From positions 1-32,808 of IMG/VR virus record IMGVR_UViG_3300032326_001552: a DNA stretch of 32,808 nt. One strand, 5' to 3'. This DNA is from a virus. The notes under the pieces are model-generated. The model had not been told where the DNA came from. It saw only the letters and a list, made by a program, of their open reading frames with translations, and ran no database searches. The position numbers and the translations under genes are program-made. Positions 1-32,808 of the stretch are shown piece after piece. How positions within the stretch are numbered: the first letter of the stretch is position 1; the number at the start of each line of letters is the position of its first letter.

Positions 1-123
1 ACAAGCTGCGCGAAGCAGGTCAATGGCTCGGCAACACCGCCTCCGGCGTCGCGGAATGGTTTGTGAATGCCGGAGACGCCATCGGCTTCATGGCCTCAGA
101 TTTGATGCGTGCCATCGGTTACA
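1..123. repeat. Terminal direct repeat, left copy (circular-genome overlap)
   Basis: These 123 bases are identical to 32686-32808. They lie inside the tape-measure reading frame, and joining the two copies restores one continuous frame. This is what an assembler leaves when a circular or circularly permuted molecule is cut at an arbitrary point. It is unlikely to be a biological terminal repeat because it sits in the middle of a gene. The unique length is therefore 32,685 bp. Confidence 0.95.
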
Positions 124-1013
124 TGGGAGACGTTGACGGCCTCGCCAAATATCAAGCCGAGACGCAAGGCATCCTGGAGATGATGCAGGCGCAAAAAGAC
201 AGCGTCGAGATCGAGCGCATGCGCACCGAGCAGATCACCGCCAGCAGTGAGGCACGCGCAGCAGAGATCAAAAGCATGGACCTGCCCAAGTCCGTCTTGG
301 AAGACGATCCCATCCGCAAAGCAGGTGAGGAAGCCAACAAACCCGTCAGCAAAGAACAGGCCCGTCTCGATGAGCGGAAACGCAAACTCGCCGAAGCTGA
401 ACTGCCACTCAAAGAGCAGATCGCCGCCGCCGAAGATCGCCTGTTGGAGCAGCAGCAAAAAATCGAAGAAAGTGCTGCGAACATCAACCAGACCGAAAAA
501 GAAAGCATCGAGAACCAGCACAAGCTGCTCGACATCCAACAAGAAATCTCCGCGCTGAAGCGGCTGGACGAACAAGCAGAAGCCGAGAAAAAGACCCCGG
601 TCGCAACTCCGTCTCTGCCCAGCGTCCCCACCGCCACTCAGACCTCATTCACGCCTCGCGACGAGGCCCCGATGAGCGAGACCAAAACCTACAAAGGTTA
701 CGACGAACAAAACCGCCGCCTCACCGACGGACGCCGCAAAATCCTCGGCGTGCAAACCCCCGACACATACACTGGCGGCAGCATCGCGGGTCCATTCCGC
801 CCACTCTCAGCGCGTCGCGGCTCACTGACACCTGGCGGTGGCTTGGATGGATTTTATGCCCGTCAAAACGTCGGCAGCGGCAGTGGCAGCATGAGCATCA
901 ACACCAGCGGTGCACGCACGCAGCAGACGGTCAATGCCGCCCGCAAAGACGACCTAAGCGCCAAGATCGACCGCACCAATGAACTCCTCTCCCGTGGTCT
1001 GCTGGGCAGTTAA
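1..1013 (+). CDS. Tail tape measure protein, C-terminal part (gene wraps from window end)
   Basis: This is the 3' part of the tape-measure gene that starts at 31917. Codons begin at position 3 in this part. Joined across the terminal repeat, the gene is 1,782 bp and encodes 593 residues, which is short for a tape measure and implies a short tail. The part seen here has a charged, Glu/Gln/Lys-rich stretch around residues 340-460 that reads as a long coiled coil. A Ser/Gly/Thr-rich low-complexity tail follows and ends with a small helical segment. Tape-measure proteins set tail length and are threaded through the tail tube. The next gene starts after a 36-nt spacer of CATCAACC-type repeats without a Shine-Dalgarno site. 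An internal ATG at position 63 is not the true start. Confidence 0.85.
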   Translation, partial: KLREAGQWLGNTASGVAEWFVNAGDAIGFMASDLMRAIGYMGDVDGLAKYQAETQGILEMMQAQKDSVEIERMRTEQITASSEARAAEIKSMDLPKSVLEDDPIRKAGEEANKPVSKEQARLDERKRKLAEAELPLKEQIAAAEDRLLEQQQKIEESAANINQTEKESIENQHKLLDIQQEISALKRLDEQAEAEKKTPVATPSLPSVPTATQTSFTPRDEAPMSETKTYKGYDEQNRRLTDGRRKILGVQTPDTYTGGSIAGPFRPLSARRGSLTPGGGLDGFYARQNVGSGSGSMSINTSGARTQQTVNAARKDDLSAKIDRTNELLSRGLLGS

Positions 1014-1049
1014 CCATCAACCATCCACCATCAACCATCAACCCAAGCC

Positions 1050-2132
1050 ATGACCCCTGCATTTTCCGTCGGCACCCTTCCGCTCTGGCGTCACCCCATT
1101 CGCGAGCGCACCGCGTTCCGTGGCGTTGACACGCTCGATGGTGCCTACAAGACCGACCGCACCACCACGCTCGCCGTCGGCGATGTCGTGCCTGGCTATC
1201 CAGGCATGATCATCATCGCACTCGATAAAATCGACAGTGGCATCAGTCGCGAATGGCAGATTTCCGCCGAAGGCTCACTCGATCAAAACTACCCCACCAA
1301 GACCCTCAGCCGTGGCAAACGCCGCACCATTGAAGCCGGGTGGGACGAGCGCACCGTGCGTTACCTCTCCTGGCACGCCGCCTGGAAAGCCTGCACCGGC
1401 GATGCTGACAGCAACGTCATCACCTGCACTGCCCACGGCTTCCCGAATGGCAAACGCGTTTACTTCGCACGCCTCACCGGCGGTGCAGGCCTGACAGCGC
1501 AATCCTCCAGCTCGCTTGGCGTTGGCTATTACGTCATCAACCGCACAAGTAACACCTTCCAAGTCTCCACCACCCTCGGTGGTAGCGCGGTGGATTTCAC
1601 CACCACGATGACCGCAGGCGAGGTCATCGCGGGCGAGTTCGCCCTCGGCTCACCGCACCCCAGCTACCCCTACATGCACCTGTGCGAGCTGACCGTGCAG
1701 GACGACAACAATGACTGGGCCATCGCCGACTGCGTCTATCGCGGTTACGAAGAGGCGAAGCCCTACCACCGCATGATCACCGTGAACGGTCAGCAGTTCA
1801 GTGCCAGCGAGCCGATCACCATGAGTTTACCCGGTGGTTGGGGCGATGCCCGCTACACCAATTTTCAACTGCCGGAAATCGTCGTCACCGACACTTACCT
1901 CACCGGGAGTGGCAGCCTACCCACCAACGCTGTGCCATCCAGGGACACTCCTGAGAACGCGCCCTCGATTCGGACCATCGTCCTCACTGACGACACCGAG
2001 GACCTCACCTGGAACTACCCTTACGGCTGGAGCATCGTCGGCACTCCACACCAGGCCACGCTCAACAACAAGATCTCCGCCATGGTCTATCAAGTCGTCT
2101 ATCGCTACATCTGGCCAGTCATGTTCCGCTAA
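1050..2132 (+). CDS. Minor tail / tail-tip protein with a VIT-HGLxNGxRV repeat module
   Basis: This 360-residue protein follows the tape measure, where distal-tail or tail-tip proteins are encoded in siphophages. No family was recognised over its whole length. From about residue 118 to 197 it carries a module with the pattern NVITCTAHGFPNGKRV, then YYVINRTSNTFQVS, then a VDFTTTMTAG-like end. Such modules are common in phage tail and fibre proteins. A diverged copy occurs in the protein at 2515-4014. The C-terminal third is rich in Trp, Tyr and Thr and reads as beta-structured. The spacer upstream (1014-1049) is almost free of G and made of CCATCAACC-type units, so initiation is probably not Shine-Dalgarno driven. 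The tail role rests on position and on the module. Confidence 0.6.
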   Translation: MTPAFSVGTLPLWRHPIRERTAFRGVDTLDGAYKTDRTTTLAVGDVVPGYPGMIIIALDKIDSGISREWQISAEGSLDQNYPTKTLSRGKRRTIEAGWDERTVRYLSWHAAWKACTGDADSNVITCTAHGFPNGKRVYFARLTGGAGLTAQSSSSLGVGYYVINRTSNTFQVSTTLGGSAVDFTTTMTAGEVIAGEFALGSPHPSYPYMHLCELTVQDDNNDWAIADCVYRGYEEAKPYHRMITVNGQQFSASEPITMSLPGGWGDARYTNFQLPEIVVTDTYLTGSGSLPTNAVPSRDTPENAPSIRTIVLTDDTEDLTWNYPYGWSIVGTPHQATLNNKISAMVYQVVYRYIWPVMFR

Positions 2133-2161
2133 CCTTTCACCTCTCACCTCTCACTCTTCCC

Positions 2162-2518
2162 ATGACCCCCGCCACACTCGAAATCGAACTCCGCTCCTTC
2201 GTCGCACACCTACTCTCACCGCTGCTAGAGGAGGGAAAAAGCCCCATCATCAAACACCAGACGATCAAAGATCGCCCGCTCACAGTCCGCCTTGGCATGC
2301 GTGTCACCGGGACCGATCCCGAGCACGTCAAAGCCCTGGCCAGCAACGGCAAAGCCGTCACTGAAGCCTGGCTCAAACAATGGCCCCTAAACACCCCTGG
2401 TCTCCGTGACCCTAAGTCCGTGAGCATCGCCAGCGACGACAAGCATGTGATCATGGACGTGGTTTTTTTCACGCTGGAGCTCGACACTCCTGACGCACTT
2501 ACCCCGGCGCAAGCATGA
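2162..2518 (+). CDS. Small tail-module protein, unknown
   Basis: This protein of 118 residues was not recognised. It reads as a compact alpha/beta protein with no signal peptide or membrane segment. The start ATG follows a G-free CTCACCT-type spacer (2133-2161). The stop overlaps the next start in an ATGA arrangement at 2515-2518, so the two genes are probably translationally coupled. Position between a tail-tip protein and a repeat-containing tail protein suggests a structural or assembly role. The sequence itself does not show one. Confidence 0.55.
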   Translation: MTPATLEIELRSFVAHLLSPLLEEGKSPIIKHQTIKDRPLTVRLGMRVTGTDPEHVKALASNGKAVTEAWLKQWPLNTPGLRDPKSVSIASDDKHVIMDVVFFTLELDTPDALTPAQA

Positions 2519-4014
2519 GGCAAGAAACCCGCCGCCTACGCCCACCACGCTGGCCCACCGGCCTCGTGCCCTGGCGCAGTGCGGTGCAGTCGTTTCTCGA
2601 AAAGCTCTCCACAGCCGCCAAAGTGCAGATCGAAGTGCAAGGGGCCACCCGCTCACAGAGTGGTGAGGATCTCATGCTGGACCTCGGCACCATCCCCAGC
2701 GGCACTGCCACCGCACAGACCCCAGCGCAGGAGGCCCCACGCTGGCCCTCTGGCCTCGTGCCGTGGAAAATGGCCGTGCAAGCCCATGCCGAAAAACTCG
2801 CCGCCGCCGCCGGTGTGCAGATCGAAGTTTTCGGCACCACCCGTGGCCAAAGTGGGGAGCAGCCCGCGCTCGAACTCGGCACCGAGTTCACGCCTCCCAG
2901 CACTCGCAGCACCGCCAGCAAGAAGGACGCCAGCGTCCCCCGCTGGCCCACCTCGCATGTCGGCTGGTGCCGAGCCTTGCAGAGCTTCATCGAGCGCCTT
3001 GCGTCCGCTTTGCAAACCAGCCTGGAACTCGGCGGTGTCGCCCGCAGCAGCGGTGGTGACAAGCTCGTCTTTGCGCTAAAACCCCCACCACCACGCAACC
3101 TCATCCTGCGGCTCGAAACGCAGCCCCAACAAGCCTACGCTTTTTTTTGCGCGAGCATTTTTGATGCCGATGGCAACCCTTATAGCAGCGTCTCGACCAC
3201 TGAAAAATGGTCCGAAGGAGAAATCATTTACACGACCACCCAATCGGAGACCGGACCGCACGTTTACACGCCGACAATCCCGATGTTCGACTGCCCCGGC
3301 AGCGTCACCAGCAACGACCGCGAGCCGGACAAAGATTATGGCTACCTCGAAGAGGTTGAAGCGCCCGAATACACCGGCGGTCTCTCGCAATCCGCCCTCC
3401 GCCCGCTCGCACTTAGTAACTTAGAAGTCATTGGCGATCCCGATCCTGGCGTGGCCTTCGCCATCACTGCCGACGCAGAAAACGACGTCATCACTGCAAG
3501 CTCTCACGGTCTGAGCAACGGCGACCGCGTCATATTCCCCTGGCTCATCGGGGGCGAAGGGCTTGTGGCCGACGGCTCGTTTTTAGGAAGCGCCTACTAC
3601 GTGCGGAATAACACATCCAACACCTTCAAGGTCAGCCAAACCGAAGACGGTGAAGCGGTGGACATCACCAGCAACATCACCGCTGGCACCTGTCGCAGAG
3701 AAGAGGAAAACCTCACCAGGGCCTTTCGAACTTGGGCAGCCAAAGACACGCCGCCGACTAACATCACTCAAACTCTCGGCTACTGGGAAACCGGCATTAC
3801 CGGCAACGTCAAAACCAGTTTTGCCGCCTACTCCAACCGGTATCGCTGGACGAATGACAGTGACAAGAATCTCCGAATTCAATGGAAGCAAGGCGGCACC
3901 ACACGCACCCTCACCGTGCCTGCCAATGACTCGAGCGACTGGTATGATGACGAACTGCCAGCCGCTCAAAATGAGCAAGACGCCATCACCGAAGTCGAGA
4001 TCACCGTCCTCTAA
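2515..4014 (+). CDS. Tail-tip/baseplate-type protein with three N-terminal repeats
   Basis: This protein of 499 residues is coupled to the preceding gene by an ATGA overlap. The first 190 residues are three diverged copies of a unit of about 47 residues, at residues 12-58, 76-122 and 143-189. Each copy opens with RWPTGLVPW, RWPSGLVPW or RWPTSHVGW. Each continues through an amphipathic helix, a VQIEV-like strand and an ARS-SG-type turn, and ends in an L-LGT or FALK segment. Pro/Thr/Ala-rich linkers separate copies 1-2 and 2-3. From about residue 318 to 392 the protein carries the VIT-HGLSNGDRV...YYVRNNTSNTFKVS module also found in the 1050-2132 protein. The C-terminal 100 residues are Thr/Asn-rich and probably beta-structured. 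A virion role is inferred from position and modular build. Confidence 0.6.
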   Translation: MRQETRRLRPPRWPTGLVPWRSAVQSFLEKLSTAAKVQIEVQGATRSQSGEDLMLDLGTIPSGTATAQTPAQEAPRWPSGLVPWKMAVQAHAEKLAAAAGVQIEVFGTTRGQSGEQPALELGTEFTPPSTRSTASKKDASVPRWPTSHVGWCRALQSFIERLASALQTSLELGGVARSSGGDKLVFALKPPPPRNLILRLETQPQQAYAFFCASIFDADGNPYSSVSTTEKWSEGEIIYTTTQSETGPHVYTPTIPMFDCPGSVTSNDREPDKDYGYLEEVEAPEYTGGLSQSALRPLALSNLEVIGDPDPGVAFAITADAENDVITASSHGLSNGDRVIFPWLIGGEGLVADGSFLGSAYYVRNNTSNTFKVSQTEDGEAVDITSNITAGTCRREEENLTRAFRTWAAKDTPPTNITQTLGYWETGITGNVKTSFAAYSNRYRWTNDSDKNLRIQWKQGGTTRTLTVPANDSSDWYDDELPAAQNEQDAITEVEITVL

Positions 4015-4015
4015 A

Positions 4016-4038
4016 ATTGACACGCGACCCCTCGCGTG
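4016..4038 (+). promoter_or_regulatory. WTTGACA element with start-codon hairpin
   Basis: ATTGACA at 4016-4022 lies 13 nt before the GTG start at 4036. A perfect 7-bp inverted repeat, CACGCGA/TCGCGTG with loop CCCC (4021-4027 and 4032-4038), places the GTG start inside the 3' arm. This is one of ten such elements in the late region. A transcription or translation role is unknown. Confidence 0.55.
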
Positions 4039-4821
4039 ACCCTCACGGCTTATCTCAATCTCCGCACCGGACAGCTCACCAACAGCCAAGGCGGCTTTGG
4101 GCCTTTCGGCGATGTCGAGTCCTCGCTCGGCATGCCGCCGCCTGGTGCGTTGCGTCTCCAGCGTGGCGACAAGCCCACGCTGCGCCTCCGCGTCTTCGAT
4201 CCCTGGTCGAGCAACGAGGCCGTGCGACTCGCCAGCGGCACCACACTTGTCGCCGCGCTGAAAAAATGGGACGACCACAACAACATCAATCCCCTCGCTC
4301 AGATCACTGACGACACCTGGGACAAGCCCGCTAGCCTCACCGACAACGTCGCCAGCGATCTCACCGACGACCCCGGCGGCTTTTACCTTGGCACACTCGA
4401 TCTCAGCGGTGATGACCTCGCTGCATTGCTGCCCGCAGGCACCAGCAGCGTTTACACGCACCTGCAAATTCAGACCATCACCGAGGGCGTCCCGCAAAGC
4501 AGCCAATGGGTGCCAGTGCTCATCCTCTCTGACGTGGTGCGTCCGACTGACAACGCAGTCGCCATCAGCTCGCAGCCATCACCCTCCGCCAAGCTGTATT
4601 ACAAGGAGATCACCGCGCTCACCGGTGGCGGCACCACCGCGCTCGATGGGATCAGCACCGTCGGCAAAACACTCACACTCGTCGAGATCTACGTCGCCGA
4701 TGAGCTGCAAGACTGGCGCTTATTCGCAGGCACCACCGCCGAAGACAGTGCCAACGGCATCGTGCGTCCCGACGACTACAACGCCACCACCAACGCTCAA
4801 ATCTGGAAACGCGTCCGCTAA
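4036..4821 (+). CDS. Baseplate/tail-fibre attachment protein, BppU-like N-terminus
   Basis: This protein of 261 residues starts at GTG 4036. That start has no Shine-Dalgarno site but lies in the 3' arm of a perfect 7-bp hairpin. Residues 35-165 resemble the N-terminal domain of phage baseplate upper proteins. They include an RLQRGDKPTLRLRVFD strand, then a KKWDD segment, then a GGFYLGTLDLSGDDL segment. Residues 185-261 form a second module found at the ends of many phage tail proteins, with YYKEITALTGGGTTALDGI followed by a DWRLFAGT-like stretch and a closing TNAQIWKRV. The position between tail-tip and fibre genes fits a protein that docks the receptor-binding fibre. The assignment is by pattern memory and position. 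Confidence 0.6.
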   Translation: MTLTAYLNLRTGQLTNSQGGFGPFGDVESSLGMPPPGALRLQRGDKPTLRLRVFDPWSSNEAVRLASGTTLVAALKKWDDHNNINPLAQITDDTWDKPASLTDNVASDLTDDPGGFYLGTLDLSGDDLAALLPAGTSSVYTHLQIQTITEGVPQSSQWVPVLILSDVVRPTDNAVAISSQPSPSAKLYYKEITALTGGGTTALDGISTVGKTLTLVEIYVADELQDWRLFAGTTAEDSANGIVRPDDYNATTNAQIWKRVR

Positions 4822-4835
4822 AAACTCAACTTCAC

Positions 4836-6575
4836 ATGACACAGATCGCCCGCATCATCATCGTTTTCGGCCTGCTCATCAGTGCGCTCCACGCCCAAAC
4901 CAAGAGCGTGATCAAGAACGTCAACGGTAACACCATCACCGAATCGCTCACCATCGGCGCAGGCAAGACCCTCACCATCGCCAGCGGTGCCAGCATCGTC
5001 GCCGCCAATGGCAGCACCCTCACCGGCTTTGGTGGCAGTGTCACTAGCGTTGCGTTGTCGTTACCCTCCATCTTCAGCGTCACTGGCTCGCCGGTCACCG
5101 AGAGTGGCACACTCACCGGCACACTCGCCACACAATCTGCCAACCGCGTTTTCGCCGGTCCATTAAGCGGCGCTGATGCCGCCCCCACTTTTCGCGCCCT
5201 GGTCGCCGCCGACATGCCGAATTTAAGCAGCACTTACCAACCACTCGCCACGCGGCTCACCACACTGTCTAGCCTCGACGATTTTTCCGGTGTGCTGACC
5301 AATAACGGCAGCGGCACCTTTAGCTATACACAGACCATGTCGGCGGTGGGAGAACTTACCAACGGCGTGGCTGGAAAAATTCCCGTCTTTGAGACCGCTG
5401 GCGTGCTCAATGCTGGGATTTTCCAGGCCAACGGCCTTTTTGGTTCGCGTCCTTTTTCCCAATTGAGCGCAGTGGGACTCACCATATTGCAGCAGGACGG
5501 CGTAGGCCTCCTCCAAGCAGGAACGCTCACGACCAACCGCACCTGGACCCTGCCAAACAAAAGCGGCACCGTGGCGATGACCAGCGACATCACCGGCACG
5601 AACAGCGGCACCAATACGGGTGACCAAACCATCACGCTGACAGGTGACATCACCGGCTCTGGCAGTGGGAGCTTTGCCACCACACTCGCCAACAGTGGCG
5701 TGACCGCTGGCAGCTACACCAACACCAGCCTAACCGTAGATGCAAAGGGTCGCATCACCTCGGCGAGCAATGGCAGCGGCGGCGGCCTCACCATTGGCAC
5801 CACGACCATCACCGGTGGCACGGCTGGCAGGCTCCTCACTAGCGGCGCGACGGTGGGAGAGCTGACGCTCGGCAGCGGCTTGAGCACCTGGCTCGGCACA
5901 CCAAGCAGCACCAATTTGCGCAGTGCGCTGACCGACGAGACTGGCAGTGGTGCTGCCGTGTTTGCGACCTCTCCAACCCTAGTCACACCGGTGCTAGGGG
6001 TAGCATCGGCAACTGATCTTTCAACTTCCGGTCGTTTTTTTGGTGCGTCTGAGCCGGGTTACCCGCAATTCACAGAGACAGGCTACCCAGGCAACGGCAT
6101 GCGGGTCTATTCTGACCGCCTTGATTTCTGGATCGGGTCGTCAGTCCACTTAACAATACAGGCGGGGGCATTTAATGTGCCCACACTTACATGGACCGCT
6201 TCAAACGTGAGCTTATCGGCTACGTCAGACGGTGCTGGGCGATTAGTTCAAAAGTCCGGCACGTCCCCTATGAGCATCTCCGTTGCTAACACATACACTA
6301 GCTTCACGAACAAGGAAGAATTTGAAATCGGCTGGGTCGGAAACTCGAACGTCTGTCGGCTCAGGCCGATCAAAGGCAGCGGTGGTGGAAGCTCACGCAA
6401 TGCTGAATTTCACACAACCGAAACCGGTGTGAATTGGGGCAGTGGCAGTGGGTCTCCAGAAGGTGTCCGCACGGCACCAGTCGGCTCATTATACACACGC
6501 ACCGATGGCGGATCGAACACAACGCTCTATGTCAAAGAGTCCGGCACGGGAAACACCGGCTGGGTGGCCAAGTAA
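4836..6575 (+). CDS. Tail fibre / receptor-binding-like protein with N-terminal signal peptide
   Basis: This 579-residue protein is rich in Gly, Ser and Thr. It contains short beta repeats typical of phage fibres: NTGDQTITLTGDITGSGSG followed by a TVDAKGRITSASNG-like motif, and an upstream LPNKSGTVAMTSDITG segment. These motifs are well known in tail-fibre and needle proteins. It begins with MTQIARIIIVFGLLISALHAQ, a convincing Sec signal peptide with predicted cleavage after AHAQ-type residues. That is odd for a protein assembled onto a virion in the cytoplasm. The last 170 residues are less repetitive and more varied in codon use, and could be the receptor-binding tip. Alternatives are a lysogen-expressed surface adhesin, or a membrane-held assembly intermediate. 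Confidence 0.65.
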   Translation: MTQIARIIIVFGLLISALHAQTKSVIKNVNGNTITESLTIGAGKTLTIASGASIVAANGSTLTGFGGSVTSVALSLPSIFSVTGSPVTESGTLTGTLATQSANRVFAGPLSGADAAPTFRALVAADMPNLSSTYQPLATRLTTLSSLDDFSGVLTNNGSGTFSYTQTMSAVGELTNGVAGKIPVFETAGVLNAGIFQANGLFGSRPFSQLSAVGLTILQQDGVGLLQAGTLTTNRTWTLPNKSGTVAMTSDITGTNSGTNTGDQTITLTGDITGSGSGSFATTLANSGVTAGSYTNTSLTVDAKGRITSASNGSGGGLTIGTTTITGGTAGRLLTSGATVGELTLGSGLSTWLGTPSSTNLRSALTDETGSGAAVFATSPTLVTPVLGVASATDLSTSGRFFGASEPGYPQFTETGYPGNGMRVYSDRLDFWIGSSVHLTIQAGAFNVPTLTWTASNVSLSATSDGAGRLVQKSGTSPMSISVANTYTSFTNKEEFEIGWVGNSNVCRLRPIKGSGGGSSRNAEFHTTETGVNWGSGSGSPEGVRTAPVGSLYTRTDGGSNTTLYVKESGTGNTGWVAK

Positions 6576-6607
6576 CAAACCAAAGTAACAAACCCAAGTA
6601 ACAAAAT

Positions 6608-7012
6608 ATGAAACACCTCCTCCTCCTCCTCCTTGCCTTCTGCGCCCCATTCTCAGTATCCGCGCAACTCATCCCCACGTCGCCCGCTCAACCACCTCCT
6701 GCCAAGCTCGCCGCAGACAGCATTGTGAACGCGATCAACAACGAGATCACGCATCGCGTCGCCGTCCATAAAATCGCCTTCGAGACGCTCTGGAAAAACA
6801 CTCGCGAGGGTGCCACACCCGCCGCGATTCTGGAGCAGCTCGGCACCTCGGCGGTGCTCGTGTTTCAGTTCAGCCGCGAGAACCTCGACCACATCGACCG
6901 CTGCGCCAAGCTGGTGGGTAAGACCCGCGCAGACTTTTTGAGCGATGCCGAATGCACTCCACCGCACGAGCTGGTGTATCACACCGATGGCCGAGTGACA
7001 ATCAAACCCTGA
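6608..7012 (+). CDS. Small exported protein, unknown
   Basis: This 134-residue protein begins with MKHLLLLLLAFCAPFSVSAQ, a classic signal peptide with an SAQ cleavage site near residue 20. The mature part is helical and charged, with a Pro-rich start, and shows no motif I recognise. It follows the fibre-like gene, which also has a signal peptide, and precedes the lysis cassette. The spacer upstream consists of three GTAACAAA-like units. A periplasmic role near lysis, host-surface modification or superinfection control is possible but not shown. Confidence 0.6.
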   Translation: MKHLLLLLLAFCAPFSVSAQLIPTSPAQPPPAKLAADSIVNAINNEITHRVAVHKIAFETLWKNTREGATPAAILEQLGTSAVLVFQFSRENLDHIDRCAKLVGKTRADFLSDAECTPPHELVYHTDGRVTIKP

Positions 7013-7039
7013 TCGCATACTCTACCACGCGCTCTGACC

Positions 7040-7306
7040 ATGGAACCCACCCTCATTGCCAAAGCATTCGAAGTCATCGTCTCCACTGGCCCCGTGGCCA
7101 TGATATTGGTCATCGCAGTGTGGTGGCAGACCAAAGGCAACCAAGCGCTCGTGACCGAGCTCAACAAAGAGCGAACCGACCGCCTCAACGGCATGGACCG
7201 CGAACTCCAGCGCCTCCGCGACCGCAGCGACCGCTGTGAGGCCGACCGCATCGAGCTGCACAAGCAACTCGCCAACCTACTATCCAACGCCTCGCATCAT
7301 GCCTGA
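7040..7306 (+). CDS. Small membrane protein with cytoplasmic or periplasmic coiled coil, lysis-cassette candidate
   Basis: This protein of 88 residues has one hydrophobic segment (about residues 10-28, with VAMILVIAVWW). A long charged coiled coil follows, ending in LLSNASHHA. The layout matches many small phage lysis-accessory proteins, including i-spanin (Rz-like) or pinholin-like proteins. It precedes a second membrane protein and an amidase. The sequence cannot separate an i-spanin from a holin, and the coiled coil favours the spanin-like reading. Confidence 0.55.
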   Translation: MEPTLIAKAFEVIVSTGPVAMILVIAVWWQTKGNQALVTELNKERTDRLNGMDRELQRLRDRSDRCEADRIELHKQLANLLSNASHHA

Positions 7307-7308
7307 GC

Positions 7309-7331
7309 ATTGACACAAGCGCTGTGGTGAC
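7309..7331 (+). promoter_or_regulatory. WTTGACA element before holin-like gene
   Basis: ATTGACA at 7309-7315 starts 3 nt after the preceding stop codon and lies 16 nt before ATG 7332. A CACA/TGTG inverted repeat (7314-7317, 7323-7326) flanks AGCGC and is weaker than in the best members of this set. Confidence 0.4.
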
Positions 7332-7700
7332 ATGAAAAACTACCGCACCACCCTCATCGGGGCCGCTCTCGCTGGCCTTTCGTTCCTGGCCATTTATCAA
7401 GGCAACGGCGGCGACCTGGCCCACTGGCAGCAGTGGCTCATCCCCGTCACCATCGCCATCCTGGGCTACGTCGCCAAAGACGCAGGTGTCACCGGCTCCC
7501 TCAAGCTGCTCCTCGCCAGCCTCTGCCTGCTCACGCTGCCGAGTTGCACGACCACCGCCAATGGCGGTAAAGCCTTCCTCGGCCTCAGCTCACCCCAGTG
7601 GCTCGGCATCGGCCAAGATGCCGCCCGCTCCGCCATGCAGAGTGCCGTGATCGGCTACAGCCAACGGCGGCTCGTGGTGGATGTGACCAGTGGAAAATGA
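7332..7700 (+). CDS. Holin-like membrane protein continuous with a lipoprotein-type segment
   Basis: This protein has 122 residues. Residues 1-55 contain two hydrophobic helices (about 8-24 and 36-50), and the second ends in GYVAKDAGVTG, a pattern I associate with small phage holins. Residues 56-72 form a third hydrophobic stretch ending in LTLPSC, a lipobox-like site with Cys72. A TTTANGG linker and a roughly 40-residue tail follow. The lipoprotein part has no start codon of its own in frame, so the two parts appear fused. If processed at Cys72, the tail would be an o-spanin-sized lipoprotein. The Pro at -2 makes the lipobox imperfect. The gene lies directly before the endolysin. Confidence 0.55.
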   Translation: MKNYRTTLIGAALAGLSFLAIYQGNGGDLAHWQQWLIPVTIAILGYVAKDAGVTGSLKLLLASLCLLTLPSCTTTANGGKAFLGLSSPQWLGIGQDAARSAMQSAVIGYSQRRLVVDVTSGK

Positions 7701-7710
7701 GCCAACGCCC

Positions 7711-8274
7711 ATGAGCATCACCGGCGACCACTGGCTCGACTCCGCCCTGCGTCGTCCCATCGCAGGCGGCGCAAAAATGCCTGTGCGTCGTTTCCTCGTC
7801 ATCCATTTCACCGCCGGAGCCAGCGCCGAATCCTCGATCGAATTTTGGCGCACACCCGCCGCCAAAGGTGCCTCCGCTCACCTCGTCATCGACCGCGACG
7901 GCACCGTTTATCAGACGCGCCCTTTTGACCGCACCTGTGGCCATGCAGGCGTGTCCCAATGGCAGGGGCACAAAAACCTCAACGCCTGCACCCTCGGTAT
8001 CGAACTCGCAAACGCTGGCGATGACGAGCGGCTCACAAAGCGATGGTCAAAGCATCCACCCATCGAAGCTCGGCACAAAAACGGCGGCCCAGAAAAGCAG
8101 TGGGAAGCCTACCCACTGGCCCAACTCGCCGCCTGCGAGCAAGTCGCCAAAGCCCTCGTCACTCGCTACAAGCTCGACGACATCGTCGGCCACGACGACA
8201 TCGCCCCAAGCAGGAAAAACGACCCCGGCCCGGCGTTCCCTATGGCATCCCTCCGGCAGTCATGTGGCTATTGA
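7711..8274 (+). CDS. Endolysin, N-acetylmuramoyl-L-alanine amidase (Amidase_2 family)
   Basis: The product of 187 residues from ATG 7711 cleaves the bond between muramic acid and L-Ala in peptidoglycan to release progeny. The Amidase_2 zinc site is visible: His32 in VIHFTAG, His161 in GHDDIAP and Asp171 in the DPGPAF motif. Glu98 in LGIELAN lies in the conserved core. Length matches single-domain phage amidases, and no separate wall-binding domain or signal peptide is present, so it needs a holin. A GTG at 7690, overlapping the previous gene, is an alternative in-frame start adding seven residues. The 3' end overlaps the convergent integrase gene by 15 bp. Confidence 0.88.
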   Translation: MSITGDHWLDSALRRPIAGGAKMPVRRFLVIHFTAGASAESSIEFWRTPAAKGASAHLVIDRDGTVYQTRPFDRTCGHAGVSQWQGHKNLNACTLGIELANAGDDERLTKRWSKHPPIEARHKNGGPEKQWEAYPLAQLAACEQVAKALVTRYKLDDIVGHDDIAPSRKNDPGPAFPMASLRQSCGY

Positions 8275-9330
8275 ACGGGGATCACCACGAGATGGGCGAC
8301 GAGTCACCTTCGACCACGAGGCATTGATCTCGTCGTCCTGCGGTATGAGATGCCCATAGGTGTCCTCGACCACCTCCACGGTGTCACCCAACCACTTGGC
8401 GACTTTGTAGAGCGACACCCCCTTCGACACGAGGAGCGAGGCAAACGTTCGCCGCAAATCGTGGAACGTGATGTCGAGCTGGCATCTCTCCACCAACGCG
8501 TCAAACGCCTTTCGAAAATCGAAACGGTAGCGGTATTTCCCATGCACCACCTTGGGCGCGAGCATGAACGGCTTTTGCAGTTTGTATTCATCCAGCAACC
8601 ACGCCCGAAACTCATCCGTCAGCGGCACCGTGCGATTGTCGCGAGACTTTGGCTGAAACGTCGTGGTCGCTTGCACATGGATCAAGCCCTCCTCCAAGTC
8701 GAACCATTCCGGCCTGGCCTCAATGATCTCCAATTTACGCAGCCCAGCGTGCAGCCCGCAAAAAAGCGCAAACTTCAACCCTGGCTCCGTGCATTCGTCG
8801 ATCAGTCGCCGCGCATCCGCCGGCATCAAAAAAACCTTCCGCGACCGCATCCGCAGTTTCGGGATCGTGATGCCTGTCGTCGGGTCCCGTGAAACGATGC
8901 CTCTCTCCATGAGCCAAGCAAACCACCAGCGCACCTGGTTAAGGTAACTCACGGCAGTGTGCTCATGCCGCTTCAGCCTGCCCTCAAACCATCGCACGCA
9001 AGCCGTCGGGCCAATGTGCCTCGGTGAGGTCGCCCCCGTGTGCAGCGCAAAACCTTTGAGCACATAACGCCGAGAGGAAAGGGTCGAGGCCGACAACCCC
9101 TCACTGGCCTTCGCCGCGAGATAGCGGTCGATCTCCGCAACGCAGGAGCCAGCCTCCTCCCGCAAGCGTGGACCCTCCCGCAGTCGCAGCTTATCCGCCG
9201 CCACCATCGCCTCCGCGAGATCCCGCGTGCCGAGCGACTGACGCTCCTGCGCTCCACCCGGCACCGGCGTCCAGCGCAGCCACCAGGTCAATTTTTGCCG
9301 ATACAGTCCCCGAGGTATGCTAGCAGTCAT
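8260..9330 (-). CDS. int: Tyrosine recombinase, phage integrase
   Basis: This protein of 356 residues catalyses site-specific integration and excision. Residues 60-155 are a SAM-like core-binding domain and residues 165-335 the catalytic domain. Catalytic residues are visible: Arg198 (HAGLRKLE), Lys228 in a QPKSRDNRTVPL beta hairpin, His290 and Arg293 (TFHDLRRTF), and the Tyr325 nucleophile (EDTYGHL). The position usually filled by a second His (LGH) is Asp316 here (WLGD). The N-terminal 60 residues resemble an arm-binding segment. The start overlaps TATGCTA repeats that look like arm-type sites, so Int may repress itself. attP lies just upstream. The gene converges on, and overlaps, the endolysin by 15 bp. 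Confidence 0.93.
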   Translation of the reverse strand: MTASIPRGLYRQKLTWWLRWTPVPGGAQERQSLGTRDLAEAMVAADKLRLREGPRLREEAGSCVAEIDRYLAAKASEGLSASTLSSRRYVLKGFALHTGATSPRHIGPTACVRWFEGRLKRHEHTAVSYLNQVRWWFAWLMERGIVSRDPTTGITIPKLRMRSRKVFLMPADARRLIDECTEPGLKFALFCGLHAGLRKLEIIEARPEWFDLEEGLIHVQATTTFQPKSRDNRTVPLTDEFRAWLLDEYKLQKPFMLAPKVVHGKYRYRFDFRKAFDALVERCQLDITFHDLRRTFASLLVSKGVSLYKVAKWLGDTVEVVEDTYGHLIPQDDEINASWSKVTRRPSRGDPRSIAT

Positions 9331-9336
9331 ATGCTA
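9316..9336 (+). repeat. Pair of TATGCTA repeats, putative Int arm sites (int side)
   Basis: TATGCTA occurs at 9316-9322 and 9330-9336, in the same orientation and 14 bp apart. It overlaps the 5' end of the integrase gene. A matching pair lies on the other side of the tRNA-like core at 9490-9511. The arrangement suits arm-type integrase binding sites. Confidence 0.5.
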
Positions 9337-9393
9337 AAAGGCGTTAAAATCGCACAAATAGCAAACCAAAACCCACCGCCCCGAAGGGCAACA

Positions 9394-9439
<46 letters not shown>

Positions 9440-9489
9440 TATCAGGCCGGAACGCTGGAGGGCTGAATAAATGGGCTGTCTAGCGTGGG

Positions 9490-9511
9490 TATGCTAGAAG
9501 TGGGTATGCTA
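9490..9511 (+). repeat. Pair of GTGGGTATGCTA repeats, putative Int arm sites (distal side)
   Basis: TATGCTA lies at 9490-9496 and 9505-9511, each preceded by GTGGG, 15 bp apart and in the same orientation as the pair at 9316-9336. The four copies bracket the attP core about 50-75 bp to either side. Confidence 0.5.
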
Positions 9512-9529
9512 ATGTGGCCTGGGAGGTGC

Positions 9530-9889
9530 TCAAAGTGTGCCTAGCATCCAGCGTCGCAACAGGATGCCACCGATGACCACGAGCGCGATCAGGCCGAGGC
9601 TGAGCAGCCTGTCGGGCCACGGGCTGGGCGGTGGCTCGAGCGTGAAGTGGCAGGTGGGGCAGAGGGTGCTGGTGCTGGCGACGTGATTGCCACAGGCGCC
9701 GCAGGAGTGCTCGACGGTGCGAATGGTATCGACCACGATGCCCAGCAGCATGGCGAGCAGACCGAGGGGCCAAAAGAGAAACAGCAGCGCGATCCCACCA
9801 ATGAAGAAACACAAGGCGAGGATCTGCGCGGTGCCGTTTTTAACGCGGCGTTTGATCAGGGCGGTGGGGCGTTCAGTTGAGGTGTTCAT
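9530..9889 (-). CDS. Membrane protein with a CxxC zinc ribbon between membrane segments
   Basis: This protein has 119 residues from ATG 9889. A basic N-terminus of about 20 residues is followed by a long hydrophobic region at about residues 21-53, probably one or two helices. A four-cysteine zinc-ribbon-like knuckle follows (CGACGNH, then CPTCH), and a final hydrophobic helix (LGLIALVVIGGILL). A TTG at 9901 is an alternative start. No family was recognised. It lies 14 nt after the stop of the RHH regulator on the same strand, so both are probably expressed from the leftward promoter at about 10380-10409. Expression with a presumed repressor in the lysogen suggests immunity or superinfection exclusion, which is inference only. 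Confidence 0.6.
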   Translation of the reverse strand: MNTSTERPTALIKRRVKNGTAQILALCFFIGGIALLFLFWPLGLLAMLLGIVVDTIRTVEHSCGACGNHVASTSTLCPTCHFTLEPPPSPWPDRLLSLGLIALVVIGGILLRRWMLGTL

Positions 9890-9903
9890 TGGTGGAAACA
9901 AGT

Positions 9904-10374
9904 TTATGCTTTACGGCGTTTTTTTTCGTAACGGGCTTCGCTGCGGGGCTCGGTGACAGGTGAGGGGTTGGAGGTCTCGGCTACCATGTCGTGGAGCAGC
10001 GTGGCTATGACGGGCGGCGGCGGCAGCCGCACAATGTTCGCAGTCGTTGGCACCGGTCCGGTGCTGGGGGAACGCTTTCGCGAAGGCGCAGGTGGAGCAC
10101 ATTCCTGGGATTCCAACAGATCGGCGTTTTTTTGTCGAGCTTCATTTTGTTCGGACTTTTCTTTCGACCATTGTTGGAACGATAAGCCTGCGTCGTCAGC
10201 GATGCGTTTGACGATGCCTGGCAGATCATGCTCGGCGGCGCGGAGATCGACAAGACCGATGCGCATGCAGAGTCGCATAATGTCGGCTTTGCTCATGCCG
10301 GTGAGGTGTTGGACTTGATCAACTTGCTCAAGCAAGTCGTGGGGTAACGCGATGGGGATGGGTTTTGTTTTCAC
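9904..10374 (-). CDS. Ribbon-helix-helix regulator with long C-terminal tail, candidate lysogeny repressor
   Basis: This protein of 156 residues starts at GTG 10374. Residues 4-43 form a ribbon-helix-helix: a short strand IPIALP, helix A with DLLEQVDQVQHLTG, then helix B with SKADIMRLCMRIGL. Helix B is shared with the divergent protein at 10462 (SKQDTMRLALERGL), so the two are related. RHH proteins bind DNA as dimers through the strand, often in tandem. The rest is a charged helix (about 50-85) and a Pro-rich, probably disordered tail ending in KKRRKA. The probable -10 (TATTTT, minus strand 10385-10380) ends 5 nt before the GTG, so the mRNA is probably leaderless. One operator-like dyad overlaps its -35. 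Which of the pair is the repressor is not settled by sequence. Confidence 0.75.
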   Translation of the reverse strand: MKTKPIPIALPHDLLEQVDQVQHLTGMSKADIMRLCMRIGLVDLRAAEHDLPGIVKRIADDAGLSFQQWSKEKSEQNEARQKNADLLESQECAPPAPSRKRSPSTGPVPTTANIVRLPPPPVIATLLHDMVAETSNPSPVTEPRSEARYEKKRRKA

Positions 10375-10461
10375 TTAGAAAAATAGCACAAAAACGAAGG
10401 GCGATACAAGAAATGTATATTTTGCGTTGACGATCATATAAGAAACGTATATTCGTCCGCC
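10375..10461. promoter_or_regulatory. Divergent promoter/operator region of the RHH switch
   Basis: These 87 bp hold two copies of AAGAAAYGTATATT (10408-10421 and 10440-10453) in the same orientation, 32 bp or about three helical turns apart. Each sits in a dyad: ATAC-N7-GTAT at 10404-10418 and ATATA-N7-TATAT around 10436-10452. The rightward promoter candidate is TTGACG (10427-10432), a 15-bp spacer and TATATT (10448-10453), 8 nt before ATG 10462. The leftward candidate on the minus strand is TTGTAT (10409-10404), an 18-bp spacer and TATTTT (10385-10380), 5 nt before GTG 10374. One dyad covers the leftward -35 and the other the rightward -10. Neither gene has room for a Shine-Dalgarno site. 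Confidence 0.65.
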
Positions 10462-10656
10462 ATGAGCAAAGCAGACAGCGACGAGAGAAGATCAACAGCG
10501 GTGCCAGTGCCGCTACGCCTGACGGCCGACCTGGCAGTGCTGGTGAATGAAACCGCCGTGGCGGTGAAGTTGAGCAAGCAAGACACGATGCGCCTGGCGC
10601 TGGAGCGCGGTCTTTCGGTGCTCAGACAGCAGCTCGCCCCTGACCTTGCCGCCTGA
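10462..10656 (+). CDS. Small ribbon-helix-helix protein, candidate Cro-like partner
   Basis: This protein of 64 residues is essentially one ribbon-helix-helix domain. A basic N-terminus leads to strand VPVPLRL, helix A with DLAVLVNETAVAV, the turn KLSK and helix B with QDTMRLALERGLSVL. It shares the SKxDxMRL-4-GL signature with the divergent regulator at 9904-10374. Its rightward promoter overlaps one of the two operator dyads, and it is first in the direction of the early operon, as Cro is in lambda. It probably competes for the same sites. The ATG is about 8 nt from the -10, so the transcript is probably leaderless. Confidence 0.72.
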   Translation: MSKADSDERRSTAVPVPLRLTADLAVLVNETAVAVKLSKQDTMRLALERGLSVLRQQLAPDLAA

Positions 10657-10759
10657 GTGACACCATTAACCTGATCGACCCAGATAGCGCGGATCGCGGC
10701 CTGAATTTTTGAACCGGCGGGACACCGGGGACGGGCAACAACCAAACACAAAACAACGC

Positions 10760-11005
10760 ATGAAGACCAACAATAACAACGAAGTGCTGCGGGCTGAAAA
10801 ACTGCCCGAGCAGGTGAACGTGAGAAGACCCTTCGGGGCACCCCGGCGCAGTGCGCTGGGGCGCGGCCTGGGCGCACTGCTGCTGCGGCAGCAGCTCCAG
10901 GCGAGCGTGAGGCAAATGCCGAAGCTGCAACTGCCTGCATGGGCGGCGGACTTTGAGCCGGAGCACCAAAGCTGGCTCAAACGGGTGTGGCAGCGGGTGC
11001 GGTGA
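10760..11005 (+). CDS. Small basic protein with a ParB-N-terminus-like LGRGLGALL motif
   Basis: This protein of 81 residues starts from ATG 10760. A TTG at 10709 is an alternative start, but it lies in a CA-rich spacer that looks non-coding. Residues about 28-38 read SALGRGLGALL, the hallmark of ParB/Spo0J N-termini, where this segment contacts the ParA ATPase. The rest is Arg/Gln-rich with a Trp-containing C-terminus (LKRVWQRVR) and has no ParB HTH or CTPase motif. The function is unknown. Interference with host ParA, or partner binding to the phage ParB-like protein at 14582, are possibilities only. Confidence 0.5.
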   Translation: MKTNNNNEVLRAEKLPEQVNVRRPFGAPRRSALGRGLGALLLRQQLQASVRQMPKLQLPAWAADFEPEHQSWLKRVWQRVR

Positions 11006-11068
11006 AGCAACCCCCACCCGGCGGGGCAACGCCGGGAACTTTTTTCCAACAACTCAGGAGGCTACAAT

Positions 11069-11506
11069 ATGACGAACGGATTTGATCGAGTCTTTGCAAT
11101 ACTGACGACACCGAGTGTGCCGCTGGTGCTGGCGCTGACCTCACTGGTGGCGTGCGTGCTCATTTGGTGGGCCGCTGCGGCGGTGTATCGGAATGAGCAG
11201 TGGCTTGAGGCGGAGCGCCTGCGGCGTGCGCAGGAGCGCAGAGAACGCTGCTGGGACGAGGTGACCGGCGAGGAATGGCGGTGGGACAACGAGCCGGACG
11301 CGGAGCAGGCCGACACTGAACAGACTGGCAGCCTGACTCACGCGGAGCTGAGACGCATCGTGGGTGCGATGGTGGTGGAGACGTGCGAGGCACGTGAGCA
11401 TGTGCGCCAAGGGCGCAGGCAGGAGGCGGAGGAAAGCTTGCACCTAGTCATCGGCTGCCAGCATGGGCTGCTGGATCGCTGTGATGGAAAGGGGGGCGCG
11501 GTATGA
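11069..11506 (+). CDS. Early membrane protein with charged coiled coil
   Basis: This protein of 145 residues has a clear ribosome-binding site, AGGAGG at 11056-11061, 7 nt before ATG 11069. Residues about 17-39 are a membrane helix (VPLVLALTSLVACVLIWW). An Arg/Glu-rich helical stretch follows (residues 45-65), then an acidic linker and a C-terminal helical hairpin rich in Glu and Arg. No family was recognised. Its stop overlaps the next start (ATGA at 11503), so it begins a tightly coupled early operon. The strong Shine-Dalgarno site contrasts with the late genes. Confidence 0.6.
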   Translation: MTNGFDRVFAILTTPSVPLVLALTSLVACVLIWWAAAAVYRNEQWLEAERLRRAQERRERCWDEVTGEEWRWDNEPDAEQADTEQTGSLTHAELRRIVGAMVVETCEAREHVRQGRRQEAEESLHLVIGCQHGLLDRCDGKGGAV

Positions 11507-12147
11507 CCCGGATGCAGATGGGTAGGCACTATAAGGTCGAGAAGCCAACGGCGCGACATGTGACGCCTGGCGCGGCACTGGTGCCGGAGCTGGAAGATGC
11601 AGGCTGGCTGCTGGGCGCGGCGATGCTGGAGAGTCTGGCGCAAGACCTGGCGCTGACGCATGCAGCGGGCTGGTGGAGCCACGATCCGCGAGAAATGGCG
11701 GGCATGCACGCTGAGGCTAATGGGCTGTTGCGTGAGCTTTATTCGCCGGCGGTGCAGGGGATTTTTGACCTGATCACGGCAGCGACTGGTGGCCGAGTGC
11801 AGGTGGAGCGGCCCTGGCTGCTGCGCCAAGCACGCTGGCATGCGAAGGCGGTGCTGGCGAGTCAGGCGAGCCTGAGTCTGTCGCGGGTGTGTGAGCGACT
11901 GCGACTGAGTCAGCGGGCAGGGGAGGGCAACAAAAAGTATGTCGATCTGCCACCGAGTCGTCTGCCGGATGGTCGGGCTAACCCGGCTTATTTCACGGCG
12001 CGGGCGGCAGTGCTGAAGGGCCAAGGAAAGTGCCGGGACTGTCGTCGTCCACTGAGCAATCACTCACCTCGGTGTGCTAGTTGCCGTGAGGATAACAATC
12101 GACGCATGAGAGAGTGGAATGCGAAGCATAAGGAGGTGGCAGCATGA
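11503..12147 (+). CDS. Early protein with C-terminal zinc knuckle
   Basis: This protein of 214 residues overlaps its neighbours by ATGA at both ends. The N-terminal 130 residues are helical, with no recognised family. The C-terminus carries four cysteines as CRDC and CASC spaced by about 12 residues, followed by a basic helix (NNRRMREWNAK). This looks like a small zinc ribbon of a nucleic-acid-binding protein. It could be an early DNA-binding or regulatory protein, for example a late-gene activator. That is a guess from the zinc ribbon and place in the operon. Confidence 0.5.
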   Translation: MTRMQMGRHYKVEKPTARHVTPGAALVPELEDAGWLLGAAMLESLAQDLALTHAAGWWSHDPREMAGMHAEANGLLRELYSPAVQGIFDLITAATGGRVQVERPWLLRQARWHAKAVLASQASLSLSRVCERLRLSQRAGEGNKKYVDLPPSRLPDGRANPAYFTARAAVLKGQGKCRDCRRPLSNHSPRCASCREDNNRRMREWNAKHKEVAA

Positions 12148-12383
12148 GTGCGAAGCGGAAACAACTTTTCCCACCACCGGCGCACATGGCGCAGTGCGAG
12201 GTGATCGACTACCTGCGCAGGCAGGTCTTTGATGATGCCATCGCGGCGGCGTGGTTGTCGCCGTGCGTGCGTAAAGCGGGCCGAGGCAAGGACTCGGTGT
12301 TCTACAATTTCACGGACGTGCAGGACGTGAGTCTGCGCATCGCGGCGGGTGAGTATCCGATGAGCCGAAAGGAGGCAGCATGA
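12144..12383 (+). CDS. Small early protein, unknown
   Basis: This protein of 79 residues has AGGAGG at 12131-12136, 7 nt before ATG 12144, and the start overlaps the previous stop (ATGA). The sequence is mixed alpha/beta. Residues around 18-45 (CEVIDYLRRQVFDDAIAAAW) could form part of a small winged-helix or excisionase-like fold, but a specific family cannot be supported. An excisionase would be expected somewhere in this phage. Confidence 0.5.
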   Translation: MSAKRKQLFPPPAHMAQCEVIDYLRRQVFDDAIAAAWLSPCVRKAGRGKDSVFYNFTDVQDVSLRIAAGEYPMSRKEAA

Positions 12384-12652
12384 GCGATGACTTGAAGAAT
12401 GGTGTGACGATCCTGCAACCGGCGAAGCATGGCTTCGTGGTGGATGTTGAAGTCGGGACACGTCGCACGCAGGTGCGGGTGTTTGAATTTGAGGTCCTGC
12501 CTTATCGCGATGGCATGTGTGAGATGCCGAAGGCGCTCGCGATTCCTGAGGCCATCGCGAGACTGCGCGAGGCGATGGAGGCCCTGCGAGAGTCTGCATT
12601 CACCGAAGCACTGGCTAACAGTCTGTCTCACGATGGGAGGGCTGCGAGATGA
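12380..12652 (+). CDS. Small early protein, unknown
   Basis: This protein of 90 residues has AGGAGG at 12370-12375, 4 nt before ATG 12380, and its start overlaps the preceding stop. The first half reads as beta strands (VTILQPAKHGFVVDVEVG). The second half is a long helix (EAIARLREAMEALRESAF). No family was recognised. Confidence 0.5.
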   Translation: MSDDLKNGVTILQPAKHGFVVDVEVGTRRTQVRVFEFEVLPYRDGMCEMPKALAIPEAIARLREAMEALRESAFTEALANSLSHDGRAAR

Positions 12653-12924
12653 GTCTGACGCAACAAATTGCGACGCACCCGGAGCATCTGCGGGCGGAGT
12701 TTTATGCAGGCCTGGTCAAGTGGGCGGGTGTGATCGACGGCATCGGCAAGCTGCTGGCGATGGAGCCGAGTCTGGTGAGCCTGGAAGATAAGCGGCAACT
12801 GCTGAGTGAGCTCAAGACGGCGACGTGCAATGCGACGGCGTGTGTGAATGGCATCCAGGTCTGTGAGCTGAGCGCGAAGGCGGCGAGCAAGCAACTGCAA
12901 GCGAAGTGGGGGTGGCTGCTGTGA
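12649..12924 (+). CDS. Small helical early protein, unknown
   Basis: This protein of 91 residues has GGGAGG at 12635-12640, 8 nt before ATG 12649, with ATGA coupling to the preceding gene. It is mostly helical with three cysteines in the second half and no membrane segment or recognised domain. Its stop overlaps the next gene's GTG start. Confidence 0.5.
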   Translation: MSLTQQIATHPEHLRAEFYAGLVKWAGVIDGIGKLLAMEPSLVSLEDKRQLLSELKTATCNATACVNGIQVCELSAKAASKQLQAKWGWLL

Positions 12925-13619
12925 ACGAGCACTACGACACAGCGGTGGAGGTTGCGTATGAAATGAACGCGGATGCGTTGCATGGATTGTCTCCTGCGGA
13001 GCTCATGATGCGCCGTGAGGAGGAGTCGCTAGGTCAGGTGTCGGAGGTGAATGAACTGAGAGCGCAGTGCTTGCTGAGTGTGCTGATGTGCATCACCTGG
13101 CAGGTGACGAGTCTGCGACAGATTCGGGATCGGCTGGCTGTGCTGACAAGCTACAGGGCACCGGATCTGCTGCCGAGTGGCGTGTGGCATGGACGGACGG
13201 AGTGGTCACGGGTGCGCGTGGAGCTGGTGCGGTGTCCGCGCATCGAATGGGAGAACTGCGCGGGGCGCATTCTCATCGACATCTTAGCGCGTGATGGCTG
13301 GGGTGAACGCGAGGTGGGACGCCGTGGGTTGCTGCTGCTGTATGCGTTTCAATCGGACAAGTCGGCGCGACCACCGATGGCGTGGACGCTGGAGTGCATC
13401 GGAAATGCGATCGGCTTGAAGGCAGACAACAAGCGTTCTGCCGTGAGTGCCGCGCTGATGACGGTGGTGCTGGAGATGGTGCGCCGGATGGAGCGTCTGA
13501 GTAAGCAGCGCGGCACACTGAAGTTTTGGTTCATGAAGTCCGCCGAGTGCCGCGAGGCGCTGAGCGTGGCGATGATGGGCAAGCGGAACCGCGTGCGGGC
13601 AGTGACAAAACCGGAATGA
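12921..13619 (+). CDS. Early protein, unknown, possibly DNA-binding
   Basis: This protein of 232 residues starts at GTG 12921, chosen because GTGA overlaps the previous stop. A GTG at 12906 is an alternative. A helical N-terminus rich in Glu and Met is followed by a central region with conserved-looking Trp and Arg residues (SGVWHGRTEWSRV). A C-terminal half reads like a helix bundle (WTLECIGNAIGLKADNKRSAVSAAL), where GNAIGLKADNKRSAVS could be a helix-turn-helix. The end is Lys/Arg-rich. No family was recognised. Confidence 0.5.
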   Translation: MNEHYDTAVEVAYEMNADALHGLSPAELMMRREEESLGQVSEVNELRAQCLLSVLMCITWQVTSLRQIRDRLAVLTSYRAPDLLPSGVWHGRTEWSRVRVELVRCPRIEWENCAGRILIDILARDGWGEREVGRRGLLLLYAFQSDKSARPPMAWTLECIGNAIGLKADNKRSAVSAALMTVVLEMVRRMERLSKQRGTLKFWFMKSAECREALSVAMMGKRNRVRAVTKPE

Positions 13620-13654
13620 GGAATGGAGAATGTAAAACAAACAACGAGCCACAG

Positions 13655-14263
13655 ATGAAATATAAAACTATTGAAACCACACATATCACCAAGCTACGCA
13701 AAGCGTGGCTTGGTATGAAAAGAAAGACTCAACTTTCTGCTGAGCTTGGATGCGCCGCTTTGGCTGGGCGTCTGGCAATGAGCATGGATGAAGACGAGGT
13801 TGATCCGATTTACACATGCAAGGATCTTTACAACATGAAGTCGGCACTGCGTCCGATACTGCATGTAAAGCGGGATGATTGTAGCGCACCACGGTGGCTA
13901 AGTAAGCGCTGCCGAGCGCATTTGAAACAAATCGACAAGCTACCCGCTCATCGCACCGATAGTTGGGACATTGTTCAACATTGGTTCAGAGTGCATGATC
14001 TTGGAAGCATTTGGGATCATCCTGGATGCGTGGGGGAAAACTTGGTGCTTCAACCATACAGCTTCAATGAATTTGAGCGTGTCTATGAGACCATGAAGAT
14101 CCTCGCGGTGGCTGTCGTCTCCCGTCCAGGTGAGCGCGGATTCCATCACCCTGAAACCTATCTCTACGAGCTTGAGGAAAGCTGGCATCGCCCCAAAACG
14201 GGCGTCGGTTGGTTGGCTGATGAAGGATGGGTCAATGCACCATTTAATGATGAACAAAAGTAA
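13655..14263 (+). CDS. Unknown protein of atypical composition, cargo candidate
   Basis: This protein of 202 residues starts from ATG 13655. An ATG at 13616 overlaps the previous stop and would add 13 residues, but those are encoded by a CA/AA-rich spacer-like stretch. The gene is clearly less GC-rich than the early genes around it and uses many A/T-ending codons. It has no recognised domain. The product is rich in Trp, His and Cys, with short patches such as DSWDIVQHWFRVHDLG. With the next gene it interrupts the run of ATGA-coupled genes, as expected for an inserted cargo pair. Confidence 0.5.
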   Translation: MKYKTIETTHITKLRKAWLGMKRKTQLSAELGCAALAGRLAMSMDEDEVDPIYTCKDLYNMKSALRPILHVKRDDCSAPRWLSKRCRAHLKQIDKLPAHRTDSWDIVQHWFRVHDLGSIWDHPGCVGENLVLQPYSFNEFERVYETMKILAVAVVSRPGERGFHHPETYLYELEESWHRPKTGVGWLADEGWVNAPFNDEQK

Positions 14264-14283
14264 CGAACCCAACAAAGATACTG

Positions 14284-14562
14284 ATGAAACTAGAGAACTT
14301 AAACGATGTGTTTTTCGCCGCTCACTGTGACGCGGTTCATTTCGACTGGCAAACTGCCGCAGCAGCAGAAGTGAAATTCATGCGTGGCACATGGGATAGA
14401 CTCATGATGGAGACTGGCTTTGATCTACGACCTGGCATCGCAGAAAAGTTCTCTCACGAGGATGGCAAACGACGGCTCAAATACATTCTGGATGGAATTG
14501 AGCCTATGGTCAGAAAAGTCATTGCTAAGATCGACGCAAAACGCGCCGCGAAGCACAACTAA
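14284..14562 (+). CDS. Small unknown protein of atypical composition, cargo candidate
   Basis: This protein of 92 residues starts 20 nt after the previous stop, without ATGA coupling. Composition is AT-richer than the flanking phage genes, like the gene before it. The protein is helical and basic at its C-terminus (KVIAKIDAKRAAKHN), with no recognised domain. Small unknown proteins of this kind in early operons are often directed against host systems, which is context only. Confidence 0.45.
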   Translation: MKLENLNDVFFAAHCDAVHFDWQTAAAAEVKFMRGTWDRLMMETGFDLRPGIAEKFSHEDGKRRLKYILDGIEPMVRKVIAKIDAKRAAKHN

Positions 14563-14581
14563 TCACAAAAGAATGTTTCTT

Positions 14582-15982
14582 ATGAACGAACCAACAAGAG
14601 AACTGTTAGAGGTGAGCCTGCTGGAGCCGTGGGAACTGAATCCGCGCGGGACGGAGCTGCGGGGGATTCCTGAGTTTGCCGCACAGATTGAGCATGAGGG
14701 CGGCATCAAAGATGATCTGCATGTGTTCATGCACAACTCACGCGCAACGGTGATGCAGGGGCATCGACGACTGGCGGTGGCGAAGCGGCTGGGGATCGCG
14801 CAGGTATGGTGCAAGGTGCATGTGATGACGGAGGCAGAGGCGTTTCTGCATTTGCTGACGTTGCAGAATGGCTGTGACCCGTTTGATTCGCGGGAGTTGG
14901 CACTGGCGGCACGGACGGCGGTGAAGCTGGGGATTGAGCGCATGGAACTGACGGGCGCGATGCATCGCGATGAGGAGACGGTGCAGCTTTATTTGGACCT
15001 GGGACGACTGCCGCATCGGGCGCAGGAGAAGGTGTATAAAGGCGCGGTGGCCCTGAGGACGGCGCGGAGTCTGCTGCGGCTGCTGCAAGAGACGGATCGT
15101 GAGACGGTGGAAGGCGTGTTGCCGATGCTGGAGAACTCGATCACGGGTGAGCCGATGACGGAGGAGCAGGCGCGCGTGTTTCTGGATGTGCAGTATTTTG
15201 AGCCGCTGAAGCAACGCAAAAAGTGGCTAGAGCTGATGGGTAAGCTGGCGAAGAAAAGCTATCGCGTGTGCGATGGTTATTCGTTTGTTGGCTGGGAACA
15301 ACGCGATCAGTTTGTCATGGAGGGGGCGATCCCGCAGACGCTGTATGCGCGTGCGGAGGAGCACATCGACGCGGAGCTGCTCTGTGATGCGGGTAATCCG
15401 ATGACGTGGGGCGCACTGGCGGTGGCGCTAGGGGTGCCGGTGTTTTTGGCTCCAGCTCCTGCGGCGAAGGATGGCTACCTAGTGCTGGTGCGCATGAGTG
15501 CGGTGAAGGATGCGGACAGCACGCGTGAGGACAAGGTGCTGCATACGCGTGAGACGCGGAAAAAGAAGGGCGAGGATAGAGGGGAGAGGATGGAGGAAAG
15601 AGGGGGAGAAGAGAAAAGGGCGAGAATAGAGGGGAGAGAGGGAGAAGAGGAGAGTGATGATGTTCAAGTCTCTGAGTCTCCAAGTCTCCCAATCTTTGAT
15701 CTGGCACGGTGGCGGCGGGTGCTGGAGGCGCTGATGAGCAAGAAAGACACGGTGATGCAAGATGCGCTGTGGAAGCCGCTGGTGTGCCTGCAATGGGAGG
15801 CACTGTCTGCGGTGCTGCCACCAGAAATCTACGCCGCGATGATGGGCGACATGAATGCCGATGAAGCAGCGAACCGTCGCGGCCTGCGCTGGTGCTACTT
15901 GGCATTGCTCGCCCTGGCTTTGCGAAACAACAGCGACATGGAAACCGAGATCGCGGAGATCGAAGCAAAGCTCGGTGTGTAG
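14582..15982 (+). CDS. ParB/Srx-like domain protein with acidic-basic linker
   Basis: This protein of 466 residues starts from ATG 14582. ATG 14573 adds three residues. Residues 8-95 match the ParB N-terminal (ParB/Srx) fold, with an LLEPWELNPRG opening and a GHRRLAVAKRLG motif at about residues 60-71. Here GHRRLAVA takes the place of the ParB GERRxRA nucleotide-binding motif. Residues 100-200 are helical and may be the HTH part. Residues about 318-360 are a purine-tract-encoded linker of Arg, Lys, Glu and Gly. The last 105 residues are a helical domain. Phage proteins of this type act in partition, or as DNA-processing ParB-like nucleases. No ParA gene is present. It precedes the primase. 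Confidence 0.7.
   Translation: MNEPTRELLEVSLLEPWELNPRGTELRGIPEFAAQIEHEGGIKDDLHVFMHNSRATVMQGHRRLAVAKRLGIAQVWCKVHVMTEAEAFLHLLTLQNGCDPFDSRELALAARTAVKLGIERMELTGAMHRDEETVQLYLDLGRLPHRAQEKVYKGAVALRTARSLLRLLQETDRETVEGVLPMLENSITGEPMTEEQARVFLDVQYFEPLKQRKKWLELMGKLAKKSYRVCDGYSFVGWEQRDQFVMEGAIPQTLYARAEEHIDAELLCDAGNPMTWGALAVALGVPVFLAPAPAAKDGYLVLVRMSAVKDADSTREDKVLHTRETRKKKGEDRGERMEERGGEEKRARIEGREGEEESDDVQVSESPSLPIFDLARWRRVLEALMSKKDTVMQDALWKPLVCLQWEALSAVLPPEIYAAMMGDMNADEAANRRGLRWCYLALLALALRNNSDMETEIAEIEAKLGV
15549..15653 (+). repeat. Purine-rich coding tract with internal duplication
   Basis: About 100 nt of almost pure A/G inside the ParB-like gene contain two copies of GCGAGRATAGAGGGGAGAG, about 50 bp apart. 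The tract encodes a charged linker (RKKKGEDRGERMEERGGEEK and on). A pyrimidine-rich AAGTCTCTGAGTCTCCAAG stretch follows (from about 15665). It looks like an intergenic-style filler captured in frame. Confidence 0.6.
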
Positions 15983-16047
15983 CGCGTCCAACGACCCGGC
16001 TGTGCAACCTCTAAGCTCAGTAGGAATCAAAACAGGAGGATGGCGTG

Positions 16048-17328
16048 ATGCGTGATTTTGAAGACATTAAGTTCGAGGTGCTGGATCGCGTGGATGCGGT
16101 GCGGGTGGCGGAGTGGTGCGCGGTGGGTGGCATGAAGCGGGTGAAGGAGGGGCATTTCACAGCACCTTGTCCGTTTCATGCGGAGAAGTCGGCGAGCTTT
16201 AACATTGGCGGCGGTGGTGCATTTCGGGGCCGCATGCATTGTTTTGGCTGCGGCTGGGATGGCGATGTGATCGCCTTTTGGATGCAGGTGAAGGGCTGCG
16301 ATTTTAAGCAGGCTCTGATGGACCTAGCGCGTGAGGCAGGGGTGAGCGTGGGCGACGGCATCGACTACGGGCCACGTGCGGAGCGGCCGGTGGCGCGGCA
16401 GCCGGAAAGGGCGCTTGATGAGGCCCAACTGCCGCCTGAGCTGCCGCCACTCCGTCATCTGAGACGTGAGGAGTGCGAGATCGTGGCGCAGACGCGGGGA
16501 CTGGACGCGGAGGCGGTGTGGCTAGCGGCGAGGCAGTATCAACGAATGGCCTTTTCGATGTGGCCTTTGTATCGCCGCTGGAATGGGGCGTGGCTGCCGC
16601 GATGCCTGGTGCATGGGAAGAATGGCTGCGGGCTGGAGAAGCCGAACTGCGTGGCGGAGGCGACGTTTCCGAGCTGGTGTGCGATTGATCGCACGCGGCG
16701 GGTGGCGGAGTTTCGCAGGCTGGATAATGCGCTGTATGAGATCAGCGAGGGGAAGACGATCAAGGCGTGGAGCACACGTGGCAAGAGCTGGCCGATCGGC
16801 GCGAGCATGATCGGTGACAAGATGGCGGTGATGCTGGTGGAGGGCGGGCCGGACATGCTGGCGGCGTATCATTTTCTCATGCGACATCGCATGCATGAGC
16901 GGGTGGCGGTGGTGTGCATGCTGGGCGCGGGGAATCGGCTGCATGCGGATGCTTTGCCGTATTTTCAAGGTCGCCGAGTGCGAATCATGGTGGATGCGGA
17001 TGCGCTGAAGGATGGTGAGATCGAGGAGGGGAAGAGACCGAAGAAGCGCACGATACCGGGCATGGAGGCGGCGGCACGGTGGGGGGCGCAACTGACCGAG
17101 GTGGGCGCGGTGGTGGAGACGTTTTGCGTGGGGCCACGCTATGACCCTGATGACATCGCGGCGTGGGGGCGGCGTGAGATCGACGGCTCAGCGGTGCGTG
17201 TGCTGACGCCGGGACTAACGCTGCGCGATGGGACGCAGGTGAAGGACCTCAACGATTTGGCGAAGTGCAGCGATGACGTGACGGGGAGCGCGGATGTGCG
17301 CGAGGCGTTCACGGTGTGGGATTTCTGA
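16048..17328 (+). CDS. DnaG-type primase, CHC2 zinc finger plus Toprim
   Basis: This protein of 426 residues makes RNA primers for phage replication. A CHC2 zinc-binding site is visible: Cys41 and His44 (CPFH), then Cys65 and Cys68 (CFGC). A Toprim-like core follows, with VEGGPDMLAA around residue 263 and MVDADA around residue 313. No hexameric helicase domain is fused, and a separate P-loop helicase follows. The start was chosen at ATG 16048 because AGGAGG (16034-16039) lies 8 nt upstream. GTG 16045 is the alternative. The 3' part has a KDLNDLAK motif common to phage primases. The gene is in the early operon between the ParB-like and helicase genes. Confidence 0.85.
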   Translation: MRDFEDIKFEVLDRVDAVRVAEWCAVGGMKRVKEGHFTAPCPFHAEKSASFNIGGGGAFRGRMHCFGCGWDGDVIAFWMQVKGCDFKQALMDLAREAGVSVGDGIDYGPRAERPVARQPERALDEAQLPPELPPLRHLRREECEIVAQTRGLDAEAVWLAARQYQRMAFSMWPLYRRWNGAWLPRCLVHGKNGCGLEKPNCVAEATFPSWCAIDRTRRVAEFRRLDNALYEISEGKTIKAWSTRGKSWPIGASMIGDKMAVMLVEGGPDMLAAYHFLMRHRMHERVAVVCMLGAGNRLHADALPYFQGRRVRIMVDADALKDGEIEEGKRPKKRTIPGMEAAARWGAQLTEVGAVVETFCVGPRYDPDDIAAWGRREIDGSAVRVLTPGLTLRDGTQVKDLNDLAKCSDDVTGSADVREAFTVWDF

Positions 17329-17376
17329 AATGACAGCGTGAGACACAAGCAACCAACAACCAACCGGAGAAGAAAC

Positions 17377-18990
17377 GTGGCGAAAAAACAGACAACGAAG
17401 GAGCCGAAGAATCCGCGACGCGGGAAGGTGAGCAAGCCTGCTGAGGGCGAGCCTGCTACGTTCGTGGCGGGGGATGCGGAGGCACCCAAAATGTTTGATG
17501 ACGCGGCGGTGGCCGAGGAGATGCGCATGTATTGGCGCAGTGGTGATGGTGATAACTTTATGATGCAGGGCGCTGATGGCAGGTGGCAACGCTGGCCGCA
17601 GCAGGCGACGATTGATTTTATGCGCAGTCTGCCTGGCCGGATGGTGGCGATCAAGGCACGTGAGAATGAGATGCTAAGTGAGGCGAAGCGGGTGATGCTG
17701 CATGTGCGCAAGCACCGAAGCCTGGACGAAGTGCTGCCGTCGCTACCGGGCTATCAGAGCCGCATTTACACGCTGGACAGCGGGGAGCGTGTGCTGGTGA
17801 AGCAGGCTCCAAAACTGATCGAGCCGGTGGCGGGTGATTGGAGCCACATGAGAGCACTGATCGAGGGACAACTGGATCGACGTGAACTGGGTGGCATTGA
17901 TCAGACGCCGTGGTTTTATTCCTGGTGTCAGGTAGCGGCGGATAGCATCCGGCGTGGTGAGCCTGGGCATTGGAGACAGGGCCATGCAATGATCCTGGCG
18001 GGGCCACGTGGGTGTGGGAAGAATCGGCTCCAGGAGCAGGTGATCACGCCGCTGCTCGGTGGCTATGGGCGCTACTGTGACCCGGCGAAGTTTTTGTTTG
18101 AGAGCGATGAATTTAACGGGGATGTGTTTGCGGCGGAGCATCTGATGCTCTCAGAGATTCCGACGCCGTCGCAACGCACGGTGGATCGCACGAGCCTGGC
18201 GGAGAAGATCAAGCAGGTGGTGGCGAATCCATCGCAGCGGATGCGATTGATGCGGACGGAGCCGTGCAGTGTGTCGCCCTATTGGCGGCTGACGATCTCG
18301 GTGAATGACGATCCAGATAAGCTGCGGTCGCTGCCGATCATCACGGCGGATTTTGGCGATAAGGTGCTGGTGTTTCACTGTGCGGCTAAGCCGCTGCCGA
18401 TCATCACGACGAATAGCATCGAGAACCAGCGCGAATTCCGTCGAGTGATGGAGGAGGAATTGCCGCATTATTTGCACTGGCTGCTCAATGAGTGGCAGAT
18501 CCCGGAGGAGTTGAAGACTTATGAGGACGGAAAGAACGCGACGCGGTTTGGTTTCCGCGAGTATCATGCGCCGTGCATTAAGGACGAGTTATTCGACGAC
18601 ACACCAGCGGCTCAACTCATGAGCTTGATCGACTCGGCGGTGCTTCGTGGTGTCGAGAAGTCGGGCGAGGAGATGCTGGGGGACGGCCCGCAGGAGCTAA
18701 AGCTGTGGGATTTGGTGGGGGATAAGGAGGTGCCGCCGCTGTGGGTGAATGGTCAGCATTTGAAGATCCGTGCGTGGCACGGGAAGGCGGAGACGCTGCA
18801 AATGCTTTTGACAGGCGAAGGTGGCTGCCACTGCAACGTGGCAACTATGGCAAAGAAGCTCTTCCAGCATAACAAGTGCAGCACCCTCCTCGGGAGGCTG
18901 TTTGCTGATGAGCATTTCCGCGACATCCGCGTGACCAAAAAGGACACGTCGGCGTGGAAGGGCTGGCTCATCGTGCCGCCCTCGGTGTGA
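17377..18990 (+). CDS. Phage replication helicase, P-loop NTPase (DUF5906/SF3-like)
   Basis: This protein has 537 residues from GTG 17377, which has GGAGAAG just upstream. A GTG at 17338 is a poorer start. The basic, probably disordered N-terminus (KKQTTKEPKNPRRGK) is followed by an all-helical region. The NTPase core has Walker A GPRGCGKN at about residues 208-215 and a Walker-B-like MLSEI at about 256. Its layout, with a primase gene upstream, fits the phage/plasmid D5-like helicase families. Walker A ends in Asn rather than Ser/Thr, which some members tolerate. The C-terminal region may bind DNA. It is the last gene before the long non-coding region and probably acts at the origin. Confidence 0.75.
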   Translation: MAKKQTTKEPKNPRRGKVSKPAEGEPATFVAGDAEAPKMFDDAAVAEEMRMYWRSGDGDNFMMQGADGRWQRWPQQATIDFMRSLPGRMVAIKARENEMLSEAKRVMLHVRKHRSLDEVLPSLPGYQSRIYTLDSGERVLVKQAPKLIEPVAGDWSHMRALIEGQLDRRELGGIDQTPWFYSWCQVAADSIRRGEPGHWRQGHAMILAGPRGCGKNRLQEQVITPLLGGYGRYCDPAKFLFESDEFNGDVFAAEHLMLSEIPTPSQRTVDRTSLAEKIKQVVANPSQRMRLMRTEPCSVSPYWRLTISVNDDPDKLRSLPIITADFGDKVLVFHCAAKPLPIITTNSIENQREFRRVMEEELPHYLHWLLNEWQIPEELKTYEDGKNATRFGFREYHAPCIKDELFDDTPAAQLMSLIDSAVLRGVEKSGEEMLGDGPQELKLWDLVGDKEVPPLWVNGQHLKIRAWHGKAETLQMLLTGEGGCHCNVATMAKKLFQHNKCSTLLGRLFADEHFRDIRVTKKDTSAWKGWLIVPPSV

Positions 18991-19074
18991 GGTAATGATC
19001 TGAGCTCGCCACGATGCGAGCGATTCAGAAAATCGGCTTGTGTGACTGGCGCTTCCGCTTTGTGACGCGTCATG

Positions 19075-19091
19075 CCGTCATTGTGGAACGC
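19075..19091 (+). repeat. CCGTCATTGTGGAACGC, copy 1 of the region's main repeat
   Basis: This 17-base sequence is repeated exactly, inverted, at 19252-19268. It lies just right of the palindrome TGACGCGTCA. It may be a binding site for a replication or packaging protein. Confidence 0.7.
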
Positions 19092-19255
19092 CCAATATTA
19101 CAAGCGTGGAACGTAGTTGTGACGGCGTGCCGCCTGCAAGGCGGGGATTAGTATGCAAACAAGGCGCTTTGTTTTTATAGTAGTAGTTTGCTTGGAAGGA
19201 TTAGAACTATCAGTCACTCCGTCATTAAGAGGTTCCACGTAGATTCCGCCAGCGT

Positions 19256-19286
19256 TCCACAATGACGGAAGTGCCGTCATTGTGGA
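19256..19286 (+). repeat. Perfect 13-bp hairpin built from copies 2 and 3 of the repeat
   Basis: TCCACAATGACGG (19256-19268) pairs with CCGTCATTGTGGA (19274-19286) around the loop AAGTG. The left arm is part of the 17-base inverse copy at 19252-19268. No T-run follows, so this is not a terminator. Confidence 0.75.
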
Positions 19287-19450
19287 GGCATGAGGCGGCA
19301 CGAGGTGGGGGGGGTGGGGTAAGGAATCTTTTTCCAGCCACCCCTATCCACCCGGGTTTAATGTCTCACCGCCTTTGTGCGAGCGGACGCGCAAACGTGT
19401 TTGCGCATGGTTTGGGCGCATGCGTTGCGTTTTGCGCGGTTTCGGTGCGC

Positions 19451-19470
19451 TTTGACACCGGATGCGCATC
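19451..19470 (+). promoter_or_regulatory. WTTGACA element before small terminase
   Basis: TTTGACA at 19451-19457 lies 13 nt before ATG 19471. The ten bases right before that ATG, GATGCGCATC, form a perfect palindrome. The spacing matches other members and supports 19471 over ATG 19462 as the start. Confidence 0.45.
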
Positions 19471-20127
19471 ATGGCGCGGTCGCATGCAGAATCGGGGCTG
19501 GTGAAGCTCTACATGGCTGCGAAGGGTATGGCCCTTCGCACGGCGCAACTCCATGCCAAAAATCGGCACGGCGATTATGTGGCGTTTTTGGCGACGCAGG
19601 GAGCGAAGGCGCTCGAAGTCGCCGACCCGAGCGAAGAGCAGAAACGCGCCTTGGCCACTGTGATGGGTGGGCAGACGCCCCCCGGAGATCGGCTGGTGCA
19701 TGTGGCCCCGCCCGCGATGGAGAAGCCACAGGACCAGTGGACGCCCGAGGAATATGCCGAGTGTCAGTGCTGGGCGGGCATGGTGGCTGCCAATGCGCAG
19801 CGGCAGGTCGCACTAGATCGCGGTGATCCCATGGCCGCCATCGGCTTCGTGAAGATCGCCGCCGACTCCCTCAAATCCTACCACCTGGCCCGCCAGCGTC
19901 GAGTCCAGGCCGAGCTGGAAAGCGGACGCCTCCAGCCCATGTCGGCCTGGCAGGACGCCAAAGCCGCGCTCATGAAATTCGTCTCGCTCTTCGCGTCCTT
20001 CGAAGGCCGCATCGCCCAGAAGGCGAACCCCGACAACCCCCAGCATGCCATGCGAGCGATCAGCCAGTGGCGCGAGGAGGAATTCAATCCCGCGCTCGAA
20101 AACGTCCTCGCCGAGCTGGCTCTATGA
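19471..20127 (+). CDS. terS: Small terminase subunit candidate
   Basis: This protein of 218 residues lies directly before the large terminase and overlaps it by ATGA (20124-20127), as small terminase genes do. The N-terminal 45 residues (AESGLVKLYMAAKGMALRTA) could form the DNA-recognition HTH. The centre is helical, and the C-terminus with many Glu/Ala could contact the large subunit. It has no clear similarity to lambda gpNu1 by eye. Start 19471 was preferred over 19462 because it keeps the 13-nt spacing to the TTTGACA element. Base composition shifts from G-rich to C-rich on this strand near the middle of the gene (about 19,800). Confidence 0.6.
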   Translation: MARSHAESGLVKLYMAAKGMALRTAQLHAKNRHGDYVAFLATQGAKALEVADPSEEQKRALATVMGGQTPPGDRLVHVAPPAMEKPQDQWTPEEYAECQCWAGMVAANAQRQVALDRGDPMAAIGFVKIAADSLKSYHLARQRRVQAELESGRLQPMSAWQDAKAALMKFVSLFASFEGRIAQKANPDNPQHAMRAISQWREEEFNPALENVLAELAL

Positions 20128-21947
20128 ATTCCACCCCGCAGCAGCGTCGCACCGCCGCCGTGCAGAGCGAGGTGCTCGGCATGTTTCGCACCCAGCGGCG
20201 CAAGGCCGTCGTGCCCTGGCTGGAGGAAAACATCATCCTGCCGCGTAAGATGGCCCCGAACTCCGCCGGTCCCTTTCGCACCGCCTCGCGCCCGTTTCAG
20301 CGTCCTATTCTGGAATGTTTCAACCCCGAGGTCGGCATCAATGAATGCGGCGTCTCCGCTGGCGTGCAGATCGCAAAAACGACCATGCTTACGCTCGGAG
20401 CCGCGTATCGCCTGGTGAACGCTCCCATGCCCATCCTCATGATCGGCAGCTCACGCGACTGGACCAAGACCGAGCTCAGCGAAAAGCGCATGCAGGTGCT
20501 CATCGACGAAAATCCCATCCTCGCTGCCTGCAAGCCTGCAAACGCCGACCGCTATCGCTCCATGTCCATGGATATGGCTGGCGGCATGGTCAACCTCGTC
20601 GGCGGCAATTCCCCCGGCGCTCTCTCCGGCGGCTCCTACGGCATCACGCTCTGTGACGAAGCCTCGAAGCTCATCCAGAGCGAGAGCGAGCAAGCCCCCG
20701 AGGCCCACCCCTTCCACCTCATCGCGAAGCGCACCGACGGCTTCGGTGCGCTGGAGTTCCACTATTACAGCAGCACGCCAAACAGCCCCACGCATCCCTT
20801 CTGGCGCTACATCCTCGCCGGTGACCAGACGCATTTTTATGTCGAGTGCCCGCACTGCCACGGCTGGTTTTATCTCGACTTCATTGGCCGCCCCGAAGAT
20901 GTCGAAGACTACAACACCCACCTTGGCCTCACGCTTCCCAGCGACTACCAATCGCTCACCTGGGACAAGTCCGCGCGTGAAGCCTCCGGCCAATGGGACG
21001 AGACCCGCGTCCGCGAATCCGTGCGCTACCTCTGCCCGCACAACGGCTGCGAGATCACCGAGCTACACAAGCAAGCCATGGTTGAAGGCTGCCTCGAAAA
21101 ACGCCACAACTTACTCGCCGCCAAAAATCGCCGCACCTTTATCCTGCCCTCGTTTTACTCACCCACCAAGAGCTTCGGCACCATGGCCTGGGACTTCCTC
21201 GACTCACTCAAGGACATGTTCGGCTTGCAGGACTATCACAACAGCCGCCTGGCTCGCCCGTGGACCGAGTTCAACGTCAACCTCAGGATGGACGACGTGG
21301 TCAAAGCCATCGCCGACGGCAAAAACGGCCGCCCCTTGTATCGACGCGGCACCTTGCCATTCAAGCCCCTCCGCCTCCTCCTCAATGCCGATCCAGGCGA
21401 AGCCACCACGCACTGGGAACTCGCCGCCCTCGCCCACGACGGCGGCGTTTGGGTTTGCGACTGGGGCACCGTCGTCTCCTCCAAAGACCTGCTAACCACC
21501 GACTTCCTCCGCGCCCGTCACATCATCGTCGAGGGCACCGGCGAGAAAATCTTTCCCGTCCGTGGCTACCTCGACACCGGATGGCAGCAGGACGATCAAC
21601 TCGACGTCTGCGCCGCGTCAAAAGGCTTCTTCATTCCTGTCAAAGGTTCTGATGCCAAGCATGGTCAACTCCACGAGACCCGCGTCGCCACGCGTCCGCA
21701 GATGTCCCTCCTCGTGTTCAATGACCGCGAGATCAAAAACATGCTCTACGCCAACCGCATGATGAAGCGCATCGACGGTGCCTTCCACTTGCCCACCGAC
21801 GCCGACCCCGAAGTGAAGCTCGGCCACACTGGCCAAAAACGCGACGCCGATGGCGAGTGGCAACGCGTCCCCCACGACCACTTCGGCGACTGCTCCAAAT
21901 ACACCTGTATTGAATACCAGCTCCTCCGCGCTGGTGGGATGCTGTAA
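20124..21947 (+). CDS. terL: Terminase large subunit, GpA family
   Basis: This 607-residue protein is the ATPase and nuclease that packages phage DNA. The start is ATG 20124 inside the ATGA overlap, and upstream in-frame starts are less likely. The family signature for lambda GpA-type terminases is visible. The N-terminus has LPRKMAPNSAGPFRTASRPF, and a deviant Walker A, SAGVQIAKTT, lies at about 78-87. Walker B, ITLCDEAS, lies at about 174-181. A CPHCHG knuckle at 242-247 pairs with a later CPHNGC. A nuclease domain fills the C-terminal half. GpA-type terminases cut at cos, so a cohesive-end genome is expected, with cos probably just upstream. Confidence 0.88.
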   Translation: MNSTPQQRRTAAVQSEVLGMFRTQRRKAVVPWLEENIILPRKMAPNSAGPFRTASRPFQRPILECFNPEVGINECGVSAGVQIAKTTMLTLGAAYRLVNAPMPILMIGSSRDWTKTELSEKRMQVLIDENPILAACKPANADRYRSMSMDMAGGMVNLVGGNSPGALSGGSYGITLCDEASKLIQSESEQAPEAHPFHLIAKRTDGFGALEFHYYSSTPNSPTHPFWRYILAGDQTHFYVECPHCHGWFYLDFIGRPEDVEDYNTHLGLTLPSDYQSLTWDKSAREASGQWDETRVRESVRYLCPHNGCEITELHKQAMVEGCLEKRHNLLAAKNRRTFILPSFYSPTKSFGTMAWDFLDSLKDMFGLQDYHNSRLARPWTEFNVNLRMDDVVKAIADGKNGRPLYRRGTLPFKPLRLLLNADPGEATTHWELAALAHDGGVWVCDWGTVVSSKDLLTTDFLRARHIIVEGTGEKIFPVRGYLDTGWQQDDQLDVCAASKGFFIPVKGSDAKHGQLHETRVATRPQMSLLVFNDREIKNMLYANRMMKRIDGAFHLPTDADPEVKLGHTGQKRDADGEWQRVPHDHFGDCSKYTCIEYQLLRAGGML

Positions 21948-22006
21948 CGAGACCTAATTAACCCAACCCACGTTGCGCTAACCATCCCTGCCTCATGCTC
22001 GGCCCC

Positions 22007-22029
22007 TTTGACATGCGGGTCGCTGCATG
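22007..22029 (+). promoter_or_regulatory. WTTGACA element with start-codon hairpin
   Basis: TTTGACA at 22007-22013 lies 13 nt before ATG 22027. CATGC (22012-22016) pairs with GCATG (22025-22029) around an 8-nt loop, so the start codon lies in the 3' arm. Confidence 0.5.
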
Positions 22030-22365
22030 GCCGCAGTCACCATCGCCGACCTCACTTCGGACTTCCGTTTTCACGCCCGCATCTTGTATGCGGGCGATGC
22101 GAGCGCACAGCGGCAATGGCTGACGGAGCAATACCTCCTCCTGGCTGAGGATCGCAGCGGTGCCGAGATCACCGCGCAGGCTTTTGAGGGGTCTTCGCAC
22201 TCGGCGCAGTTTCGCGACTCCTCGCCGGAGCAGCGGCGGCAGGCCGTGCAGGCCGCCATCGAAGACCTCGAGGCCGAGATTGCCGGTCAAGTCGCGAAGT
22301 CGCTCTCCCGTCCCTTCGGCTTCCGCTTCCGGCCTGGCTACGAGCCTGCCACCCTGCTCGGCTGA
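22027..22365 (+). CDS. Small head-completion/connector-type protein, gpW-position
   Basis: This 112-residue protein lies between the large terminase and the portal, where lambda has gpW. It is highly helical and charged, with LEAEIAGQVAKSL and a Gly/Arg-rich C-terminus. Length and position fit gpW-like neck proteins, though no sequence signature was recognised. An 80-nt gap separates it from the terminase. Its start codon sits in the hairpin of the WTTGACA element. Confidence 0.5.
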   Translation: MAAVTIADLTSDFRFHARILYAGDASAQRQWLTEQYLLLAEDRSGAEITAQAFEGSSHSAQFRDSSPEQRRQAVQAAIEDLEAEIAGQVAKSLSRPFGFRFRPGYEPATLLG

Positions 22366-22406
22366 TCTCTGACATCTCACGTCTCACCTCTTACTTCCGT
22401 CGCCCG

Positions 22407-24029
22407 ATGTCACGTCGCAAAACACTCAAGCCCACCGCACCCGCGCCCATCACCAACGCCGCGACCACGACCACCACCTCCGGTGGCAGCTATCGCTCCA
22501 CGCCGCATTACACCGCCTGGAACTCGAAAAGCGTCGAGCGCATGCAGCGGTCGAAAGACCTCGTGCAAATCTCCCGCTTTTTGCAAAGCGAGGAAGGCAT
22601 CCCCCAGGTGCGTTACGGCATCCAGCAGCTCCCGCGTGAGGCCGTCGGCAAAGGTATCGGCTGCAAGTCCATCTCGCAAGATGCCGACTTCCGCCGCGAG
22701 GCCACCGCGCTCTTCAAAAAATGGGCCGATTCCCCCGCCATCGACATCCGCAAAGAGCACAACCTCTTCGCGATCCAGCCCATGCTACTCTCCGCCATGT
22801 TGGGCGATGGCGAGCTTTTCATCCTGCCCGTCTATGAGCCGACCGGCGCTTCGTGGTCACTCAATGACCGCAGCAAGCGAGCCTTTCAAATTCAACTCGT
22901 CAGTCGTGACCAGCTCACCAATGGCGACGTGCAAAGCGTCGCCGCCCGCAAGCTCCGCTGGTTTGACGGCCTGCAATACAACGGCCTCGATCAGCTCCAG
23001 CTCCTGCGTCTCAACCAAGACCCCGACGCCAGTGGTTACCTGCTCTCCAAAACATTCACCGACATCCCAGCGGTCAATGCCATGGGACACCGCAACATTT
23101 TCCACCTCAAAGACCCGACGCGCATCCACCAGTATCACGGCGACCCCGTCATCTTCGCCAGTGGTCGCGACCTCCTCGATTCGCTCGATCTCAAAGCCCT
23201 GCGTAAGCACTCGGCCAAAGTCCGCGCCTCGCTCCTCGGTGCCACCACCACCCGCGATGGCAAGATGCTCAATGCCATGCAACAAATCGCACTCGCCGAG
23301 CAAGGTGGCAATCCCACCGCCGACACGGGTCGCCGCTTTGTCGAGGTGGCTGAAGGCGCAGTGTTTTTGCCGATGTCGGACAACGAGAGTTTCAACTTTT
23401 TCAACAACCCGCAGGAAGGCATTCCTTTCCGCGAAATTCTCGCCGATCTCCTCCACCCCTTCATGTTCGAGCTGAAGTATCCGCCCGAGTGGATCTTCAC
23501 CCGTGGCAAAGTCGGCGGCGTCGAGTATCGCGGACTGCTCCAGCAGGTCGCCCGCGCCCACGAAGGCCTCCGCGCCCGCTTGTATCCCTTCCTGGAATGG
23601 CTGTGGGAAAAAGTCATCGGCACCGCCATGATGCCTGGTGGCCCGCTGTTCCAGTATGCGAACATCGCCGACTGGAACCAGATCGACTTCGTCACCGATC
23701 CCGACCCCACGGTCGATGCCGGACGCGACAAACGCGCCGACCTCGAAAGCCTCGGTGAAAACCTCATCACGCCGGACGATCTCATCGAGCGCAGCACCGG
23801 CCAGGATGGCGAAGCCGTCCGTCATGCCGCCATTGACCAAAAGCTCGACAGCATCCGCTACGCCATCGCCCGCGCTAAAAATTTGCCGCTCGACCAGGTC
23901 GAAATCCCCGCCTCCGTCGCCCTGGCCATCGGCATGGGTCTCAAGACATTGCAGCCCGCTTCCGGCATCCTCACCGCCCTGAATCCCGCCACCCTCGCCG
24001 CCGACATCGCCGAGCTGGATGCCGTGTGA
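22407..24029 (+). CDS. Portal protein, lambda family
   Basis: This protein of 540 residues forms the ring at the head vertex through which DNA passes. It fits the lambda-type portal family by length, position after the terminase, and sequence features. These include the N-terminal WNSKSVERMQRSKDL region, the GDGELFILPVYE strand, the IFHLKDPTRIHQYHGDP stretch, and the KYPPEWIFTRGKVGGVEYRG core. The protease and scaffold gene follows. The upstream spacer is CT/CA-rich (TCACGTCTCACCTC) without Shine-Dalgarno. Confidence 0.85.
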   Translation: MSRRKTLKPTAPAPITNAATTTTTSGGSYRSTPHYTAWNSKSVERMQRSKDLVQISRFLQSEEGIPQVRYGIQQLPREAVGKGIGCKSISQDADFRREATALFKKWADSPAIDIRKEHNLFAIQPMLLSAMLGDGELFILPVYEPTGASWSLNDRSKRAFQIQLVSRDQLTNGDVQSVAARKLRWFDGLQYNGLDQLQLLRLNQDPDASGYLLSKTFTDIPAVNAMGHRNIFHLKDPTRIHQYHGDPVIFASGRDLLDSLDLKALRKHSAKVRASLLGATTTRDGKMLNAMQQIALAEQGGNPTADTGRRFVEVAEGAVFLPMSDNESFNFFNNPQEGIPFREILADLLHPFMFELKYPPEWIFTRGKVGGVEYRGLLQQVARAHEGLRARLYPFLEWLWEKVIGTAMMPGGPLFQYANIADWNQIDFVTDPDPTVDAGRDKRADLESLGENLITPDDLIERSTGQDGEAVRHAAIDQKLDSIRYAIARAKNLPLDQVEIPASVALAIGMGLKTLQPASGILTALNPATLAADIAELDAV

Positions 24030-24098
24030 TGGGTCGATGGTTGATCGTCTGAGCCATCAACCATCAACGCTAGACCATCAACCCGCACTCCACGCGGC

Positions 24099-24123
24099 TT
24101 TGACATGCGCCCGCCAGCATGTC
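24099..24123 (+). promoter_or_regulatory. WTTGACA element with start-codon hairpin
   Basis: TTTGACA at 24099-24105 lies 13 nt before ATG 24119. GACATGC (24102-24108) pairs perfectly with GCATGTC (24117-24123) around GCCCGCCA. The ATG is inside the 3' arm. This is one of the clearest members of the set. Confidence 0.6.
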
Positions 24124-25174
24124 CCGCAAGACCTGGTTCACCATTCGCAATGCCGCCTCCGCCGAAGCCCCCGCTGAAATCTCTATCCACGACGAGATCG
24201 GCGCATGGGGTGTCAGTGCCAAAGACTTCCTCGCCCAGCTCCGCAGCATCGCGGCTGCGACTCCGATCACTCTCTCCATCCACTCGCCTGGCGGTGAGGT
24301 CTTCGATGGTCTTGCCATCTATCACGCGCTGAAGGCACGCGGCAACGTCACCGTGCGCATCGAAGGTCTCGCCGCCTCCATGGCCTCCGTCATCGCCATG
24401 GCAGGCACGCGGATCGAGATGCCACGCAATGCGTTCATGATGATCCACAACCCCAGCGGCTTTGCGGTGGGTGACTCTGCCGACATGCGCCAGCTCGCCG
24501 ACCTGCTCGACAAGATCAAAGGCAGCCTCCTCGCCGCTTATCGTGAGCGCACGAAAAAGAGCGACGAAGACCTCACCGCCATGATGGACGCCGAGACCTG
24601 GCTGACAGGTGAAGAAGCCGTCGAGCACGGTTTTGCCGATGCCACCAGCGACGAAGTCGCCCTCAGTGCCTCCGCTTTCAAGACTGCCCGCATCACCGCC
24701 GCGCTGCGTCATGTGCCGAGTGCCCTCTTTGACATCGCGCCGCCACCGTCGCCATCGCGCACTCCCACCCCCATGAAAGCACTCCTCGCCCTCGCCTCAC
24801 TCGTCGGCATCACCGTCAAGGGTGATGAAACTGAAGACCAGCTCACCGCTGCCATCACCGCGCACAAGCCGCAGTCTCCCAACGTCGTCATCGACTTCGA
24901 AGACGCCGCTGTGAAAGCCGCCTTCGCTGCCAGCATCACCGAAGCCACGAAGGACGACAAAGCCAAGCTCACCGCGCTGGAAACTGAGCTCGCCAAAATC
25001 ACCGCCCTGCTCACCAACGGAGCCGCCGGTGCTGCCGGTGGCAACGCTCCCATCCAGGGTGCTCAAGGTGGCAGCAGCACCCCCGTCAACACCATGACCC
25101 GCGCCGCCTTCAACCAACTCCCCCACGCCGAGCGAAACGCCTTCATGGCAGCCAAAGGCAAGCTCGAAGACTGA
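24119..25174 (+). CDS. ClpP-type head maturation protease with scaffold-like C-terminus
   Basis: This 351-residue protein trims the head proteins. Residues 1-180 are a ClpP-like S14 protease. Ser87 lies in GLAASMAS, His110 in FMMIHNPSG, and acidic residues near 157-159 (DAETWLTGEEA) complete the site. The SIHSPGGEVFDG segment forms the family's glycine-rich loop. Residues 219-351 are a Lys/Ala-rich helical segment and a flexible Gly/Ala linker, as in scaffold proteins. The gene sits between portal and coat genes, as lambda C/Nu3 does. An in-frame ATG at 24773 could make the scaffold part alone. Confidence 0.85.
   Translation: MSRKTWFTIRNAASAEAPAEISIHDEIGAWGVSAKDFLAQLRSIAAATPITLSIHSPGGEVFDGLAIYHALKARGNVTVRIEGLAASMASVIAMAGTRIEMPRNAFMMIHNPSGFAVGDSADMRQLADLLDKIKGSLLAAYRERTKKSDEDLTAMMDAETWLTGEEAVEHGFADATSDEVALSASAFKTARITAALRHVPSALFDIAPPPSPSRTPTPMKALLALASLVGITVKGDETEDQLTAAITAHKPQSPNVVIDFEDAAVKAAFAASITEATKDDKAKLTALETELAKITALLTNGAAGAAGGNAPIQGAQGGSSTPVNTMTRAAFNQLPHAERNAFMAAKGKLED
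24773..25174 (+). CDS. Possible nested scaffold protein from an internal start
   Basis: ATG 24773 is in the same frame as the protease gene and would give a 133-residue product beginning MKALLALASLVGITV. A Pro/Ser linker encoded just before it marks the domain boundary. Lambda Nu3 is made this way from inside C. The upstream CTCCCACCCCC stretch resembles the G-poor leaders of other late genes. No Shine-Dalgarno is present, so this is plausible but unproven. Confidence 0.4.
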   Translation: MKALLALASLVGITVKGDETEDQLTAAITAHKPQSPNVVIDFEDAAVKAAFAASITEATKDDKAKLTALETELAKITALLTNGAAGAAGGNAPIQGAQGGSSTPVNTMTRAAFNQLPHAERNAFMAAKGKLED

Positions 25175-25180
25175 TCGCAG

Positions 25181-25187
25181 ATTGACA
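25181..25187 (+). promoter_or_regulatory. WTTGACA element upstream of coat gene
   Basis: ATTGACA lies 6 nt after the protease stop and 42 nt before the coat ATG at 25230. It is farther away than in other members, and no inverted repeat reaching the start was seen. A G-poor CA-rich leader fills the gap. Confidence 0.35.
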
Positions 25188-25229
25188 CCTCAAACCCAAC
25201 ACACCCCCAACTCTCACTGATCCAAACAT

Positions 25230-26402
25230 ATGGCTAACGACATCTCACTCACTGGACTCACCGAAATCCTTTATGCCGCTCGCGATCAAGTCGCGATGGA
25301 ACCATCCGGCTTTTCACAAGGCGTGATCGTCAACGGCGGTTCCGAAGGCATCTCCGCTGGCGGCACCGTCACCTCGCTGCGCACCACCGAGCCCACGCTC
25401 GAGACCAGCTACACCCCAGCCATGACGGTGCCTGACGCCGCCGACATCACCACCAGCACCGAGACGCTGACTCTCTCCTCCTACGCGGGAGCCTCCATCC
25501 CGCTCAAAGGCGAGCAATTCGCTCAGCTCTCCAAAACCGTCGGCTCAGAGCTCGCCCTCCAGCAGCTCTACAAGCAGGCCATCCGCAAAATGCGCAACAG
25601 CATCGAGGCCGCAATCGGACTCGCCGCCTATCAAGGCGCAAGCCGCGCCGTCGGCACCGCTGGCACCACGCCATTCGGCTCCAACTTCGAGATCCTCGCG
25701 GATCTCTACCGCATCCTCGAAGACAACGGCACCCCGATGTCTGACGGCATGCTCTCGCTCATCCTCAACACCGCCGCTGGAGCCAATCTCCGCAAGCGTT
25801 CGACCCTCACCAACGTGGGTGATGCTGGCACGGACGCGACGCTGCGTCGCGGTGAACTGCTCAACCTCTTCAACATGTCCATCCGCGCCAGCGCAGGTGT
25901 GCAGGCTCACACGAAGGGCGCAGGCACGGGCTACCTCATCAACAACGGCAACATCGCCGTCGGCAGCACGACTCTCACTGTTGACGGCGGCACCGTGAAC
26001 AGCACCGGCATCAAAGCTGGCGACATCATCACCGTGGCCGACGAGCCGACCGCAGGCAACTACGTCGTCAAGACCGGACTCACCGCGACCTCTGGCAGCT
26101 TGGTGATCAATCATCCCGGCCTGCGTGGTGCCATCGTCAACGACAAGGCCGTCACCGTCGGCAACAGCTACACCGCCAACGTCGCCTTCCACAAGACCGC
26201 CATCGAGCTCGCGATGCGCCCGCCTGCACAACCTCCCGGCGGCGATGTCGGTGAAGAGATCGCGGTGCTGGTGGACGCTGACACTGGTCTCTCTTTCTCC
26301 GCCCGCCTCTACAAAGGCTACGGCATGAGCGAGATCAAGCTCATGGCCTTCTACGGCGTCAAAGTCTGGAAGCCTGAGTTCGTCGCCACGCTCCTCGGCT
26401 AA
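25230..26402 (+). CDS. Major capsid protein, P22 coat family
   Basis: This protein of 390 residues is encoded after the protease and scaffold genes and followed by a strong terminator, as expected for the most abundant head protein. The sequence matches the P22 coat (HK97-fold) family. It has a GTVTSLRTTEP segment, an EFL-type N-terminal arm (LTGLTEILYAARDQ), and a central Ser/Thr/Gly-rich insert with a VGSTTLTVDGGTV strand. The telltale C-terminal series is NVAFHKTAIELAMR, then SARLYKGYGMSEIKLMAFYG, then KPEFVATLLG. It assembles the icosahedral shell. The start codon follows a G-poor leader. Confidence 0.82.
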   Translation: MANDISLTGLTEILYAARDQVAMEPSGFSQGVIVNGGSEGISAGGTVTSLRTTEPTLETSYTPAMTVPDAADITTSTETLTLSSYAGASIPLKGEQFAQLSKTVGSELALQQLYKQAIRKMRNSIEAAIGLAAYQGASRAVGTAGTTPFGSNFEILADLYRILEDNGTPMSDGMLSLILNTAAGANLRKRSTLTNVGDAGTDATLRRGELLNLFNMSIRASAGVQAHTKGAGTGYLINNGNIAVGSTTLTVDGGTVNSTGIKAGDIITVADEPTAGNYVVKTGLTATSGSLVINHPGLRGAIVNDKAVTVGNSYTANVAFHKTAIELAMRPPAQPPGGDVGEEIAVLVDADTGLSFSARLYKGYGMSEIKLMAFYGVKVWKPEFVATLLG

Positions 26403-26453
26403 TCGTGAGACTCTCACCCGGCGCGGTTATTCTTCGCCCGCCGGTGTCCCCTG

Positions 26454-26492
26454 CGCCGCGTCCCTTTTGGTTGGGGGACGCGGCGTTTTTTT
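26454..26492 (+). terminator. Rho-independent terminator after coat gene
   Basis: CGCCGCGTCCC (26454-26464) pairs with GGGACGCGGCG (26475-26485) in a perfect 11-bp stem with a 10-nt loop, followed by seven T residues. It ends the head transcript after the coat gene. Confidence 0.9.
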
Positions 26493-26504
26493 GTGCCTTC
26501 ACGC

Positions 26505-26529
26505 TTTGACATTTCCACCCCGGCATGTC
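26505..26529 (+). promoter_or_regulatory. WTTGACA element with start-codon inverted repeat
   Basis: TTTGACA at 26505-26511 lies 13 nt before ATG 26525. GACAT (26508-26512) pairs with ATGTC (26525-26529), which includes the start codon. It lies 13 nt after the coat terminator. Confidence 0.45.
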
Positions 26530-26884
26530 GTCCGCCCTCGTCAGCAGTGAAAAGCTGCACCTCGCCAAACTGTTGCAGCGGAATCCTTGCACCATCCTCC
26601 TCAACAATCGCCGCCTGCCTGCGGCCTTCATCGCCCGTCGTGGCGTGAAGTTTGAGAACGACGGCGGCGTCATCCAATCGCGCACGATCAAGATCGTCGT
26701 GGCCTGCGCCTTGCTGCCCGCCAGCGACGTCATCGACGCCACCACCGACAGCACCCGCGCCGTGCGTTTCACGCACGTCGAAACGGGTCGCGTCTATCAG
26801 CTCGCCACCGACGCCGGAGCACCCAACGAGTCCCCTCACAGCGTCTTCTGGACACTCACCGGCCAGCAGATCACCACGCAATGA
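26525..26884 (+). CDS. Head-tail connector candidate
   Basis: This 119-residue, mostly beta-structured protein is the first gene after the coat terminator. It has no recognised signature. Position after the coat and small size fit a head-tail connector or stopper. It overlaps the next start by ATGA. The junction sequence CCACGCAATGAT recurs at the end of the following gene. Confidence 0.5.
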   Translation: MSSALVSSEKLHLAKLLQRNPCTILLNNRRLPAAFIARRGVKFENDGGVIQSRTIKIVVACALLPASDVIDATTDSTRAVRFTHVETGRVYQLATDAGAPNESPHSVFWTLTGQQITTQ

Positions 26885-26885
26885 T
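26874..26885 (+). repeat. CCACGCAATGAT direct repeat, left copy, at cargo-gene junction
   Basis: This 12-bp sequence contains the ATGA stop/start overlap of the 26525 gene with the next gene. The same 12 bp recur at 27527-27538, exactly at the next ATGA overlap. Confidence 0.75.
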
Positions 26886-27537
26886 CACTCCGACATATCA
26901 TGCGGCGGCTGGTTCGCGTTTCGAAGTCCAAGAGGCATTTGAGTTTGGAGCGTCTGGAGTCGTGAGAGTAGATCCTGTGGCGGTCCTATGTTGCGCACCT
27001 GATTCAGTCTATCACTCACTCCCTGGAGTCGAGTGTTTCAATGCTTCGCGTGACGTGCGGAGCTTTGTCGGCGGCGTGCCAGTGGTCGCTCATCCAGTCT
27101 GCGCTCCATGGAGTGCCTATTGTGCCCATCAGTGGAAACCCATCGAAGGCGTGCGAGAGCTGGGACCGCTGTGCGTCGATTGGCTTCGGCGATGCGGCGG
27201 CGTGTTGGAACATCCAGCCCACTCCAGACTGTTCGATCACTGCAACCTACCGCGACCAGGTGAAACCAAAGATGGAATGTGGACGATCGAAGTCAGCCAA
27301 GCGTGGTGGGGATATTCGATGCTCAAAAAAACTTGGCTGGTCTTTTGCGGCTTAGAACCCGCTGGAGTCATGCCGACAATCCCCGGCCGAAAGCATCACC
27401 CCAGAAGCGGCGAAGGTGATCGACGCAGACAGCAGCGAATGAGCAAACACCAACGTGCCGCCACCGTGCCAACATTGGCGAGGTGGTTGGTGGAAACAGC
27501 AAGACGGGCAAAGTGCCCAACCGAATCCACGCAATGA
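26881..27537 (+). CDS. Cargo gene in head-tail operon, possibly methyltransferase-like
   Basis: This 218-residue protein stands out among structural genes in content and base usage. It is rich in Cys, His and Trp and less C-biased than its neighbours. A PVCAPWSAYCAHQW segment, a GGVLEHPAHSRLFD segment and a WTIEVSQAWWGYSMLKKTW stretch form a pattern I associate with a conserved phage-encoded family. That family resembles degenerate cytosine methyltransferases, with motif-IV-like and motif-VI-like parts. The tail is basic (RRRQQRMSKHQR). The gene is flanked by 12-bp direct repeats at its ATGA junctions. DNA modification or anti-restriction is plausible but not proven. Confidence 0.5.
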   Translation: MITPTYHAAAGSRFEVQEAFEFGASGVVRVDPVAVLCCAPDSVYHSLPGVECFNASRDVRSFVGGVPVVAHPVCAPWSAYCAHQWKPIEGVRELGPLCVDWLRRCGGVLEHPAHSRLFDHCNLPRPGETKDGMWTIEVSQAWWGYSMLKKTWLVFCGLEPAGVMPTIPGRKHHPRSGEGDRRRQQRMSKHQRAATVPTLARWLVETARRAKCPTESTQ

Positions 27538-27538
27538 T
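27527..27538 (+). repeat. CCACGCAATGAT direct repeat, right copy
   Basis: It is identical to 26874-26885 and lies 653 bp downstream. It covers the ATGA overlap between the cargo gene and the next structural gene. Loss of one copy and the DNA between would join the flanking genes with the same overlap. Confidence 0.75.
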
Positions 27539-28370
27539 AAGCGCCAACGTCCAACTCGGCCCGCTACTCAAAAAGCTCCGGCAAGTCCCGCGTGAGGCAG
27601 CGGCGATCATTGAAAAAGCCATCAACACCGACGCCAAAGGCTTCGTGAAAGACATCGTTGGCATTACCCCACCGAGCACGGGTCAGTTAAATAAAAACTC
27701 TCACCGTCGCGGACAAATGGCGATCACGGCCGACTTGTTAGGTCTAAAAGGCGGACGCGGTAAACATCAGCGCACCGCAGGAGTCTTTGTCGTCATGAGT
27801 GACGAGTTGCTGGCACAAAACGCCAGCGTCGCCCCGAATGGTAGCACGGTGCGCTTGTTTGTAAAAAAAGGAGGCATTGTGTATGGCTGTGATCGCCAGT
27901 TCTACCGACCACGCGCCAGCAACGCGGAAATGTATTCACATCATCAAAGCATGCGTCGTGGCACTGGTAGGGTCACCACCGCAGGCGGTGCCACACGCGA
28001 TGTCGGGCGCTTCCGCTTCATTGATCAAATGGTTGTCAGTCGCAGCTCTTATCTCCGTTACGAGAAATGGATTCATCAGCGCGTCGGCATACTCGCCGCC
28101 GGTTTCAACCCTGCCGCCACCGCACTCGGATTCAGTCTGCCTGCATGGATCAAAAAACACGGCAACACCGGCGGCGTCGTCTCCATCCGTCGAGGTGTCG
28201 GTCAATATACCATCACCATCACCAACAAAGTCCCCTACGGCGGCAAGAATGATCTTCCTCGGCGCATGGCTTACGTCCTCAATTCCGGCAAGCGGCAAAA
28301 ACGTCTGCAAAACTCCATTCGCTACAGCATCCGCGCCGCCCTCAAAAAGTCCCGCCTCCAAGTCGCGTGA
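27534..28370 (+). CDS. Minor tail / tail completion protein, HK97-gp10 or gpZ-like candidate
   Basis: This protein of 278 residues starts at ATG 27534 in an ATGA overlap. An in-frame GTG-type start farther upstream is unlikely. The N-terminus (LGPLLKKLRQVPREAAAIIEKA) is helical. The C-terminal part has NKVPYGGKNDLPRRMAYVL followed by a basic helix. That is a pattern seen in tail-completion proteins of the gp10/gpZ kind, where the YGG region faces the tail end. The assignment is moderate and rests on this pattern and position. Confidence 0.5.
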   Translation: MISANVQLGPLLKKLRQVPREAAAIIEKAINTDAKGFVKDIVGITPPSTGQLNKNSHRRGQMAITADLLGLKGGRGKHQRTAGVFVVMSDELLAQNASVAPNGSTVRLFVKKGGIVYGCDRQFYRPRASNAEMYSHHQSMRRGTGRVTTAGGATRDVGRFRFIDQMVVSRSSYLRYEKWIHQRVGILAAGFNPAATALGFSLPAWIKKHGNTGGVVSIRRGVGQYTITITNKVPYGGKNDLPRRMAYVLNSGKRQKRLQNSIRYSIRAALKKSRLQVA

Positions 28371-28380
28371 GAGCGTGCCC

Positions 28381-28395
28381 CAGGCTGCCAGCCTG
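28381..28395 (+). repeat. CAGGCTGCCAGCCTG palindromic repeat, copy 1
   Basis: This 15-base near-palindrome after the 27534 gene is repeated exactly at 29895-29909, with a looser relative at 29419-29437 (CACAG...CTGTG). Short palindromes of this kind between genes may act as mRNA 3'-end hairpins or be host-type repeats. Confidence 0.55.
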
Positions 28396-28402
28396 CGTCT
28401 TC

Positions 28403-28425
28403 TTTGACATCCACTCACAGTTACC
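28403..28425 (+). promoter_or_regulatory. WTTGACA element before decoration gene
   Basis: TTTGACA at 28403-28409 lies 16 nt before ATG 28426. No convincing inverted repeat spans to the start here, so only the element and its spacing match the set. Confidence 0.4.
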
Positions 28426-28836
28426 ATGGCAGACATCTCCATTACCGCTTCCCACGTCATCGGCTCCGCCCTCGCACGGCGAGTCAGCAAATCCGCCTCC
28501 AGCACCATCACCGCTGGCCAGCCCGTCTATCTCACCAGCACCGGCCTCGTCGCACCTGCGGACGCCAACGCCTCCGCCACCACTGCCCAGGTCTTCGGCA
28601 TCGCCGAAAACGGTGGGGCCACCGGTCAACGCATCAGCGTCATCACGCAGGACCCTGCGCTCGTGATCGGTGCCACCGTCGCCATTGGTGACGTGCTCGT
28701 TCTCTCCGCCACTGCCGGTGGCATCGCTCCCGCTGCCGACCTGGCCACTGGTCATTTCTGCACCGTGCTCGGCGTCGCCATCAGCACCACGGCCATCAAC
28801 TTTGCACCGGTCGCCGCAGGCGCAGCCAAAGCCTAA
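28426..28836 (+). CDS. Capsid decoration (cement) protein
   Basis: This 136-residue, Ala/Thr/Gly-rich beta protein has the run of motifs seen in small phage decoration proteins. There is an ITAGQPVYL strand, a TTAQVFGIAENGG stretch, ATVAIGDVLVLSATAGGI, then CTVLGVAISTTAINF. Such proteins bind the outside of the mature shell and stabilise it. A strong terminator follows, consistent with high expression. The gene lies after the connector-type genes rather than before the coat gene as in lambda. Confidence 0.7.
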   Translation: MADISITASHVIGSALARRVSKSASSTITAGQPVYLTSTGLVAPADANASATTAQVFGIAENGGATGQRISVITQDPALVIGATVAIGDVLVLSATAGGIAPAADLATGHFCTVLGVAISTTAINFAPVAAGAAKA

Positions 28837-28858
28837 CCCCTGTCCCCTCATGCGTTGG

Positions 28859-28896
28859 AGCGCCGGTGACCGTGCAAACGGCACCGGCGCTTTTTT
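28859..28896 (+). terminator. Rho-independent terminator after decoration gene
   Basis: AGCGCCGGTG (28859-28868) pairs with CACCGGCGCT (28882-28891) in a 10-bp stem, followed by a T-run to 28896. The loop is 13 nt. Confidence 0.85.
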
Positions 28897-28935
28897 CTGC
28901 CCTGTCAGCACTCACCGCTCACCACTCACCACCAG

Positions 28936-29418
28936 ATGCCCTCCACCTCCCCCGCCGCTCATTTTAGCACCGTTTTTGCCGACTACTCCGCCAGCGCCGC
29001 CGCTTTGGCCCTTTCCGGCGTCCCTAGCGCGTCGCAGCTCCCCCGCCGCACACATTCCTCATCCAGCGCCCTCACGCACCCACACGCGCTGTTTGAGGTC
29101 GAGGTCGATCCCGAGTCTGCCGACACCCTGCTCACCCTCACGCTCAACCTGCGGCTGCAAATCAACGTTGGCACCGAGACCGGCCAGACCACCCGCATTC
29201 AAGCCCACGCCTGGCTGCAAGCCCTCCGCCGCCTACTCGACGATGATCAGCGGAGCACCTGGCAGACCTTCATCCAGGCGCAAACAGACGCCTACCGCGC
29301 AGGCTGGGACATCCAGGCCATCTATCCGGGCACCATCACCGACGACTACAATGAGGAAAAAACGCTCCTCACCCTCACTGCGCCTTTCCAGGTCGTGACC
29401 TTCTGGAACAACGTGTGA
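28936..29418 (+). CDS. Tail terminator candidate
   Basis: This protein of 160 residues has a Ser/Ala-rich start and an alpha/beta body with FEVEVDPESADTLLTLTLNL. It ends with DDYNEEKTLLTLTAPFQVV, a strand pair typical of tail-completion or tail-terminator proteins. It precedes the tube candidate, as lambda U precedes V. No strong signature was recognised. The leader is G-poor (ACTCACCGCTCACCACTCACC). Confidence 0.45.
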   Translation: MPSTSPAAHFSTVFADYSASAAALALSGVPSASQLPRRTHSSSSALTHPHALFEVEVDPESADTLLTLTLNLRLQINVGTETGQTTRIQAHAWLQALRRLLDDDQRSTWQTFIQAQTDAYRAGWDIQAIYPGTITDDYNEEKTLLTLTAPFQVVTFWNNV

Positions 29419-29454
29419 CACAGCCTGCCAACCTGTGGTTCGCACCTCGCTCAG

Positions 29455-29478
29455 TTTGACACCGCCCGCTCGGTGTCA
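29455..29478 (+). promoter_or_regulatory. WTTGACA element with 8-bp hairpin before start codon
   Basis: TTTGACA at 29455-29461 lies 16 nt before ATG 29478. TGACACCG (29457-29464) pairs perfectly with CGGTGTCA (29471-29478) around CCCGCT, so the stem closes on the first base of the ATG. This is one of the clearest members. Confidence 0.6.
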
Positions 29479-29888
29479 TGACTCCCCTCTTCACTTCTGG
29501 CACCCGTCCCGGCTCCCTCAAATCCGAGTCCGGTCTTTTCGTCACCGACTTCAGCGTCAAGCCCACCCGCACCTATGACGACGTGCTCGGCGTCGCCGCA
29601 GGCGGTGCCGTCCCCGAGCTGCTCTACACCGAGGCCTACGGCCTCGTGACCGACATCACCCTCACCGGCATGCCGATCCCCACCAGCGGTGGTGCCTTGC
29701 AAGGCCTCGCCGCCCTGGAGGATGCCGACACCCTCGCCAGCCTCGCCAACCTCATCGACGACGAGGTCTTCGGCCTCACCCTCAGCACCGGCACGATCCA
29801 AAGCCGTGAGCCTGAATTCAAAAAGGCCCGCAGCGGCACCGGACGCGAGTTCAGCCTCAACCTGAAACACTGCCATGCGATGAACTGA
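29478..29888 (+). CDS. Major tail tube candidate
   Basis: This 136-residue protein lies between the tail terminator candidate and the chaperone genes. It is followed by a strong terminator, which suggests high expression as for a tail tube protein. Strands such as GLFVTDFSVKPT and GLVTDITLTGMPIPTS are visible, with a mid helix (LEDADTLASLANLIDDEV). It is short for a tube protein and no signature was recognised, so a different small structural protein is possible. Confidence 0.4.
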   Translation: MTPLFTSGTRPGSLKSESGLFVTDFSVKPTRTYDDVLGVAAGGAVPELLYTEAYGLVTDITLTGMPIPTSGGALQGLAALEDADTLASLANLIDDEVFGLTLSTGTIQSREPEFKKARSGTGREFSLNLKHCHAMN

Positions 29889-29894
29889 GTGTCA

Positions 29895-29909
29895 CAGGCT
29901 GCCAGCCTG
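29895..29909 (+). repeat. CAGGCTGCCAGCCTG palindromic repeat, copy 2
   Basis: It is identical to 28381-28395. Here it extends by one base on each side (ACAGGC...GCCTGT). Confidence 0.55.
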
Positions 29910-29940
29910 TCCAGCTCCCCAAACGATCACCCCACACGCA

Positions 29941-29975
29941 GCGCGTGATCGTCTCCCAACGATCACGCGCTTTTT
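29941..29975 (+). terminator. Rho-independent terminator, possible attenuator
   Basis: GCGCGTGATCGT (29941-29952) pairs with ACGATCACGCGC (29959-29970), a perfect 12-bp stem with loop CTCCCA, then TTTTT. A second copy of ACGATCAC at 29923-29930 can pair with GTGATCGT (29945-29952). That gives a competing hairpin upstream, as in attenuators. Confidence 0.85.
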
Positions 29976-30017
29976 GTTTCCGGCCATCAACCCTCAACCC
30001 TCAACCATCAACCTCCC

Positions 30018-30797
30018 ATGATTGCCTGGCAAACCACCCGCAACACCTATGAGGCCGCCGCCCTTGCCTCGCTCGACATCGCCCTGCGTGCCGTCAAAAT
30101 GACGCACTACAAAAGCGGGGCCGAATACACAGACTGGAACCTCGCACGCACCAGCAGCGTCGATCCAGATCGGCAGGGTCGCGCCTTCATCACCGGTGTT
30201 CTCCGGCGCGACTTCAACAACGGCAGCTTGCAGGGAGAACTCGCCACGCAGCCGCTGCATCCCTATCTGATCGCCCTGCGCACCATGCACAATCGTTCAC
30301 GGCTGCTCGATGCGCAGAAAGGCAAGTCCATGCGCCTCGTCGAGGCCGCGCCTGGCAGCTACCTCCTCGAGCACGGGTCTTCGTCTATGCCCCACGAAGC
30401 CACCCTGACCACCGCAGATCAAGACCTCGCGCTGGCCCTCATCGGTGTCGGTCATGCGCTGCTCACCCTCACGCACAACGGCACCGCGCACGTCTATACC
30501 CTGGCTCGTTACGCGCTCGCCCCTGAGCTCACCCCACACGCGCCGCGTGCCGATGCCCAGGTCAACATGACCGCGCTTCGCACCAACGCCCTCTTTCCCG
30601 CTCGACGCTGGGAACCCTTCGCCATCGCGATCCACGCCCTGCATTGCCTGCGTGAGTTGCGCAAGCACCAGCAGTCGGCTGGCTGGATCACCGTGGCGCA
30701 CAAAACCTACCTCGACAAAGGGGCCGCGTTCCGCGCCGACGCCCCAGGCCACACCCTCGCCAAAGTTCAGCAACGACTCGGCCTCCGCATCGCATGA
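30018..30797 (+). CDS. Tail-module protein, unknown
   Basis: This 259-residue protein was not recognised. It is rich in His, Leu, Ala and Thr, has no signal peptide or membrane segment, and has a helical C-terminus. The leader is CATCAACCCTCAACCC-type and G-poor. It overlaps the next start by ATGA (30794). Position before the tail chaperones makes a tail structural or assembly role likely. Confidence 0.5.
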   Translation: MIAWQTTRNTYEAAALASLDIALRAVKMTHYKSGAEYTDWNLARTSSVDPDRQGRAFITGVLRRDFNNGSLQGELATQPLHPYLIALRTMHNRSRLLDAQKGKSMRLVEAAPGSYLLEHGSSSMPHEATLTTADQDLALALIGVGHALLTLTHNGTAHVYTLARYALAPELTPHAPRADAQVNMTALRTNALFPARRWEPFAIAIHALHCLRELRKHQQSAGWITVAHKTYLDKGAAFRADAPGHTLAKVQQRLGLRIA

Positions 30798-31249
30798 GCA
30801 TCACCGACCAACACCGCGCCCTCGTCACCATGACCGACGAAGAAAGAACCTCACTCCAGCAACAAGGCTGGCAGACCGAAGTCATCCAAAGCCTGCACCA
30901 GCGCGGCTTCCGTCCCTGTCGGCCCGACTACACCGCCGCACGTTTTGAGGGGAACGACATGGCCGCTACCCTCGGCTTCATCCGTCAGACCACACTGCCG
31001 CACCTGCACATCACCGTCGAAAAAGACACCTCGCACCGCGTCGTGTTAGAGCGCATCGACACCGCCATCTTTGAGGCCGGTCTCAGTGCAGGCCACCAAA
31101 GCCTCGCCGCCTCTTTTATGAGCTTCTTCGACCGCTGCAAAAAAGTGCGCGTCATCCCAGATCAAAGCCTCGAATCCCGCCTCGCCAAACTCGAAGCGGC
31201 GAACGCAACGATCACCTCTCCCCACTCACCTCGCACCTCTCCCCTCTAA
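30794..31249 (+). CDS. Small protein before tail chaperones, unknown
   Basis: This protein of 151 residues is coupled by ATGA to the preceding gene. It reads as alpha/beta, with a Thr/Asp/Glu-rich start and a helix near the end (ESRLAKLEAANATI). No family was recognised. Confidence 0.5.
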   Translation: MSITDQHRALVTMTDEERTSLQQQGWQTEVIQSLHQRGFRPCRPDYTAARFEGNDMAATLGFIRQTTLPHLHITVEKDTSHRVVLERIDTAIFEAGLSAGHQSLAASFMSFFDRCKKVRVIPDQSLESRLAKLEAANATITSPHSPRTSPL

Positions 31250-31260
31250 CACCCACCCCC

Positions 31261-31728
31261 ATGCACCTCCCCACCGACCCCGCACCCACGACCTCACCGC
31301 CGCCGGTGAACCTCACCGACACCGCGCCACTCATCACCGCTGAGCAGCGCGAGACCGACTTCAATCGCCTCTTCGCCTGGCATGGCGTCGAGATCGCCAT
31401 CACGCTCACCAACGAACTTTATTACCGTGAGCTCCGCGTCCACATGAATGCGCCCGCCTTGGGCTCATATGATACCATGGGCGACTTCGCGCCCGAGGCC
31501 GCCCGCGTCATTTATTGTGCGCACCTCGAAGCCGCCGCCATCCGCCAGCTCCGGCTCATGAGTGCCGAGCTGCAAATCGCCATGCATGATGCTTGGGTCC
31601 TCAAAAACATCGCCCTCCATGAGATCGCCGCTGTGTCGCGTCTCGCCCAAGAAATGCAGGAATGCGTGGCGCGTGCCCGTGCCTCCGTTTTGCCCACCGG
31701 TGACAGCGTTGACGGCTCGGGAAACTAG
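31261..31728 (+). CDS. Tail assembly chaperone, G-type (upstream frame of frameshift pair)
   Basis: This protein of 155 residues lies just before the tape measure, where siphophages encode tail assembly chaperones that hold the tape measure unfolded. The N-terminal 35 residues are Pro/Thr-rich and the body is helical, with Leu- and Ala-rich segments. Its last codons read TCG GGA AAC TAG. The heptamer GGGAAAC is in the X XXY YYZ phase that favours -1 slippage. A slip would bypass the TAG and enter the 31731 frame to give a G-GT fusion of about 207 residues. Confidence 0.7.
   Translation: MHLPTDPAPTTSPPPVNLTDTAPLITAEQRETDFNRLFAWHGVEIAITLTNELYYRELRVHMNAPALGSYDTMGDFAPEAARVIYCAHLEAAAIRQLRLMSAELQIAMHDAWVLKNIALHEIAAVSRLAQEMQECVARARASVLPTGDSVDGSGN
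31719..31725 (+). promoter_or_regulatory. GGGAAAC slippery heptamer for -1 ribosomal frameshifting
   Basis: The heptamer is read as TCG GGA AAC TAG in the upstream frame. After a -1 slip it continues GGG AAA CTA GCC ATG. A GCGAG/CTCGC stem (31747-31751, 31764-31768) starts 21 nt downstream and may stimulate slippage. The lambda G-GT site is GGGAAAG. Confidence 0.7.
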
Positions 31729-31730
31729 CC

Positions 31731-31883
31731 ATGCCACCCGTGACCTGCGAGATCATCTCCGACCTCGCTCAGCTCACCGGGTGGCAGGAAGCCACCATTC
31801 AAGACATGCCGCTGCATCGCGCCCTCTACTACCAGCTCAAAGCCGCCAACATTCGCGGCGTGATGTGTCAGTGGTCGCTTTGA
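31731..31883 (+). CDS. Tail assembly chaperone, GT-type extension (downstream frame)
   Basis: This short 50-codon frame lies in the -1 phase relative to the 31261 gene and begins 2 nt after its TAG. Its sequence, with ISDLAQLTGW, then IQDMPLHRALYYQ, resembles the T domain of siphophage chaperones, which has a Trp followed by a Met/Pro/Leu-rich helix. It is most likely translated as the end of a frameshift fusion. It also has its own ATG at 31731 but no ribosome-binding site. Its stop TGA is part of the next TTTGACA element. Confidence 0.65.
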   Translation: MPPVTCEIISDLAQLTGWQEATIQDMPLHRALYYQLKAANIRGVMCQWSL

Positions 31884-31900
31884 CACGCGAGCCTCGTCAA
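31879..31900 (+). promoter_or_regulatory. WTTGACA element before tape measure
   Basis: TTTGACA at 31879-31885 contains the stop of the preceding frame and lies 31 nt before ATG 31917. TTGAC (31880-31884) pairs with GTCAA (31896-31900). The distance to the start is longer than in most members. Confidence 0.35.
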
Positions 31901-31916
31901 CCTCTGACGATCCCCC

Positions 31917-32808
31917 ATGGCAAACGACGCAACAGTCAAATTTGGCTACGACGGCACCGCGCTCAATCGCGGTCTCGCGCAGCAAGAAACCAAGCTCAAA
32001 GGCTTCGCCTCCACCACTGAGCGCAGCTTTCGCGGTGCCCAGGCAGCCATCGGGGGCCTCGGCCTCGGCATCCTGGCCCGCGAAGGTGTGCGCGTCGTCG
32101 CCGCCTTCGACCGCATGACGCGTGGCATGACCACACTCGAAGGCAGCGCCACGGGGGCCAAATTCCGCATGGACGAACTACGCGAGGCCTCGAAGCTCCC
32201 TGGCCTCGACTTCGAACAAGCGGTGCAGGGGGACATCCGCCTGCGCAGCGTCGGTGTCAGCGCTGAGCTTTCCAAGAAGGCGCTCATCGAGATGGGCAAT
32301 GCCCTCAGCCTCGCTGGTGGAACCTCCGCCGACCTCGATGGCGTGGTGCTGGCCCTCACGCAGATCATCAGCAAAGGCAAAGTCAGCGCGGAGGAAATCA
32401 ACCAGATCGCCGAGCGTGTGCCGCAGGTCCGCGCCGTCATGCAAGACATGTTCGGCACCGCCGACACCGAGACGCTGCAAAAGATGAACATCGACGCGGA
32501 GACCTTCGTCGCCACGCTCGTCGAAGGCTTCGGCAAGCTCGAGCGTGCGCAGGCCGGTCTCGATGAAAAGATGAACGACTTCAGCGCCTCCCTGCGAACC
32601 GCCTCCACGGCTTTGCTCGAAGGCCTCGTCGGCAAAGGCTCCGAAGGTTTGTCTCGCCTCGGAGGAGTGCTGGATGCCAACAACGACAAGCTGCGCGAAG
32701 CAGGTCAATGGCTCGGCAACACCGCCTCCGGCGTCGCGGAATGGTTTGTGAATGCCGGAGACGCCATCGGCTTCATGGCCTCAGATTTGATGCGTGCCAT
32801 CGGTTACA
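31917..32808 (+). CDS. Tail tape measure protein, N-terminal part (continues at 1-1013)
   Basis: The frame opens at ATG 31917, runs off the window end and continues in phase at position 3, giving 593 residues. Residues about 20-230 match the conserved tape measure domain of siphophages. They include VKFGYDGTALNRGLAQQE near the start, a GIGGLGLGILAREG-like helix, and a region with FDRMTRGMTTLEGSA. The KGKVSAEEINQIAERVP motif is widely conserved in this domain. The gene follows the chaperone pair, as expected. The window ends inside this gene because of where the circle was opened. Confidence 0.88.
   Translation, partial: MANDATVKFGYDGTALNRGLAQQETKLKGFASTTERSFRGAQAAIGGLGLGILAREGVRVVAAFDRMTRGMTTLEGSATGAKFRMDELREASKLPGLDFEQAVQGDIRLRSVGVSAELSKKALIEMGNALSLAGGTSADLDGVVLALTQIISKGKVSAEEINQIAERVPQVRAVMQDMFGTADTETLQKMNIDAETFVATLVEGFGKLERAQAGLDEKMNDFSASLRTASTALLEGLVGKGSEGLSRLGGVLDANNDKLREAGQWLGNTASGVAEWFVNAGDAIGFMASDLMRAIGY
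32686..32808. repeat. Terminal direct repeat, right copy
   Basis: It is identical to bases 1-123. It shows that the sequence closes on itself. Confidence 0.95.

Follow-up and report, generated by a model that had tools for sequence, protein, structure and literature searches.

Predicted lambda-type tail chaperone frameshifting at a slippery site abutted by a stop codon in a lineage of tailed phages

A temperate phage genome recovered from IMG/VR very probably produces its tail chaperone pair by programmed −1 frameshifting of the lambda G/GT type on the heptamer GGGAAAC, with a downstream hairpin and an immediately adjacent stop codon helping the shift. Lambda-type G/GT frameshifting is itself of a known kind; the stop codon abutting the slip site is the less ordinary part. 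As far as sequence comparison reaches, the layout of slip site, stop and hairpin is kept by about 75 distinct relatives despite changes in its letters. We infer the occurrence and the rate of slippage, as well as the chaperone function, from these comparisons and from gene order.

Results

The window, that is, the whole 32,808-nt stretch of DNA analysed here, carries an exact 123-bp terminal direct repeat (positions 1-123 are identical to 32686-32808), which implies a genome that is circular or circularly permuted and has 32,685 unique bases. The record ends interrupt the tape measure gene: its 5′ part occupies 31917-32808 on the plus strand and the gene continues at 1-1013, for a product of about 593 aa once joined. 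It matches PF20155 (TMP_3; E 3e-19) and several PHROG tape-measure families. On its annotation, the window is a temperate tailed phage. Among its genes are a tyrosine integrase (8260-9330, minus strand), a ClpP-like protease adjoining the portal (24119-25174) and an amidase (7690-8274), and no tRNA genes were found in the window.

The G open reading frame (31261-31728, plus strand) encodes a zero-frame product of 155 aa (17.0 kDa) that ends SGN-stop and shares 49-98% identity with its counterparts in 13 relatives. Its final codons are TCG GGA AAC TAG, so that the slippery heptamer G GGA AAC (31719-31725, plus strand) lies in X XXY YYZ phase and is abutted by the zero-frame stop (31726-31728, plus strand), exactly as an earlier reading of this DNA (hereafter the sequence-only reading) had described it. 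The −1 frame stays open over 31713-31880, the preceding TGA lying at 31710-31712, which leaves a workable interval of only about 15 nt for a −1 shift, and GGGAAAC is the sole slippery heptamer inside this interval. Following the slip, the −1 frame would be read as CTA GCC ATG CCA and onwards to the TGA at 31881-31883. This T extension (31725-31883, plus strand) contains the conserved motif TGW..E.I...PLHRALYYQLK, and the predicted GT fusion has a computed size of 207 aa and 22.9 kDa, in agreement with the roughly 207 residues proposed earlier. The T-like end claimed at that time is present, but it measures 52 residues after the slip, the 50 residues given for it being the count from the ATG at 31731. 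The claim that the G/T pair precedes the tape measure also holds, given the tape measure gene start at 31917. For the window phage, the predicted peptides are ASVLPTGDSVDGSGN at the C terminus of G and ASVLPTGDSVDGSGNLAMPPVTCEIISDLAQLTGWQEATIQDMPLHR at the G-T junction, and the junction peptide of the predicted fusion begins ASVLPTGDSVDGSGNLAMPPVTC.

The heptamer is not rare by itself in the window, where it occurs 3 times against 3.6 expected by chance; what gives it weight is the codon phase, the location and the fact that it does not vary in any relative identified by GT homology. Nor is it new as a G-T site, contrary to the sequence-only reading, which had called it unusual: haloarchaeal viruses use the same g-t heptamers, GGGAAAC (in HCTV-1) and AAAAAAC (PMC5009743), although their hosts are archaea.

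A close set of relatives was assembled from IMG/VR, comprising 11 GT-bearing contigs found with a tape-measure query (L001-L011) and two more added by T-domain and G queries (L040 and L052). Conservation of the heptamer, on which the sequence-only reading had let the frameshift stand or fall, was examined in this set: every one of the 13 GT-level relatives has GGGAAAC in this phase, with identity declining to 49% in G and 56% in T. The abutting TAG is equally present in all of them except L011, where TCG takes its place and frame 0 extends 15 nt further. Substitutions in T are mostly synonymous in its own frame (dS 0.84 and dN 0.27 between the window and L010), with dN/dS about 0.3-0.6 between lineages; T is under purifying selection in its own (−1) frame. 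Six relatives (L004, L005, L007, L009, L010 and L011) carry a small membrane-protein-like extra open reading frame (for example, one starting MNELQPYINGPIGVTLAFLALVFVLLTILMPYYVFVCAREIMRTRK) between T and the tape measure gene, which the window lacks. In two relatives detected through the tape measure only (L012 and L028), no G/T counterpart was recognised.

The assignment of G and T as tail chaperones is based on gene order and frameshift architecture, since neither protein has an annotated homologue and G has no recognisable fold match. Specifically, G and T matched none of the Pfam and PHROG chaperone families, a PDB sequence search for G/T homologues gave no match, and nothing was found in GT and T searches of genome contigs. 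AlphaFold pLDDT was 70 for G and 63 for T, and a Foldseek search with the mediocre fold model of G gave no significant match in PDB and BFVD. One distant T member weakly matched phrog_1756, a ‘tail protein’ (E 0.004).

For a wider scan, a T alignment extended to group II (L054-L059) and the cultured Akkermansia phage Moulinsart (L060) served as the query and gave 80 loci; the family, drawn from IMG/VR and Moulinsart, comprises 78 distinct GT sequences. Because the query was a protein, neither the letters of the heptamer nor those of the stop were selected for. XXXAAAC, with GGG, CCC or AAA as its first triplet, is present in 76 of the 78 distinct T-domain relatives. The zero-frame stop abuts the heptamer in 67 of the 78, as TAG, TAA or TGA; it follows after one further codon in 8 and after 15 nt in 1, and lies 27-30 nt away in 2. 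The latter two rows (loci L137-L140) are also the only AAAAAAG members, and besides them a far zero-frame stop occurs only in L011. The placement of the slip site right before a stop, which the sequence-only reading had regarded as notable, is indeed noteworthy and is conserved. At least 10 heptamer changes and at least 17 stop-state changes were counted on a tree of 68 group-II rows, a quick tree with several long branches poorly placed.

Overlapping G and −1 T open reading frames upstream of the tape measure gene also occur in L054 and in Moulinsart. In Moulinsart (ON453896, 4549-5249), the annotation lists G and T as distinct hypothetical proteins (WAK79076.1 and WAK79077.1), and the annotated T start at 5037 omits the first T residues. 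The junction reads A AAA AAC TAG and indicates one frameshifted GT. The only known host within the family is that of Moulinsart, Akkermansia. Elsewhere in the family, a 79-kb record (L143) containing L092 encodes a type I restriction-modification methyltransferase and a specificity gene.

Downstream of the heptamer, a conserved RNA hairpin is predicted, the 5′ arm of which (31733-31740) starts 7 nt after the heptamer and pairs with a 3′ arm at 31778-31785 (both on the plus strand). Upper helices of the same hairpin span 31742-31775 on this strand (31742-31743 with 31774-31775, 31747-31750 with 31765-31768, and 31753-31754 with 31761-31762), for a total of 16 pairs, and 99% of the cells are paired across 12 sequences. 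The 8-bp stem is fully paired (8/8) in all 12, with compensatory changes at two pairs (GC to CG and CG to UA), and its 100% of paired cells compares with no more than 52% in slid controls. The downstream fold is more stable than its dinucleotide shuffles (z of −4.5 in the window and between −2.6 and −5.6 in relatives). When T is recoded synonymously, pairing of all eight positions has p values of 0.006-0.018 per sequence, which are not independent since the 12 sequences represent about five lineages. When recoding followed genome codon usage, the energy of the whole hairpin was weakly significant in the window (69/1000) and not significant in L040. Energy alone being weak, the case for the hairpin is built on pair conservation and covariation. 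An Rfam search gave no match.

In group II the 5′ arm likewise begins 7 nt from the heptamer, and for most rows its partner is a near arm whose end lies 43 nt past the heptamer. A far arm ending about 60 nt downstream, formed by the T codons ACN GGN TGG that also serve in group I, gives the best pairing in L067, L068, L105, L107-L110, L112, L113, L116 and L118. Across the near-arm alignment of 55 distant rows, one pair is variously CG (16 rows), GC (16), AU (8), GU (5), UA (4) or UG (2), and the near-arm covariation score is 0.272, whereas shuffles score 0.114 and slid controls no more than 0.071. Some group II loci, such as L070 and L096, have a 5′ arm able to form either hairpin, a dual capacity that may represent a switch or an evolutionary intermediate. 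Many relatives also carry a Shine-Dalgarno-like element upstream (for example, AGGAGG in L004). Since its distance varies and it is absent upstream in the window, we do not claim it as a stimulator.

Three other explanations can be envisioned for these trends. T could be a separate small gene, re-initiated after the TAG at the ATG at 31731 (product starting TAGCCATG), with the heptamer being incidental. The window group does have this ATG two bases after the stop, and taken alone its evidence is compatible with separate initiation. Across relatives, however, the ATG is replaced by TTG (L004, L005, L007, L010 and L011) or is absent altogether: the T frames of L040 (CTA GCC TGC CCG ...) and L052 (CTA GCT GCC CCA ...) contain no ATG, GTG or TTG ahead of the conserved TGW motif, which makes separate initiation of the conserved T part impossible there with standard starts, and 33 of the 78 distinct relatives similarly lack a start codon in this segment. 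In addition, the ATG of the window overlaps the base of the stable stem, and a heptamer that would be irrelevant to re-initiation is invariant. We consequently regard a separate T gene as very improbable. Even more remote is a fusion generated by transcriptional rather than ribosomal slippage, which would be of the same kind and could draw on the six-A run of the AAAAAAC members: GGGAAAC sites have no single-base run longer than 3, the codon phase is fixed, and the 7-nt spacing of the hairpin fits a ribosome.

The third explanation accepts the frameshift and concerns only the stop, which would be a by-product of T needing a Leu after AAA, because the codons CTA and CTG generate TAG, TAA or TGA in frame 0. 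Residue 1 of T is indeed always Leu in XXXAAAC members. Yet CTA, which makes up 8% of the CTN codons in these phages, is used in 41 of 76, and among 59 distinct T N-termini synonymous recoding of T predicts 11.3 abutting stops against 51 observed (19% against 86%), and 13.1 stops within one codon of the heptamer against 58 observed. Members without an abutting stop nearly all have one a codon later, and the identity of the stop switches repeatedly while its place stays constant (for example, TGA in L084 and TAG in L093). The AAAAAAG members are devoid of this Leu, suggesting that the residue follows from the nucleotides rather than the reverse. A by-product is thus unlikely, if less so than the two explanations above; on these counts, the abutting position of the stop is maintained by selection.

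Discussion

Under the frameshift model, most ribosomes would translate G and terminate at the TAG, with a minority slipping by −1 on G GGA AAC as the tRNAs for Gly and Asn shift their pairing to GGG and AAA. The slipped ribosomes would continue through CTA GCC ATG... to complete the 207-aa GT. By analogy with lambda, G would form a coat on the tape measure protein, and the T part of the less numerous GT copies would recruit the tail tube protein. Both the hairpin, beginning 7 nt past the heptamer, and the stop codon that immediately follows the heptamer would favour slippage. With less certainty, much of this slippage may occur when AAC occupies the P site and the stop has entered the A site, where a release factor would compete.

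The reference system is lambda gpG/gpGT, in which a low-rate −1 shift adds the T domain to the chaperone (reviewed in PMC5009743). In both systems an X XXY YYZ heptamer for the −1 shift lies close to the 3′ end of a small gene that precedes the tape measure gene, and the long form, predicted in the present case, is a T fusion, but no sequence homology was detected between lambda G/T and the pair described here. Lambda also differs in its GGGAAAG heptamer and in a G stop located 15 nt downstream, whereas here XXXAAAC abuts the stop and is followed by a covarying hairpin. The stop of tail chaperone genes usually lies at a mean distance of 26 nt (actinobacteriophage set) or 36 nt (Xu set) (PMC10885494). 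Rous sarcoma and barley yellow dwarf viruses also have a zero-frame stop immediately behind the heptamer (PMC4373837); these are eukaryotic RNA viruses whose heptamers and stimulators differ, and altering the stop of Rous sarcoma virus reportedly did not matter (PMC4373837). Another comparison is the insA-insB′ site of IS1 (AAAAAAC), which also shifts by −1 in bacteria at a heptamer ending in AAC, with an efficiency of about 2% (PMC12428005), but it serves a transposase gene and an unrelated protein. Finally, the ‘shifty stop’ of prfB likewise places a stop in the A site, where frameshifting competes with the release factor (PMC5009743), although that shift is +1 and autoregulatory, in contrast to the −1 and structural case considered here.

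Several observations count against the frameshift reading, among them the missing chaperone-family and fold matches, the ATG of the window group and the inconsistent Shine-Dalgarno-like element. In addition, XXXAAAC belongs to a weaker class of shift sites in E. coli, where heptamers ending in AAC are poorer −1 sites than those ending in AAG; the authors suggest lower tolerance of the non-cognate pairing that results when the AAC tRNA moves to AAA (PMC4066793). Since AAC in second position serves −1 shifting poorly in bacteria, slippage may compete with the release factor, and the near-invariant AAC together with the abutting stop suggests slippage after translocation, in competition with termination. 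There is a precedent in E. coli, where RF2 competed with slippage when a stop followed the HIV-1 site, implying that the stop had been in the A site first (PMC4373837). The AAG-type rows, with their distant stop, fit this idea, albeit as a single lineage. It is conceivable, though we hold it only tentatively and as the less probable option, that the whole lineage of bacterial phages uses a −1 ‘shifty stop’, with AAC shifting poorly in the A site and slippage therefore occurring mainly after translocation, once AAC is in the P site and the A site holds the stop, against competition from RF1 or RF2.

T domains of this kind can be annotated as separate hypothetical genes, as in Moulinsart. More generally, tail chaperone genes frequently use frameshifting, but typically with a stop tens of bases past the slip site, and a lineage in which the stop is attached to a heptamer class that performs poorly in E. 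coli offers a natural experiment on the timing of −1 slippage and on the competition by termination. The family supplies matched site variants for this purpose, with three heptamers, three stops and two hairpin shapes. If the −1 ‘shifty stop’ is real, the speed of termination would set the G:GT ratio and hence tail assembly, in lineages that switch among UAG, UAA and UGA.
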